From NCBI GenBank assembly GCA_019671135.1, contig JAHRHY010000013.1, positions 682,001 through 746,000 on the forward strand: a DNA stretch of 64,000 nucleotides, given 5' to 3'. Of the stretch, positions 1 to 64,000 are shown in pieces; within the stretch, counting starts at the first letter, position 1, and each line of letters opens with the position of its first letter. Both the position numbers and the translations under genes were made by a program. The DNA is from Linnemannia hyalina (lineage: Eukaryota > Mortierellomycota > Mortierellomycetes > Mortierellales > Mortierellaceae). The notes below the pieces were generated by a model that was not told the origin of the DNA, did not search any database, and was given only the letters and a program-made list of their open reading frames with translations.

Positions 1-2
1 TG

Positions 3-1445
3 CATTTGAACCCGAACCTGGTCCAGGTCAGCATTTTCGGGATACCGGCAAACAACACCGGGGCGCTGTATGTCTTGGCGAAGACTATCTCCAAACTGAA
101 CAGACTGGAGAAATTGGTTCTGGGTCTCATAGGGAACAGGTTTTTGTGGACTCTGCTGACTTACTCATTCTTCCTTGCCTGCCCGCGCTCGATTCAGGCA
201 CTGGCGGTTGAGGTTGAGGTTGAGGGATCGAATGGCGACGATTACGGCGAGGATGATTCGGAGTGCCCCAGCACCGCCTTACAAAAGATTATCTCTTGGG
301 GTGTCGACCACAAAAGAGGACGGAAACTGGACAACTTGACGTCTCTGGCGCTCCAAGAATTGGCGTACCTGACGACGGAGGAAGTCTGCGAGGTCTTTAG
401 AGACTGCCCGAATCTGCAACATCTTATGCTGCCGTTTATGGGCACGAAGTTCGACCCTCTGAAGTCGACGGTCGACATTGTCTCGGTCGGACGCACAATT
501 GGCAAGGGTTGTCCTAAGCTCACGGAGATGAACTGCAAAGGCTTCGTGGATGATCGCCAGGAGATGCTGGTGCTCGAGATCATGGAGTCGATGGTGGCGG
601 CGCCTGCGTTGGAGAAGTTTGTGGCAGTAGGGTATTTTAAGATCTCGAGCAGATTATCGGCGGCGTTCAGGAGACATACGGCGGCGTTGTCTTGGGTGCA
701 GTTTGATTCCAACAAGGAGATGGACACCCCGTTTATTCAGCTCGTGTTGTTTGAGTGCCCCAACCTAGAAAGGTTTATTCTTGGAGGCGGCGGTGCTTGG
801 AGGACGGATGGGCCCGTGTTGACGGTTTCAGAGGTCGTTGAGAGAAAGTGGGCGAGCTCGCGGATCAAGGAACTCAACCTCCGGATTTCGCTCGGCGACC
901 TTGTTCGCTCTGTTCCTGCATTGTCGTCTACTGATGCTCATGCTACTGCTGAGGCTGCCTATTCTGCTGCTGGTTTCAGGGAGGATGACAAATCTCCAGA
1001 GCCCTATTACCTTCGTCCTACACCTATTCTTTTTACGGATCAAGAACAAAGACAGATGGCAGTCCTCGAAAAGTTCTACAAACAACTGGGCGTACAGACA
1101 GAGCTGGAAGTCTTGGAACTGTGGAGGATCGAGCATAACTCATTGGGATATCTGACGTTCCCTGCACTGCAGTCCCTGGGCGACCCCGTTGCTGGTCGAC
1201 CGGGGTTCTTGGACTTGTGGGGCGGGTTGAAGAATTTGAGGTCGTTGCGTGGGTCTTTTAGTTCCTACTCGGATGAGAATAGGGTTGTTGTTGGGATGAG
1301 GGAGGTTCAGTGGATTGCGGACGCTTGGCCAAAGTTGGAGGAGGCGGATTTCTGCCCTGAGGACCCCTTTGTTGAAGGGGAGTTCTTGCCGCACATGAAG
1401 TGGTTGAAGGAGATCAGGCCTGAGATTGATCTTTCTCCTTTTTAG
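3..1445 (+). CDS. F-box/LRR (RNI-like) protein, 5' end outside the window
   Basis: The reading frame is already open at the first base (a His codon precedes the apparent TTG start at 6), so this is the C-terminal part, about 480 residues, of a longer protein. It shows degenerate leucine-rich repeats with recurring CPNL / CPKLTE / CPNLER units about 25-30 residues apart. It ends in a module shared with the genes at 5781, 21909, 40812 and 43606: a Phe-Pro-Ala-Leu-x-Ser-Leu-Gly-Asp-Pro stretch, GRPGFLD, GGLKNLRSLRG, an EVQWI..AWPKLEEADF block, then an MKWLKEIRPEIDLS tail. The F-box expected at the N-terminus lies upstream of the window. F-box/LRR proteins are substrate adaptors of SCF ubiquitin ligases; that role here is inferred from family only. 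It converges on the minus-strand gene ending at 1556, leaving 110 bp between them. Confidence 0.85.
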   Translation, partial: HLNPNLVQVSIFGIPANNTGALYVLAKTISKLNRLEKLVLGLIGNRFLWTLLTYSFFLACPRSIQALAVEVEVEGSNGDDYGEDDSECPSTALQKIISWGVDHKRGRKLDNLTSLALQELAYLTTEEVCEVFRDCPNLQHLMLPFMGTKFDPLKSTVDIVSVGRTIGKGCPKLTEMNCKGFVDDRQEMLVLEIMESMVAAPALEKFVAVGYFKISSRLSAAFRRHTAALSWVQFDSNKEMDTPFIQLVLFECPNLERFILGGGGAWRTDGPVLTVSEVVERKWASSRIKELNLRISLGDLVRSVPALSSTDAHATAEAAYSAAGFREDDKSPEPYYLRPTPILFTDQEQRQMAVLEKFYKQLGVQTELEVLELWRIEHNSLGYLTFPALQSLGDPVAGRPGFLDLWGGLKNLRSLRGSFSSYSDENRVVVGMREVQWIADAWPKLEEADFCPEDPFVEGEFLPHMKWLKEIRPEIDLSPF

Positions 1446-1555
1446 GCGACTGTGTGTCTTTGTTTGCTACTTTTTTTTTTAGTTTGCATTTTGCGGATCA
1501 TATTAAAAAAGATGTCTATTATTAATTAGCTTCATATCAAAAAGAATGAAATAAC

Positions 1556-3577
1556 CTAGAGCATAGGATCGGGGAACCGCGCGGGCCATTCTTGGTGAAG
1601 ACACATCCGGAAGGCAAGCCAGCCCACCACCTGCTCCTCGCTCACAGGCTTATCGTCGTCGTCCTCCTCCTGTCGCTGTTGCTGAGGTGCTTGTGATCGC
1701 GACGGCCTCGAAAAAGCACCGTCGTTCTTTGTCCGGATCGCCCTCAACTCTGGCCACCACTGCCGGAACCACTGAGCCTCCTTCCTCGTCATCTTGTTCT
1801 CCCACCCAGAAACCGTCAACTCCTTCATTCTCCTCAGCCCTTGCAATGCCTCCAATCCGGCCTCCAGCGTCCACGGTAACCCACGCGGCACCTCATGCAA
1901 GAAATGTTCGATCTCGTATCCACCCGACAAATCCAAAACCTCCAACTCTGTGAGCTTGCCTAGCTGAAGGAACAAAGCCTCTTGAACCTGAAGGAAGCGG
2001 TTCGAGTCTGCAGGGAGGGCATCCCAGAGTGGGAATCCAAAGAAGAGATTGTCGGATTCCCAAAGCCCTGAATCCGGTCGGGCGAGACAGATGAGCAGTT
2101 GGAGTTTCTGGAGTTTAAGACATGCCCAAGGTTTGGGAGAATGGAAGACATCTTCTCCCCAGAGAACGCCTGCGGGGCCTTTGAAGTCGAGGAGGGCGGG
2201 GAGATGGCAGAGCAGGGACTGGAGATCGGTGCTCTTGATGCGTTCACTTTCTGAGAGGTCCAGGTGTGTCAGTTGCTGGCATAAATTGGGATACGCGGTC
2301 AGGTCCGCGACAAAGGTTGGTTGGAGGGTCAATTTGAGGAGTTCGAGCGACCGGAAGGGAGTTTTGGTGGATGATAGGAGGTTGTGTGAGAAGGCTTCTG
2401 GCATGAGACTTCCTTGATCGTGTTTGAACCCTGTAAGCAGGGGACAGTTCCATTCGACGACGTGAGGGGTGAGCAGGGCATGTGGCGAACCCTCGATTCG
2501 GGCTCTGCTGATTTCAATGAGAAAGGAAGGGGGGAAAGCACAGTCAACGAGTTCTAGGTGTTGGAGGTGTGGGCCGTGGATTTTGAAGATTCCTGGGGCG
2601 AGGAACTGTGGGCGGTCAAGGGTCAGGGATTGTATGTTGGCTAGGTAGAGGGTTGGCTGGATTTGAGTTGGCTGCAGGAGAGTCGGTGACGATGTTGTTG
2701 GTGATGTTGGGGCAATCGAGACTGTGGATATCTCCTGCTCCGGTTCCAAGTCAGGCCACATCGCCGTGGACACTAGATGCAAAGACATCAAACATAGCCG
2801 TCGAAGCTCGGGGCAGTTCTCAATGATCCTGTTGATCTCCGCACAAGTAGCCGTGAAAGAATCCAGTGCCAGATCGACCAGACAATGAGGTGATTGCTTC
2901 GACAGCAAGTGCCGTCCAATCCGTTCCATATGCACGTTCGAGTCGCCGATCCAATGGAAACTTCGGAGGTTGGGGTGATACTCTAGCAAGGCCAGGATCC
3001 GGTTACTGGATTTGACGAACCAAGTCTGATTCTGCTGATTGTATCGAAATGCAACTGTAGTTCTGAACCGTGCTGGTGGGGCAGCTCCCAAAGAGTCGTT
3101 ATCATCATGCCCATAGTCATCATCGTCGTCCCCTTCTCGAGTCCAATAACAGAGTCCCTGAACGATCGGGCTGAGCTTGACGGTGAGGTGTAACAAGTTC
3201 GGACAGTACTGGATCGGATCGAGGTTATAGTCCGAAGACCTTAGCACACTCTTGGATCCCTGACCACCCCCAGCACCCATCCCACTATATTTCCCCCGAA
3301 TGATATTCGGGTTAACCTTCTGCATGACCGAAGGTTCCTCCAGAACAAGAGACTGGGTATGAATCCCATAAGCGCGCCACTGGGTATGACTGAGGATAGG
3401 TTGGAAGGTGCGGTGGCCGAGGACAAGGTCACGGTAGAGGAGTCGTCGAAAGTCTGCTCGCCAGTCCTTGCAGACGTTCATGCAAGCGATGAGGTCTCGC
3501 TTGCTGTTGTTGGTGTTAGAGATGAGGAAGAGGCCGATGTGGGTCCTGATCTCTGAGAGCGAGAGGGCTTCTTGCAT
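1556..3577 (-). CDS. F-box/LRR-like protein
   Basis: A single-exon gene of 673 residues. I chose the internal Met at 3577 (MQEALSLSEIRTHIG) because the 22 upstream residues are Gln/Thr-rich and unlike paralogues, while the F-box-like helices (SLSEIRTHIGLFL...ACMNVCKDWRADFRRLLYRDLVL) start immediately after it; the frame is open up to 3643. The middle carries RNI-like repeats (CPNLLHL, NCPELRRLCL, LQHLELVDCAF, LPALLDF), and the C-terminal third has LGKLTELEVLDLSGG and a QWFRQWWPELRAI block typical of the family end. A poly-acidic stretch lies near residue 160 and an Arg/Gln-rich, Glu/Asp-rich stretch near the C-terminus. It is in the same orientation as the 3760-4884 gene. Presumed role: substrate receptor of an SCF ubiquitin ligase, by family resemblance only. 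Confidence 0.82.
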   Translation of the reverse strand: MQEALSLSEIRTHIGLFLISNTNNSKRDLIACMNVCKDWRADFRRLLYRDLVLGHRTFQPILSHTQWRAYGIHTQSLVLEEPSVMQKVNPNIIRGKYSGMGAGGGQGSKSVLRSSDYNLDPIQYCPNLLHLTVKLSPIVQGLCYWTREGDDDDDYGHDDNDSLGAAPPARFRTTVAFRYNQQNQTWFVKSSNRILALLEYHPNLRSFHWIGDSNVHMERIGRHLLSKQSPHCLVDLALDSFTATCAEINRIIENCPELRRLCLMSLHLVSTAMWPDLEPEQEISTVSIAPTSPTTSSPTLLQPTQIQPTLYLANIQSLTLDRPQFLAPGIFKIHGPHLQHLELVDCAFPPSFLIEISRARIEGSPHALLTPHVVEWNCPLLTGFKHDQGSLMPEAFSHNLLSSTKTPFRSLELLKLTLQPTFVADLTAYPNLCQQLTHLDLSESERIKSTDLQSLLCHLPALLDFKGPAGVLWGEDVFHSPKPWACLKLQKLQLLICLARPDSGLWESDNLFFGFPLWDALPADSNRFLQVQEALFLQLGKLTELEVLDLSGGYEIEHFLHEVPRGLPWTLEAGLEALQGLRRMKELTVSGWENKMTRKEAQWFRQWWPELRAIRTKNDGAFSRPSRSQAPQQQRQEEDDDDKPVSEEQVVGWLAFRMCLHQEWPARFPDPML

Positions 3578-3759
3578 CTGTTTGTTGGTGCTTTTCTGGC
3601 TGGTGACGATGGTTTGTGGGTGTTGCTGAATGAAAAGTAACAAGAAAAAGAAGAAAGGGAAAGAGAAAGCGTACTTTTTTTATTTGAGTGTTAGAAAACT
3701 GCGGGATGCGCTATCGAATCATATACATAACCTTACTTTGCTGCTGGAGGAGGAGGGGT

Positions 3760-4884
3760 TCAACTAATGGTGCAGCTCTGTGCAGAAGATGCCCATGACC
3801 TCGGGTGATACCCATTCAACTTCTCCAGCTGAGGCATCTGTCCCAAAAACTCCCTCCTCTCCGCAAACGACAACGTCCACATCGAATCCATATCCACTGT
3901 CAGCTCCCGTATCGTCCCTTCAGACCGTTCAACGAGACACGTCAGAGTCTCCCTCAAATCACTCATCTTCCGCAGCTCAACCTTGCGAAGCTGATTGACA
4001 TTCCACTGCCCAATAACCCTGTTCGCCACCGCACCCTCCAGGTCCTCACAATACAACGACTCCAGTTTCGGCAACCCCCACGAAGGCCCCACCAGCGTAT
4101 GGTGCAAAAAGAACCGCAACCTCAACTCCCTAACCTCGGGGCCAACGAAAAGAACATGCCCATGTCGACACGCCACCCTCGCCATCGTCAACTTCCTGAC
4201 CTGCTTCAACTCCAGCTCCACCTGCAGCCCACCTGGGGGTATCAATTGGTACCCCTCTATCTCCAACTCCTCCATCCTTGGACAATGCTCAATCAACGCA
4301 TTAATCATATACGCATCACAGGTCGCCTCAAACAGCGTCAACCTCACAATCGAATACGAATACACATTGTCCAATTCCCTGTTCAGAATCTGCCGATGCT
4401 GCAAACTCATTGGTGCCCAATTAATCCTCAGCTCCTCCAGTCCCAGGTTCTGTCGAACAAGTTGCTGCATCTGCGCGCCCACTTCCCGAATCGCAGGGTG
4501 TCGTCCATGATCATCATCGAACCGTCTCGAGTCCACACACAAATCCAGTACCTTCAAGTTTCGACAATGAAGAAACTTCCAGCCGTTGATAAAGACTTGT
4601 GTGTCTTCAAGGACGAGGCGTCGGATAAGGTGTTCGTTCTGTTGGATGAGCCAGAGGGGGAAATCTTCTCGTGTGCTGCGTTCGAGGGTTACAGAGGCCC
4701 AGGTGAGGACGTAGCGAAAGGAAGAAAGGAATGCGCGGTTGACTTGACAGCAGGCTAGTAAGGAGGCGCGATCGAGGTAAGGGGCGATGAGGAGGCGGAT
4801 CTCTGGCAGGTCGAGTGGGTTTCTCAATGCTGTTGCTCTTGTTGCTGTCGAGGTTGTGTCTGTTGTTGTGAATGGCCAAGTCAT
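3760..4884 (-). CDS. Short F-box/LRR-like protein
   Basis: A single-exon gene of 374 residues if started at the Met codon at 4884 (MTWPFTTTDTTS). A longer frame opens at 4989, but that extension is hydrophobic and unlike paralogues. After a Thr-rich leader comes an F-box-like segment (NPLDLPEIRLLIAPYLD..SLLACCQVNRAFLSSFRYVLTWASVTL) and then RNI-type repeats (CRNLKVLDLCVD, LGLEELRINW, CPRMEELEIEGY, LPKLESLYCEDLEG, QLRKVELRKM). It is roughly half the length of its neighbours and lacks the conserved C-terminal module of both large lineages, so it may be a truncated or divergent member. Its nearest resemblance is to the 1556-3577 gene. The protein ends at a stop complementary to 3760-3762 with no sign of frame disruption. 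Confidence 0.75.
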   Translation of the reverse strand: MTWPFTTTDTTSTATRATALRNPLDLPEIRLLIAPYLDRASLLACCQVNRAFLSSFRYVLTWASVTLERSTREDFPLWLIQQNEHLIRRLVLEDTQVFINGWKFLHCRNLKVLDLCVDSRRFDDDHGRHPAIREVGAQMQQLVRQNLGLEELRINWAPMSLQHRQILNRELDNVYSYSIVRLTLFEATCDAYMINALIEHCPRMEELEIEGYQLIPPGGLQVELELKQVRKLTMARVACRHGHVLFVGPEVRELRLRFFLHHTLVGPSWGLPKLESLYCEDLEGAVANRVIGQWNVNQLRKVELRKMSDLRETLTCLVERSEGTIRELTVDMDSMWTLSFAERREFLGQMPQLEKLNGYHPRSWASSAQSCTIS

Positions 4885-5780
4885 CCTTGTGAGCTGTAAC
4901 TGTCGTGGGAGGAGAATGGTAAGAAAAGGGTTGCCGAAAGAGTAGAAAGAGAGGTGGAGGACTCCTTTATGCCTTTTGTGGCCAAGCACGCCACAAGAAG
5001 TCGCATTGTATGAATACGCTCAACAAACAGAGAGGGCAACGTGGTCTGCCGAGAGAGGGAAGGGAGAGAGGGGGAGAGACAAAAGGGAAAGAAAATTAAG
5101 AAAGTGAAAGAAGGAAAGAAAGTAAGAAAGAAAGTAAGAAAGAAGGAAATGGAAGCCCAATTGCCTTTCCATCAACCAAAGAGAAGAAAGCAAACAAGGC
5201 TGTCTATCCACTTGTCTGGAACGGTCTATTTCGAGAACGAAACGCCGCTCCATCCTTTCTTCAATATCTTCCCACAAGAATGTGAAAATGCTTCATCTTT
5301 CTTTTTTTCTTCTTGACCTTCCTCACTTTCTAACTTCCTCTGCAAGATGCACACCCCTACGAATGCTTCCTTTACGCCCACTGCAGCGCAGTCATTGACC
5401 ATGGCAAACAAGGTTCTTTTATTATTAGACCTTTATTTTTTTGCTGTGATCCGTGGGGTAGGATTAATGTGAATGGTGTTCCGTGGGCAACCCTCTTTTC
5501 CTTTATTCGAAGGCAACGGCAATAACAACAATGGCCCTTTGGTGTCTATGCCTGGGTTCACACTGTTTTATGATCAGTGTTAGAGTTGGTGGCGCATCAG
5601 TGTCCAAGACTTAATAAAAAGGCCTCGATTTTCTTTTCTCTTGTCCCTCCTTTCTTCCCTCTTCTTTCTTTCTCTTTTGTTTTTTGCCATGTCTCGTTAC
5701 CCCTCCACCCGCCCACCCCCGCCCACCCAACCACACACATCTACCCCCTCCTCTTTCACAACAAAGACCACGTCTAACAA
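4885..5780. other. Intergenic region with purine-rich and pyrimidine-rich tracts
   Basis: No convincing gene. This is the divergent promoter region between the minus-strand gene starting at 4884 and the plus-strand gene starting at 5781. A nearly pure G/A tract lies at about 5044-5150 (GAAAG-type repeats). A long C/T-rich tract (about 5625-5775) directly precedes the start codon at 5781. Such C/T tracts precede several plus-strand genes here (5781, 12482, 15570, 18210, 55773) and probably mark promoters or 5' UTRs. Short frames inside are low complexity and are not called. Confidence 0.6.
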
Positions 5781-7595
5781 ATGACTGCATGCACCACCTT
5801 CTTCCATATCCCTGAGCTGGTGGCTTCCTTGGCCCCATTCCTGAACACAAAAGACATCGCCCACCTTGTCAAGACAAACCGCCTCCTCTCCCACGCCTGT
5901 GGCCCCCTCTTCTGGTCCGACCTCGACATCCACAACCCTGACGCTGCCCTTGCCCTTATACACTCTCCAAGTGCCCTCCAAGCCCTCACCGAGAACCTAG
6001 GCAACATTCGTTCCCTTGCTGCCGAGACCAATTTCATCGCGCATTATGTCATCGGTCTACTCTCATTCCTCGACAGTAATCCCCTTACAGAAGTCCTCAG
6101 GCCCAGTTGGTTGCCCTCCTTGACGACCAACAAGATCTGCCCCGCCAGCTTGTCCTTCCCTCCCCTGACGAACTTGACTCAACTCTACTGCTCCTTATCG
6201 ATTAACCTCCCTTGTGGCTCACAATGGTCTGCTGACCAACTCTCCCTCCAGCTCTGTTGGTTCGTCAGTCTTAACCCAGGACTCCAAGAACTCGCTGTGG
6301 ACGGTCTCCGATTGGGCGACGATCTTGTCCTACGAGTGATCGCACGCACCATCTCCCGCCTCCATCGACTCAAGCACCTCACCCTTGCCCCCGCCCACAA
6401 GGCTCATGTCGGACATTGCGTTGCCGAGATCCTCCTCTTCAATTGCCCCAAGTCGATCGAGTCTTTTATCTTGGACTCTGAGATTGTCAGTGGACCTACG
6501 CTTCCCGGTCGGATGCCCAACGACTTGGATCGGGATGAGGGTCCAGTTGTGGTTCGGAAGGCACCGTTGGTCAATTTGAAGGATCTCAGACTGCCTGAGC
6601 ATTATGCTGGATTTCGTGCACAGGATCTTTGTTCGATCATGGAACAGTGTCCTGTTATTGAGTCCTGGGTCGTCCCGTGTGTTGATAATGAGGAGGCAGG
6701 TCAAGAACTGTCGGATACACTTCAGAGGCACTGCCCCAAGATCCGAGAGCTCACCGTCCGCGCCCCAGGAAAGGAACAGCATGGACCGACAGTCATCAGC
6801 ATCATGGAGAAGATGCCCAGTCAGCAACTCGAGGTCTTTTCCTTCAAGAGTTACCGCGAGTTCTTGCCCGATCGGATGATGATATCTCTGCAGCGTCATT
6901 CGGAGAGTCTTCGAGTGATTCGGTTCGATAATTGTTGCAGGATTGGGCGACAAACGATCATGAAGATCTTGACGGGGTGCAAAGCTCTGGAGGAGTTTGT
7001 GATTGACGGGCTGACCCATTTTCCGAGCAGGGTCGATCTTAGTCTGGAAGATGCGGTCGAGTTCAAGTGGGTGTCGACCAGGCTGCGACGCTTACAGCTT
7101 GTGATGACCTTTGGCGACTTTGAGGAAGGTGGTATGAACTCTGAAGGCTCATGGTCATGGTCGGAGAACGATCTGGATCGCTGGTCCCTAGTCGAGAAAT
7201 TCGCTCTGCAGATTGGGTCCTTGCGAGACCTGGAGGTGTTGGATATCAGAGCCCTGAATGTCGCGACAGGAAGTGCAGTCTCGAGGTACCACCAAGTCCC
7301 CGTCCCTGGTCTGGTGACGTTAGAGGACAGGAGCAAGAATAGGTTTGGATTCCTGGACCAGTTGAAGGATTTGCATAAACTGAGGGAACTGGGAGGATCT
7401 TTCAGGATGAGCGCCATGACAGCTGTGACAGGGACGATGGGAGCAAGGGAAGTTGCGTGGTTGAGCGAGAATTGGTCGTCTCTGAGGGCTGCCGAGTTTA
7501 TGCCCCCTAACCATGAGTTGAACATGATACCTGTCCCGGAGTGTTTACACGAGCTGCAGATCAACCGCCCCGACTTGCGCATCAGTCTGCAATAA
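5781..7595 (+). CDS. F-box/LRR protein
   Basis: A single-exon gene of 604 residues. The first ATG is followed at once by an F-box (FFHIPELVASLAPFLNTKD, then LVKTNRLLSHACGPLFWSDLDIHN), so the start is well placed. RNI-like repeats follow (LNPGLQELAVDGLRL, LHRLKHLTLAP, CPKSIESFIL, CPKIRELTVRA, GCKALEEFVIDGL). The C-terminal module is the lineage A form: LVEKFALQIGSLRDLEVLDI, VPVPGLVTLEDR, RFGFLDQLKDLHKLRELGGS, TMGAREVAWLSENWSSLRAAEF, ending in a HELQINRPDLRISL tail. A C/T-rich promoter tract precedes it and a palindromic element begins about 115 bp after its stop. Likely an SCF substrate adaptor by family; the target is unknown. Confidence 0.88.
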   Translation: MTACTTFFHIPELVASLAPFLNTKDIAHLVKTNRLLSHACGPLFWSDLDIHNPDAALALIHSPSALQALTENLGNIRSLAAETNFIAHYVIGLLSFLDSNPLTEVLRPSWLPSLTTNKICPASLSFPPLTNLTQLYCSLSINLPCGSQWSADQLSLQLCWFVSLNPGLQELAVDGLRLGDDLVLRVIARTISRLHRLKHLTLAPAHKAHVGHCVAEILLFNCPKSIESFILDSEIVSGPTLPGRMPNDLDRDEGPVVVRKAPLVNLKDLRLPEHYAGFRAQDLCSIMEQCPVIESWVVPCVDNEEAGQELSDTLQRHCPKIRELTVRAPGKEQHGPTVISIMEKMPSQQLEVFSFKSYREFLPDRMMISLQRHSESLRVIRFDNCCRIGRQTIMKILTGCKALEEFVIDGLTHFPSRVDLSLEDAVEFKWVSTRLRRLQLVMTFGDFEEGGMNSEGSWSWSENDLDRWSLVEKFALQIGSLRDLEVLDIRALNVATGSAVSRYHQVPVPGLVTLEDRSKNRFGFLDQLKDLHKLRELGGSFRMSAMTAVTGTMGAREVAWLSENWSSLRAAEFMPPNHELNMIPVPECLHELQINRPDLRISLQ

Positions 7596-7711
7596 GATGA
7601 TTTATTTACTTGTTGCCATCTAGCCTTTGACACAAATACACCAATTCTTCGCCCCCTCGACTCTTGATCCCCTGTTTGAACCTACAACGTTTTTTGATTT
7701 CTGATTATAAA

Positions 7712-8177
7712 AGTTCGAGCGAGCGGATTTTTTTCCTAGTCTTTTTGCTCGCTTGCTCCCTCGTTGCTAACATTTGCTCGGCTGCTCTCACCCATACGCG
7801 CCGGCGACCGGGCGGCATATCATACCCATAGCATATCGATACGTTTTCACTTTTAAGCAACAGCAAAATCCGAGCAAAACACGCAAGGTCCGAGCAAAGT
7901 ACGAAAACAATGAGGGGCGAACAAGACTGTTTTTGCTTGCTTAGGCGTAGTAAGTCACGTGTTGACATAATAATCTTTGCTCGATTTTCGCTCGGTGCTT
8001 GCTCGCTCGTGTTTTGCTCGGATTTTGCTGTTGCTTAAAAGTGAAAACATATCGATATGCTATGGGTATGATATGCCGCCCGGTCGCCGCGTATGGGTGA
8101 GAGCAGCCGAGCAAATGTTAGCAACGAGGGAGCAAGCGAGCAAAAAGACTAGGAGAAAAACCCCGCTCTCTCGAACT
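7712..8177. repeat. Large imperfect inverted repeat (fold-back / MITE-like element)
   Basis: Two arms of about 170 bp (7712-7883 and 8008-8177) are near-perfect reverse complements around a 124-bp centre. Both arms contain the same mirrored landmarks: an agttcgag outer end, a CTAGTCTTTTTGCTCGCTTG block, a CATATCGATA-type core and a CCGAGCAAAA inner end. The centre is rich in GCTCG / CGAGC heptamers and AGCAAA units. Each arm yields the same accidental peptide (containing SICYGYDMPPGRR) on opposite strands, which is a by-product of the symmetry and not a gene. I see no target-site duplication at the ends and no transposase. It could be a non-autonomous fold-back element or an inverted duplication; the RNA would form a very long hairpin. 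Confidence 0.85.
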
Positions 8178-9274
8178 GTTACTTTCCTTTTTTTCCCTTT
8201 CTCTCTTCTTCTCACTCAACACATTCCCTCAACGCATACCGACGACCTGCCAACGCTTCTTGGATATCCCAGAAGTTGGCAGAATCCTGATAATGCAATA
8301 TTGACACCAGCGTTTGGGTCGCGCGCTCTTCTGCTGTATCCGGGGCCCGACACCCCCAAGGTGACCACCATGCCGGCGCACCCACTCCGAAAAGGGCCAC
8401 CCATACCAAGTCAGGATTGCGGACACTTAGGTATGAGGAGGTGGGGGTTTTCGCTTCCTCTTGGCCTCCTCTTGTCACCCCTTGTCACTAAAGGGATACA
8501 AAGACAATGGAGTTTTTTCGATGAAGAAAAAAAAGTTTGCGCCACCAAAATTATGTGCAGGTGTTTCTGATTCTTGATTACTAGTCAATGGTGATCAGTT
8601 AAGGCGCAGGAGGAGGGATAATATGGGAAAACAGTGCGTGAAGGAATGGGAAGGCATGGGAAGAAGCAAACATAAACGCGTATCCCGGAGACACGAGGAA
8701 GAGTCAAAAAAATGAAAAAACAACGCGAACCCGGACCCCAACAAAAAGCATGAGAAAGGAAGGAAGAAGAAAAGACAATGCCGTATCCCATTGGGAATAA
8801 AAAGAACGAGATGAAGATGAGAAAAAGAGCGGGAAGAGAAGCAACGACACGACACGCGCCCTCTCTTTATTTTCACTGTTGCTTGGAAGGGATAGGGAAT
8901 CTTTATCTTACCAAGCGTCGCTGAACCAGCGAGTGGGGCCCAAACGGTAGAGGTGGATGCCGAGGAGGAAGGCCAAAGGAGAATGGAGAAGAAATGAAAT
9001 GAAAACAATAGCCTTTGACAGAGATTGGGGTTTACACGCCTAGCGAGTTTCTTTCCTCACAAACACAATCCATCTTTCTCAACATGCAGAAAACAGGACC
9101 TCCAAGTAAGGATGACAGGATAACATGTTCATGAAGGCACGTCAGTAGGATAGCAAGGAGCAATATATATGAAAAATGTGCTTTTATTACAATGACGGGA
9201 CAGTGGGAAAGAAGGTAGGACGAAGTGATTCATTTGTTTTAAAAGCATACTTTGTTCAGATGGTTTTTTGTCCA
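8178..9274. other. Intergenic region, no gene recognised
   Basis: Short frames on both strands (8212-8478, 8595-9008) are low complexity or overlap each other and show no family resemblance. From 8178 to about 8220 the sequence is C/T-rich. From about 8600 to 9010 the plus strand is purine-rich. The stretch ends in the 3' flank of the minus-strand F-box gene at 9275. I see no RNA gene here. Confidence 0.5.
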
Positions 9275-11074
9275 TCAGGCTTTGATTGACACGATCAAGC
9301 TAGGTCGAACAGCGACCAGATCCATAAAATGCCCCGCAGCTCTGTACCCTTCCGGAACCATCGGAGGCTCTTGCGCCGGTAAGGTTACATACCGCAACCC
9401 CTCCCACTGCTCCACCATCCACGCCGCCTCTGCCTTGCCGATCCGGAATTGCTGCCATTGACTCAAATTCAACGTCTGCACGTACTTCAGAGGCTCTAGT
9501 CTGGCGAGGCCGGTTTTGAGGGAGAGGTCAAAGTACGTGCTGCTGGAGGGTGGGGGAGGGATCCAGCGGTCTCTTGGTGACACCGAGAAAGGAAGTAGTT
9601 CTCCGGCGAGGCAGAGGGTTTCGAGGTAGGTCAGGCATGCGAGGTGATTGTAGATTAGGGCTGTGTGGTATTGTGCTGTTGCTGACTCGCCAGAAGAAGA
9701 AGAGGAGGAGGAAGAGAAGGCGAGGGTGGAGAATCCTGTGAACCCAATGCACAACTCCTTCAACCCCCGACACACCCACTCGCCAGCCGCCAAATCCTCG
9801 ATGTGAATCCTGGACCGGTTCTTGGTAGTCGACTCACAAGCCTCGACATCAATGACCACAAACCTCGTCAGATTGGGACACGACATCAACAATAGCTGCA
9901 GATCCTTGCTCGCGACTTCATCGTCTTTACAGAAATCCAGCCGTTCCAGAGTTCGGCTGTGTTGATGGTGAACTAGGGCATGGACGGCTCGGTCGATGAA
10001 GGAAGAGGTCGCCCTGGTTTGGAAGGAGCGAAGGGTGAAGCTGTGGAGATGCGAGGAGGCATAGGTGGAAGCTTGGATCAAGTCTGCGGGGTAGTCATTG
10101 TTGTTGCTGTTTTTGAAGGCGCTGGTATTGTATTCGATGAGTTCGAGATGGCGGAGTTTGAGGTTCTTGGAGAAGGCGGAGACGAGGTCTGAGAGTTGGT
10201 AGGGCGTGCTGGGCGCAGCGAAGGAGAGTCGTTCCAGGTGGGGGCTGTGGCTCAGGAGTGCGAGGAGGAGGGTATGGTATTCTGGGACATGAATGTCGGG
10301 GTCGAACCAGAGTTGTTTCAGACGAGTGGCAGTTGGACCTTGAGTGGAAGAGGAGAGGGGGAACAACGAAGATATTTGAGGAGGCGGACTTGAGGGACCC
10401 TGTGCCTCGATCCGGACGCATCCATGATGAAACGGTGAGACCAACTTGAGCGCACTAATAGTGCAACTCCCAACAACACCCCGCAGGACATGTTCAACAC
10501 TTGAGCGATTCGCTTGCGCCCCTCCCCTAATCTCCAAATCTTTCAACGAACGATGTGTCCCCAGAACCTCACCCAACTTCTTGCATACCACATCGTTATG
10601 CAAAGGAAAGACGTCCAGACGAACGGTTTGGAGGTTCGGATTCCGTTCCAGGAAACGGATCATCCGTAAGAGGCCATCCTGGTCTGTTGCTTTGGACCAA
10701 GTGTCCATAGCCCTGAAGGTAAGGGCGGCCAAGTTGAGATATATGTGCGACTCGGGGAGGGCTGCATCGAGGACCCATCCATCGTCGATTCTGATGGTGC
10801 GGATAATATGTTGGTTCCTATAGAGTCCCGTTTGTGCTCCTGGAGAAAAGGAAGGGGTTATAGTGGATGTGGAGGAAGAGAGGGTAGTGAAGTGGGTTAT
10901 GGTCCCGCGGTTGGTAAAGTTGAGATTGCGCCAGAGGAAGGGTTCGAAGAGGTTGTTCCAGCGTGAGGAGACTTGGGCGCAGACTGTAAGGTCGTAGGGT
11001 GTGAGGGAGGAGATGACTTCTTGGAGAAGGTGGGGGATGTCAAATACGAGGACTGACAATGAGAAGCAATGCAT
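9275..11074 (-). CDS. F-box/LRR protein
   Basis: A single-exon gene of 599 residues. The N-terminus is an F-box (FDIPHLLQEVISSLTPYDLTVCAQVSSRWNNLFEPFLWRNLNF) starting about 10 residues after the Met codon at 11074. It is followed by a segment on numbered-strand repeats: NPNLQTVRLDVF, SPHLERLSFAAP, LKLRHLELIEY, LERLDFCKDDE, CPNLTRFVVIDV, GLKELCIGFTG, LTYLETLCLAGELL. A Ser-rich run (about 10 Ser) sits near residue 470. The SSLTPYDL.VC signature and the C-terminal SLKTGLARLEPLKYVQTLNL...EAAWMVEQWEGLRYV block place it with lineage B (15570, 18210, 25183), though divergent. Presumed SCF adaptor; no experimental role is implied by the sequence. Confidence 0.85.
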   Translation of the reverse strand: MHCFSLSVLVFDIPHLLQEVISSLTPYDLTVCAQVSSRWNNLFEPFLWRNLNFTNRGTITHFTTLSSSTSTITPSFSPGAQTGLYRNQHIIRTIRIDDGWVLDAALPESHIYLNLAALTFRAMDTWSKATDQDGLLRMIRFLERNPNLQTVRLDVFPLHNDVVCKKLGEVLGTHRSLKDLEIRGGAQANRSSVEHVLRGVVGSCTISALKLVSPFHHGCVRIEAQGPSSPPPQISSLFPLSSSTQGPTATRLKQLWFDPDIHVPEYHTLLLALLSHSPHLERLSFAAPSTPYQLSDLVSAFSKNLKLRHLELIEYNTSAFKNSNNNDYPADLIQASTYASSHLHSFTLRSFQTRATSSFIDRAVHALVHHQHSRTLERLDFCKDDEVASKDLQLLLMSCPNLTRFVVIDVEACESTTKNRSRIHIEDLAAGEWVCRGLKELCIGFTGFSTLAFSSSSSSSSGESATAQYHTALIYNHLACLTYLETLCLAGELLPFSVSPRDRWIPPPPSSSTYFDLSLKTGLARLEPLKYVQTLNLSQWQQFRIGKAEAAWMVEQWEGLRYVTLPAQEPPMVPEGYRAAGHFMDLVAVRPSLIVSIKA

Positions 11075-11193
11075 TTTGTTCCTGTTGTTGTTTTGGAATG
11101 GAGGGAATGAGGAATGGGAGAAAGAGAAAGGGAAAGGAGAAAATGAGAAAAGAAATAGAGCGAGTCAGGTAAGAAGACCAGAAGAGTTCATTC

Positions 11194-11197
<4 letters not shown>

Positions 11198-11240
<43 letters not shown>
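11198..11240. repeat. (GA)n microsatellite
   Basis: About 21 uninterrupted GA units, in the upstream region of the minus-strand F-box gene starting at 11074. A short (TGG)n run follows at about 11285-11306. A second, shorter GA run occurs at 30278-30300. Confidence 0.95.
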
Positions 11241-11243
<3 letters not shown>

Positions 11244-12481
11244 AGGAGTCGACGAAGATGTGTCACCCGCCCAGCTTACTGATTGATGGTGGTGGTGGTG
11301 GTGGTGCCTGGAGAGTCATAAATGATCAAAGGGAGTTCCGAGTGACAGTTTGCAATTGGTGGCAACGATTTGTTTCACCTTAATTGCTCTCTCTCTCTCG
11401 TGCTACTCGTAAGTAGGAGCCCCAATCCCCTAGTCCACCCGGTGCCTAGCTAGAAAGCGTATCTTACTTGCCTCGAATCGCAGTGAATACGCTCACAGGA
11501 AGGCTAGTCCAATCGGCGAGCTTGACGGAAAAAGAAGTGACGATTACCAGACCCTGAAGTAGGTTTATGTTTGTTACCTGCCTGCATGCTGAACGAAAAC
11601 AAAACAAACAAGAAGGGCTCGCTTCCGAATGGTGTGCTCCCTCACTCACGATTCTCATTACCCCGCATTTACTACTAGTGCTTGCGCCCTTGTCCGTGTG
11701 GCCGGTGAAGTAATCCCCTACCTTTTCTTGAAGCTTTCGCCCTACTTTTCGCTTGCCGGTCCCCTTTATTTAGACTTTCAATTGGCGCCGTAGGGTGAAA
11801 GCAAAAGTAATAGGCTAGGAAGGAACCCCACAGCAAATGAGAAGTGAGTAGCCAACTTAGAAAAAGCGAAAAGCGGGAGCGATATTATTGTGGAGGGAAT
11901 AGAGGTTAGTCTTCAACAGGGGATTGGATGGGCAGCCGCACCGCACGTCGCGTTGCCCACCGTGGGAGAGAAGGATATGGCTAAAGCAGGGGGAATGAAT
12001 GATCCAGTTTTTTCATTGTTTGTTTGTGTTTGCTTGTCCAATGGTCCTTTCTTTATTCGTTCCGTGCTCTCACTTTTTGTGAACATAGATGATAGAATTG
12101 TTTGTCCGCCTGAGAAAGATGAGAGAGAAGGGGAATCAACAGTTGTGTGTATGTATGTGTGAGGGTAATGGTTCAACCAGAGCCCTCCCGAAAGAGTGAG
12201 ACGAGTGAGTGCACTGTGCATTAACGTACTTTCCGTACTTTCTCTTTTCCCCTCTTCTTCTTCTTCTTCGTCTTTCTTTCTTCTTGTATCTTTTTTGTAC
12301 ATACCATTGACCAATTTGTCTTTCTGTTTTCTGTCTTTTCTCTTCGATGGCTCATGTACCCTGCCTGCAACTGTCGATGACCTGCACATAACAAAAAAAA
12401 TCCTTTTCTTTTCAGTTCATTCACCGCACTCACACTACCGTACACACTTATGCCATCGCCTCTATTTGCTGCACCCACACA
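11241..12481. other. Intergenic region upstream of the 12482 gene
   Basis: About 1.2 kb without a supportable gene. It contains the (TGG)n run, a CT microsatellite near 11387-11399, and a 13-bp imperfect inverted repeat (11733-11745 with 11790-11802, one mismatch that would be a G-U pair in RNA). A pyrimidine-rich tract at about 12237-12300 leads into the 12482 start codon. Small frames are low complexity. Confidence 0.5.
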
Positions 12482-14947
12482 ATGACGGCATTATCTTCTC
12501 CCTCGGAGCGCGACTCAATCGAGACCATTTTCCTCTCTTCTACTTCCTCTTCCTCTTCCGCTGTCCCCTCTGTCCCCTCGACTCTTGCTCCTCTTCTTCC
12601 TGTCGTTACCCCTTCCTCGTCTCCTTCTTCTCCCACCCCTCCCCTTCTCCTCACACCAGCAACTGACAACAACAGCCTCGACCCACCGGCCCCTCCGCCC
12701 CCCGGTGAACCTGTTTTGCTGCATGGAGAAACAAGAACAATAACAACGAACTCATTACCTCTCACCTGTCTGGACCCTCCTGCCTCCTCCTCTTCGTCCG
12801 ACAACAACCTGATTCCTACGACGTTCATTGCTCCTGCCATGTCGTCGACCTTGACCAACACACCCGTCAACAATGGAATCAACTACCCCCCAGAGACTGA
12901 ACTCACTGGCATCAGTGTTGTGTCCAGGACAGAGGGCAACGACAATAATAACGAGACAGCCCTTCACATAGACGACCCAGTGCAGCAGGAAGCAGCACTC
13001 TCAGCTCTGCCAAACCAAGGAAACGAAGAGTTGACCGACCGGCGACGTTCCGAGGAAGTACCATCAACCATCAATAATCTAGTTTTGACTTCAATAACGG
13101 CCGAACCCTTGGAGGAGGATCGCCTAAGCAACCACAGACTACCCTCAGTTCAACGCGACCGAAGCAACGACAGCGACAACAACATTACAGGAATGCCTCA
13201 GTCGCTAGTCCAAGTTCTCTCTTCACCTACGTCTCTTGCAGAATCAGCGGCGACCACCAGCACCTCAATGACTGTAGTCGACCACTCGGAGACCGACAGC
13301 GGCCAAGTTGTAGGTGTGGCAGCAGATCAACAACAGGAACAACGGCAAGACGTAGAACAACAAGAACTTTCGACGCCACGACGCCAATCTCGCGATATCC
13401 CCCCGCCACTGAACCTCCCCCCAATTCCAACAACGTTCAGTGCCATGTTTACCTCCGCCGACGAACCTCCACCTTATTCGCCAACACACACAATTCTGCC
13501 ACACTACTTTGAACTGGAACCCATTCCTGTGCGCACGTACATCATCAAAGACTCGACCGGTGTCCCTTTCCTGTACGACTTTTGGCTGATATCCACGACA
13601 CAGTCGTCCCCTTCTCGCCCGCAATCGGTTCTTCTCCAAGAGCGTGGACTCTCATCCCAGCACCAGGCCGAACTCAAGTACAGCATCATTAGACCACAGC
13701 ACACCGACAGAACAGCACTCCCGATCACTGGTGCCACCAATGCCTATTTCATTCCTGCTTTTGCACTAGTGGCGGACCACTACCCTTCGAGATGGATCTG
13801 GTGGGGGACCGAGGCTCTCCAGATGGTGGTCTTTGGACGGCAGCACAAGAACGTTATCATGGAGTGGCGCTGGAAGCATGGACGTACACGAATTGGAGGA
13901 CCTATCGTCCACCGCTTGGTCGGAGCAAGTTTCCAGATTGCGCCTGACAGGAGGTACTGCTGGAAGATGGGATCTGGGAAGAGCACTACGACCACAGCCC
14001 AGGAAGCACGGAATAGACTTCAGCAGCAGCGGCAATCTCGATCTTTTGGAGCAGGATCGACCCGACCATTGAGCCAGACTCTTTCTACTCAAGGCGGAGG
14101 AATGGCTGAAGGTGGGGCGAGTGGGGGAGGAGGTTGGTTTGGTAGTTTCTTTGGGAGATCGCGACAGCCCATCCGACAAAGCACGGAGCTTGCAGAGACA
14201 TCATCATCGACTACTGCCAACATTGCTCTGGACTCTGTGATTGTTCACACCTCAACGTCACCTACCTTTAACACTCCAGCGTTGGCGGTGATACAAGAGA
14301 ACCCACCCCTCAGCGAGCAAGAATCCGCGATCGACCGTGCAAGGGGGGATGACAACGAGGACGATGATGAGGTGGGTTGCTACCATTGCCGGGAGGAGGG
14401 TTCGACTGGATTTCTGGGTCGAATTGTTGCAGTCTACAGGCCTGGTCGACCTGCCAACCGAGCCAGGGACCGCCCTGCCAGTTCACGCAAATTAGAGATT
14501 TTCACCGAGGTGGGCGAGCGCTGTGAGACGGCCATGATGCTGATGTGTACCCGGCTCGACGACTTGTTTATGAGTCTCCCTGCACATAAGAAGGGTCCGT
14601 TTGTGACGTCTCGGCCTGTTGGTGCAGGTCGCAGCAGTGGTGATGGCACAGCGAGCGGACAACAACAGCAAACAACGACCGCTGGTGTGAATGGGAATGA
14701 TAACGAGGCCAATGATGGAACAGGAGTCGTGGGAGAAGGAGGAGGGGCAACAGGAGATGGAGTGGATCTAGGGGGTCCAACTGCTCCGGGTCTTGCCACG
14801 TCTTCTGGTGCTTCGATACCATTTACGAAACGGCTAATTGGCACTCGGCGCGACTGGCTGTTCAGGCTAAAGTGGATTGTTGCTGCTATCCTGATTGCTG
14901 TCGTGTTAATCCTTGTCCTCAAACCCAAGAAACCTTCTGCCGCGTAG
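12482..14947 (+). CDS. Tail-anchored membrane protein with PPxY motif, function unknown
   Basis: A single-exon gene of 821 residues. Residues 1-320 are Ser/Thr/Pro/Asn-rich and probably disordered. A PPPYSP motif lies near residue 328; PPxY motifs bind WW domains, for example those of Rsp5/NEDD4 ubiquitin ligases. A globular part follows (about 335-500) rich in aromatic residues (YFELEPIPVRTYIIKD, PFLYDFWLIS, SRWIWWGTEALQMVVFGRQ, IMEWRWKHGR), resumed after a linker at about 630-705 (CYHCREEG...EIFTEVGERCETAMMLMCTRLDDLFM). The C-terminus has one hydrophobic helix (about 794-813, KWIVAAILIAVVLILVL) followed by KPKKPSAA, which fits a tail anchor with the bulk facing the cytosol. The split globular part resembles tubby/scramblase-like folds in fungal PPxY proteins, but that is a guess. 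It is unrelated to the F-box genes on either side. Confidence 0.85.
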   Translation: MTALSSPSERDSIETIFLSSTSSSSSAVPSVPSTLAPLLPVVTPSSSPSSPTPPLLLTPATDNNSLDPPAPPPPGEPVLLHGETRTITTNSLPLTCLDPPASSSSSDNNLIPTTFIAPAMSSTLTNTPVNNGINYPPETELTGISVVSRTEGNDNNNETALHIDDPVQQEAALSALPNQGNEELTDRRRSEEVPSTINNLVLTSITAEPLEEDRLSNHRLPSVQRDRSNDSDNNITGMPQSLVQVLSSPTSLAESAATTSTSMTVVDHSETDSGQVVGVAADQQQEQRQDVEQQELSTPRRQSRDIPPPLNLPPIPTTFSAMFTSADEPPPYSPTHTILPHYFELEPIPVRTYIIKDSTGVPFLYDFWLISTTQSSPSRPQSVLLQERGLSSQHQAELKYSIIRPQHTDRTALPITGATNAYFIPAFALVADHYPSRWIWWGTEALQMVVFGRQHKNVIMEWRWKHGRTRIGGPIVHRLVGASFQIAPDRRYCWKMGSGKSTTTTAQEARNRLQQQRQSRSFGAGSTRPLSQTLSTQGGGMAEGGASGGGGWFGSFFGRSRQPIRQSTELAETSSSTTANIALDSVIVHTSTSPTFNTPALAVIQENPPLSEQESAIDRARGDDNEDDDEVGCYHCREEGSTGFLGRIVAVYRPGRPANRARDRPASSRKLEIFTEVGERCETAMMLMCTRLDDLFMSLPAHKKGPFVTSRPVGAGRSSGDGTASGQQQQTTTAGVNGNDNEANDGTGVVGEGGGATGDGVDLGGPTAPGLATSSGASIPFTKRLIGTRRDWLFRLKWIVAAILIAVVLILVLKPKKPSAA

Positions 14948-15569
14948 TTTTTTTTCTTCTTTTCCTTCTTTTGCCACATGGCACAAACTATTGTAAATAC
15001 AAAAAAAGGAGTAAGCGGAGAACAGAGAGCATCGATTTGCAAAATAATCAGGCAAGAAAATAGTTGCATGAATATTTGCGAGGATGGTAGGCATGTCCTT
15101 CTCCTTCGAGCCTTGTCATAGCGGATGCAGATGGCAAAACCAATCCCACTCTGTCGACAAAGAACAACCCGTGCACCCTTAATCGTCATCTGCTTCGCCC
15201 TCAGCGAGAGGAGATATCCTCCTCTCCTTCGTCCCCCGTGAGTCTTTTTCTTTTTCTTTCTTTTTCCTTTTTCCTTTTTCCTTTTTGTCCGCCATCCTCT
15301 CCCTTTTTTCCTTTCCTCCCTTTTGCATACAGCACATCGTACACATAAAAAAACACGTGCACTCAGACAGATACTAATTCAACAGCCTCGGCCTCAATGA
15401 TCTTTGCTGTTGTTGATTCCCACACACACCCCCACCCAGACCCTGACAAATCCTTTGCTTTCTCACACAAACAAACAAACACATCCTTTATACTCAACCC
15501 GACTTGTTCGCTCAAAAACAACACTAAAATTCAAAGCAAAAAAACAAAAGCCACAATAACACATACAAA
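14948..15569. other. Intergenic, C/T-rich promoter region
   Basis: No gene seen. A pyrimidine-rich tract (about 15238-15320, repeated CTTTTTC units) and a C/A-rich stretch (about 15420-15565) precede the start codon at 15570. The minus-strand frame 14434-15189 is mostly the antisense of the 12482 gene and is not called. Confidence 0.5.
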
Positions 15570-17942
15570 ATGTCGAAGAGGTGTACAGCGCTCGAGGTGC
15601 TATCGATCCCTGAGCTACTTGACATCATGCAGGCCAGCCTAACCCCGTACGATCTGGCTCAGTGTGTCCTCGTCTCGTCCGAGTTCCGAACCCTCTTCAC
15701 CCCCCTCCTTTGGCACACCATCTCCCTCACCACCCTCGAACAGCACAATCATTTCACAACATCGCCTCAAGTCCAAAAGGCCCTTATTAGGAACGCAAGG
15801 TTCGTTCGAGTCATCCGTGTCTGGACTGCCAAGAGTCTTCGGCCCTTTATGGATGTCAAGGCGGAGGAGTTGTGTTCCTTGAATAGCTTGGAGTTTACAT
15901 GGCTCAGGATGCAGGGTGGACATGCGACAAGTTTGACGGAGACGGTTGCGCGATCTGCGATTCGGGACACGTCGAATGAGAGGGTTGCTTGGTCGTTGGG
16001 GAGGAGGGTCACCAAGAGGCAGCATACGTTTTCGTTGAACTTGGGGGCACGCGAGGCGACATTGCGGGAGCTTTATCAAGCGCGTGCCAAGGTCGAAGAT
16101 GGACCTTCACAGACTGCCAAGGATAGGTACTTGCACCGAGCTCGTTTATTGCGACTGCAGAAGAAGGAGGCTAGACCGCCTGTTGTCCCTATCTGGTTGC
16201 GAAATGAGATTGTCCCACCTCCTTCGGACCCACGGCCTTACGAGCTCTATGAGGATCCCAAGGACGACCAGCTGTTGATTTTGTTTCTGAGTTACTTTCA
16301 GGAGCTCAAGATCTTTATGAGCACGTCCCTTGTGTTCTTTAATCCTGCTGTTCTCAAGGCCTTTGGAACTCGGCTGAGGGTGTTGCGGTACTTATCGTTG
16401 ACGTTGGACGATGTGGGTCACAAGAACCGGTATGCCACACTCACGAATTTACTGGACAAGGAGTATCCGCACCTCGAGCGTCTTCGACTGATGTTCTCCA
16501 ACACTGGCTGGACTACTTTTGTACACTCGAATGACCAAGGCGAGTCTGATGCAGTCACATCGTCGTCTTTGTCGGAGTCGAAAGTCGCAGGACCACCCGT
16601 TCTGTCGATGAAGAGTCTCATGGTCGAGGACAATGTCCATTTCTACACCGACGCCGATACCAGGAAACCTCCTCAACCGTGGCTCTTCTTTCTCAGACGT
16701 TGCATCAACCTCACATCCCTCAGTCTTTCGTCCATTCCCTCGGCTGTCTTGATAGAGGTCGCCGGCATCATCTCAGAGTGCTGCCCCCTCGTTGACGACC
16801 TAGCAATTGGATGTGTCAGCAGCACCCAGTCTTGGATGAATCACCGCGCCACAGACAACAACGTCGCCTCACTCTTTGCAGCATGTAGCCCCAGGTCCGA
16901 CGACGAAGCCACATGTTCCACCCTGGCTCTACCTCCGATATTGAGGTTCACATCCAGCAAGAGGACGACAGGACTGAAGCAGCTTCGACTCTATGGTGTG
17001 CCCTTCCAGGATCAGGATTACGCGCCAGACTCGGATCCCTTTGCGCGTAACAACATCACACCGTTCCGGGCTCTCTCTCGACACATGCACTGTTTGACGC
17101 ATCTGGATTTCGACAGCATGATGGAGCATGATAATGGAGAGCTCTTCTTGCGGATAGTGCAAAAGTTCCGCAAGCTGGAGGTGATGAATGCGTTGCCGTA
17201 TGCGAGGATGAGGGCGCATCGTAACAAGGGTTGGGTGGATGCGGGGCTGTGGATTACGTCGGTGACTTCTGGAGAGTGGGCATGTATGGAGACGTTGAGA
17301 GTGCTGAAGGTCAACATCAGTGGCTTCACATCGTCTGCATCGACATCGACATCGGCATCGGCTGCAGCACCTGCTACGCCAGTTACCGTTACACCCGTGG
17401 ATCTCGACGGCACCAACAATAACCAGGACAGCGACATTGAGCCCGTATCGGATTCCCAGGCAGAGAGCCAATTTGATCTTATGCGGACGAGCACTATCAA
17501 CACCCTCCAACACCAAGTATGTCAGCACCTCAATCTACTGACATCCCTCCGGGAACTTTGCCTCGGTGTCCAACCCACAGACGAACTCGAATACTGCAGG
17601 GTACTAACAGGCGTCCAGGAAGACTGTCTGGAACTATCACTCGACAGTGGACTGAACCGGATGGAGGACCTGAAGGAGTTGAAAGTTCTGAGCGTGATGA
17701 GAATGAAGCACAAGATCCGGTTGGAGGAGGTGAAATGGATGGTTGCACATTGGCCCAAGCTGGAAGCGATTCCGGGTCTGCTTTCGTCGGCGGCTTACAG
17801 TGATACGGACGAGGAGTGGGAGGCGTTGCAGGATGAGGAGCAGGATATCATTCATTGGATCAAGGAAAATAAGCCGCTTTTGAAGTACGCAGTTGTTAGG
17901 GCGCCGAAGGGGTCGCTGGAGGAGCAATCGAGACCGAGATAG
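15570..17942 (+). CDS. F-box/LRR protein, lineage B
   Basis: A single-exon gene of 790 residues. The F-box begins at residue 8 (LEVLSIPELLDIMQASLTPYDLAQC, VLVSSEFRTLFTPLLWHTISL). It is followed by the lineage B block FTTSPQVQKALIRNARFVRVIRVW..KSLRPF. A basic helical region (about 130-215) separates this from the LRR part (LRYLSLTLDDVG, PHLERLRLMFSN, CINLTSLSLSSI, CCPLVDDLAIG, GLKQLRLYGVPF, LTHLDFDSM, FRKLEVMNALP). The C-terminal module is SLRELCLGV..., LELSLDSGLNRMEDLKELK, SVMRMKHKI..EEVKWMVAHWPKLEAIPGLL. The closest relatives in the window are 18210-20900 and 25183-28659, all on the same strand and consistent with tandem duplication. Presumed SCF substrate adaptor. Confidence 0.88.
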   Translation: MSKRCTALEVLSIPELLDIMQASLTPYDLAQCVLVSSEFRTLFTPLLWHTISLTTLEQHNHFTTSPQVQKALIRNARFVRVIRVWTAKSLRPFMDVKAEELCSLNSLEFTWLRMQGGHATSLTETVARSAIRDTSNERVAWSLGRRVTKRQHTFSLNLGAREATLRELYQARAKVEDGPSQTAKDRYLHRARLLRLQKKEARPPVVPIWLRNEIVPPPSDPRPYELYEDPKDDQLLILFLSYFQELKIFMSTSLVFFNPAVLKAFGTRLRVLRYLSLTLDDVGHKNRYATLTNLLDKEYPHLERLRLMFSNTGWTTFVHSNDQGESDAVTSSSLSESKVAGPPVLSMKSLMVEDNVHFYTDADTRKPPQPWLFFLRRCINLTSLSLSSIPSAVLIEVAGIISECCPLVDDLAIGCVSSTQSWMNHRATDNNVASLFAACSPRSDDEATCSTLALPPILRFTSSKRTTGLKQLRLYGVPFQDQDYAPDSDPFARNNITPFRALSRHMHCLTHLDFDSMMEHDNGELFLRIVQKFRKLEVMNALPYARMRAHRNKGWVDAGLWITSVTSGEWACMETLRVLKVNISGFTSSASTSTSASAAAPATPVTVTPVDLDGTNNNQDSDIEPVSDSQAESQFDLMRTSTINTLQHQVCQHLNLLTSLRELCLGVQPTDELEYCRVLTGVQEDCLELSLDSGLNRMEDLKELKVLSVMRMKHKIRLEEVKWMVAHWPKLEAIPGLLSSAAYSDTDEEWEALQDEEQDIIHWIKENKPLLKYAVVRAPKGSLEEQSRPR

Positions 17943-18209
17943 ACCGTCGTCCAGTTTGTCCATTGTTCATTAACAAGAACGCCCCAATTATGCAAACAAC
18001 AGAAATAAAGAAGAGCACCAACCCGTCACTAAGCAGTGTATTTTTATGCAGATTTTGTTCACCGCATTTTTTAACTGTTGTCTCCCCCTCTTTTCCTTTC
18101 TCTTTTTTTTCCTCGTTTTCTTTCACACACTCATACATCCATCCATCTTCTACTCCAACGCCTCTCCCTTTCTTCTCCACCGCCAACAAGAGCAACAGCA
18201 GCAGCAACA

Positions 18210-20900
18210 ATGCCGACACTGTCAGCAGCCGCAAAAGTCTTCAACATCCCTGAACTCTCCGAAATAATCCTCCAAGACTTCACCCCGCACGATTTCGCAC
18301 AATGTATCCTCGTTTGCAAATCCTTTGCGTCCGTCTTCACACCCATCCTCTGGCACACCATCGCCCTCAAACAGGATCATCAACATGTCTGGTTCTCGAC
18401 GTCCCCAGAGGTGCAGGAGGCGTTGCGGAAGAATGCGCGGTTTGTGCAGGTTATTCGCGTTCGGAGTTGTAAGAGTCTAGTGCCGTTTTTGAAGTTGGTG
18501 GAGGAGGAGGAGGAGGAGGAGGTGGGCAGAGGAGGACGAGGAGGAGGAGGGAAAGTAATGCCGGGGTTGCATACGTTGCAGTTTCCGGTGTATAACAGGA
18601 GTTTGAGGAGTTATGAGATGGATGACTTGCTCCCGGATCCAGAGTTGCTTTCTGAGCAGGGACAGCAGGGAATATCATCAACTGCCGCAGCAGCAGGGGC
18701 GACATGGACACGGACACGGACACCGACAAGGGACTGGCTACGGTACAACGGGATGTTCCTCATGCGTCGTCGCTATTTTATCGACCGCCTCTACCGCCAA
18801 AGGCAACTCCACGCGCTCCAGAAACAACGGGTTGCTCGTCAACAACGGCTCGAGTCCTGGAAGATTACAAATGATCCGAACTATATTACGGTCCAGTTGA
18901 AGAAGAAGGGGGAGAGGGTGGCGCAGATGGAGCAGGAGTGTTTGGTCCTGGAGAGAAAGTTCCCGACTGTGGCTATGGGGTTGGGACCGAGTTCGATTGG
19001 ACAGGATTTGGAGCTGTTGAGGAGCAAGATTCGGGAGACGAAAGAGGAGACAGAGACGTTGAGGCGAGCATCGTCATTACCACCGCCAACAGGAGCAGGG
19101 TTGGGATTCAACAACGAAGGTTACAGCAACAACAACAACAATCACTCTATAGGATTATGGACGGAGGGCGAGTCAGGATTCCGCATGGGCTACGAAAAGT
19201 CGGATGAAGAGATCCTGGAACAGTTCCTGGGCAGGTTCCCTCACCTCCAGACCTTGATGACGACCTCGTTACCCTTTCTTAGCCACGGGGTCATACGGAC
19301 CGTGGTAGAGTTGGCTACTCTGAGGTCGCTTTCATTGACGATATACCATGCGAGTTTGCCTGCTCAAGTGGCGAATGTTCATACGCTTTTGAACACTTGT
19401 CCGCCCAACCTTGAAATCCTTCGACTTTCGTTCATGGACAAGGATGATGACACAGTCGACATGATGACTGGCACCGCCCACTCCAGGAACCGAGACGGCA
19501 CTGCCACCGCCACCGCCACTTTGCCGCCTGCGGAAATGTTCGAGACCTCTACCTCATCTTCTGCCGCAGGACCAACAACGACGACGAGCAACAACATCAG
19601 ATCAAAGGATGGTGGAGATATGAGTCTGGATCTTGTTCGAGTATCCATCCAGCGTGCAGGACCCATGCGATACCTCCGACGGCTATTTGTTGAAGGAACC
19701 CTCGGCGATCCGGCACTCACAAAGACCAGCACAATCGGCCACCCCAGCGCAGACTCACAGACATGGGTCGCCTTCTTGGAACGATGCCCCAACCTGCTGA
19801 CACTGAGCCTTGGAGGATGTTCCGTCATGGTCTTGCCCGAGGTCGGCCAGTCCCTCAAATTGTACTGTCCAAGACTGGAGGATTTTGCGATCGGTTACAA
19901 GAGTTATCTGGGCACGCCTTCATATGAGCACTTGGACTCGAACCTGGCGATTCTTTTGTCGTCACTAACAGGATTGAAACGGCTCCGAATCGATACGTTT
20001 GCATTGGAAACCAGAAGTCAAATCCTGGGCGTGATCCAACACCGCTTTACAGAGTCACTGACAGAGATCTCGCTCAACGACTGCAAGTACCTCCGCCTCC
20101 GGTTCCTAGCAGAATCCCATTCAATCTTCAGTCTCCTCCAGGCCCTCAAGAACATCGAGTCCTTGGATCTCCTTCCCTCGGGCGAGATCTTTCATTCCTT
20201 CGAACATACCCTAGGCTGCCTGCGGTTCGTGTCCGAGGTGTCTTCAAAGCCCTGGACCTGTCAGGGATCATTACGGGTGTTGAGGATAAATATTGATGGG
20301 GTACTGAGGAAAGCGTCGAGTTATTCGTTGACGAGGGAACAGGATCTGGAGACGAGTCGGATGTTGCAAAGGAGGGCTTGTCAGTTCTTGGGCTCGTTTC
20401 CGCAGTTGGAGGAGTTGTCGTTGGGGGTCTTGACGTCTGCTGCGCGACAGAAGGCGACCGCTCAGTGGCCTAATTTTGGTCATTATTACAGCGACAAGGA
20501 CATGGACAAAGACCTGGACGACACGAGTTTATTCGCACCAAGCGCAGAAGACCACGAACAAGGCCCCGTCTACGGAGCATTCAAATTTGTCGGTATCCAA
20601 TCCACCTGCCTCGCCCTCTCGCTCACCCACGGGCTCGACCTCATGTCTGGACTCAAACGTCTTAAGATCTTCAATGTTGCCAGGATGGATCATCTGATCG
20701 AAACAGAGGAAGTCGAGTTTATGATGGATCAGTGGCCAAAATTGGAGTTTGTGCCGGGCTTGTTGAGAGAGGGTTGGTTCCAGGGTGAGCCAGGGAGGCC
20801 GGAGGCGGAGAGGGTTGAGAGGAGCAGGCAGGTAAAGGAGAGGGATAGAAAGATGAGGGTTTGGATGAGGGAGCGGGCACCTTTTTTGAGGTATAATTGA
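18210..20900 (+). CDS. F-box/LRR protein, lineage B
   Basis: A single-exon gene of 896 residues. The frame is open from 18078, but the upstream stretch is low complexity; the ATG at 18210 is followed directly by the F-box (KVFNIPELSEIILQDFTPHD, CILVCKSFASVFTPILWHTIAL) and the FSTSPEVQEALRKNARFVQVIRVRSCKSLVPFL block. A Glu/Gly-rich run lies near residue 105. A charged, Gln/Arg-rich helical region (about 185-310) is likely coiled-coil. LRR units follow (LRSLSLTIYHAS, PNLEILRLSFMD, CPNLLTLSLGGCS, YCPRLEDFAIG, GLKRLRIDTF, LTEISLNDC, NIESLDLLPSG). The C-terminal block reads QLEELSLGV..., LALSLTHGLDLMSGLKRLK, NVARMDHLI..EVEFMMDQWPKLEFVPGLL. It starts only 268 bp after the stop of its paralogue at 17942. 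Confidence 0.87.
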   Translation: MPTLSAAAKVFNIPELSEIILQDFTPHDFAQCILVCKSFASVFTPILWHTIALKQDHQHVWFSTSPEVQEALRKNARFVQVIRVRSCKSLVPFLKLVEEEEEEEVGRGGRGGGGKVMPGLHTLQFPVYNRSLRSYEMDDLLPDPELLSEQGQQGISSTAAAAGATWTRTRTPTRDWLRYNGMFLMRRRYFIDRLYRQRQLHALQKQRVARQQRLESWKITNDPNYITVQLKKKGERVAQMEQECLVLERKFPTVAMGLGPSSIGQDLELLRSKIRETKEETETLRRASSLPPPTGAGLGFNNEGYSNNNNNHSIGLWTEGESGFRMGYEKSDEEILEQFLGRFPHLQTLMTTSLPFLSHGVIRTVVELATLRSLSLTIYHASLPAQVANVHTLLNTCPPNLEILRLSFMDKDDDTVDMMTGTAHSRNRDGTATATATLPPAEMFETSTSSSAAGPTTTTSNNIRSKDGGDMSLDLVRVSIQRAGPMRYLRRLFVEGTLGDPALTKTSTIGHPSADSQTWVAFLERCPNLLTLSLGGCSVMVLPEVGQSLKLYCPRLEDFAIGYKSYLGTPSYEHLDSNLAILLSSLTGLKRLRIDTFALETRSQILGVIQHRFTESLTEISLNDCKYLRLRFLAESHSIFSLLQALKNIESLDLLPSGEIFHSFEHTLGCLRFVSEVSSKPWTCQGSLRVLRINIDGVLRKASSYSLTREQDLETSRMLQRRACQFLGSFPQLEELSLGVLTSAARQKATAQWPNFGHYYSDKDMDKDLDDTSLFAPSAEDHEQGPVYGAFKFVGIQSTCLALSLTHGLDLMSGLKRLKIFNVARMDHLIETEEVEFMMDQWPKLEFVPGLLREGWFQGEPGRPEAERVERSRQVKERDRKMRVWMRERAPFLRYN

Positions 20901-21008
20901 ACGTGAGGTGGAGGAGAGGGGGTTATGATGATGATGGTACAAGGGTTTGCGCGGCGCGTCGTTTTGTTTTTGGTTGTTGTTGGTATAGAAGGGGGCGAAC
21001 AGTCGCTC

Positions 21009-21024
21009 GTATATAAAAAGACGG
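21009..21024 (+). promoter_or_regulatory. TATA-like box ahead of a decayed F-box gene
   Basis: The sequence GTATATAAAAAGACGG ends 17 bp before the first ATG of the F-box relic at 21042. A near-copy (GTATAAAAGACGGT) occurs at 25057-25070 ahead of an intact F-box gene. The shared AAAGACGG extension beyond the TATA core suggests common ancestry of the two promoters. Confidence 0.45.
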
Positions 21025-21041
21025 AAGCCCTATTTCCTGAG

Positions 21042-21790
21042 ATGACAATGGCATCATCCCGCCTCTTTCAGATTCCAGAACTGGTCATGAAACTAACCTC
21101 GAAACCAGAGCCCCTTCCTTTACACCTCGGTCCAGGGTTCAGCGCAAGACTCAAAGATCTGTCGAATCCTGGCGATTAATGTCCATCATATCCATGAACT
21201 TACCTCTGGACCGCTCCTTTCGGCGTTCCTGTATAGCTGTCTTCTCGCCTATCACGAGTAATCTTCCTCATCCTCTTCGTCGTCGCCATCGATCTAGAAA
21301 AAAGACTCTTTCCAGACTCCCACGCATTGATCGTCCGACCGAAACCCTGACGCCCCTCAACCCCTGGCGCGCCTGAAAAAGTTCACCTTCACAACCTATT
21401 TCGCGCTCCGAATCATGAGATCCCACACCTTCATGCCCTCCATTCGGTAAGCTCAACTGTACTGGTTTCGGGAATTATGTATTCCTTCTTTGACAGATCT
21501 GTCCCTCAAGGTGATGTTTCTAGATGATTATGAAAGAAGGGATGGGGGGATGGTGAAGTTGGCGCAGACGTTGAAGGGGATGAGGCGATTGAGGAGGGTG
21601 GAGATTTGTGTGTTGTTGGCGGATGATGATGCGTGGCCGCGGGTTATGGAGACGTTGTTTTTTTTGGAGGGTGTTGTTGTGTGGATGGTGATGGGGTGTT
21701 GTCGGCGTTGGAGGAGGTGAGGATTCGGAAGAGTGGGTCGAGGAGAAGGTGAAAAAGGAAGTTGGGAGTGAACGACTGACAGGCCCTTCT
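21042..21790 (+). pseudogene. Decayed F-box/LRR gene (lineage A)
   Basis: The first frame begins with a paralogue-like start (MTMASSRLFQIPELVMKLTS) but stops at 21179. Homology resumes in shifted frames: a segment near 21135-21260 reads LAINVHHIHELTSGPLLSAF, matching the equivalent NVRHVISGPLFASF segment of the intact neighbour at 21909. At 21490-21660 the frame SLKVMFLDDYE...LRRVEICVLLADD..WPRVMETL matches its CPHLTSLKMDL..LRSLKKLHFT repeat unit. Several frameshifts and stops are needed and nothing beyond the first LRR units is left. Order and spacing match the N-terminal 40% of the 21909 gene, so this is a dead tandem copy. A possible promoter is retained at 21009-21024. Confidence 0.75.
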
Positions 21791-21908
21791 AACTCCCTCG
21801 GTATGTGTAAGGTTATTTTGTAGCATTTGCTGTGTGTCAATATTAGTCCGCTTCTTTTCTTTTTTCCTTTTCTTCATCACCCACACCCAGCCTACCGATG
21901 CACAAAAA

Positions 21909-23942
21909 ATGGATCACCTACAACAACCACTGACACAACAGCACCAATCAGCCAGCTCAAGATTCTTCGACATCACAGAGCTGATCCTAACCCTCACCGC
22001 TTTCCTGGACCGCGCCGTAATCGCGAACCTCTGTCAGACGAATCGCAGAATAAACAGCATCTGCACACCCCGTCTCTACTCCTTCCAGAACTTCTTCCTG
22101 GACACAACAGTCCATAGTACCGCGCGTATACTCAACACCCCTGAAGCCACATCTGCCTTTGCGAGGAATATTCAGAACGTCCGCCACGTCATCTCTGGAC
22201 CATTGTTTGCGTCCTTCTACTACAACTGTCTGCTCCTGGCCCACACCACCGCCTCCTCTCAAAACCTCGAACAGGATTTGTCATTTCGACCCCTTCTGAC
22301 TGCTGAAGGAATGGCAGGAATAGCAAGAGGAGCAGCAGGAGTACCCCCGACAGCTGGCGATCCATGGAAACAGACCATGATGCCTATAGGCACGATGACC
22401 AACCTCGTCTCATTCACCTACTTCCCCGACCTTTCCATCCGGTTCTTCAATCACCCTGCCTTTGTCTTTAGCGCCCGATTCCCCAAAACCCGTCAGGCCC
22501 AGATATTCTGGATTCTACAACAATGCCCTCACTTGACGAGCCTGAAAATGGATCTTTTGTTCTCCGAAGAACAGGAACTTGTTTCGCTCGCCAAGGCCCT
22601 TCCCGCGCTGCGGAGCTTGAAGAAGCTACATTTTACGGCTACGACGGATATCAGCAAGGATTGGTCAAAGTTGGTGCCGACTCTCGTGCTCAATGCCCCG
22701 GCGTCGCTCGAGTGTCTTGAGATGTGGCTGGAGGACATTTACGAGTCTGATTTTGATTATACCTCTGTCATTTGGGATGAGCAGGACCCACAGGAACCGG
22801 ACTCTTCATCAGCAGCTGGACACAGATTGGATCAGCTGCCCGAAGAAATGACAAGACCGCGGGATGCTTGGACAGGCGAGCTGAGACAGGGGCAGCCATT
22901 GATTCATTTGCGTCGCCTTTACATTGCCAGTTTCGCTCAGGTCTCGCCTACCGACATGGCGGCGATCTTTGCACATTGCCCAGCGGTGGTCGAATTACAT
23001 ATCCCAGACTTGGACGAGGGCGCAGATGTCCGGAGGGTTGCGAGGTATATCGCCGAGAGTTGCCCCAGGATCACTCAAGTCTTTCAGCACGGCAGGGTAT
23101 ACGACGATCAACAACTGACATTGGAGATTGTTCGTGCAGTAGAGGAGCAAAAGCTGGAAGTGTTGTTGTTCTCGGCATCTCAGGGCGGCGATGATTTGAT
23201 TCCGGTGATGCTGCAGAGACATTCGACAGTTCTGCGGGAGCTCCGGTTGGATGGTTCCATCCGGTTATCAAGCAAGTCCGTTCAAAAGATCCTCTGTACC
23301 GGACAAGGGCTAGAGGTGCTCAGTATAGTATCCATCTACCGCGCCACGTCGTATATTACTCTTGAGGATGCGGTTGCCGTGGAGTGGGTCAGTAAGAAGA
23401 TCAAGCAATTGGGACTGGCATTTGAGATCGGCGCAACGATGCCTCCATCTCCTGATGCTTATTACAAGCGTTTGGAGAAGGAGGAACCTCTTGTTCTGAC
23501 CGAGGATGAGCGGGCGCAGTTTTCGCTTTTGGAGACACTCTATCGTCAAATTGGTGCCTTGGTTGAGTTGGAGCATCTTGATATGCGAGTTGTGGTAGAG
23601 TGCACCCCATTCCATTATTCGTATCACGATGTCTCGTTCCCGGGTATGCTATCGTTAGGGGATGAAGTCGTAGGGAAACCGGGGTACCTGGACCTGTTAG
23701 GCGGGCTGAAGAAATTGAGGTCGTTGAATGGGTCGGTGCGAGCAAAGACGGACGAGACGAGGGTAACGTTCGGGCAGAGAGAGTGTGAGTGGTTGAATGA
23801 GAATTGGCCTGTGTTGGAGGACTTAAATCTGTGTTCTTACATGCCGAGGGATAAGTTCTTGGATGGTGTCCATGGACGGGACGAAAGGACTTGCTTTGGA
23901 TGGTTGAAGAAGCTCCGCCCAAAGTTGAACTTAGAGTTCTAA
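21909..23942 (+). CDS. F-box/LRR protein, lineage A
   Basis: A single-exon gene of 677 residues. The start at 21909 is the first ATG; upstream frame to 21834 uses only a GTG and is C/T-rich. The F-box follows a Gln-rich leader (SRFFDITELILTLTAFLD, IANLCQTNRRINSICTPRLYSFQNF). LRR units include CPHLTSLKMDLLF, LRSLKKLHFTATT, CPAVVELHIPDLD, CPRITQVFQHGR, TVLRELRLDGSI, GQGLEVLSIVSI. The C-terminal lineage A module is complete: LYRQIGALVELEHLDMRVV, VSFPGMLSLGDEVVGKPGYL, LLGGLKKLRSLNGSVR, TFGQRECEWLNENWPVLEDLNL, and a GWLKKLRPKLNLEF tail. It lies directly downstream of its own decayed copy (21042-21790). Presumed SCF adaptor. Confidence 0.88.
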   Translation: MDHLQQPLTQQHQSASSRFFDITELILTLTAFLDRAVIANLCQTNRRINSICTPRLYSFQNFFLDTTVHSTARILNTPEATSAFARNIQNVRHVISGPLFASFYYNCLLLAHTTASSQNLEQDLSFRPLLTAEGMAGIARGAAGVPPTAGDPWKQTMMPIGTMTNLVSFTYFPDLSIRFFNHPAFVFSARFPKTRQAQIFWILQQCPHLTSLKMDLLFSEEQELVSLAKALPALRSLKKLHFTATTDISKDWSKLVPTLVLNAPASLECLEMWLEDIYESDFDYTSVIWDEQDPQEPDSSSAAGHRLDQLPEEMTRPRDAWTGELRQGQPLIHLRRLYIASFAQVSPTDMAAIFAHCPAVVELHIPDLDEGADVRRVARYIAESCPRITQVFQHGRVYDDQQLTLEIVRAVEEQKLEVLLFSASQGGDDLIPVMLQRHSTVLRELRLDGSIRLSSKSVQKILCTGQGLEVLSIVSIYRATSYITLEDAVAVEWVSKKIKQLGLAFEIGATMPPSPDAYYKRLEKEEPLVLTEDERAQFSLLETLYRQIGALVELEHLDMRVVVECTPFHYSYHDVSFPGMLSLGDEVVGKPGYLDLLGGLKKLRSLNGSVRAKTDETRVTFGQRECEWLNENWPVLEDLNLCSYMPRDKFLDGVHGRDERTCFGWLKKLRPKLNLEF

Positions 23943-24193
23943 ACGCTTATGTAATGGTGGTTGTACAGCACCTTTATTGCACGTCGACAAGTTTTAAAAA
24001 GACACAGTGCATGTCCAATACAAACAGCGAAGAAGGAAAACTCTTGATAAACGCGGCGTGTTTTGTTAATTGGCCTTTGTCTCTTGTGCCGACTCGTTTG
24101 GGTACTATGTGCATGAAAAAATCTTTCGCGCACAGCCACCCCTGACCAGACTTGGTTTTTCCATTGTCCTTTTGCTTTCCCTATTAACACAAA

Positions 24194-24349
24194 ATGTCCG
24201 GTGAGGACTATGGCTCCGACTACAGCTACGACTCCGACGAAGATAATAACAGCTATGATCTCTCGGATTCATACTATGACGACCCAGAGGACTGGCCAAT
24301 GACGACAATCAAGAGTCTTCAAAACAAGACCCATCTCGTCAAACTTTGA
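24194..24349 (+). CDS. Small acidic Tyr/Asp/Ser-rich ORF (51 aa), possible gene fragment
   Basis: An ATG at 24194 opens a 51-residue frame: MSGEDYGSDYSYDSDEDNN, then a Ser/Tyr/Asp run, DDPEDWPMTTIKSLQNK and a short basic end before TGA. It was too short for a standard ORF listing. An N-terminus this rich in Asp, Ser and Tyr is typical of Ariadne-type (RBR) E3 ligases and some other ubiquitin-pathway proteins, but no RING follows here. It may be the remnant of such an N-terminus, a small real protein, or chance. The upstream 250 bp has no C/T tract, and I see no splice donor that clearly continues it. Confidence 0.35.
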   Translation: MSGEDYGSDYSYDSDEDNNSYDLSDSYYDDPEDWPMTTIKSLQNKTHLVKL

Positions 24350-25182
24350 GGCGATTTTAACCCACCTCCCCGAGTCGACATTCGAAGCGTTTTAATTCAA
24401 CAGCTATCGCGGTGGGACGTCTATGGTAGAGGCGTTGGTGCGGTTCCATTCCTTGTCGGTAAAGAGTGCTGGCTTGCTCCAGAGAGGGTACATCACCAGC
24501 AGGGCAATCCCTTTGTTTTATTGACGTTTTGTTTAATATGAGTGTGTTCAATTGCGTGAAAAGAAGCGGATGAATCATTTATTCAAAGATTGTGAAAGTA
24601 TTTTGCTTCCCGCGTATCCTTCAACGCGCATACCATATCGACCTTCACACGAAAAAGCCCGCACAAAGAAGTAACTTAAAAGAACGCGTCGCAAAAGGCT
24701 AATTAAAAAAGTGATTCGAAACACTTGTCCAAAATGACAGGGTTGGATAATAAGGTCCAGAGGGCCTTATGGAGTGTACGGTGGTAACGACGAGACGTTG
24801 ACGACGACGATGGTAGTAATTAGTTGCGACAATATCGACCTCCCCTGGCGGGGGCGTTTGTTTGTAAACCGTGAAAACACTGTTGCCAACTTACCATGGA
24901 CCATTGCCACCTTCCTGTCACATGATGTGAACAATTTCAAAAAAAAAAAAGCTGAGCAGATAATGGACCATGGCAACGATGGTCGACCAGCCTTGCTTGG
25001 ACCAGCTTATACGGCATTCAGGCACATTTCGACCTTCGGTGTGGCTTTAATTTCTTGTATAAAAGACGGTCAGGCAGGCCGCCTTTTTCATCTCCCCTCT
25101 CCTTTTGTTCCATCACCACCCCCTCACCCTCCCACTCTCTCACGCTCACCCCTCATACCCTCTTCCTTCAAAACACACACTA
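24350..25182. other. Intergenic region upstream of the Gln-rich F-box gene
   Basis: About 0.8 kb with no supportable gene. The frame at 24774-25193 is non-descript and partly promoter. It contains a TATA-like box at 25057-25070 and a C/T-rich leader (about 25085-25170) before the start at 25183. Confidence 0.5.
25057..25070 (+). promoter_or_regulatory. TATA-like box of the 25183 F-box gene
   Basis: GTATAAAAGACGGT lies about 113 bp upstream of the start codon at 25183, followed by a C/T-rich leader that probably holds the transcription start. The same TATA plus AAAGACGG string occurs at 21009-21024. Confidence 0.45.
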
Positions 25183-28100
25183 ATGCTGGATAGCACCCCC
25201 GTGTTCGAAGCCCTGTCGATCCCAGAGCTCCTCGACGCCATCCAGGTCTACTTAACCCCGCACGATCTTGTCCAGTGTGCCGCAGTCTCCAAACCCTTCC
25301 TAGCCCTCTTCACCCCCCTCCTCTGGGAAACCATTACCATTAGGACCCATCACCAACATGTCGCCTTCACCACCGTTCCCGAGGTCCAAGACGCCCTTGT
25401 CCGAAACGCGCCCCATATCCGTGTCATTTACCTCCGCACCTGCAAGAGTCTCGAACCCTTTTTACGTGTCGACCCCGCTCACTTGAAACTCCTCCACACC
25501 GTAGCTTTCCCTTGGACCCTCAAGACCCTAGACCAATATTATCATTATCAAGACATGGATGAAGACTACCAACCCTCCTTTGCGTCCTCGGTCTACACCC
25601 TTCCTCCATCAGCTCTTCAAGACGCCGGACAGTCGCGACAAGAACGGCGGCCCCGGATTTCGTACAGTGCCATCGACAGAGTCTTCGCCCGGCAGGACTG
25701 GCTCCGGGCCGAGGGCATGTTCCCAGCTCGGGAGCAAGCGGTCGGTACTCAACTTCGGTATCTGCAACGATTTCAGGATCTGCAACGACGACAGGCCGAG
25801 GCCCAAGAGGCTACTGCTTTTGCTGCTGCAACCATTGCTACCCCGCCTGAAACTCCAACTGCATCTTCGTCCTCTTCGAGAAATGTTTCTGCCTCCACGA
25901 CCACCAACACCACCACAACGCCAACTCAACAGCGCATGGCCAATATACTTGAGCGTCAACGACAGCTACAGCAAATGCAGAATATACAGGCAGACAGGCA
26001 GAGAGTGTTGCAGATACAATTACAACAACAGCTACAACAGCAGCAAGCACAACAACAAGCACAACAGCAAGCACAACAACAAGCACAACAGCAAGCACAA
26101 CAGCAAGCACAACAGCTACAACAAACTCAACATACACCACCTCTACAGCCTCCACTGCAGCAACTGCCTATACTGTCGAACCAACAACAACTCCAGCTCC
26201 AACAACTCCAGAACCAGGTCCAACAGGGAATGCAAGCCCAGCAGTCCCATGGCACTCTTCACTTTCAGATTCTGCAGCAGCAGTCGCGTCAGAATGCCCA
26301 GCACGGCCTCCAGCATCATTCATTGCAGCTTGGCACACCGCAGATCATCCTTGCTGCTAACCAACAAATGGCGGCCCAGGCGCATGCAACGGCTCAGACA
26401 GCGGGGCTGATACAACAATTAGCTATTATGGAGAATCGAGAGCAGGCGTCACTGCTTTTTGAGGAGAATCGACGAGGGCATCAAGGCCCACGTGTCAACA
26501 ATCAGTCAGCTGTGCAGGCGCTCGAGACCCAGCAGGCGGCCCTCCTAGAGTCTCAACGACTGGTTCACCAACAACACCCCTGGAAAGACTACTCGCCAGG
26601 CCGACAGACCACACTTCGGACGCACGATCTGGCTCTTATCAATGCGGAGAGACAGTTTGTGTACTTCCACGGCATCGTCCATCAACACAAGATACTTTCG
26701 CCGCAGGAACACCGCCAAGCCCAGACACAAGTCGATCAATACCTGCCACAACTGGTCTCCATTCAACTGACCCAGAGGAGAATCACCCAGGGCGAAGGCC
26801 AACAACAGCAGCTGGTGGAACCGACTCTAGGACCAGCCAACTTTCAGGAGCAGCAGGTGAATCAGCTGACTCTTGTCCGGGCCATGGAACGTCTTCAGTT
26901 GTGCATCGAGGTCCTTCCAAGAGTCCAGGCCTATCTTGACAGCATTGAGTCGATCTCTGCCCAACCCTGGTTTGTCGACAACGCGGAGGATGAGCGGTGG
27001 TTGGTGCGATTCATGACGCGATTCTCGGGACTCAAGGCTTTTGGGAGCGGCAACCTGATCCTGTCCAACAAGGAGGTCTGGGATTCGATGGGTCGTCTCT
27101 GGTCGGATATGCGAGTCCTATCCCTGGTACTGTTCAAGCATGCCACCGGCCAACCTTCACAACGCCACCTCGAACTTGCAGCCTTGCTCGATCGATGCCC
27201 TCCTCGCCTGGAGAGCCTGCGGTTGTCCTTCTCAGCGCAAGACATAAGTCTCCACCCTTCCACTCACGAATTCACCCGCATCAACAACGACGCCGGTGCG
27301 GCAGGTCCTGGATCGGTCGCCTTGGAGGATATTCCTACCCTGCGACGGGCCTATATCGAGGGTCATATCGGGAAGAAGGACTACTTGCAGGATGCCGAGA
27401 CTTGGATCCAATTTCTCTGCCGCTGTCCCAACCTCCAGTCGCTCGCCTTGGGATCCTGTAATTGGCAGGTCATTCGTCATGTTGCCGCCAAGGTCAAGGA
27501 CCACTGGCCTCAGCTTGAAGAGTTTGCCACCAGTCCCATCCGCCAAGCAGCCTATGATCCTCAGTTGGATCAGAGCATCTCCATGTTACTCAATGCAGCC
27601 TGTTGGGGCTCGGCTAGTGTCGACAACGGTGACGATGAGGAGATGGTCTCCGCGGATCCTGTAACTGATAAGTTAATTCTTCGTCGCCGAGGGATGAAGA
27701 AGGTTCGACTCGACCGACTCATCTTCAACAGCCAGAGTCCCATCCTTCAGAGTCTGTTCCGTCTGTCCCATTCCCTGACCCACCTGTCGATGCGAGACTG
27801 TCAGTTTAGTGGCGGGTTTGCGAGTGATACCCTGTTGCGCCTTTTGCGGGCCTGCGATCGGTTGGTGGAGGTGGACCTGTTGCCCTCGGGGTCGTACTAT
27901 CGACCATATCTGTTGGGACTGAATGCTCAGCAGTTTGTCAAGCTCTTTTCGCTCAACACCCCATGGCCCAGCACCCATACCCTCAAGGTCTTACGGGTGG
28001 CGATCTATGGATGCGGTCAGACTCCTCTCGCTCCCGATGCTAGTGTCTTTACTAGTACTGGTTCTTCCTCTGCGGCAGCTCCTCCACCTTCATCGTTGCT

Positions 28101-28659
28101 GCACTCTTCAGGTGTTGTCGATCCCAGCTTCATGAGCGCTTCTTCTTCTTCTTCGTTGTCGTCATCGTCTTCGGTGCCGATGCAGTCGCCTCTGGAGGTT
28201 CTCTACGAGTTGCAGCGCCAAGTCTGTCAGATATTGGGTTCCTTCACGGCCTTGGAGGAGCTGTCCTTGGGAGTCCACTGCGAGAAGGACCAGTTGTGCG
28301 GTCTCCTCCCCCACTTGTTTCAGCAAAATCTCTGTCTTGAGATGATGCTCGAGAGTGGGCTCAACCTGATGGGTGGACTCAAGCAGCTTCGGATCCTGAA
28401 CGTCTCACGGATGGCCCACCAAATTGGGGTTACGGAGCTGCAGTGGATGCGAACCCACTGGCCGCGACTTCATACTGTGCAAGGGCTGTTGAGGGTTGCG
28501 AACTGGAGTTATCGCCAGGCGGACGCACCCGCTATGAACACATCAGTGTCGACAGCTATGGCGACGGAGGAGAAGGAGCGTAAGGAAGAAGCTAAAGAGA
28601 GCGAGAAGCGAGTTCTAGAGTGGGTTGAGGAGAACTTTTCCTGGCTGGTCTTTACTTGA
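25183..28659 (+). CDS. F-box/LRR protein with long Gln-rich insert, lineage B
   Basis: A single-exon gene of 1158 residues, the largest F-box protein here. The ATG at 25183 is followed by a clear F-box (FEALSIPELLDAIQVYLTPHD, CAAVSKPFLALFTPLLWETITI) and the FTTVPEVQDALVRNAPHIRVIYLR..KSLEPFL block. Residues about 240-420 are Gln-rich, with a repeated QQQA core near 278-316, likely disordered or coiled. LRR units follow (LESLRLSFSAQ, CPNLQSLALGSCN, QLEEFATSPI, KKVRLDRLIF, LTHLSMRDCQF, LVEVDLLPSGS). A Ser run sits near 985-1000. The C-terminal module is ALEELSLGVHCEKDQ, LESGLNLMGGLKQLRILNV, SRMAHQIG..ELQWMRTHWPRLHTVQGLL. A broken copy of this C-terminal end occurs at 42960-43529. Presumed SCF adaptor. 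Confidence 0.88.
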   Translation: MLDSTPVFEALSIPELLDAIQVYLTPHDLVQCAAVSKPFLALFTPLLWETITIRTHHQHVAFTTVPEVQDALVRNAPHIRVIYLRTCKSLEPFLRVDPAHLKLLHTVAFPWTLKTLDQYYHYQDMDEDYQPSFASSVYTLPPSALQDAGQSRQERRPRISYSAIDRVFARQDWLRAEGMFPAREQAVGTQLRYLQRFQDLQRRQAEAQEATAFAAATIATPPETPTASSSSSRNVSASTTTNTTTTPTQQRMANILERQRQLQQMQNIQADRQRVLQIQLQQQLQQQQAQQQAQQQAQQQAQQQAQQQAQQLQQTQHTPPLQPPLQQLPILSNQQQLQLQQLQNQVQQGMQAQQSHGTLHFQILQQQSRQNAQHGLQHHSLQLGTPQIILAANQQMAAQAHATAQTAGLIQQLAIMENREQASLLFEENRRGHQGPRVNNQSAVQALETQQAALLESQRLVHQQHPWKDYSPGRQTTLRTHDLALINAERQFVYFHGIVHQHKILSPQEHRQAQTQVDQYLPQLVSIQLTQRRITQGEGQQQQLVEPTLGPANFQEQQVNQLTLVRAMERLQLCIEVLPRVQAYLDSIESISAQPWFVDNAEDERWLVRFMTRFSGLKAFGSGNLILSNKEVWDSMGRLWSDMRVLSLVLFKHATGQPSQRHLELAALLDRCPPRLESLRLSFSAQDISLHPSTHEFTRINNDAGAAGPGSVALEDIPTLRRAYIEGHIGKKDYLQDAETWIQFLCRCPNLQSLALGSCNWQVIRHVAAKVKDHWPQLEEFATSPIRQAAYDPQLDQSISMLLNAACWGSASVDNGDDEEMVSADPVTDKLILRRRGMKKVRLDRLIFNSQSPILQSLFRLSHSLTHLSMRDCQFSGGFASDTLLRLLRACDRLVEVDLLPSGSYYRPYLLGLNAQQFVKLFSLNTPWPSTHTLKVLRVAIYGCGQTPLAPDASVFTSTGSSSAAAPPPSSLLHSSGVVDPSFMSASSSSSLSSSSSVPMQSPLEVLYELQRQVCQILGSFTALEELSLGVHCEKDQLCGLLPHLFQQNLCLEMMLESGLNLMGGLKQLRILNVSRMAHQIGVTELQWMRTHWPRLHTVQGLLRVANWSYRQADAPAMNTSVSTAMATEEKERKEEAKESEKRVLEWVEENFSWLVFT
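26014..26130 (+). repeat. CAA/CAG tract with 12-bp period encoding (QQQA)n
   Basis: Tandem CAACAGCAAGCA-type 12-mers, about seven copies inside a longer CAA/CAG run, encode alternating Gln-Gln-Gln-Ala. Copies differ only at synonymous CAA/CAG positions, so the array looks young or recently homogenised. Confidence 0.9.
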
Positions 28660-29057
28660 ACGTCATTTAATGTTAGCTTTTCTATAGGTTACTTTTCTCT
28701 ATTTTATCCCTACACATAAATATTAAAAAAAAGGCGTGCAAAACAAGCATATTGAGTGACTTTTTCTGTTACTTATTCCAGTCATTTTTTTTTCTCGTAA
28801 TTGATGTTTATATATTTATTGTTTGTTGTTTGGTGTCTTCTTTTCTTTCTCGTTTGGTTCTCTTTCTCGCGTTCATTTTTCATGTCCAAACACTTGAATA
28901 ACGACAAAAGAGGCGAAGGCGCTCATTTAGATTCTTCATGTTGGCAAAAAAAAACCATTAATCAACTAGAGTGCATGAAAAGAAGACACAGGGGTGAAGG
29001 GGAAGAAATGGTGTCAGACACAGGGAATAAAACGAATTATCCATCTTCATCACATCT
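28660..29057. other. Intergenic, A/T-rich, no gene
   Basis: The 3' flank of the 25183 gene followed by the 3' flank of a minus-strand pseudogene. Poly-T and poly-A short runs are present. The plus frame 28801-29061 is hydrophobic low complexity and is not called. Confidence 0.5.
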
Positions 29058-30145
29058 TTAGAAAGTGGCCTCAAAGGAAGGAGCCTCGGGCCTCAAAGAC
29101 AGCCGTATCCCAGGACGATGCCTCTGCAACCACCTCAGGTGCGGCGGGATCATCTCTTCCTCCCTGGAAGAAACCACCTTGTTCACATGACCCGTCGGCA
29201 AGAACTCGACCAGATCTAACGACGGCCAAAATGCTCAACCATCCATTCAACCTCATTCTGGTCCATCGTGACCATACTCTCTGGAGTGTCCGCACGGACT
29301 GCGCCTCGGAGTTCTCGCAGGCGGGTTAGGTTAGAGGAGGGAGAGGATGCTTGCTTGGTTGACGGTCTGCGCCGTCGCCGAGGGTGAGCAGGCCTGGGGT
29401 GGTGGTGGAGTTCTTTGCCGCGGCTGTTGAATGCGAGTACTTTAAGGTTTAGGACTTCGAGTCGGGATAGGGAACCGATGATGCGGTAGAGGGGTTTGAG
29501 GCTCTCCCTGTAAATTAATTCGTCTGCGTCTGTTTCCTCGTCGAGTGTTAGCGTCATCAATCCTTCAGGCGGCTTGCGGATGTGGGATGATGATGAAGAT
29601 GGCGAGGAAGAACAGGGATGAGGACTCTTGTGTCGACCCATATCGATGGTGACGTGCAAGTTCTCCAAGTTGCGACAGGCCCACTTGGAATTGGTCGCGT
29701 CCTCAAGTGTCAAATAAGTGGTACTAAGATGTATCCCCTGAATCTCGAGATGAACCAACGCCGGGCAGTACTTCAAAAAAATAGTCTTTATCGTCGAGCT
29801 ATTCATCCCCCGACAAAGCACAAACTGGATCTTGCACAATGTCTTATTATGCCGACTCAACGCCAACCCAAGCTGTAGCGGCCACTCATCAATGTATCCC
29901 TTAAAATAAAAAGTCTCCAGTCGTTGCTCCCGGATCTTTTCCATAACATTCATAACCCCCCTCCAAGGCACGGCCGTTGGACGGGTAGATGACGGATATG
30001 GGGGCACCGTTTTTGTAAGAGACTCGACACCGCATCTCCAACAGACGCGTCAGCAAAACAGGGGACATCGAATGCTTCCAGAGCAGGACACTGTTCCACA
30101 ACCCAATCAATCGCTTCTTGTGCTTGAGGACTTCGATCTATTATT
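29058..30145 (-). pseudogene. F-box/LRR pseudogene, C-terminal part only (lineage A)
   Basis: Reading the minus strand downward from 30145, three frames are needed to follow one protein. About 30145-29960 reads WVVEQCPALEAFDVPCFAD...LQKRCPHIRHL. A shift follows, then 29950-29220 reads VMEKIREQRLETFYFKGYID, CKIQFVLCRGMN, LEIQGIHLSTTYLTLEDATN, LYRIIGSLSRLEVLNLKVL, LTRLRELRGAVRAD, TMDQNEVEWMVEHF. After another shift near 29216 comes DLVEFLPTGHVNK, then IPPHLRWLQRHRPGIRLSL and a stop at 29058. All blocks match, in order, the C-terminal half of the 5781 and 40812 genes. The F-box and the first LRRs are absent, and I saw no matching sequence upstream to 30300. A dead, truncated copy. Confidence 0.78.
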
Positions 30146-30898
30146 TATGGGAGAAGAAATTGCGTTAACATTGATCAATGTCAAAAACATGACTTAATAG
30201 AAGGTACAACTTTCAACTCTTTTTACATTATTGCGGAGATCGATCGCTCCATTCCTGTAATGATTTTTTTTGTCTTTGAGAGAGAGAGAGAGAGAGAAAG
30301 AGAGGGAGGGGACTCGTTCTCTTGAGTCCACGCAAGCAAACCCCACGGCGCTGACTTGCACTGCCTGTCTACTCTATCGAACCATCTTAACCACCATCTG
30401 TCTTCATAAAAGGCCCTTAAATTGCGCTCGGAGAAGAAAAAAAAGAGTTGTTCTTTCGAACAAATCTATAGAACAATGGGCTTAATCTCAGCAGATCGTA
30501 GCAACAAGGCTACTCTACTGCTTACAATACCCCGTTCAATTAAAGTCGTCCGCAATGGATTTATCTCTTTCGATATTTGGAATTAACATTAGCAGGAACC
30601 TCACAAAGCCTTTCCGCTCTGCAACGTAACCCCATGTAGTATGATCATGGACCCGAGAGTCTATTCGTATTCAACTAAAAATCGGAAAAAGGCAGTAATT
30701 GTCGCGTTCTAGCACGGGTTCTGACTTATAGGCGTTCAGCCGTAACCCAACGGATGATAGCTTCGGGCCATTGCCTGCTCACGCAAGCCCAAATTATGTT
30801 TGTGTTACCATACCCTTGAATTTTTCCTCAGTGCCCCTTGGGTTTTGTAAGTCAACGCCAAGAAACCTTCCAATCATTCCAAAGAAACATGTACAGAG
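30146..30898. other. Intergenic region with GA microsatellite and one copy of a 20-bp direct repeat
   Basis: No gene recognised. A GA run lies at 30278-30300. The first copy of a 20-bp direct repeat (ATACCCTTGAATTTTTCCTC, 30810-30829) lies here; its identical partner is at 31098-31117, on the far side of the 12-bp tandem array. Confidence 0.55.
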
Positions 30899-31080
30899 TA
30901 AAAGGCAAAGCAAAAGGCAATGCAAAGGGCAATGCAAAAGGCAATGCGAAAGGCAATGCAAAAAAGGCAATGCAAAAGGCAATGCAAAAGGCAATGCAAA
31001 AGGCAATGCAAAAGACAATGCAAAAGGCAATGCAAAAGGCAATGCAAAAGGCAATGCAAAAGGCAAAGCAAAGGCAAACA
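30899..31080 (+). repeat. 12-bp tandem array (AAAAGGCAATGC)n between 20-bp direct repeats
   Basis: About 15 copies of a 12-mer related to AAAAGGCAATGC, with a few single-base changes and one two-A insertion near 30961 that shifts register. The array is bracketed by identical 20-bp direct repeats at 30810-30829 and 31098-31117. All three plus frames and at least two minus frames stay open through it because of its period (KGNAKGNA, QKAMQKAM, CKRQCKRQ), so the overlapping frames 30771-31516 are products of the repeat, not genes. Confidence 0.92.
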
Positions 31081-31117
31081 GTGCATTTTGTCCAACGATA
31101 CCCTTGAATTTTTCCTC

Positions 31118-31968
31118 TTCCGTCACCTCTTGAATCTTTCCTATCCCTTTGTCACAAGCACACCTGCTCTTCACCTATCTTCGCCCGCCTTTATGTTAAC
31201 TTCGCCTGCCTTTTGCTTAACCTACTTCGCCATACTTCTCCGTGCTTTGCCAAGACTTATACTTTACTATATAACTAGCCAACCAACCCTACACTTTGAT
31301 TCCTCATCTGGCAACTCGAATAAACCACCTCAGAAACCCATCTCTACTTCCCTGCACCAACCCCTTCCCGCCCTAGTTCGTGACACTCCTCGTCTTTTGA
31401 TTTTTCCCTCTCGCCTTGAAAATTTTGCCTTCATCCTGTTCCTCTCTACAACTGGTTTCATTTTCATCTCTACCCTTCATCTCTTCATCTCCTTATTTTG
31501 TAATATTCACTGGTGAAAGGTAAAGCGCAACACTATAATAATTCTCTTTCGACGACAACTCGCACTTTTAATGCGGAACGCTGTAACTCGACATGTTCGA
31601 TGAAATCTATAGCGTACACATATGCATTGCAGCAGTCGCATTTTTTTCTTGGGAACTTCGTAGTCCAGCAACCTCTCTGGACGTGGCTTCTGAGTTGATT
31701 GTGGTGCCGTCTACTGCTGGCGTATCTGCTGCAAACACGGCACTGTGTGGGATTATTGTTTTTTTTTTTTAGTAACAGCCCCATTTTGGCTGCGATGTGC
31801 TTTCTGAGTACGCAATGCGTTCCGCGCAGTCGATGTGCTTGTTACAGATTTTGTTTGACTGTGTCGATGCATACACATTTATCAGATATGTGCATGTGCA
31901 GATAGCTGGGGCAGGGTTTGAACAGTAAACTGATAAACCGTATTGTTCAATCTAACGTAGGCTGCAAC
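31118..31968. other. Intergenic region upstream of the HEPN/MYND gene
   Basis: About 0.85 kb with no supportable gene. From 31120 to 31500 it is C/T- and T-rich. A short frame at 31513-31698 has no resemblance to anything I know. It probably includes the promoter and 5' UTR of the 31969 gene. Confidence 0.45.
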
Positions 31969-34900
31969 ATGTATTCTGCAGAGTTTTATAACTGGTGCAA
32001 GGTCGAACTGTTGCTTGTAAAGGCGTCGGAATGTCTGAGAAAGGCGTTTGAGCAAAGTTGGCAACACAAGTACAAGGTGGCGTGGAGCAACTCGCCTGAG
32101 TGTGGACAGCACTTCACGAACAACGTGGGGTTAAAAGTATACCGACACGTAGGCAAGATTCAGAAGGAGTATCTGGAAGGCGGCGACATCAGAAAATGGG
32201 ACCTGACGATTTTCAACGCTATTTTCACCATGACCGATCTCAACAAAGACAAGGTGTTCCAAGGCAATCTTAAACGCTTAATGCCTATCCGAAACAGCAT
32301 TGCCCACCATTCAGACAAGAAAATCAGCACTCAAGAGTACCAACAGTACTGGAACGAACTGAAAGGCATCCTGTTGTTCCTAGGCGTTACGGACGAAGAG
32401 CTGGACGACATTATACATTCGCATTCGAGCGACTCCAAAATGTATATTATGACCGAAAACGTTAAAAAGTCGATCGAACTCAAGCATGAAGGCAACAACC
32501 TGCTAAAAGAGCAGAAATTCCTAATGGCAGTGACCAAATACACCGACGCCATCACTCTGCCGGGCATTTCAGACGGAGATCTTTCGGTTTTGTACTCCAA
32601 CAGGTCGTTTTGCTACCTAAAGCTAGGCAAATACGCCCAAGCCCTGGAAGATGCTAAGCTATCTAAGCGCCTAAACCCCGATTATCTCAAGGCGTACATC
32701 AGGCTCGGAAAGGCGTATGAGTCGCTGGGAAAATACGACAAGGCCATCAAAAATTTCGACAAAGCACTCAGCCTAGATATGAACAATGACGAAATACGGC
32801 GGATGCGATCGGACGCCAGAAAACTAAAGGGGCTGCAAGAGCGAGACAACGACCAAAGCATCAAGGATCTGAATTTGAAAAGTACACAGAAGTTCAAAGA
32901 CATGAAAAACAGGGACGAGTTCAAAAAGCTGCTGTTCAACTTCAATCCTGCACTGGAGCATGTCTGGGCCGGCCACGAATACCGCGATGATCAAAATTAC
33001 TACATGGCCGCAGAGTGCTACAAACAGGCAGCCGATATGCGTAATGCAGAAGGCATGTACAATCTGGCTCTGTTCATGATCAACGGGCACGGCGTCAGCA
33101 AAGACTACCCACAGGCGCTTAAACTACTGCTGGAGATCTCCAAGTTCGACGCATTCGACAAACACAAGGATCCTGTCGTTGGGGTGAAGGAGGCCGAACA
33201 CTGCATTGCATTGGGCCACCACGAAGGCAGCATTGCGGAGAAAAGTATTGAGCTGGCTGTAGTATGGTACGAGTAGTGTTTCTCAAGAACATAGTACATT
33301 CGCATTCGCATTCGCATTCGCATCATGTAAAATTAATGGAAACCCCTTTATTCGCATTCGCATTTGCGAAACACTAGGTACGAGAAGGCGATTTCGCATC
33401 GAAGCGGGATGTCGGCAAACAATCTGGCGCTTATGTATATGAACGGAGAAGGTGTGGTCAGGAACTTCAAACAGTCCGAGCAGCTGTTCTTATGTGCGCT
33501 GAACTACGGCGATCCGAACGCTATGGACAACCTTGTCAGTCTCTATCTGGCGTCTGGAAACATCAACAAGGCCGAGAAATTGAATGAGAAATCCAAAAAG
33601 CAGGGTTCGAAGCTTGCGCGCCTTAAGGAGAAAGCAATAGCCCAAATGATACTGGAGAGCAACGCAGACATCTCGGACGTAATCGATTGGGAAAAGGAGC
33701 TCAATCAGCCGTTCGAAAACATGACTATCCGTGAGAGAGTTTTCCGCAAACTTTCATACGAATACCCTGACAAATCGGAAGTCTTGGAAACACTGAAAGA
33801 CTTGGAGAGCATCAAGAACAAATCAGTCAGTGTGTCGCCCACCAGAATCACAAGAAATGGTTACAAGTACGATTTGGAGGTGTTGGCCAAGCGCAAGGAC
33901 AAATCAGAGTTTAGCAACCGGATGTACTTAGCTGTGCTGAACTATATGGAGGCCATGGTCGCATTTCACAGCATTGCACGGCACAGCATTGTTGTTCTCG
34001 ACAACGATTCAAGGTCGTTCATTGGCCGGCTGGCCATGTGCTACAAGCTGGAGCACTTTGTCGGATCCATGCCGATCGATATCCGCGAGGTCATCCGAAA
34101 GCACGTTCTTCTGCTTTTGTCATACAGCGACCGCACAGTAAAACACTGCGAAAACATCGACGAGCTGGCATTTAACCAGGACTGTAGAATCTGCCATGCG
34201 GTACTGAATATGCAATCCGACGAAAACATAGACTTTCTGACAGAATGCATCAAGAAGTATCCCAACAACAAGTTCTTCCTGGAGATTCGCGGGTGTCTGT
34301 ACAACTTCATCGACAAACACGAATTTGCACTGCGAGACTTCAATCGCATTGAGGAGATTTCGAAAGACGATGTGAACAACCTATATCACAAAGCCGCTAC
34401 GTTGAAGCTAATGGGCCGGGACAAGCAAGCAACAGACGCATACACCAAATTCCTATTGGTTGCGTCTGCGGACCACAGGAAGGTGCCCGAAGCCTACTAC
34501 TCCTTGGGGGTCTGCAGCATGTCGAATAGAAACACAGACAGCATCACGCGGCACTACGAACAGGGGCTGAACGCAGAGGAAAAGCAGATTCCGTTCTTCT
34601 TGCCGTACGAGTCGACGAGCAAAGAGATGCTTGAACTGATGCTGCGGACTATTGGAGGGCTCAGTAAGGTCAAGGAAAAACCTGTCGTCAAGCTGGCCGA
34701 TCCATTTAGGAAGGAGCTGATTGTGAACCACAGACGAGGCATCAGCGAGTACGGCAAGATCATGAGCAGTGACGAACACGCCAAGTTCAATTTCACAGCA
34801 AAGCCTTCGAAAAGCCAGAGCGCGCCACTGTCGTGGGTTGGACTGAAGTCTATATATCTGAACGAAATCAACCCCACTTTAGACCAGGTGCTTGACGGTT

Positions 34901-35280
34901 TTGTGCTGGAGCTCACGCTTATAACGGTGCCGTTCAACAACAACATGTCGATTTCCTTTGTTGCAGAAGATAGCAACTTGAATGTGCAGCGGGTCAGTCT
35001 GTACAACTTCGACAAAAAACACATCCTGGCGATTGGAGCAAAGATTAGCGTCATCAATCCATATCTTAGAACAGCCATGGACGGCAGGCCCATCATCAGA
35101 ATCGACGATCCAAACTCTGTCATTGTCTCTCCGCACCAAATAGTAGATATGTGCCACTATTGCGGGAAAGGCCAATCCAAGTATTCTTGCTCGAAGTGCA
35201 AACGGTCTAAATACTGTTCGAGGGAGTGCCAAGTATTGGACTGGAAGGAATATAGTCACAAACTGATCTGCATACCATAG
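31969..35280 (+). CDS. HEPN-TPR-Sel1-MYND zinc-finger protein, interrupted by a spliceable 111-bp insertion
   Basis: The start is the first ATG (31969); the frame is open from 31918 with only a TTG. Residues about 5-150 resemble the DZIP3-like HEPN domain, with the RNase-type R-x4-H motif R108-NSIA-H113. TPRs follow (about 164-280: KHEGNNLLKEQKFLMAVTKY, YSNRSFCYLKLGKYAQALED, AYIRLGKAYESLGKYDKAI), then Sel1-like repeats (about 325-500), more TPR-like helices (about 690-800) and a C-terminal MYND finger (about 1025-1062: CHYCGKG, CSKCKRSKYCSRECQ, HKLIC). The frame stops at 33274 inside an insertion. Removing 33267-33377 as a GT-AG intron joins VVWYE to KAISHRSGMSANNLALMYMN, one intact Sel1 repeat, giving 1066 aa. 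Its Lys/Asn/Asp/Ile-rich composition differs from its neighbours. HEPN with TPR or MYND partners suggests RNA cleavage or binding linked to protein scaffolding, possibly in defence; this is inference. If the insertion is not spliced, the gene is broken. Confidence 0.82.
33274..33376 (+). mobile_element. hAT-type MITE, 103 bp, acting as a possible introner
   Basis: Termini are TAGTGTTTCTCAA and, inverted, TAGTGTTTCGCAA: 13-bp inverted repeats with one mismatch, fitting the hAT terminal consensus YARNG. The element is flanked by an exact 8-bp duplication GGTACGAG (33266-33273 and 33377-33384), the size hAT transposases make. The interior has two clusters of ATTCGC hexamers (about 33297-33323 and 33350-33365) around an A/T-rich centre. 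It has no coding capacity. GT from the first duplication (33267-33268) and AG from the element's last A plus the first G of the second duplication (33376-33377) define a 111-nt intron whose removal restores the pre-insertion sequence. The donor (GTACGA) is weak and I see no strong branch site. Confidence 0.88.
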
Positions 35281-35631
35281 TGACCAGACGATGTGCTCAG
35301 AAGCACGTTGGTTCAAAGTTGATGGCGGGGGAAATTGAGGCAGAATAAATAGTACAGCATACCAGTTAAGTGTTCATAGCGACATTACTTTTTGATCCTT
35401 CGATGTCGGTTCTTCCTATCATACTGAAGCAGAATTCATGTTACTCAAGCAAACATCATCAAGAACATGGGCACTTCGTTCGGTGTTGGTCAAAAGCGAC
35501 CATCCACTCCGACGCTAGTGGCCAAGTCGTGCAATGCATGCCATAGGACTGATCACAGGATGAAGACCAACAAGTTTTACCCTTTTAACACTAAGTGTCA
35601 GTGAACAGAGCATAACGCAGTAAACACTACA
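35281..35631. other. Intergenic, no gene seen
   Basis: The 3' flank of the HEPN/MYND gene. No repeat or RNA gene recognised. Residual helicase homology may begin just before 35632, but I cannot trace it. Confidence 0.4.
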
Positions 35632-36590
35632 GCCTCGGATGTAGATCGCGATCTACTCGAAGGATTATCGGACGTGGCCAACAAGGTGTTTCAGAGTCCA
35701 AGCGATGAGTACAAACCCTTTGGAGGTGCCCCTGTCGTCATGTTTGGGGACTTTGGTCAATTGGGTCCCATCGTCAAAGGAGAACAGGCAGCTATGGGAA
35801 AGTGGGTGTTTGATTCGACCATCTTTAAGGATTTCAGTCGAGTCCGTCTCAGACAAGTGCATCATCAAGCCCAGGATCAGAACTTTGTCAGATTGCTGAA
35901 CGCTCTCCGGGATGGAAAAGATCAACCAAGAGACATTGAGCGTGTCAACGACATGTTGGAATCCCGATTGGCCGGTGATTACGAGACTGTGGTTAGGAAG
36001 GTCCTAAAGAAGAAGGCCCTCGTCATTGCTGGCACAAGGTTCAATGTCAAGAAAATGAATATGGCTTGTCTTTCCAAAATCCAGTCGACACTTTATCAAT
36101 CTGATGCTATCGACACTGCAGTGGGAGGAAAACCGTTGGAATGGCGCAAAGAATAAATTGAGCGCGAAACTGGTCTGGAAACTGAGCTTTGTTTGAAGGT
36201 TGGGGCTCGGGTTATGTTGACGGCCGATCTCGATATTGAACAAGACCTCGTCAATGGCGCCTTGGGAATCGTCCGTCAGGTCCAGGGCTCCTTTGTGTTT
36301 GTTAAAATGTAAAAGTCGGGGACGATCATCCAATTCAGTTGACATGTCCAGGAAACTTTGGACGGGCGTCAGAGTCGAAGACAGTTTCCCTTGAAACTTG
36401 CATTCTCTTTGACTGTCCATCGTGTTCAATCCCTTGCGTTGGACCGGATCATTGTCTCAGACTTTTTTGTCTCTGGTCAAGCCTACGTGACTTTGATCAG
36501 AGTCAGACGTCTGTCAGACCTTGAAGTCTTTCAGACACCGAATTCTTCTGCCATTCTTTTTTCTCTCAAGATGTCCGTCCTCACCTTTGA
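35632..36590 (+). pseudogene. Decayed PIF1-like DNA helicase, 5'-truncated
   Basis: One reading frame carries the second half of a PIF1-family helicase in order: SDVDRDLLEGLSDVANKVF and KPFGGAPVVMFGDFGQLGPI (helicase motif III, normally GDFxQLPP), then LRQVHHQ..QNFVRLLNALRDG, KKALVIAGTRFNVKKMN, ETELCLKVGARVMLTADLD (motif V region), LVNGALGIV, FPLKLAFSLTVHRVQSLALD (motif VI region, expected H-K-S-Q-G) and SGQAYVTLIRVRRLSDL. In-frame stops occur at 36154 and at two further points near 36310 and 36340. The Walker A and B motifs are missing. Motif VI has lost its conserved Lys-Ser-Gln-Gly. Such helicases are common in Helitrons and as free PIF1-like families in fungi; I see no Rep domain or Helitron ends, so the origin is open. 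Confidence 0.82.
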
Positions 36591-36742
36591 ATATGAACAA
36601 CATTGCGTAGTCAGTTTTGAAAAGGAAATAGTGGTATGCTTTATTTGGGAAGCCTTGAGCGACCACAAAATACAAGATGTTAGTGAGCTAGAAGACATAC
36701 TTGAATCACATCATTCACATTCAAGCATCCATTTGTCTATAC

Positions 36743-36764
36743 AAAAAAAAAAAAAAAAAAAAAA
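36743..36764 (+). repeat. Poly-A tract (22 A)
   Basis: An uninterrupted run of 22 A, 150 bp after the helicase relic. It could be the tail of a retroposed sequence, but no target-site duplication was found. A hairpin-forming inverted repeat follows at 36786-36855. Confidence 0.9.
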
Positions 36765-36785
36765 GGTGCAATTCAATTTCAGTAT

Positions 36786-36855
36786 GTGTACTGTTTTTTG
36801 ATTTCTTCATGATTTTCAGTACTTTTGGTTCCACGCCATGCAAAAAACAGTACAC
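36786..36855. repeat. 14-bp perfect inverted repeat (hairpin)
   Basis: GTGTACTGTTTTTT at 36786-36799 is the exact reverse complement of AAAAAACAGTACAC at 36842-36855, with a 42-base loop. The motif GTACTG / CAGTAC recurs in the loop and again around 37275-37390, suggesting a family of related short repeats. Confidence 0.85.
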
Positions 36856-37334
36856 AAATTTTTCTCTCTCTGAACAACGTGCATAATTTTCCTCATTTGC
36901 AAGATCCTACCATATCGTTCTATTTATGGAAATATTGCTTTTACGGAGAATTAGGATGCACTTATAGGTCGGTATTGCATTTGTAGAATGCAGAGGACAT
37001 TGTCTTTTCTTGACCCCCACACCCTTTTTTTTTGTCTTGATACTCCAGAGTCTCTTGTTCCCTCCCTCTTGTCTCTTATCCCCCATATCCCCACACTCTC
37101 CTCCACACTTTCTTGCTCTGGTGATATTACAAGATGGATAAAACAAAGAAAAAGCTATCCTGCAGAAGAGATGATAAAGAGAGGAAAAAGAAGTACTCGG
37201 GGAGTAGAGGGTCTAAAGAGAAAGAGTTGGTATTAGGTGCCCCCTAATAGGTTACATGGGGTAGAAACCATATCGTGCATGGTACTGAAAATGTTACACA
37301 GCATAGAAGCCATGTACTGAATTGTACTGTGCGA
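36856..37334. other. A/T-rich region without a supportable gene
   Basis: The plus frame 36988-37236 (82 aa) has no recognisable features. Several GTACTG motifs appear from about 37275 onward. Nothing else identified. Confidence 0.4.
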
Positions 37335-37429
37335 TCAAATTGCAGTACCACCCATGCACTGCAATGTCAAATTACAGTCTATGTACTGCAATTTGATTGA
37401 TCTTTTTTTTTTTTTTTTTTTTTTTTTTT
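37335..37429. repeat. Inverted repeat next to a 27-T tract
   Basis: TCAAATTGCAGTAC (about 37336-37349) is repeated inverted as GTACTGCAATTTGA (about 37384-37397), giving a stem of about 14 bp around a centre of roughly 34 bp that itself contains CACTGCAATGTCAAATT, a diverged third copy. It is followed at once by 27 T (37403-37429), the mirror image of the A tract at 36743-36764. Confidence 0.8.
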
Positions 37430-37870
37430 AGCTTGACGGATAACTGCAATGCGGCAGACCTCAGAAACGAAGACCCATAATATTCCTCTGTAGTTCTACC
37501 CTCTGTAAAGTTGGATAAGAAGTCCTGCGCTTGTTCGATGAATTTCCGAACGTGCAAACACCTATCCCCCTTTTTTGGGTAACTTGGTAGAATGTATGGC
37601 TGTAAGGAGCAACATGAGAAACCATAGCGCCTCGTTTTTCTTGTCATGGCTGTTGTCGTGTTCCTGGGGTCCCTCGGGTTTGTCAGGCTCTTAGTCTGTC
37701 CCCTCCTTTGCTGCATTCGACTAAATCCTTGCTGGAGAAGGCAGGGCAAAAGAATGTTGAGAAATCTCTATTGGTGGCGTTGGTGGTATCGGCGGTATTG
37801 GTGGTGTTGGTGATGTTGATGGCCTCGGTGGCCCGGCGAATGTATCCCAAGGACAACAATCTTGCAGCAA
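37430..37870. other. Region antisense to a possible minus-strand gene tail; GGT-rich imperfect repeat
   Basis: A GGTGGCGTTGGTGG-type imperfect repeat at about 37773-37832 produces an artificial transmembrane-like peptide on the plus strand (frame 37708-37986) and His/Asn/Thr-rich peptides on the minus strand. I do not call a gene from it, but the minus-strand reading may be the decayed end of the 37871-38509 gene. Confidence 0.4.
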
Positions 37871-38509
37871 CTAGAGAGAGTCGTGATGAGGGCGGTTGCG
37901 ATGACGACCTGAGTATCGATTGTGGAAAGTATGACAGCCAAGTCTTGAAGCCTCTTGGCAAGATGCTTTCCAGTATCGGGCTCTGAGCATGGCATACTTT
38001 GTATTTTCAGCCGTTTGTTGTTTCTTGGTTTCACTGGCGATGCGAAGGACCTCGGCGTTGTATTCGGCCGTGGGATGGAGGGGGCGCTCTCTGCAAGCCT
38101 TGTCCAAGGTGTCCACTGCCCGCTCAAAGATAGGATCGGTTGCGCCAGATGGGAGAGGTGAGGGAGCGATGAGAGTATCTGGAGTGGGTGAAGGCGCTGG
38201 AGTGATAGGTGTTGCAGTGCTGGGTGGAGTAACTTTCGGGGGGAAGTGAGGTGTAGATCGACTCATTGAGGCAGAAGGAGCAGGACTCGAAGCTGAAACG
38301 GGTATGATAATAGGCGAAAGAACCGGTAACGGAGCGGAACTCGAGCTTGGAGCAGGAGCGACGACATGCGAAAAGACCGGAGACGATAACGACAAAGAAG
38401 GAGTAAGTGACTGTGGAAATGATGACAAAGAAAGGATGGGCTGAGGAAGTGAGGCGATTTTTTTTATTTTTGTATGAAAATCATATTGCAGACACAAGTG
38501 ACACATCAA
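37871..38509 (-). CDS. Hypothetical Pro/Ser-rich protein, possibly frameshifted
   Basis: A 212-residue minus-strand frame: a Ser/Pro/Ala-rich disordered part (about 30-120), then a helical, charged part (PIFERAVDTLDKACRERPLH, AEYNAEVLRIASETKKQQTA, YAMLRARYWKAS). After about 37960 this frame turns Arg/His-rich, while the next frame over the same bases continues as a plausible helix (AKRLQDLAVILSTIDTQVVI, ATALITTLSS), suggesting a frameshift. The true start is unclear: an intron with donor GTATAG near 38517 and acceptor CTCAG near 38442 would link it to upstream minus-strand sequence. Not recognised as any family. Low confidence that it is functional. Confidence 0.35.
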   Translation of the reverse strand: MMCHLCLQYDFHTKIKKIASLPQPILSLSSFPQSLTPSLSLSSPVFSHVVAPAPSSSSAPLPVLSPIIIPVSASSPAPSASMSRSTPHFPPKVTPPSTATPITPAPSPTPDTLIAPSPLPSGATDPIFERAVDTLDKACRERPLHPTAEYNAEVLRIASETKKQQTAENTKYAMLRARYWKASCQEASRLGCHTFHNRYSGRHRNRPHHDSL

Positions 38510-38562
38510 CTATACGAGTACTTTCAAGAAGACTCTCCAATTGCACCACCACGTTCTTGGTT

Positions 38563-39144
38563 TTAGCGTGTGTGTGTGTGTTTCTGTATGACGACGGAAA
38601 GCCTTCTAACATCATCCCCAAAGCAACAACGAAAATAGGACGATAGCACATAAACGATCGAACAAAGATAATATGACTCCGTCCACGGCCGAATCTGCCT
38701 GATGACTCTAACACGAACACAGCGAGTTTCAATATCCTGAGAACCGCAGATACTTTGTATGCCTATGCTTGAATTTCCAATCGACAGGGGAGCTTTTCCG
38801 AAAAAAATGATTGGCCAGAATTGATTGCCTTGAGCTTCTTTCTCCACAAAACGTTTTTGTGTGAGCCATGCGATTTTGGATACTGTTGCTGCTACACGCA
38901 TATTGAACTGTAGGGTAGAGAGCACCCAGTAAATCGACATGGATGGAGTGCTGAGAGAAGGAGCCGAGGCTGCATGTTGGACAGAACGCTGTGCCCATGC
39001 GAGAGGTTGGGTATATTTCTTTCTTTCGCAGTCAAGCTCTGATGCCGTGGATGCCAATGATAAATGTCTGTGAGAAGGTGTAGTGGAGAGAGAGAGATGG
39101 AGGAAGAAGCTGAAAATGGTTAGATGGAGGGATGTGTCTTTCAT
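38563..39144 (-). pseudogene. Unidentified gene fragment
   Basis: A 193-residue minus-strand frame whose middle looks protein-like (MRVAATVSKIAWLTQKRFVE, KEAQGNQFWPIIFFGKAPLS, IGNSSIG) while both ends are low complexity. The FWPIIFFGKA..IGNSS pattern loosely recalls the second RuvC segment of TnpB/Fanzor-type proteins found in fungal transposons, but without the first and third motifs or a zinc finger this is only a guess. It lies upstream of, and in the same orientation as, the 37871-38509 frame; both could be pieces of one decayed gene. Confidence 0.25.
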
Positions 39145-39711
39145 AGGACTCAGACTGACAGCATGTGGTGTCTGGCGCCACGCCCGCTATATAATGGCAG
39201 CAAAAAAGACAATCTACTCGTATATTAATACAGACATGTTTTCTCGCTCTCTTCGATGTAAACAAACAACTGCAACACCCGTGCGAGTTTTTTATATTTG
39301 TCATGTTGAACATTGTCTTTCAGCGCCTTTTACTCCATGTTTTATTGAGCAACCGGAATGCATCTAATCTTATCTTGTCGTTGTTAATATTGCTACCCTC
39401 TTGCTCGATTCTATTGCATCGTCTTGCTCGAACAATCCTGACAAAACTCGCACAAACCTATTAAGGACAGATAAAGACTGGAAAGAAGAAAAGGCAATGG
39501 CTCAGTCTCAAGCAACGACAAATTTACCGTACAACACCTTTGTGTGCTATTAAGCCACCCCCACAAAGCAGGGGTGAATGGTCCCAGTCACCCAGCGGTG
39601 AAAACAGCCGAGCTGATCGAGGTCTCAAAAGACCCCATGGACATCGCGGACGACGGCACTAGATCCAGGTCCAAGCAGCACCACCGTTACCCGAAGCCCA
39701 CCCCAGGTAGC
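39145..39711. other. Intergenic region, no gene
   Basis: A/T-rich to about 39480, then the sequence passes into a degenerate coding-like stretch (PSHPAVKTAELIEVSKDPMD) leading into the 39712 repeats. No complete gene. Confidence 0.4.
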
Positions 39712-40120
39712 GGTAAGGTCATTATGATGGGCAGTCCAGCGCACGGCAGTCCTATAGCCCCTCGGTACCCACGGAGTTGAACTCATCACCAGTGCATACG
39801 AAACTGCGATTATCCTCAGCGAGAAGTGGATGTCCAGAAAATGAGAGAGGTCGTTGTGAGGGGCCGATGCACTCTCAAGTACCCACGAGTCTGACAGAGA
39901 GCAAAGCTACAAGGACCAGCAACACCGCCGATGGCGGAGGTCATATGAAGAGCAGCCCAGCGCATGGCATGTTCTATAGCCCTTCTGTACCTACAGAGTG
40001 GTTCGAGTAGCCCGCCCAAATCCAGCGCCCGCCAGCCGAGGCTGACGGTCAGGTCATATGAAGAGCAGCCCAGCGCACGGCATAGTCTTTGGCCCTTCTG
40101 TACCCAAGGTGGACCCAGCT
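39712..40120 (+). repeat. Three degenerate copies of a ~75-bp coding-like repeat
   Basis: Copies lie at about 39712-39790, 39935-40005 and 40047-40120. Each holds the core GGTCAT..ATGA, AGCAGCCCAGCGCA(C/T)GGCA, then CCCTTCTGTACC. Translated, they read GSPAHGSPIAPRYP, KSSPAHGMFYSPSVP and KSSPAHGIVFGPSVP, in different frames. The spacing between copies is unequal (about 220 and 110 bp) and stops interrupt each, so this is a decayed repeat protein gene or satellite rather than an active one. A fourth, weaker GTACCCACGAGTCTGACAG unit lies near 39879. Confidence 0.7.
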
Positions 40121-40369
40121 CACCATCACTTCTCAACACCCGTACACACGCCATTCTTGTTGCCACCCAAGACTGAGCCATTTTTTTTACCTTGCTTCTT
40201 TGTTGGTATGGTTCCTTGTTCGTACGTGTGTGGGTTACGCGACTGCGGGTGAGTCCAATATCGAACAATAAAGGTGAGGGGATTCGAGGGCGATTGAAGA
40301 TACCGAAAGTAAAAAGAGGTAAAGGTGGCGAGGACGATGCGGACAGAGGGGAGCTGGTTGAGAGTGGAG

Positions 40370-40510
40370 AATGTAGACGAGGAGGGGTGAGGGGAAGAGA
40401 AAGAGAAAGAGAATGTAGACGAGGAGGGTGAGGGAAAGAGAAAGAGAGGGAAAAAGAAGGGAAGAAAGAGAAAGAGAAAGAAAAAGAAAAAACAAGAGGG
40501 GGGGAGGGAA
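40370..40510 (+). repeat. Purine-rich tract with imperfect direct repeats
   Basis: A nearly pure G/A stretch. GAATGTAGACGAGGAGGG occurs twice (about 40369 and 40413), each followed by GAGGG..AAGAGAAAGAG. Short open frames here are artefacts. Confidence 0.8.
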
Positions 40511-40811
40511 TCTTTCAGAGGAAGGAGCGGCGTGGGAGGGGATAGTTGAGTTGACGAGTGGCTTGCTCGTCAGAGGCTCACCATGACACCATGTAACAAA
40601 AAGGACGCCAGCCAAGGCGCTTATCGACAGATGGAGTCGAGCCTAAGTAGAGAGGGAGATTGTGTCCCAGCCTCTAGTTCATCATAGCTGACGAAATAAT
40701 CATATCATAAAGGGCACATTTACAGATGCAAGCACATATTCTTCGTTCGCTTTTATTAGATAATAAATAATTCATAAATCACAAGTCGCGCTACAAAAAA
40801 AAATCAACTGT
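40511..40811. other. 3' flank of the 40812 gene, no gene
   Basis: A/T-rich from 40680. AATAAATAATTC near 40763 on the plus strand and ATTTATT-type motifs on the minus strand may serve 3'-end formation of the minus-strand gene ending at 40812. Confidence 0.4.
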
Positions 40812-42770
40812 TCACCGCGAGAGCAAAGACGACAAGGTAAGGTTGGGCCTCTGACTCTTCAACCACTTGAACCACGGGAAGTTCTCCGTATCCTTGTTCA
40901 CCATCGGATGTCGACAACAGAAATCTGCCTGCTCGAGGGATACAAGGTTCGCAACTATCCACTCCACCTCTTTCTGTCCCATCGTCACAACTGTCTCCTC
41001 CATCCCCCCATGAACAGATCCCTTCAACTCCTTCAGTTTCCGCAGCCCTCCCAAACGATGCAGGAACCCTGGCCTTCCCGTTGATGGGTCACCCAGCGAC
41101 ATCAACCCAGGAAACGTCACGCGCCTGTAGATAGAGGTTTTTCTGGGATCAATTACGCGTGGGAAGCGTTGGACATGAGCCCCTAGATCCAATTTTTCCA
41201 GCTGTACGAGTTCGCCGAGTTGAGTGTAGAACCGTTCGAGCATCGTCACTTGGATTATCTCCTCGTCGCTGAAAGTAATAGGTGCTGTTCGCTTGTAGTA
41301 AGGGTCCTCGCCTAGCAATGACGACATGTCGCCAATATCAATCACCAGTTGCAGCGTCTTCAATCTGGTCGCGCCCCACCTGAACTCGACTGCATCCTTA
41401 AGGTCCAGAGAAATGCTCTTCTGATCACTGTAGCGGAACGTCAGGACCTCTAGACCCTGACATCCGACCAAGATCGACTGAATCGCCTTGCTGCTGAAAT
41501 AGTGACACTGGTCGAATCGGATGGTCCGAAGACTTGTCGAGTGTCGCAAAATCAACGCTGCGGCTGTGGCCGATTCCTTGTCGAGGCGAAAGTAAGTGAG
41601 ACACTCCAGTTGTTGCTCCGGTATTGCACCCATGATCGACATAACCAGTCGTCCATCAAAAAGGACACACGTGTGGGCGAGCTTGCGAAGTTTAGTGCAG
41701 ACCTTGGCAATGTGTCGGCCGACCTCATCCGTGTCGACATGGTCCGGAAGGCCCGGAACAGAGAGCGAGGTGATATTGGGACAGTGGTTAAAGATATCCA
41801 AAACGTCGGCGAGTGTGCTGTATCGAATTGCTTGTATTGTCAGCCGTGTGAGGTTGGATAGTGGTTGCTCTCTCCTAGTCAAAACATCCTGGAGCTCCGC
41901 ATACGTCAAGGTCGAGGTCGGTCCCCGCTTGTGTTCTCCTCCTCGCTCTGGTTTTTCTTCTGAGTTGGTGCCACTTCCAGGATCCTGCTCGATTCCGAAA
42001 TATTCGTCGTAGTCGCTGTCGTCTTCATCCGCAAAGTCGTCGTAGTGGATACTGAGTTCGTCGACTGTTAATGGAACCTTGAAAAAGAGTGTTGAGCCCA
42101 AGGTGGGGAAAAGCGACTCCATCCTCTGGATGCTCAATTCTAGCCGCCGAAGTCGTGGGATCTTGGAGATGACGGAAGCGAGCACCAAGACATCCTGCTG
42201 CGTCGTCACAAAGACCTCCATACCAAGATCGACGAGGGAAGGACAGCAATTGATGATCCAGAGAACCTGTGCCAGTGGGACGCCACCTTGCCGAAACCCT
42301 TTGACATAACACCGATGATGACTGTCGGAAAATCCTGGCCGAGAAAAGCAATTGAACTCTGTGAGGTTGGTCAGAGGCGGGAGGGAGACAATATGGCTGT
42401 TGGAAAGGTCGAGGGGCGGCATCCAGGCTGGTTGGTAGGTGGCGAAGGCACGTTTGGCGTTTATCTCTTCCTGGTGCAAGAGTAGGCATTGATAGTAGTA
42501 TCCAGTAAAGAGAGGTCCCGTTGCCAGTTCGCGGACATGGGTGACGGCCTTCCTCAAAGCCTCAATGGGTGTTGTTGCCCGGAGTAGCCGAAAGTCACGG
42601 GAAGGTTCGTCGAAAAAGTCGAGTTCGTGGAAGAAGTAGGGTGTAAAGATCTCGTTCAGCCGCTTGCTCGTCCGCATCAGTTTTGCCAATGTGTTTTGGT
42701 TGAGGAGTGGTCCAAGCTGCATTACTAGTTCGTTGATTCCGAAGAACCTCTCCGATGCCGAGGGTGTCAT
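40812..42770 (-). CDS. F-box/LRR protein, lineage A
   Basis: A single-exon gene of 652 residues from the Met at 42770 (MTPSASERFFGINELV), chosen because the F-box then begins about 8 residues in, as in paralogues. An upstream in-frame Met at 42869 would add 33 charged residues. F-box: FFGINELVMQLGPLLNQNT, LMRTSKRLNEIFTPYFFHELDFF. LRR units: CPSLVDLGMEVF, IPRLRRLELSIQ, CPNITSLSVPGLP, CTKLRKLAHTCV, STSLRTIRFDQC, GCQGLEVLTFRY. An acidic insert (DEDDSDYDEYFG) lies near residue 255. The lineage A module is complete: FYTQLGELVQLEKLDLGAHV, VTFPGLMSLGDPSTGRPGFL, LGGLRKLKELKGSVHG, TMGQKEVEWIVANLVSLEQADF, WFKWLKSQRPNLTLSSL. Presumed SCF adaptor. Confidence 0.88.
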   Translation of the reverse strand: MTPSASERFFGINELVMQLGPLLNQNTLAKLMRTSKRLNEIFTPYFFHELDFFDEPSRDFRLLRATTPIEALRKAVTHVRELATGPLFTGYYYQCLLLHQEEINAKRAFATYQPAWMPPLDLSNSHIVSLPPLTNLTEFNCFSRPGFSDSHHRCYVKGFRQGGVPLAQVLWIINCCPSLVDLGMEVFVTTQQDVLVLASVISKIPRLRRLELSIQRMESLFPTLGSTLFFKVPLTVDELSIHYDDFADEDDSDYDEYFGIEQDPGSGTNSEEKPERGGEHKRGPTSTLTYAELQDVLTRREQPLSNLTRLTIQAIRYSTLADVLDIFNHCPNITSLSVPGLPDHVDTDEVGRHIAKVCTKLRKLAHTCVLFDGRLVMSIMGAIPEQQLECLTYFRLDKESATAAALILRHSTSLRTIRFDQCHYFSSKAIQSILVGCQGLEVLTFRYSDQKSISLDLKDAVEFRWGATRLKTLQLVIDIGDMSSLLGEDPYYKRTAPITFSDEEIIQVTMLERFYTQLGELVQLEKLDLGAHVQRFPRVIDPRKTSIYRRVTFPGLMSLGDPSTGRPGFLHRLGGLRKLKELKGSVHGGMEETVVTMGQKEVEWIVANLVSLEQADFCCRHPMVNKDTENFPWFKWLKSQRPNLTLSSLLSR

Positions 42771-42959
42771 GGTGTTCCTGTCCTTGTCGGCGGGGTCAGC
42801 GGCAGTTGGCGATGGTGTTGAGAGCAAAACGTGCCTTTCTCTTTTCTCTAGTTCTGTTCGATTGGGCAAGAGTTAAAGTTCTTAAGGGTGATGCTGACCG
42901 ATAATTTCATCCGCATTTCCGACTCTCAGTTTGTCGCTCAAGTCATCCTCAACTACTCG

Positions 42960-43529
42960 GCCTAGCGCCTAAACACTCAAGATCTGAGAGTAGTGATTGA
43001 GTTGTTTGATAATCCTTCTAAAGTTGGCGGTGCCGCCGATTAGTTCTCATTGAGATCTTTATCGGTCGTCATCGTCACCTTCGATTCCACCGCCCATGGG
43101 GGACCTCTACGGACTGTAGCACGAGGTCTGTCAGATCTTGGGCTCGATTACGACCTTGGAGGAGTTGTCCCTAGGAGTCCACTGCGAGAAGGACCAGACC
43201 TGCGCTTGTTCCAGCGAGACGACTGTCTGGAGTTTTTGCTCGAGAGCGGACTCAGCCTGATAGGCGGGTTCAAGCAGCTCCGAGTCCTGAATGTCTCCAG
43301 GATGGCGCATCGCATCGGGTCTGGAACCCACTGGCCGCGACTTCATACGATGCTAGGGTTGTTGAGGGGCGAGAGCTTGGAATATCTCCCAGTGGATGCG
43401 TCTTGGTCGGCGTTGCCAGAGAGGACAGTGGGTAAGGACGGACCTGAAGAGAGTAGGAGACAAGTTTTGGAGTGGATTGCAGTTTACTTGAAGAAAGTGA
43501 TGCACTATTTAGTGTTCATGTACGCATAA
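42960..43529 (+). pseudogene. C-terminal relic of the Gln-rich F-box gene (25183 family)
   Basis: The segment matches the end of the 25183-28659 gene in order. A Ser-codon-rich stretch comes first (about 43050-43085), then LYG-stop-HEVCQILGSITTLEELS and GVHCEKDQ (about 43100-43200). After a frameshift follow CLEFLLESGLSLIGGFKQLR, VLNVSRMAHRIG, THWPRLHTMLGLLRG and, at the end, RRQVLEWIAVYLKK. A stop (near 43118) and at least one shift break it. A few codons before THWPRLH are deleted relative to the intact gene. No F-box or upstream LRR is present. This is a partial duplicate inserted between two lineage A genes. Confidence 0.82.
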
Positions 43530-43605
43530 AGGATGGTAAATAAAAAGCAAATGGAAAACGGAATGAAGTCGAAGGATATTGTATATGAGCTGCCAATAAG
43601 GGGTA

Positions 43606-45356
43606 TCAACGGAGTGATCTAAGAGCCCTGTCCCGAGCCAAAGCTTGAATCTGGAAATTTGGCCAATACTTGTGCAACCAGTCCAGTTCAGCCTTGCTAG
43701 GATTACACAACTGATTGCCAAACGACCCCGTCACCAACTTGAGATGGCTCAGTCCTAAAAACATCTGCAAGTACCCCCTCCTTGGTCTTCCATATGTCTG
43801 TTTTGGTGCATCCTTAGAAGGTTCCAGGTCCAGCATTGACGGGAACTCAAAATAGCTATGGTGGATGCTTTTCTGGTCCGGTCTGCAGGCGTGTGCGCGA
43901 TCTTCAGGCAAAGGTTGGTCAAGCGATGCTGGGCCGCGATCCGCTTGTAAAACGTCTCCAGTTGCTTCATTCGTGCCATCTGTCTTCCTGAGGGCTCCTC
44001 CGGTGGTATAGGGTAATAGAGTTCGTTGATATCGCCCATGTCAATCGCCAATTCCAGTACTCGTATCCTACCTGACGCCCAGGGTTCCTCGCCAGCATCC
44101 TCCATAGTGATCGAAACTTGCCACAAATGTCCCTCGAAGCCCTGAACCTCAAACTCCTCCACACTGGGACAGTTCAGTAGAATCCCCAGAATCACCGCGC
44201 TGTCCAGACCCACGCAGCCTGGGAATTTGATCGACATCAAGGATTCATAGTGATTGGGGATTGTCCTGCAAATGTTAGACCCGCAACGGTTCTGGTGGTT
44301 GACCGAGAGATGGTGCAGAGAGTTCCTGGGCAGGGCGCCTAGAATGGCACCGAGCGTAGTCGTTCCGTTCACCTCTCTGTTCGTGGCCCGCCGATAAACT
44401 CTCCGTAACTTGGGGCAATGCTGCGAGACATAGGTCACTATGAGGGTCCGATCTTCAGGATAACCGCAAGGAGGAGGGCTCAGAGTGGTCAGGTATGGAC
44501 AGCGCGCCAAGAGCGGATATATGTCTCGAAACAGGTAGTAGTAGCCTTCCTCGAGGTCCAGCTTGGTCAAGTAGCGAAGAGGCTCCTGTGGCAGTGGGAG
44601 TCGAGACTCTTCCTCGTCGGTCGTGTCCAGCTGGTCCAACTTCAACACGTTCAGGTAATTGCAGTCCTTTCGCGCCCATGCCAATCGAATCTCCTGAACC
44701 ATGGCTGGACAATGGCGAGCGATGCCCACGAGAAGTCTTGTCCACAATACCTCGCTGCCCTGCACGAGCAACTCGAGTTTCCTCAAGTGGACCAGTCCTC
44801 CAATCACCCTGGTAAGTGCACCTGGCTCGTGGCTGTTACCGAGAAACAGATCTCCCGCAGATAGTTGCGTGAGGAGTGGGCTGAGCTCAATTGCCCAGCA
44901 CAGCCTCATAAAGTTCATCCCCCTCTGACGATATTTTGTCCTGGTCTCCAACTGAGGGCCCGGTGATGGAACGTATGTCAATCCGGACAGTAACTCCATT
45001 GGAGGGAGGGGTATCGTGTGCGTCAGGTGGAGGCGGTTGTGGTTGACAGCTGTTGTAGAATTGTCCATGAAGGCAACAACGCCCTTACTGTACATCGCCA
45101 GGAATTCGTCGTCCATTGTGACCTTGCGGATATGAGGTGCGCTCAAGATCAAGGACTGGGTGGCGACATAGCGCGAAAAAATGTAGGAGCACCTCAACAG
45201 GTTGACATCATTGTAGAACACAGGGAAGAAGATGTCGTTGAAGTTCTTGCTCACGCTCATAAGGCGCGAGAGGTCCCGTTTCGTAAGGTGGGCGCGGATG
45301 AGGACAAGAAGCTCCGGGATCGCAAAGACTTTCTCGCAAGCAAGGGCGTGCTCCAT
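43606..45356 (-). pseudogene. F-box/LRR gene (lineage A) with a single frameshift
   Basis: The main frame from the Met at 45356 gives an F-box (FAIPELLVLIRAHLTKRDL, MSVSKNFNDIFFPVFYNDVNL) and LRRs (LVHLRKLELLVQ, LRYLTKLDLEEGY, CPYLTTLSPPPC, CPKLRRVYRRA, CPSVEEFEVQGFE). It runs past LTNLCLKIAHTPADRTRKAS and then becomes unrelated, ending at 43755. The next frame carries the expected continuation: SIHHSYFEFPSMLDLEPSKD, QMFLGLSHLKLVTGSFGNQL, KAELDWLHKYWPNF, ending at 43606. The switch lies at about 43868-43874, in a run of four identical bases. Everything else is intact, so this may be a recent mutation, a sequencing error or a gene that tolerates a shortened end. No GT-AG pair explains it. Confidence 0.75.
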
Positions 45357-45515
45357 GCTGGCTGTGGAGCGAGTCGGTCGTCGAGTCGAATGGAAAAGGA
45401 GTTGATGCCGACGACCGAACAGATGATATTCTCAAGCGAGTCTTTTTTCGTGAGAGAAAACGATTGAGAGAAAGGTTGAGGGGTGCTCTCTAAGCCACCA
45501 TGCTAAGAAACTGCT

Positions 45516-47160
45516 TTAACATAGCCATTTTCTATTTCTATTAGAGTAGGTAGAAAATGTAGTACAACCCTTGCCCCAACTGCACCTTCTAGTGCTCTCG
45601 CCCTTGTAGACAGATACACCGCCGGGAAGAACATCATCCTGAACACTCTGCTTCAAGTTCTGAGGGACACTTGGGTAAAGTCGGAGTGTCTCCAAGAAGA
45701 ATGCCTCGGCGCACTTTTGTTGCTTGATGCTCTCGTATGTGTGTAGTTTTCCCTCCAGTATGCTATCGGTCTCCTCTGTGATCTGGAAGAGGATGTCGGG
45801 CGAGGCGTTCGAGCGATGCATAGCACAAAACATCCACGAAAGCGCCTGAGTAGTTGTATCGTGTCCAGCTGAAATGAAGAATTGATGCGCGTGTGCAAAT
45901 TCCGCCAGTCACTTTGTCCATCGTACGATAATGACGGTAAACGTGAGAAAATAGAGAACAAAAACACTTACCGAGGATCGTATTAATCTCATCTGAAAGA
46001 GGCTTGTCGTTCTCATCGCGAGCATCCATGAACAGCTGCATAAGGTCGTTGTGGTTCCTGATTATACCCACGGTAATATCCTGACGACGCTTTTGATAAC
46101 ACCCTGGGTAAAATCCTGAGCAGTCTTGGTATCTTAACGAACATCCTCTGCCATTCCTGTTCACCAGTCCCTGATCTTCCAGATGGGCGACACAATGCGC
46201 TCCGAGAGGGCGTTGTTGAGGCGGTCAAAGGCGACAGAAAGCTCGACTTCCTGTTCAAGATTCTTTAGACAACCGAATGTTTGGTCGAACGCGATCTCTC
46301 CGAATGAACCTAGGTATGACTGAGAGAAAGAGACAGGTGAGCGACAAAGCACACAAAAAGAGTCATTTCGATTGCTGTCGTGTATGTTAAAGCCTTGCCA
46401 GTGCGTTATGTCCACTTACTAAGTGTGAACAGGTAAAAGATTTTTTGAAGATCGAGGACTTTTCCCGAATCTGCAGCTGTGGAAAGGTAGTCGATCACAA
46501 GTTTCGCCTCCTGACAAAAGACATCGTTGGTGTAGGATTTGAAGGCATTGACGTTGAAGATATGAGAACTCAACTTGCGCTGCCACCGCCATCCGTGCCA
46601 AAGATGCCTATGGAGAGTTGTTTGTTTGTAGCATTTTTAGTCAGCTTGTTGACAGATAATTTTCTTTTTTTTTCTTTGTGGGGCAGGCACATGCACCAAA
46701 CACAAAGAATGAGCAATACCACCGATGAAAAGTGCAGGAAGATTCAGCCAATAACGAACGAACCTTGACCGACCATCGGAGCAAGCGTGTTTCTCAGATC
46801 CGACCCCTTTTTGTACGTCCAAGGTTGACGCGCAGGACGTGGTCGAGTTTTTCGGGGTCTGCGAGGTTGATGATTCGACCAAGACCAGGGACGGTGACCG
46901 TGTAGACAGGGCCATATTCGGGCGGAGAAAAGGAAGAGGACGGGGCTGACTGCTTGGAGGAATTTGATGTGGGGGCCGGGGCTGTCTCACATAAGATTTC
47001 CCAATGGCAGAGCGGCAGCCAAGTGCCATCAAATAAGAACGAGGCATCTACAGTACTTTCGATATCGCACAACATCTCTAGTCCAAAGAATATATATTCG
47101 ATGGCACAGCCCCAAGGAGAAAAGGAGTACGGGTGCAGGACTTCATGCCGTAATCCGTTG
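45516..47160 (-). pseudogene. Cytochrome P450 pseudogene, introns retained, heme-binding end lost
   Basis: On the minus strand P450 blocks follow in order: a membrane-proximal part (SPGPHIKFLQAVS), YGPVYTVTVPGLGRIINLAD and PEKLDHVLRVN, then shifted YKKGSDLRNTLAPMVGQG. An intron (GTTCGT to CATAG) leads to IFGTDGWRWQRKLSSHIFNV (C-helix WxxxR type), NAFKSYTNDVFCQEAKLVID and DLQKIFYLFTL. A 100-nt intron (46320-46419) leads to SFGEIAFDQTFGCLKNLEQE and AFDRLNNALSERIVSPIWK, then two in-frame stops. DARDENDKPLSDEINTILG follows, a 103-nt intron (45869-45971), then the I-helix AGHDTTTQALSW and the K-helix ETLRLYPSVPQNL (ExxR). The sequence ends after VLPGGVSVYKG; the FxxGxRxCxG heme loop is absent. At least two frameshifts, two stops and a missing 3' end make it dead. 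Introns still look functional, so decay is fairly recent. Confidence 0.88.
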
Positions 47161-47336
47161 TAAACGTCTTCGTTCTTACAGCCTTGAGCAAGGAGGTCAG
47201 ATTTGTCGTCGTCTCCTTAAATTCCCAGGGGTGCCCAATTGAAAAAAAAACCAGTCTCAGAATAGTCGGAAATCAAACATGGCTTACTTTTTACTTCTTT
47301 CTTGGACATGCTCCCTTCCATTCATCCTACTACTAC

Positions 47337-47436
47337 ATGCACAAGCTCCCCAAGAAGCCAGCCAGGGCCTCATCTGCCGAGGGCCAGGCAGTGAACACTA
47401 ATACTACAAACAACAGCAGAGGACGGACTAGAGGCC

Positions 47437-47469
<33 letters not shown>

Positions 47470-50400
47470 GTAACAACAACACGCGAGGCCGCAGCACCAA
47501 CCGTAGCAACACCGACGACAACAATAATAATCGCAATATTAGCAACATCAACCGTGGCAACAGTAATAGCAATACCCGCCGCAACAGCAACCGTAATCGT
47601 GGCAAAGCCAACAACAACAGTAATATCAATGACAATAGCAACCGCGGCAAGAACAAAGGCAAACGAGGAGGTCAAAGGAACGACGAGTCTGAGGAGGAGG
47701 AATCTAGCACGTATTTAATAGACGAACAGAGTGAACAGTATTCAGACGACTCGGACGCCGAAGAGAACAGAGCTATCCATAGTCTACCGGGGGATTTTTT
47801 CGACTGTGACGAGCACGCACAACGATACATTTGGCATGGACCAGCACCCGTTTGTTCCTCGCGAACCGGCTACCAATCTTCGCCATTCAAGCTCGACCAC
47901 TCCTTTGCGGGCTGGCAGAGGGTCGGCGAACATTTCGACATGCCGTGGCCACCACCTCTTCGGATCAGATGCAAATCGTTTAATCACAGCCGGATGACCG
48001 AGGCCTTCAAAGCGGTGGAACTCGACATTAATCGGTGGGAGAATATTCTTACGGACCTGTGGGAGCCGGCTGTGTTTAACGACGAATACATTATCCTTCT
48101 CTCGTGGGTGATCACCCGGCTCCAGTATCTGCGCGCACTTTACCCAGTCATGGATGCCAACAAATACGACTTCAACATGAGTTTGTACTACGACCGCGCA
48201 GTTCTTATCATGAACACCAAAGGACCAGATTGCACGGCGGTGGTGGATTTCATTAGCAGGAAAAAGGAGGGCGCGCAGGAAGACTCTTCCGTGTATTTCG
48301 ACAAGTGGTTCAAGAACAATACCCATTTTGGAAAATGGTACAAAGGTACGCTCTTTCGTTATGGTTAATACCATGCAGGTTCAACACAGGTAGTCCACAT
48401 TTCCGTAAATTAATTAATATTTTCCGCTCGTCCTTTGTAGACCAGAGTACGAGCACTCAGAAGTCCGCCAACAAGCACAACATCGAGCCTCCTCAAGACA
48501 CACCCGCTCACAAGAAGGCCAAAACGAATACCGCATCAACTGTCGTACCACCACCCTCAATACTAAAAGCAGCACAAGGAGCACCAACTACGCCCACAGA
48601 AAAACAAGCATCAGCAGCCGTTAATCCCTCATCGCCAAACCCACTAGCATCTGGATTTGCTGCCACTCCTTCGTCAAAGCCAAGACCAAGAAGAAAAAGA
48701 TTTGCCAATTCACCTACCTCGCCCAACTCACTGCAGGCAAATGCAACATCTCGAACTATCGCCCCAAACTCACAGTCTCAGTCAACGGCGACATCTAGGA
48801 CCACTGAAACACCTCCTGCACCATCGCTAATGTCTTTCACCCCACTTTCGACAACAACAACAATTACCACTCCCACCCGTGGCGGCGATGCGCTACTACC
48901 AACACCGGCCATCTCTACCGTTTCAGCAGTACCTACTGCCAGGCTGCCATCGGCACCTCATGTCGCACGACATCAGTCTGCTGCAGCTCCTCCCCCTCCC
49001 CCTCCTCCTCCTCCTTCTCCTTCTCCTTCTCCTTCTCCTTCTCCTTCTCCTTCTCCTTCTCCTTCTCCTTCTCCTTCTCCTTCTCCTTCTCCTTCTCCTT
49101 CTCCTTCTCCTTCTCCTTCTCCTTCTCCTTCTCCTTCTCCTTCTCCTTCTCCTTCTCCTTCTCCTTCTCCTTCTCCTTCTCCTTCTCCTTCTCCTTCTCC
49201 TTCTCCTTCTCCTTCTCCTTCTCCTTCTCCTTCTCCTTCTCCTTCTCCTTCTCCTTCTCCTTCTTCTCCTCCTCCTCCTCCTCCTCCTCTTCAAGCAACT
49301 CTCAAACCTATATTACAACACGCAACACCACTGACACCGACAACAGCCCATTCAATACCTCCTCCCAAGTTAACTCATCAACTTCCGCCCAAACCGCAAA
49401 TTAATGTTTTTCCTGCCACGCCAGCTACTCAGCCTACAGCAGCTCAGTCAACACCCTCCAAGACGGCACCACAACCCACGCTCACGTCATCCCGGAACAT
49501 ACCAGCACCAGCTCAACCAGCAACGAATCAGCCTACAACAGCTCCATCTATATCTCCTAAGACGACGCATCAGCTACAACAGTCGGCGCCACAACCTACG
49601 CGTACATCACCCCGGAACAAAACGCCGCAAACCACGCCAGCTCAACCCACAGCAGCTCATCCAACAACACATCTTGATGCGGAAAAGGCGAGGTTAGAAC
49701 AGGAACTCGAGGAGTACATTGCGCAAGCGCCAAAGGACTCTGCTGCACCTACGCCGCCTGTCGTCCAGTCTACTCGGAAAGTTAAGCGGGGTCATGCTCA
49801 GTACCATAACCCGGTCATTTTTGTATCTCCCAAGCAACAACCGTCTCTGCGCAACAACAAAATTGACACTCTACCCGTTTCGCCAGTTCCTGAGCAGACT
49901 CGTTCGACAAAGGCGCCTCTTCAGAGGCAACCACAACAACATCCACCGCCAGTTGAGCAAGGACAGCAACCGCTGAACAAGGAGGTCGTGGAGAAAAAAG
50001 TGGACGCTTCTACCAACGCTGCGTTGACTGTCCATAATTGGATGGCGGATACACCAATGGATCTGGAACTGGACAATGTTGTCGATCAGGAACAACAACA
50101 GCAACCTACCAAGCCATCTGGGGAGATGTTGTCGACCATCAAGAAGGACACGACGGAGAAAATTGTTGGCACGATTGTTACTAAGGACGACAACCCATTA
50201 CAGGATCCGCAGGATACCTCTATGGTTGCCTCGCAACCCGATGCGGTGGTGGCTCTCGGGCCTCAGCTTCATTATCATCACCCACAGCTCCAGCAACCAA
50301 AGGAGCCGAATCCAGTCGCGACGACTACGACGGCAACAGCAGAAGTCAACGTCCCCTCGCTGCTCCAAGATTTCAAATCCTGGATTGAGGCCGAAACGAA

Positions 50401-51325
50401 AAAGCACCAAGACCAATCCGCCCTACTCCAAAGCCTCTTCGCCAAGAACACTCTCCTCGAATCTAAACTGGAGGCCCATACGACCCGTTGGGACGACGAG
50501 GTCAAAAAGCAAGAAGCCTACCGTTCAATATCCACAATGACCCACTCTTGTGAATTCGACCTCGCCTCCCTCAAGGAACGTACACTCGCCCAGGATCTGA
50601 AGATCAGTCAATTGGAGGGCCATCTCGAATCACGGATCCGACACTCGTTGGAGAATGATTTGGCGGTGGTCAGGAATGAGCTGCAGGAGGAGAGGGTTGA
50701 TAATCTAACAAAGGATTTGGAGCTCAAGCGGGCCGAAGCCATGGAAGTGATGGCGAAGGCTAGGGCGGAGATGCGGGATGCAAGACAGATGGTTTCGGAG
50801 GCGAGGGAGGAGAGGGCCAATGCGATGGAGAGGGCTGCGAGGGCCGAGGCGGATAATCAGATGCTGTTGAGGGTTATTAATGAGCTGCAGGGGACTGGGT
50901 GGAGGGTTTCTGGACAGGCGCAGGCGCAAGGTCTTCAAGGTCAGGATGCAGGCATTCATCATACGGGACTATTATCGTCGTCGGTACACCCAAGGTCTCC
51001 GATCGATCATCCTCACTACCCATTAACTACCACTGCTGCTGGTTCGTCGACGTTTATGAGGTTCGGAACTTCAATGCGACAGACGTACTCGTCCTCCTCA
51101 ACCGAGTCGCTCGCATCAGCAAAAGCAGTGGGAGCAGAAGGAGCGGCAAGAGCAGCAGTAACGGATTCTTCAATCCACCGGATGGATGTCATCTCAGTCA
51201 AGTTGGAAAACGATTATATCGCCCGCCTGAATGCTGTGATTCCCAACCCCGACCTCGACCCTGACATGACCGAGGACGACGAAGGCAGAACCGATACCGA
51301 CCATGACGCCACTGACGAAGAGTAA
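47337..51325 (+). CDS. Large low-complexity protein with poly-Asn, Ser-Pro repeat and coiled coil; two exons
   Basis: Exon 1 is 47337-48345 and exon 2 is 48441-51325, joined by a 95-nt intron with GTACGC donor and TTTGTAG acceptor; the join gives WYK-DQSTSTQK in frame and 1297 aa in total. Upstream frame to 47184 lacks support. Residues about 27-120 are Asn/Arg/Gly-rich with a run of Asn. An acidic linker (DESEEEESS) leads to a folded-looking domain (about 180-336: PFKLDHSFAGWQRVGEHFDM, EAFKAVELDINRWENILTDL, LLSWVITRLQYLRALYP, DCTAVVDFISRKK). Residues about 518-619 are poly-Pro then (Ser-Pro)n. A Pro/Thr/Gln-rich part follows, then a coiled coil (about 975-1150) and an acidic tail. Not recognised as any family; N-rich, SP-rich and coiled-coil parts suggest a scaffold or RNA/chromatin-associated protein. 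It converges on SPT8, with 131 bp between stops. Confidence 0.8.
48985..49290 (+). repeat. (CCTTCT)n homopyrimidine tract
   Basis: About 300 bp of pure C/T on the plus strand: short CCCCCT/CCT runs at both ends around roughly 40 perfect CCTTCT hexamers. In the gene's frame it encodes poly-Pro and (Ser-Pro)n. Because 6 is a multiple of 3 and no stop can form, all six frames stay open; the other frames would encode poly-Leu on the plus strand and poly-Arg or (Lys-Glu)n on the minus strand. Those frames are artefacts of the repeat. Confidence 0.95.
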
Positions 51326-51456
51326 CATCTTCTACCAACGTCTTCTACCACATTGTACAATAGTAAAAAAAAAGGTGGGGGGCCGAAAAACAAACAAAAA
51401 CAAGATTTTGGAGGATGAAATGTGTTGTATGTTATATCTTCTGGTTCTTGTGGAAA

Positions 51457-53684
51457 CTATAGCATGGGCTGGATGTCATAGAAGAGACATCCGTTTGTGC
51501 TGGGTCCTTCCCACTCTCGGTTTCCAGACGTCGTGATCATGTATTTACAGGTCGGGTCAATGTCTATCCAAATGACAGGGAGAAGTAGCATGGTTAATAT
51601 TTTCGATAGAATTTGTACACTCCAAACTTGGAAAAGTATAACGCCAAAAGTAACTTACGAATGCTAGAGATGAGGCCTCCATGGTGTCCTGCAATGATCT
51701 GGAACGGCCTGAGAGACGATCTCGAATCCAGCTCGGTCACGTTCCAAAGGCGAATATTGTCCTGCGACGCACTAATTTTAGCCATTCAAATGTAAGCGAG
51801 GGTGAGTTAGAGTGCACTCTCTTTAACTGTCATGTATGATGTCCATGATATCGGCCCCGTACCAGATGAGATGCTTGTTATTAGGCAACATCTTGACATA
51901 GGAGACGGGACCAGAATTGGCTGGCATCTTGATTGACTGAATGAACCGGCCTTCTGCAAAATCCCACTCGTCCACTATAGTCACGTCAAAACAAAAAGCA
52001 AAAAAAAGTAATGTCAGTCTAAACTTTTGATTCATGAAAACCTGCAGATCGTAGCTATCCGATAACGGCGCTTACCTGTTCCGTTTCTGCGCCCACAAAA
52101 GATCCGTTTGCCGTCAGCACTCCAGCAGGCAGACAGACACCATGGTGGGACCTTTTCAGGTGGCTGCAGTTTCCTTGGCAACTGGGTCGGGTCTCTCCTG
52201 TCCCATAGACAAATCATACCGTCGACACTTGTCGACATCAAAACTGCGTCGTTTGAGACATTGGTGGTGGAGTTTGAGAAATCCATGGTCATAGTTGGGG
52301 CTTCTGCGGGTTGGAATGAGAGCGATGAGATCTGAGATCCATGACCTGTATAGTTCCGTACCACTGCTCCGTTGTTAAGATCCCATTGCTATCATGCCGT
52401 AGAAAAAATAATAATAAATGTTATTGTCATTTTTTCTCCACAGCTTCGGCTTGTTTTGCATTATGTTGCCACCAAATCAAACATGTGAAATCCTTACAAG
52501 AATGCTCTGGTCCCAAGAGCCACTGATGAACCCTTGCTCGTCCGGCGTAAGCTTAATAGCCGAGACAGGCCCAGTGTGTTGCCGGAAGACATGGTGACAT
52601 GTCCCCTCCTCATGTCTGGGCGTCCAGAGGTTGACTGCTCCACTTTCCAATCCCGAGACTGCAAAAATGGCCTCCGAGTGACAATCCAAACTGTAGACCG
52701 CCGACATTTTAGATTCTTCTGAGGGTGATGCAGCTCGTGCTACAGGGGTCAGGGCTCGATCCAGACTGCCTTCCCGTTTGATCATTTTCACATCGATATC
52801 CATGTCGTTCGGATTGAGTTCCGAGGGTCCTGGTGTGGCATTTGGGAACCCGTCTTCTCCAAGAACTGGTAATGATTTGTTAGGTTGTTCCTCGTTCTCC
52901 CAGTACGACGTCAAAATTCCCGCCTGCAAGAGATCCGATACAAAGACATGTCAATTAATGTGACCAGTGAAATTATTTGGTTCTTGTAATATCAACAAAC
53001 ATTGGCGTACACTAGGGACGATTCTGTTACCTTGGTGACAGAGTCGACCTGGCCGTGTCGTTGTCCTTGTGTGAGCAAAGTCTTTCCATTCATCGACGCG
53101 AAAAAATCATATTTTCTGACATATCCATCCTCTGATCCTGTGAACACCCATCGCATACATTTTGTCGCGGCCAAGGTGTAAATATTGCACGGATGTACCG
53201 CCAAAGCCTATATAACAAAAAAAGAGGGAATGTATGGGCATCAGCGACCGAGTAAAACTTATAAGCATTGTTCTTGAATCTTTCCATCTAGATATAAGCT
53301 TACCAAGGGTATGATATCAAAAGTCTTGCAATCGAGGACATGGGGCTGGAGGGTCAAGGGTGTGTGTACCCTGACCACCGATGCGTCTTCTAGTCCTGTT
53401 GCCTGAGCTGACGACGATATGGCTCCCTCCGTGGCTGGTGATAGGAAACAATGACGAATTCCATGTTAGCCTATGTGTTGCACTCCTTTTGGCGTGCAAC
53501 TGTTACTCGGCAATCCAGACAACAAGAGCTCAGTGTTCCAGATTATGTTCATGCGATTGAGAGCAGGAAAATCGCGTCCTAGAAGTTTACCATCGTCCAT
53601 CTCGCCGCCGCGTTCTGAGCCGTCGTCGGACCTGTTGTCGTCGTTCTGAGCAAAGTCGTCGTCACTCTCGTGTTCAGAGTCCAT
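51457..53684 (-). CDS. SPT8: SPT8, WD40 subunit of the SAGA transcription complex
   Basis: Eight exons on the minus strand join in frame to 490 aa: 53684-53591, 53434-53304, 53207-53031, 52923-52498, 52388-52076, 51974-51863, 51771-51659, 51563-51457. All introns are GT-AG, 83-156 nt. The N-terminus is acidic (MDSEHESDDDFAQNDDNRSD). Then come LDCKTFDIIPLALAVHPCN, CMRWVFTGSEDGYVRKYDFF and ASMNGKTLLTQGQRHGQVDS, the Spt8-specific start of the beta-propeller, followed by AGILTSYWENEEQ, YSLDCHSEAIFAVSGLESGA, NLWTPRHEEG, ISGSWDQSILQWDL, DGMICLWDRRDP, VDEWDFAEGRFIQSIKMPAN and CASQDNIRLW, ending NGCLFYDIQPML. Spt8 helps SAGA contact TBP at promoters in the nucleus. The protein is shorter than yeast Spt8 mainly in the acidic N-terminus. 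I am confident of the family; a few splice sites could shift by some bases. Confidence 0.93.
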
Positions 53685-55772
53685 GTGTCTTAGGGTTGAT
53701 TGTTGGTTAAACAGTGATCTTTGTTCAAGACGACTTGGTTGGGTATGTAATCCCTCAGTCGATGTTCCAACTCGAACCCCTTAACTGAAAAGGTCGATTT
53801 GGTGGCAACATTATTTTCTCGTTCAAAAAAATGAAACTTGTTACAAGGTGGGCAAGGCGGGATGGCGGACAATCTTTCACCAAGGACGCAAAACGGTGAG
53901 AAAGGAAGAGACAGCAGCGCCCAATCGCAAAGCCAAACGCCAAGTCTGATGATCACCGATCCCACAGACAACAAGAAGCAGGCAGGCTGTCTCTTTCTTT
54001 TCCCTTGTTTCCATTACGAAGGAGCAACGGCCATGACGCTTGTTGCCGCCGTTTCCCCCTTTTTTCCTCTTTTACTGACGACACCTTTTTTTTTTTCTTC
54101 TACGTTTTGTGTCTTCAGGCACATGGCCAATGAATGAATTTCTTTAGAAGTTGACCATAGGTGGGCAGGCACAGCCTCGGTGGACGAGTTATTTTTGGAT
54201 TTTTGGATCCTCTTGTTTGTTTGTTTGTTTGTTTGTTTGTTGTTTGTTTGTTTGTGGGCAGACAGGCAGGCAGGCAGGTATCAAGTGCAATGGCGATACT
54301 CAGTCTCATTGCTCGTTCAGCTCAAAGTATTGTCAGCCTGCAGGTATTTTCCGAGTGATCAATAGGTGTTGTTGGTAGAGGCATGTAAGTGTATGTAATG
54401 AGTAGAAGAGGGAAAGAGAAGGAGGAGGGGGGGGGTAGGTATGGACGACCCCATGTGGACGATCTCCTGAGCGTGGGCCACCGACCCTATTTTTTTATTG
54501 TATCCTTTTTCTTTACCAGGGAGGAACGAGAAAGGGGGAACAACAAGAATAACTATCGAGAAAAGGGGTCGGCAATGAGAAGACGAAATAGCGGCGAGCA
54601 TGTGTGTTTGTAGTCTGTTGTGTTAAACGTGAGTGTGGGTGAGAGTATATGATTGATGGTGGAGTGAGAAGGTGAGAGAAGAAGGAAGAATAAACGCCCG
54701 GTTGAATCGAGAGTTGTTTGTGTATATGTGGGTATGAGGGCGGGTATGGTGTGTTTATTGCTCTGTTTCTGTTTCTGTGTCCCTGTTCCTTTCTGTGTCC
54801 CTGCTCCCTTCTGTCCCTGCTCCCTTTCCGTGTGTGTGTTGAGGCAGAAAGGGTTTCTTCGGTAGGGTGACGCCAATTCCTTGTCCGCCAGCCAGCGAGC
54901 CCTCTCATGGCCAGCCACGCTGACGGTCACAAAAAGAACAAAAAAATGGCGGTCTTTTTGTCCTCTCTCTGTCCGTGGTGTCATCTTTCCCTCTTTGCTC
55001 TTTGCTCTTTGCTCTCTCTTCTTTTCCTTATTTTTTTTTTTCCCTTTGTTCTTTTCCTCTTTCCCATCATCCCCTTTCTCACTCCATCATCCCTTCTTTC
55101 TTTTTCATTGCCGTCTCCCTAGAACACTTACTCACTCGCTCTCTCACTCGTTCATTCGCCCTTCATCCCCCCTCCTTCTTGATCACCCCCCGGCAGAGTC
55201 ACCATCAACGTAAGAATCACCCGCACTTTCACTCATCGCCGCTTGTCTCTTCTCTTCCACCCACTTCCAACACACCCACTCACTGCCCGTATCACGCACA
55301 CTCACTTTCAGCCATACACAACTCACTCCCCACAAGGCTCAACTCAACTCCACCCCTTCTCCACCTGTGCTCATCAGATCCGACCCTTCACACAAAAAAA
55401 GTGTGGTTCAGCCAGTGCCTGTCTGTCCCCTTCCCTTTTTTTTTATTTTACTTTCTTCCTCCCTTGGCTTAATACCATTGTGGACACTAGTGTGTGCTCT
55501 GTGTTCGCTCTTTATTGTTAACAAAACGGTGTGCAACCTGAACACACTTAATCCTTCGCTTCCTCTCATCATCATCATCATCATCATCCACACTTCCACT
55601 CCTTCTGACCTCACTTATTTCTATGGATGAAAAATAAACCAGACCCACTGAAATAACACTAGAACTCCCTTTTCTCCTTCCTTCCCTTCGCTACTCCTAC
55701 CCCGCTTGCAACCCTGCCCTACAGCTACAGGTGTCGCTTGCTCAGAAGGAAAGGCATCCAGCCCCATCGAAA
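53685..55772. other. 2-kb divergent promoter region between SPT8 and the flippase gene
   Basis: No gene supported. It contains TTTG and GGCA microsatellites (54213-54277), a long C/T-rich tract from about 54960 to 55200 and another C/T-rich stretch to 55770, plus a (CAT)n run at 55566-55588. Small frames on both strands are low complexity. The flippase 5' UTR probably starts in the C/T-rich part. Confidence 0.5.
54213..54277. repeat. (TTTG)n and (GGCA)n microsatellites
   Basis: About ten TTTG units (54213-54255, with one shorter unit) followed after a few bases by four to five GGCA units. They lie in the SPT8/flippase intergenic region. Confidence 0.92.
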
Positions 55773-58700
55773 ATGCGTGGCCTCTCCTCAAAGGAGTCCG
55801 ACTACTCGGATATGAACATCCCACTCACCGCCGCCGACGACCACTACGCTTTTGAAGGCTCCAACAACTCACTCTCGTCCCATTCTCGCTACCCCCCAGA
55901 CTCACCCTCCTACTCCTCCCCTAACCCCAGCCAACCACCCAGCAACAACAGCAGTCAGAGCAGGCAGTCCCCCGGTGCCTTTTCTAAGTTCCTTTCCAAC
56001 TTTACCGGACCCTCTACCGCCAACCAGGGAGGCATCCGCACCATCTACCTCAATAACACTGAGCGAAACGCACAAGCAAAATACCTCCACAACCGCATCT
56101 CCACCTCAAAGTACAACTACTTTACATTCCTCCCAAAGTTCCTCTACGAACAGTTCTCCAAATACGCCAACATCTTTTTCTTGTTCACCGCCTGCATTCA
56201 GGTACAGTCCACCCCTCGTCGTCGGAATTGGAAATGACGAGCAAGTCGGCGAAAGGATAATAATCAGATGACGTTGAAAAAAGATCTTGTCGGTTCTTCA
56301 TCTAACCCGTTCCTTCTTTCTTCCTTGTACTCTCGTCTTCTCTGTTGAACTTTCCGTCGATTTGAACGAAAACAAAAATAGCAAATCGATGGTGTCTCTC
56401 CAACATCAAGATACACGACAGCAGTGCCATTGGTACTCGTCTTGTTCGCAACAGCCGTCAAGGAAGTCATGGAGGACTTTGTAAGTGTCTACAGCTTTGC
56501 ATAAATAACAAGGAGTTTCTATGAACATGGGTTATGTGCGGTCTTTTTTTTCATTCTTTCTTCCCAGGCCAGGTCCCTCCTGGGCCAATTCCAATGACAC
56601 CCAGCTCGCACCAATATCCTACCATCCATCTATTTTATCAACCCACCACCGCCAAACTCCAAGAGTATACTTGATCCTGTGCCCTCGCTACTCGCTTCCT
56701 ATTGACACGATTGACTACGTTTACAACAGTGTTTTTGCTTGCTTGCTTTGCCGTGTGCTCTCCCTTTGGCTAATGTGTGTGTCTTCCCCTTTTTATTATT
56801 TTCATGATTTAGAAACGACATGCCTCTGACAGCGAGACCAACGCCAGGCACTCCAAGGTTCTGCAGGGCAGCACTTTTGTGCCACGCGCCTGGCATTCGA
56901 TCAAGGTCGGAGATATTGTCCGTGTCGAGGGAGGCGAGTCCTTCCCTGCCGATCTGGTTCTGTTGAGTTCATCCGAGCCCGAAGGAATGTGTTACATCGA
57001 GACAAGTAACTTGGACGGGTGAGTCTTTTATCATCTCTTCCCGCAGTGCAGTGATCACTTCCATGGTGAATGATCTCCTCCCCCTCCCCTATGTCTGACT
57101 TTATTGTTTGTTTACATGCCTTCTTTTTAACCCCTGTTATCTCTTTCGTTCCTGTTATTCTAGAGAGACCAACTTGAAGATCAAACAGGCATTGCCAGAG
57201 ACAGTTCACCTTATCACACCTCTGGAGGCATCGAACTTGGGAGGACTCATTCGCTCGGAACAGCCTAACAACAGTCTGTACACCTTCGAAGGAACTCTGC
57301 TGATGAACACCGCCCAGGGCAACCCCAAGGAGCTCCCCTTGGACCCAATTCAAGTCTTGCTTCGTGTAAGTTCTAGACCCTAATGGTGCCTTGCTTCAAA
57401 ACAGGACAACTGGGCTTTTGCTTTGTTTTTTTATATTATTCATTTACAATTTGTGTATCAATTGGTCTCACAGACAAGGAAAAACTCATGTATCCTGCTT
57501 GCTAACGTTTTGGTGTTGGATGCATGTTACCGGAAATTAGGGTGCTCAACTTCGTAACACCCGTTGGATCTACGGTGTGGTCGTCTTTACAGGACACGAG
57601 TCCAAGCTCATGCGAAACGCCTCAGCAACACCCATCAAGCGTACCTCTGTCGAAAAGATGACCAACGTTCAAATCATCTTCCTGTTCTGTATCCTGCTGG
57701 CAATGTCTCTCGCCTCAGCTGTCGGCAACATGGTCATCACCAACAAGAACCTTGAACAACTCTCCTACCTCGAACTCCCACACTCGTCCTGGGGAGACTT
57801 TGGTCGTAACATCCTCACCTTCTTGATTCTGTACAACAACCTGATCCCCATCTCTTTGATGGTCACCATGGAGGTCGTCAAGTTCTGGCAGGCGCAATTG
57901 ATCAACTCGGACCTGGACATGTACTACGAAAAAACCGACACCCCAGCACTTGCCCGTACCTCGTCTCTCGTCGAGGAACTCGGACAAATCGAGTACATCT
58001 TTTCGGACAAGACAGGAACACTGACCTGTAACGAGATGGAGTTCCGTCAGTGCTCTATTGCAGGACTTGCCTATGCTGATATGGTTGAGGAAGGAAAGCA
58101 GGCACGCATCGAGGATGGAGTTGAGGTCGGTATCCACGACTTCAAGCAATTGGACGCCAACCTGCGCAGCCACCCTACCAGCAATGTCATCGATGAGTTC
58201 TTAACTCTTCTCGCTGTCTGCCACACTGTCATTCCTGAACGTCAAGAGGGAAACCCCTCAGGTATGCATGCAGTATTGGCATTTTTCCAACTTTTAGCAT
58301 TCATGCATCATACATATTCATTTTCACGGAAATGTTCATTAACAACTTTTTTTGGGTCAACAATTTTTCGTTTACAGAAATCGTTTACCAGGCTTCGTCT
58401 CCCGATGAGGGTGCACTTGTTTCTGGCGCTGCTCTAATGGGATACCAATTCACCACGCGACGACCCCGCTCTGTCAACATTCAAGTTGGACCTCATGACC
58501 TGGAGTACGAAATTTTGAACGTTTGCGAGTTCAACTCGACCCGTAAGCGTATGTCAACCATTGTTCGCGGTCCCGACAGGAAGATTAAGCTGTACTGCAA
58601 GGGAGCCGATACCGTCATTTTGGAGCGCTTGGGATCGGAGAATGAGTTTGTTGACACCACCATGCAGCATTTGGAGGATTATGCCACTGAGGGTCTCCGT

Positions 58701-60660
58701 ACTCTGTGTGTCGCCATGAGAGAGATCCCCGAGGCGGAATACCAGCACTGGTGCCAGATCTATGAGCGTGCTTCCACCACCATCCAAAACCGTGGTGACG
58801 AGTTGGACAAGGCTGCCGAGTTGATTGAGAAGAACCTGTTCCTGTTGGGTGCCACCGCTATTGAGGACAAGCTTCAAGACGGAGTCCCCGAGACTATTCA
58901 CACTCTTCAGCAAGCCGGTATCAAAGTCTGGGTCTTGACTGGAGATCGTCAAGAAACCGCCATCAACATTGGATACTCCTGCAAGTTGATTCAGGAAGAC
59001 ATGTCTTTGATTATCTGTAACGAGCAGACACACTGGGAGACCAAGGAGTTTTTGGAAAACAAGGTCAAGGCGATCAAGTCGACTTACCAACGAGGCGACG
59101 AAATCGAACCCCTGGCTCTTATTATCGACGGAAAGACTCTCGGCTTTGCTCTGGAGAAGGATGTCGAAAAGGTCTTTTTGGAACTGGCTGTCCTCTGCAA
59201 GGCTGTTGTCTGCTGCCGTGTGTCTCCCCTGCAGAAGGCTTTGGTCGTCAAGCTCGTCAAGCGCAACCTGAAGGCTATCTTACTCGCTATCGGTGATGGC
59301 GCCAATGATGTTTCGATGATTCAGGCTGCTCACGTCGGTGTCGGTATTTCGGGATTGGAGGGTCTCCAGGCTGCTCGCAGTGCCGATTTCGCCATCTCGC
59401 AGTTCCGTTTCTTGAAGAAGCTGCTTTTGGTCCACGGTGCATGGAGTTACCAGCGTCTTAGTAAGCTGATTCTTTTCAGTTTCTACAAAAACATTTGTCT
59501 GTATACCACCCAGTTCTGGTACGCCTTCTACAACGGCTTCTCCGGTCAGACCGTCTACGAATCCTGGACCATCTCCCTGTACAACGTTGCCTTGACGGTC
59601 CTGCCTCCTTTGTCTCTCGGTATTTTCGACCAGTATGTCAGCGCCAGGATGTTGGACCGCTACCCTCAGATGTATATGCTCGGTCAGAAGAGCGAGTTCG
59701 TAAGTTGATTACTGGCGTCTTTTTTTAGCGTTATTTATCCGCACGATTTTAGATGAACTTTTTGGATGCTAATTGCTCATTTTTTTTTATTGTTGCCTTC
59801 TAGTTCAACGTCAAGACTTTCTGGGGATGGGCTTCCAATGCCATCTTCCACTCTGTTGTCCTTTTCTTTGCCGTTTCCTTCATATTCCGCAACGATTTGA
59901 TCATGGTTGACGGTACTATTGGTGGCGCATGGATCATGAGTGTCACTCTTTACACTGCTGTCTTGGCCACCGTTCTCTGGAAGGCCGCTTTGATTACCGA
60001 GTAAGTGCTTTTGATATGCCTTTTGCGCACCAAGGATTGTAATTAATTGGCCTCGCGCGCTTATTCTTAACCTTTGTTGCGCTATTTTTCTTCTCCATAG
60101 TCTCTGGACCAAGTATGCCTACATCTCAGTTCCTGGATCGATGCTCTTCTGGATGGGCTTCTTCCCTATCTTTGCGATTGTTGGTGCCAAGATTGGTTTA
60201 ACCCCCGAGTACTATGGAATCGCTGGACCCCTTTATGGCCAGCCAGTGTTCTGGTTGACCATCATTCTTTTGCCTTTGGCCTGCGTCCTCCGTGATTATG
60301 CCTTCAAATAGTAAGTTTTTACTTCTGCTTGTTATCGCATATACAACGAGATGTGAATGTGGTGCTGTGATCACTCACTGGCTCTATTTGCTTTCCTAAC
60401 CATTCAACATTCCATTTTTTAACAAATATAGCATGAAGCGCACATTCTTCCCAAGGACATACCACTATGTGCAGGAGATTCAGAAGCTCAACATCCCCGA
60501 CTACCGCCCTCGCATGGAACGTTTCCGAAAGGCAGTCCACAAGGTCCGCAACATTCAGCGTCTGCGTCGCAACCGTGGATTTGCCTTTTCTCAGAACGAA
60601 GCCGGCACTGCGCGTTTGATTCGTGCATACGATACCACTGCCCAGAAGCCCTTGGGTTAA
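55773..60660 (+). CDS. P4-type ATPase, DRS2-like aminophospholipid flippase
   Basis: Nine exons join in frame to 1204 aa: 55773-56201, 56382-56480, 56813-57018, 57164-57365, 57541-58261, 58378-59699, 59804-60000, 60101-60310, 60432-60660. All introns are GT-AG. Motifs in order: a Ser/Pro-rich cytosolic N-terminus; NRISTSKYNYFTFLPKFLYE and QFSKYANIFFLFTACIQ (TM1 region); SPTSRYTTAVPLVLVLFATA; CYIETSNLDGETNLKIKQ (actuator DGET); the TM4 PISL motif in NNLIPISLMVTMEVVKF; the phosphorylation site DKTGTLTCN (Asp about 468); YQASSPDEGALV (nucleotide binding); KLYCKGADTVI; VWVLTGDRQETAINIGYS; GDGANDVSMIQAAHVGVGIS; then six C-terminal membrane segments. P4-ATPases move phosphatidylserine and phosphatidylethanolamine to the cytosolic leaflet of trans-Golgi or endosomal membranes, usually with a CDC50 partner. 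Overall pattern is closest to DRS2/ATP8A rather than DNF or NEO1; the C-terminal regulatory tail is short. Confidence 0.95.
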
Positions 60661-61745
60661 AATCATTTTTTTTTCTTTCTTATTACACATTTGATACACG
60701 CTTCTCTAATCTGTTGAAGGAGCACAATGGCGGGAGTATAAGGGGTATGAGGATGATGAGGGGATTATTGGAAACAGGATAGGTCATTATCATAGGAGGA
60801 CAGAAGAACGACGAACGAAAGAGGAGACAGTCGGAGTATGGCAGAGATAGACACGTTGCCTACCGTCCGTTCCTACCCTTTCCTAATTCATGTAGTTAGC
60901 AAAAATGAAAAACATTATTACCATTCGCCCACTTTTGCTGCTGGTTTGCATTTCCAAAGAAAAGTTACTTTTCGGGTTACGAGGGTCTGGGTAAAGGGCA
61001 AGGTCGAAAGACTTGTTGTTCTATTTGGAGTGAGACGGAATGAGAATGGCTGCATTTCAGATACGGAAAAAAATTTGTTTGCCCTCCATTGGCTGCATTT
61101 AACGCGTGTTATTTTTTTTTGTTGTAAGAGAGGCTGACATAACTTAGAAGGGCAAGCAAGGAGGATCGGGCAGAAAAAGTACGATGATGCGCGATTGTGA
61201 AACGTGTGGGGTCAAACCAACATGCGGCCATAGACTCTCATTCATTTTCTTCTTGGAGCGTGCACCCACCAGCTGATTATTGTTGTCGCTGGTGTCATGT
61301 TCTTCCCTTCTCATTTTTTTTTCTCTCTCTTTCACTCCTTCCTTCACTTGCTCCCTTTAGCGCATTGTACATACTTCCTTCCTGGTGCAACAACCTCCCT
61401 TTAGTTTTTTCATTCCTTCAAAAACCTTCATTCCCAATAAGCCAAAGCAGTTGCTTGTCCACAGCAATTGAATTGATTTTCATTTTTTCCTGCCTTGAAA
61501 GAGGTAAACCAAGAACACGATATGTGCAAATTTTTTATGCTTGTAATACAGATCTGAAAAAATGACATCGTAATGGTGATATAAAACTGTCCGCTTACCC
61601 ACCACTGCATCTTCTCCTCCCTTGCTCAACAGTGCCATGAAGGATCCACATCATAATTGTAAATAGCCCTGTACATATCACACACCAAGAAACACTCTTC
61701 ACTCTTCCTCACACACTACCATCACCAAGCAACCTTGACTCCATA
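60661..61745. other. Intergenic region, no gene
   Basis: The 3' flank of the flippase, then the promoter of the 61746 gene. A TATA-like GATATAAAACTG lies at about 61578-61589, roughly 160 bp before the ATG. Frames at 60838-61137 and 61197-61565 are non-descript. No RNA gene seen. Confidence 0.5.
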
Positions 61746-64000
61746 ATGGTTTACGCTACCCGCAGCAGGGTCATCAGCGGGAGTGCCCCGACCGCAACAG
61801 AAACCACCTCCACTCACAACCTCAAAGAGCCCATCTCGACCAAACACATCTCTATCGCTCTCTCCAAGAAGACCCCTTCGACCATCTCAAAGAAGAGCAG
61901 CTCTACCACCACCACCACCACCAGTAAACCCCACACAATCTCGACCAAAGATGGCCACCGCAACCACTTGAACGACGGTAAGGAGCACCATATCCTTGAG
62001 GAGGACGGGCAGGATCGCCACCATATCTGGTACCGCAATTTTAGCGAGAATGACGACCTTGCACACCACAACCTCAAAGCTGCTCAGTCGGGTCGTAGCC
62101 GGTCCGATCGCCGCGAGAATCTTCATACCGAGAATGGAGCTACGACTCGCCGTGTTCGGCACTTGTCTCGCCATGATGTTGATGCCGCTCTTCATAAGGG
62201 TACTCCTGCCTCCCAGGGCGCTGTTCCCGAGACTCCAATGGATCATCATCACATCCGGTACATCTCTGACGATGATTCAACGAACGCGATGAATGTCGAT
62301 ACACACTCTCAACAACTCGCACCGCTGAGTAACAGCAGCGGTGGATCTTCGGATGAGGGGACTCGGAACGCCCGTCATCGTCATAGAGCCACCAAGTCTG
62401 GCTCCTCTCGTACTTCTCCCTCCTCCGCTCTTTTGACCAAGCACTCGCCAAAGTCAACCGTCGGAAAGGGTACTAGCCACACCGAGACCACACAGTCCAG
62501 AACCCCCATGCACTTGGTCGACTCGATAGTCGTCAGCCATGCTGGCCAGCATGCCATCTCCAGCCACTACAAGGGCAGCGACAGCACCATGACCACCACA
62601 ACCACAACCGCCACCCATTCTAATGCAGAGCTCCTCGCCGAGCAGCGCGAGCGTCTGGAACGCCACGAGACCGCCACCCACTGCATCACCCAAAAGTCGC
62701 TCCTTGATCGCGAGAAGGCTCATGAGGCCATCTTGTCGCTCGACCACGATGTTATCCTCTTGCAGAAGCTCCTTCAAGAAAAGGAAGAGGCTCTCCGTGC
62801 TGCTGAGGCCCGTGCCGCCGAGTTCCAGCAGGTCACCATCCACACCGAGACTTTGACCCGTGAGATCCACGATCTTGAGATTACCATCCGCGATCTCCGC
62901 ACAAACCTCCGCTCCAAGGAGAAGGCTCTCAAGGAGGCCCAGCAGCAACATGCTGCTGATCGTCTCGAGGGCCAGAAGCAGCAAACATTTCTTGAGCACG
63001 AGATCTCCAAGCTGAAGGGTAACCTCAAGGCCAAGGAGCATGTCCAAGCGCAGTCTCTTCGCCTCCAGAAGGATCTTGACGAGGCCAACAAGCAGCGCGC
63101 CCAGTTGATTGTCGAAATCAGCGAGATCTCTGAGAACCTCAAGGTGAAGGAGACCGACCTGATGGGTGCCCACGCGACCGTCAAGAGGCTGGAGCACAGC
63201 AACAGCGCCTATTCCGAAGAGACCCACCGCTTGGCTGATGAGCTCGGACTCTTGAAGCAGAGGTTGGCTAGCCACGAGTATGAGCTCAAGGACTGTCAGC
63301 ACAAGATCAAGACCCTCGAGGGTGCTCAGGAGAAGGTCCATATGTTGAACCTCCACATCAAGGAGTTGCGCGACCAGATCTCTGAGCGCGATGCCACCAT
63401 CAAGGAATTGGAGAAAGATAACAAAGCTCTCAATGCCCAGAGCATCCATACCGACACGCTTATGGACGACATCCGTATTCTCAAGAACGATCTCGCCGAT
63501 CGTGAGATCCAGCTCTCCAAGGCCTTGAAGTCCGTCAAGTCGTTGAACGTGTTCATGGACCGCACTCTCGCTCTGGAGGACGAGGTCAAAGATCTCCGTG
63601 ACCAGGTTGACGTCCAAGAGAAGCACCTCACCTACCTCGAAGACGCTCTTATGGCCCACGAGGACTGCGCTGTCGAGGCCCAGCAACTCCAGGACCAGAT
63701 CGATATGCTCGAGAACCTCCTCCATGAGAAGGGAGGCGAGATTGCCCAGCTCCAAAAGGCTAACAAAGGTCTCGCGATCAAGGACGCCAAGATCGAGACG
63801 CTCCAAAAGGAGATCCAGACCATCCTGCACGAGATGGAGGCCAAGGAGAAGGCTGCCCTCAACCTCCAGGAGAAGACTGATCAAGACCTGGCCAGGGTCA
63901 GCTCGACCGCCAGCGCCCTCCGCACCGAGGTCGAGGGTTTCCGCCAAGAGCTCAAGGATAAGAACTACGAGTTGGAGCATGCCCACAAGACGATCGATGA
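61746..64000 (+). CDS. Long coiled-coil protein, 3' end outside the window
   Basis: The ATG at 61746 opens a frame with no stop to the window edge (751 codons). Residues 1-290 are Ser/Thr/His/Lys-rich and probably disordered (STTTTTTSKPHTISTKDGHR, HRATKSGSSRTSPSSALLTK). From about residue 293 the sequence is an almost unbroken coiled coil with heptads and Glu/Lys/Gln richness (AELLAEQRERLERHETAT, LLDREKAHEAILSLDHDVIL, KLLQEKEEALRAAEARAAEF, TLTREIHDLEITIRDLRTNL and so on). It is not assignable to a family from the sequence alone; a cytoskeletal, septal or vesicle-tether scaffold role would fit such a protein. A 510-codon minus-strand frame (62454-63986), Leu-rich, is the mirror of this coiled coil and not a gene. 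Codon choice (strong C/G third positions, AAG, CTC, GAG) suggests good expression. Confidence 0.87.
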   Translation, partial: MVYATRSRVISGSAPTATETTSTHNLKEPISTKHISIALSKKTPSTISKKSSSTTTTTTSKPHTISTKDGHRNHLNDGKEHHILEEDGQDRHHIWYRNFSENDDLAHHNLKAAQSGRSRSDRRENLHTENGATTRRVRHLSRHDVDAALHKGTPASQGAVPETPMDHHHIRYISDDDSTNAMNVDTHSQQLAPLSNSSGGSSDEGTRNARHRHRATKSGSSRTSPSSALLTKHSPKSTVGKGTSHTETTQSRTPMHLVDSIVVSHAGQHAISSHYKGSDSTMTTTTTTATHSNAELLAEQRERLERHETATHCITQKSLLDREKAHEAILSLDHDVILLQKLLQEKEEALRAAEARAAEFQQVTIHTETLTREIHDLEITIRDLRTNLRSKEKALKEAQQQHAADRLEGQKQQTFLEHEISKLKGNLKAKEHVQAQSLRLQKDLDEANKQRAQLIVEISEISENLKVKETDLMGAHATVKRLEHSNSAYSEETHRLADELGLLKQRLASHEYELKDCQHKIKTLEGAQEKVHMLNLHIKELRDQISERDATIKELEKDNKALNAQSIHTDTLMDDIRILKNDLADREIQLSKALKSVKSLNVFMDRTLALEDEVKDLRDQVDVQEKHLTYLEDALMAHEDCAVEAQQLQDQIDMLENLLHEKGGEIAQLQKANKGLAIKDAKIETLQKEIQTILHEMEAKEKAALNLQEKTDQDLARVSSTASALRTEVEGFRQELKDKNYELEHAHKTID

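What the first reader, a model, noticed from the sequence alone, without database searches (positions are those of the whole stretch)
33266..33384. A 103-bp hAT-type MITE sits in a coding exon and forms a perfect GT-AG intron with its own target-site duplication (candidate introner)
Seen directly: 13-bp terminal inverted repeats (one mismatch), an exact 8-bp duplication GGTACGAG on both sides, and an in-frame TAG right after the first copy. GT inside copy one and AG at the junction of element and copy two delimit 111 nt (37 codons); removing it rebuilds the pre-insertion sequence exactly and joins a split Sel1 repeat. Known: hAT elements make 8-bp duplications, and introners in some eukaryotic lineages create introns by this co-option. 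Inference: this element is an introner, or at least an insertion rescued by splicing. I know of no such case in this fungal group.
Basis: partly seen in the sequence, partly recalled or inferred. Interest (0 to 1): 0.93.

Follow-up and report, generated by a model that had tools for sequence, protein, structure and literature searches.

The report
Jumping gene probably spliced as intron
A 103-base piece of mobile DNA landed inside a protein-coding gene of a soil fungus and, by copying eight bases of its target, built what looks like a complete new intron that the cell could cut out without changing the protein; it fits an intron being born, but no RNA data were available to prove it.

Summary
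A 103-bp hAT-type MITE (33274-33376) with an exact 8-bp duplication interrupts an otherwise open 1066-codon gene of a Mortierellaceae fungus. All 23 aligned orthologues read straight through the site. Removing 33267-33377 (111 nt) gives 1066 residues, the length of 7 of those 23.
New support for splicing: the donor hexamer GTACGA is used by a native intron of this genome. By a profile from 12 native introns it scores within the native range and above 145 of 145 other GTs in the gene's exons (142 of 145 if that native intron is left out). The acceptor is TAG, as in 10 of 12. The intron's only YTRAY branch motif lies 41 nt upstream, just beyond the native 24-40. Only 0.17% of positions in the window's long ORFs would give a precise intron with so good a donor.
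The stronger claim, an introner, is not supported: 17 places, 12 independent sites; of 11 examined, 3 lie in coding sequence. One other, in a conserved single-copy hexose transporter, could be spliced in frame (+2 codons), but with a weak donor.
Best reading: a very young transposon-derived intron (about 0.7). Rival: recent gene-breaking insertion. RNA decides.

The parts
31969..33266 (+). host gene, coding exon 1 (HEPN_DZIP3-like, TPR, first Sel1 stretch)
   Evidence: ORF, Pfam, orthologues
33266..33273 (+). target-site duplication, copy 1, GGTACGAG
   Evidence: 8 of 8 identical
33267..33377 (+). predicted intron, 111 nt, GT-AG
   Evidence: removal gives 1066 aa, the length of 7 of 23 aligned orthologues
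33267..33272 (+). predicted 5' splice site GTACGA, inside TSD copy 1
   Evidence: 6.80 bits by a profile of 12 native introns, reached by 0 of 145 other GTs in the host exons; 4.53 bits, reached by 3 of 145, when the native GTACGA intron is left out
33274..33376 (+). hAT-type MITE, 103 bp
   Evidence: repeat family, alignment
33274..33286 (+). left terminal inverted repeat
33364..33376 (-). right terminal inverted repeat, one mismatch
33333..33337 (+). only YTRAY branch-point-like motif of the intron (TTAAT), branch A 41 nt from the last intron base
   Evidence: the T at element position 61 is C in 8 of 11 aligned independent copies
33376..33377 (+). predicted 3' splice site AG: last A of the element + first G of TSD copy 2
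   Evidence: sequence; TAG in 10 of the 12 native introns (listed in 57)
33377..33384 (+). target-site duplication, copy 2, GGTACGAG
33378..35280 (+). host gene, coding exon 2 (second Sel1 stretch by orthology, MYND finger, stop)

Best explanation
A non-autonomous hAT transposon (MITE) inserted recently into a coding exon at GGTACGAG. Staggered cutting and fill-in duplicated these 8 bases (8-bp duplications by hAT elements: established knowledge, recalled). Copy 1 then supplies the donor G|GTACGA. The element's last base A plus the first G of copy 2 forms the acceptor CACTA-G. The element's TTAAT can serve as branch site. The spliceosome removes 111 nt and the mRNA is the pre-insertion mRNA. 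Shown here: element, duplication, empty site in orthologous proteins, native-like signals, exact restoration. Inferred: transposition by a hAT transposase of this genome, and splicing in vivo.
For: Exact TSD and TIRs. 17 places with the core, 12 independent sites after merging six with shared flanks. A hAT dimerisation-domain gene on contig 24 ends in the identical 13-bp TIR. Orthologues: 0 of 23 aligned have a gap or extra residue at the site and 7 of 23 have exactly the spliced length, 1066. The donor is within the native range (leave-one-out 4.05-11.89 bits) and has the hexamer of a native intron in an actin-related gene. TAG acceptor; branch motif present. Of 35,469 positions in the window's ORFs of at least 250 aa, 5.1% would give some precise AGGT-type intron and 0.17% one with a donor as good by the full profile. 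No other stop or frameshift in 1066 codons, which fits a working gene or a very recent break.
Against: No RNA evidence. The finding was picked because it looked perfect, so 0.17% is not a clean probability. The copy has only one private substitution in 103 bp, so an intact gene is also expected if it was broken very recently. The donor profile rests on 12 hand-chosen introns, one of which has this very hexamer; without it the score falls from 6.80 to 4.53, near the bottom of the native range. A hexamer scan of about 165 kb found no enrichment of GTACGA upstream of acceptor-like motifs, but none for GTAAGT either. The branch distance (41 nt) is just beyond the native 24-40. RNA folding shows nothing special (z 0.24). 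Most copies of the family are not known to be at introns.
Confidence: 0.7

Rival explanations
1. A recent gene-breaking MITE insertion: the element is not (or only poorly) spliced, translation stops after residue 435, and the intron-like signals are a coincidence of the target site.
For: In-frame TAG right after TSD1. The element is nearly unmutated, so there was little time for decay. One other copy sits in an already degraded Sel1-type ORF, so insertions in coding sequence are not always rescued.
Against: Signals this good are expected at 0.17% of positions in the window's long ORFs; the gene is single-copy in this genome and conserved across the family.
Confidence: 0.22
2. Spliced, but from the alternative donor GTAGTG at 33273 (last G of TSD1 + element) to the same acceptor: 105 nt removed, protein gains two residues (Y-E).
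For: In frame, 1068 aa. The same geometry is the only simple option for the transporter copy L005.
Against: Donor score -3.16 bits against 6.80 for 33267; 103 of 145 other exonic GTs score at least as high; T at +5 occurs in 0 of the 12 native introns.
Confidence: 0.03
3. A true introner family: a MITE lineage that generates introns in many genes of this fungus and its relatives.
For: The ends TAGTG...CACTA complete half splice sites from suitable targets. The two copies in intact genes are both sense and are the only two of 11 aligned copies with both A23 and T61; T61 makes the TTAAT motif.
Against: Of 11 examined sites only 2 lie in intact coding sequence and 1 in a degraded ORF. L005's donor is weak. 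The enrichments are not significant: among the 8 exact TSDs, 2 of 2 intact-gene copies against 1 of 6 others are G......G (Fisher 3/28 = 0.11, my arithmetic).
Confidence: 0.05

Closest known systems
Intron created by the maize hAT element Ds (Giroux et al. [quoted passage not shown] title seen in the reference list of PMC3443670; content recalled)
   Same: hAT-type element in an exon, removed by splicing with signals at the element ends and the duplicated target (recalled)
   Different: Fungus, 103-bp MITE, exact restoration of the coding sequence predicted; splicing was shown in maize (recalled), not here
Introners with TIRs and/or TSDs (PMC9860276, passages seen; Micromonas, Aureococcus, Symbiodinium and others)
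   Same: DNA-transposon anatomy; a splice site recruited wholly or partly from the TSD; in most families mRNA length unchanged
   Different: Introners recur as introns in many genes. Here one good case in 11 examined sites. In the passages, that survey's fungal introners are Pezizomycotina and lack TIRs and TSDs
Amoebophrya introner elements (PMC7789003, passages seen)
   Same: Inverted repeats at the intron ends and direct repeats over the boundaries
   Different: Direct repeats of 3-5 nt, largely non-canonical splice sites, genome-wide spread
Recently gained fungal introns holding repeat elements (PMC8476143, passages seen: 15 introns in 12 genomes; Kolobok-H, PIF/Harbinger, TcMar-Fot1, Copia, Gypsy named)
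   Same: DNA transposons inside young fungal introns
   Different: hAT is not among the classes named in the passages (its supplementary list was not seen); those are described as likely remnants, whereas here TSD, TIRs and empty site are intact
AGGT transposon-insertion model of intron gain (review PMC3443670, passages seen; its table lists Oryza, Drosophila, Oikopleura, Zea)
   Same: Duplicated target supplies donor and acceptor
   Different: Here the A of AGGT comes from the element's own last base, so the target need only be GGT

Membership tests
hAT-type MITE | 8-bp target-site duplication | tested here: met
   exact at 8 of 12 independent sites, the window copy among them
hAT-type MITE | terminal inverted repeats, no transposase of its own, repeated in the genome | tested here: met
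   103 bp long; 12 places with both TIRs exact in their outer 9 bases, 17 with the core
hAT-type MITE | a hAT transposase with matching ends in the same genome | tested here: inconclusive
   28 hAT dimerisation-domain matches; the contig 24 gene ends in the identical 13-bp TIR; its 5' TIR was seen only as doubtful 3-mismatch candidates and no matching duplication was found
TE-derived spliceosomal intron | insertion absent from orthologues | tested here: met
   0 of 23 aligned orthologues have a gap or insertion at the site (protein level only)
TE-derived spliceosomal intron | splice signals as used by this genome | tested here: met
   12 native introns
TE-derived spliceosomal intron | spliced transcript | not testable with these tools
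   no RNA data
Introner | similar elements occur as introns in many genes | tested here: not met
   3 of 11 examined sites in coding sequence, 1 with a native-like precise intron
Introner | splice site(s) supplied by element and/or TSD | tested here: met
   sequence

The most novel reading that the evidence does not exclude
A hAT MITE subfamily in Mortierellaceae is becoming an introner. Its ends TAGTG...CACTA complete splice sites from suitable targets, one base change (C61T) gave it a branch site, and the two copies that carry both subfamily-specific bases sit, in sense, in conserved single-copy genes whose frames splicing would keep open. It would be, as far as my searches show, the first fungal introner with TIRs and TSDs, caught at its start.
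Probability: 0.15. Interest if true: 0.85.

Novelty: new member of a known kind. Interest (0 to 1): 0.58.

Why it matters
Intron birth is rarely caught with the source element, target duplication and empty sites all intact. If spliced, this is an almost unmutated example in an early-diverging fungal lineage: no paper in the held library has both 'introner' and 'Mortierell'. It makes the transposon route of intron gain directly testable: one RT-PCR, then population screening for the empty allele. The transporter copy offers a matched weak-donor case to ask how good the signals must be for an insertion to be tolerated.

Tried and rejected
De novo donor profiles from ORF gaps gave no candidates or drifted, and a hexamer scan gave no signal even for GTAAGT; one search ended with an error. 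I turned to introns of actin- and tubulin-family genes. Left out of the 12: one near-duplicate actin intron (L068), three uncertain gaps in L069, the ambiguous 930-nt gap in L072/L077, and the second copy of the L072 intron in L077. Two gaps in L070 gave no candidate. One kept tubulin intron (L073) is 1287 nt long, so intron lengths vary.

Hairpin as splicing aid: z 0.24, dropped. Gene or strand bias of the family: too few copies. Dating the insertion from host-gene decay: no orthologue DNA was within reach. The three protein searches (best identities 85-96%) showed no protein I could identify as this organism's own annotation, so annotation could not show a spliced model. tRNA scan of the window: none.

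Full report
WHAT IS THERE. The window lies on contig 5 of a 51.5-Mb genome in 50 contigs. The nearest named proteins of both genes studied are from Mortierellaceae (Mortierella, Podila, Linnemannia, Gryganskiella, Dissophora and others; the family name is recalled); the genus was not determined. The described element is exact: GGTACGAG 33266-33273, element 33274-33376, GGTACGAG 33377-33384.

THE HOST GENE. 31969-35280 encodes, with the element removed, 1066 residues without a stop, with HEPN_DZIP3-like, TPR, Sel1 and MYND domains (the second Sel1 is seen in the orthologue P0206). It is single-copy at the sensitivity used: the next own-genome hit has 31% identity over part of the query. I aligned 23 of the 29 proteins listed, leaving out P0006, P0228 and the four distant ones P0230-P0233. 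None of the 23 has a gap or extra residue around AVVWYE|KAISH (23 columns checked), and 7 of 23 are exactly 1066 aa. P0002, P0006 and P0007, outside that set, also read through. So the site is empty elsewhere, and apart from the insertion the gene is one open frame in this genome. This is protein-level evidence only: an intron spliced in an orthologue's gene model would be invisible.

THE ELEMENT FAMILY. BLAST gave 20 places, all 20 candidates scored; four are a related longer family beginning CAGTGTTTCTCAGAAATT or close to it. The core pattern gave 17 places, control 1. Six share flanks and the TSD AGCATGAA, so they are one insertion in a larger duplicated repeat; this leaves 12 independent sites. 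Exact 8-bp duplications: 8 of 12. Without: L004, L031, and the truncated L047 and L032. Complete copies are 103 or 91 bp. The window copy differs from the consensus of 11 independent copies at three bases; two (A23, T61) are shared with L005, T61 also with L002, so one is private; L005 has three private ones. A hAT-type transposase gene on contig 24 ends in the identical 13-bp TIR. Its other end is unclear, so it is a candidate relative of the driver, not a proven one.

WHERE THE OTHER COPIES SIT. 11 of 12 sites (all but L032) were examined by closing the site and reading all six frames within about 1.5 kb of flank; for six of them I also read the flanks, for L005 and L011 the whole locus. Three lie in coding sequence, all in sense: the window copy; L005, eight codons after the ATG of a hexose transporter; and L011 in an ORF upstream of Sel1 repeats. 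The L005 transporter reads as an intact 532-aa protein with the site closed; its next own-genome hit is 36%; its first 25 residues MSKQDTETGVVAAENLDRVEAPVTW are identical in P0093 and P0095, so the start codon is very probably real. The L011 ORF carries another foldback insertion (453 bp) and an in-frame stop before the Sel1 repeats, so it is probably already degraded. At the other eight sites the open stretches over the closed site are at most 139 aa; eight of these stretches, from seven sites (not L002), matched 0 Pfam families at E 0.1 (two were cut short as printed). That is no evidence of a coding exon, not proof of its absence.

SPLICE SIGNALS. To learn what this genome uses, I located introns in actin-, actin-related and tubulin-family genes by protein alignment and kept 12 clear ones (the dropped ones are named under Tried and rejected). 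All 12 have G at +5; 10 of 12 acceptors are TAG and 2 CAG; 11 of 12 have a YTRAY motif within 45 nt of the acceptor, 24-40 nt away (one also has one at 6 nt). One of the 12 has the same donor hexamer, GTACGA. With this profile the window donor at 33267 scores 6.80 bits; 0 of 145 other GTs in the host exons reach it; the native introns score 4.05-11.89 when each is left out of its own profile. Leaving the native GTACGA intron out, the window donor scores 4.53 and 3 of 145 reach it. The alternative donor at 33273 scores -3.16. The intron's only YTRAY, TTAAT, is 41 nt from the acceptor. The T that makes it is C in 8 of the 11 aligned copies (they read TCAAT).

CHANCE. Of 35,469 positions in the window's non-overlapping ORFs of at least 250 aa, 5.1% would give some precise intron with this element's ends, 1.36% one of the GGT type, and 0.17% a precise one with a donor at least as good by the full profile. 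With three coding insertions in the genome this is unlikely by luck, but the case was brought up because it looked perfect, so I use it as support, not as a test. For L005 the only simple option is GTAGTG...CACTAG (105 nt, +2 codons), with a donor of 0.45 bits that 35 of 145 exonic GTs of the window gene reach. It may be spliced poorly or not at all.

CONCLUSION. The element is a hAT-type MITE (nearly certain) that most likely now acts as a new, precise intron (about 0.7). The introner claim fails its main defining feature as tested here. Transposon-made introns are known: Ds in maize (title seen in a reference list; content recalled), introners in many protists (passages), and recently gained fungal introns with other transposon classes (passages). 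No paper in the library holds both 'introner' and 'Mortierell'; 'introner' with 'Mucoromycot' returns one, PMC8476143, of which I read passages. 'Intron gain' with 'Mortierell' returned 9 papers (listing); I read passages of one, PMC11291939, which had no match for 'transposable' or 'splice'. Six further searches were seen as listings, capped at 8 to 15 rows, and gave no such fungal case in a title or abstract start. Subscription papers are mostly not held, so this does not show that no report exists.

Noticed in passing
window 30462-30824 (-): 3' end of a 28S rRNA (Rfam RF02543, model 3004-3399), present as a dispersed repeat: 43 matches, 40 of 103 candidates scored, five of them about 3.69 kb apart on contig 13. 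Perhaps a 28S-derived mobile element; some may be true rDNA.
   Followed up: partly
L005 (contig 22 near 121,000): A second copy of the MITE sits eight codons into a conserved single-copy hexose transporter; TSD GAAACTGG; in-frame splicing possible with a weak donor.
   Followed up: partly
window 31969-35280: The host protein's more distant relatives include bdelloid rotifers (Rotaria, 32-33% identity): possible horizontal transfer.
   Followed up: no
window 35605-36156 (+): ORF that looks like a PIF1-type helicase fragment (from its translation; name recalled, not tested).
   Followed up: no
L011, positions 966-1418 in element orientation: A 453-bp foldback (inverted-repeat) insertion lies upstream of the MITE in the same Sel1-type ORF.
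   Followed up: partly
L002 (contig 6 near 1,791,500): A MITE copy lies about 190 bp downstream of a hAT dimerisation-domain match.
   Followed up: no
window 33274-33376, other reading frames: Two of the three forward frames of the window copy are stop-free inside the element; one of them ends in TA + the first TSD base, so a target starting with C or T could carry the MITE as 37 extra in-frame codons.
   Followed up: partly
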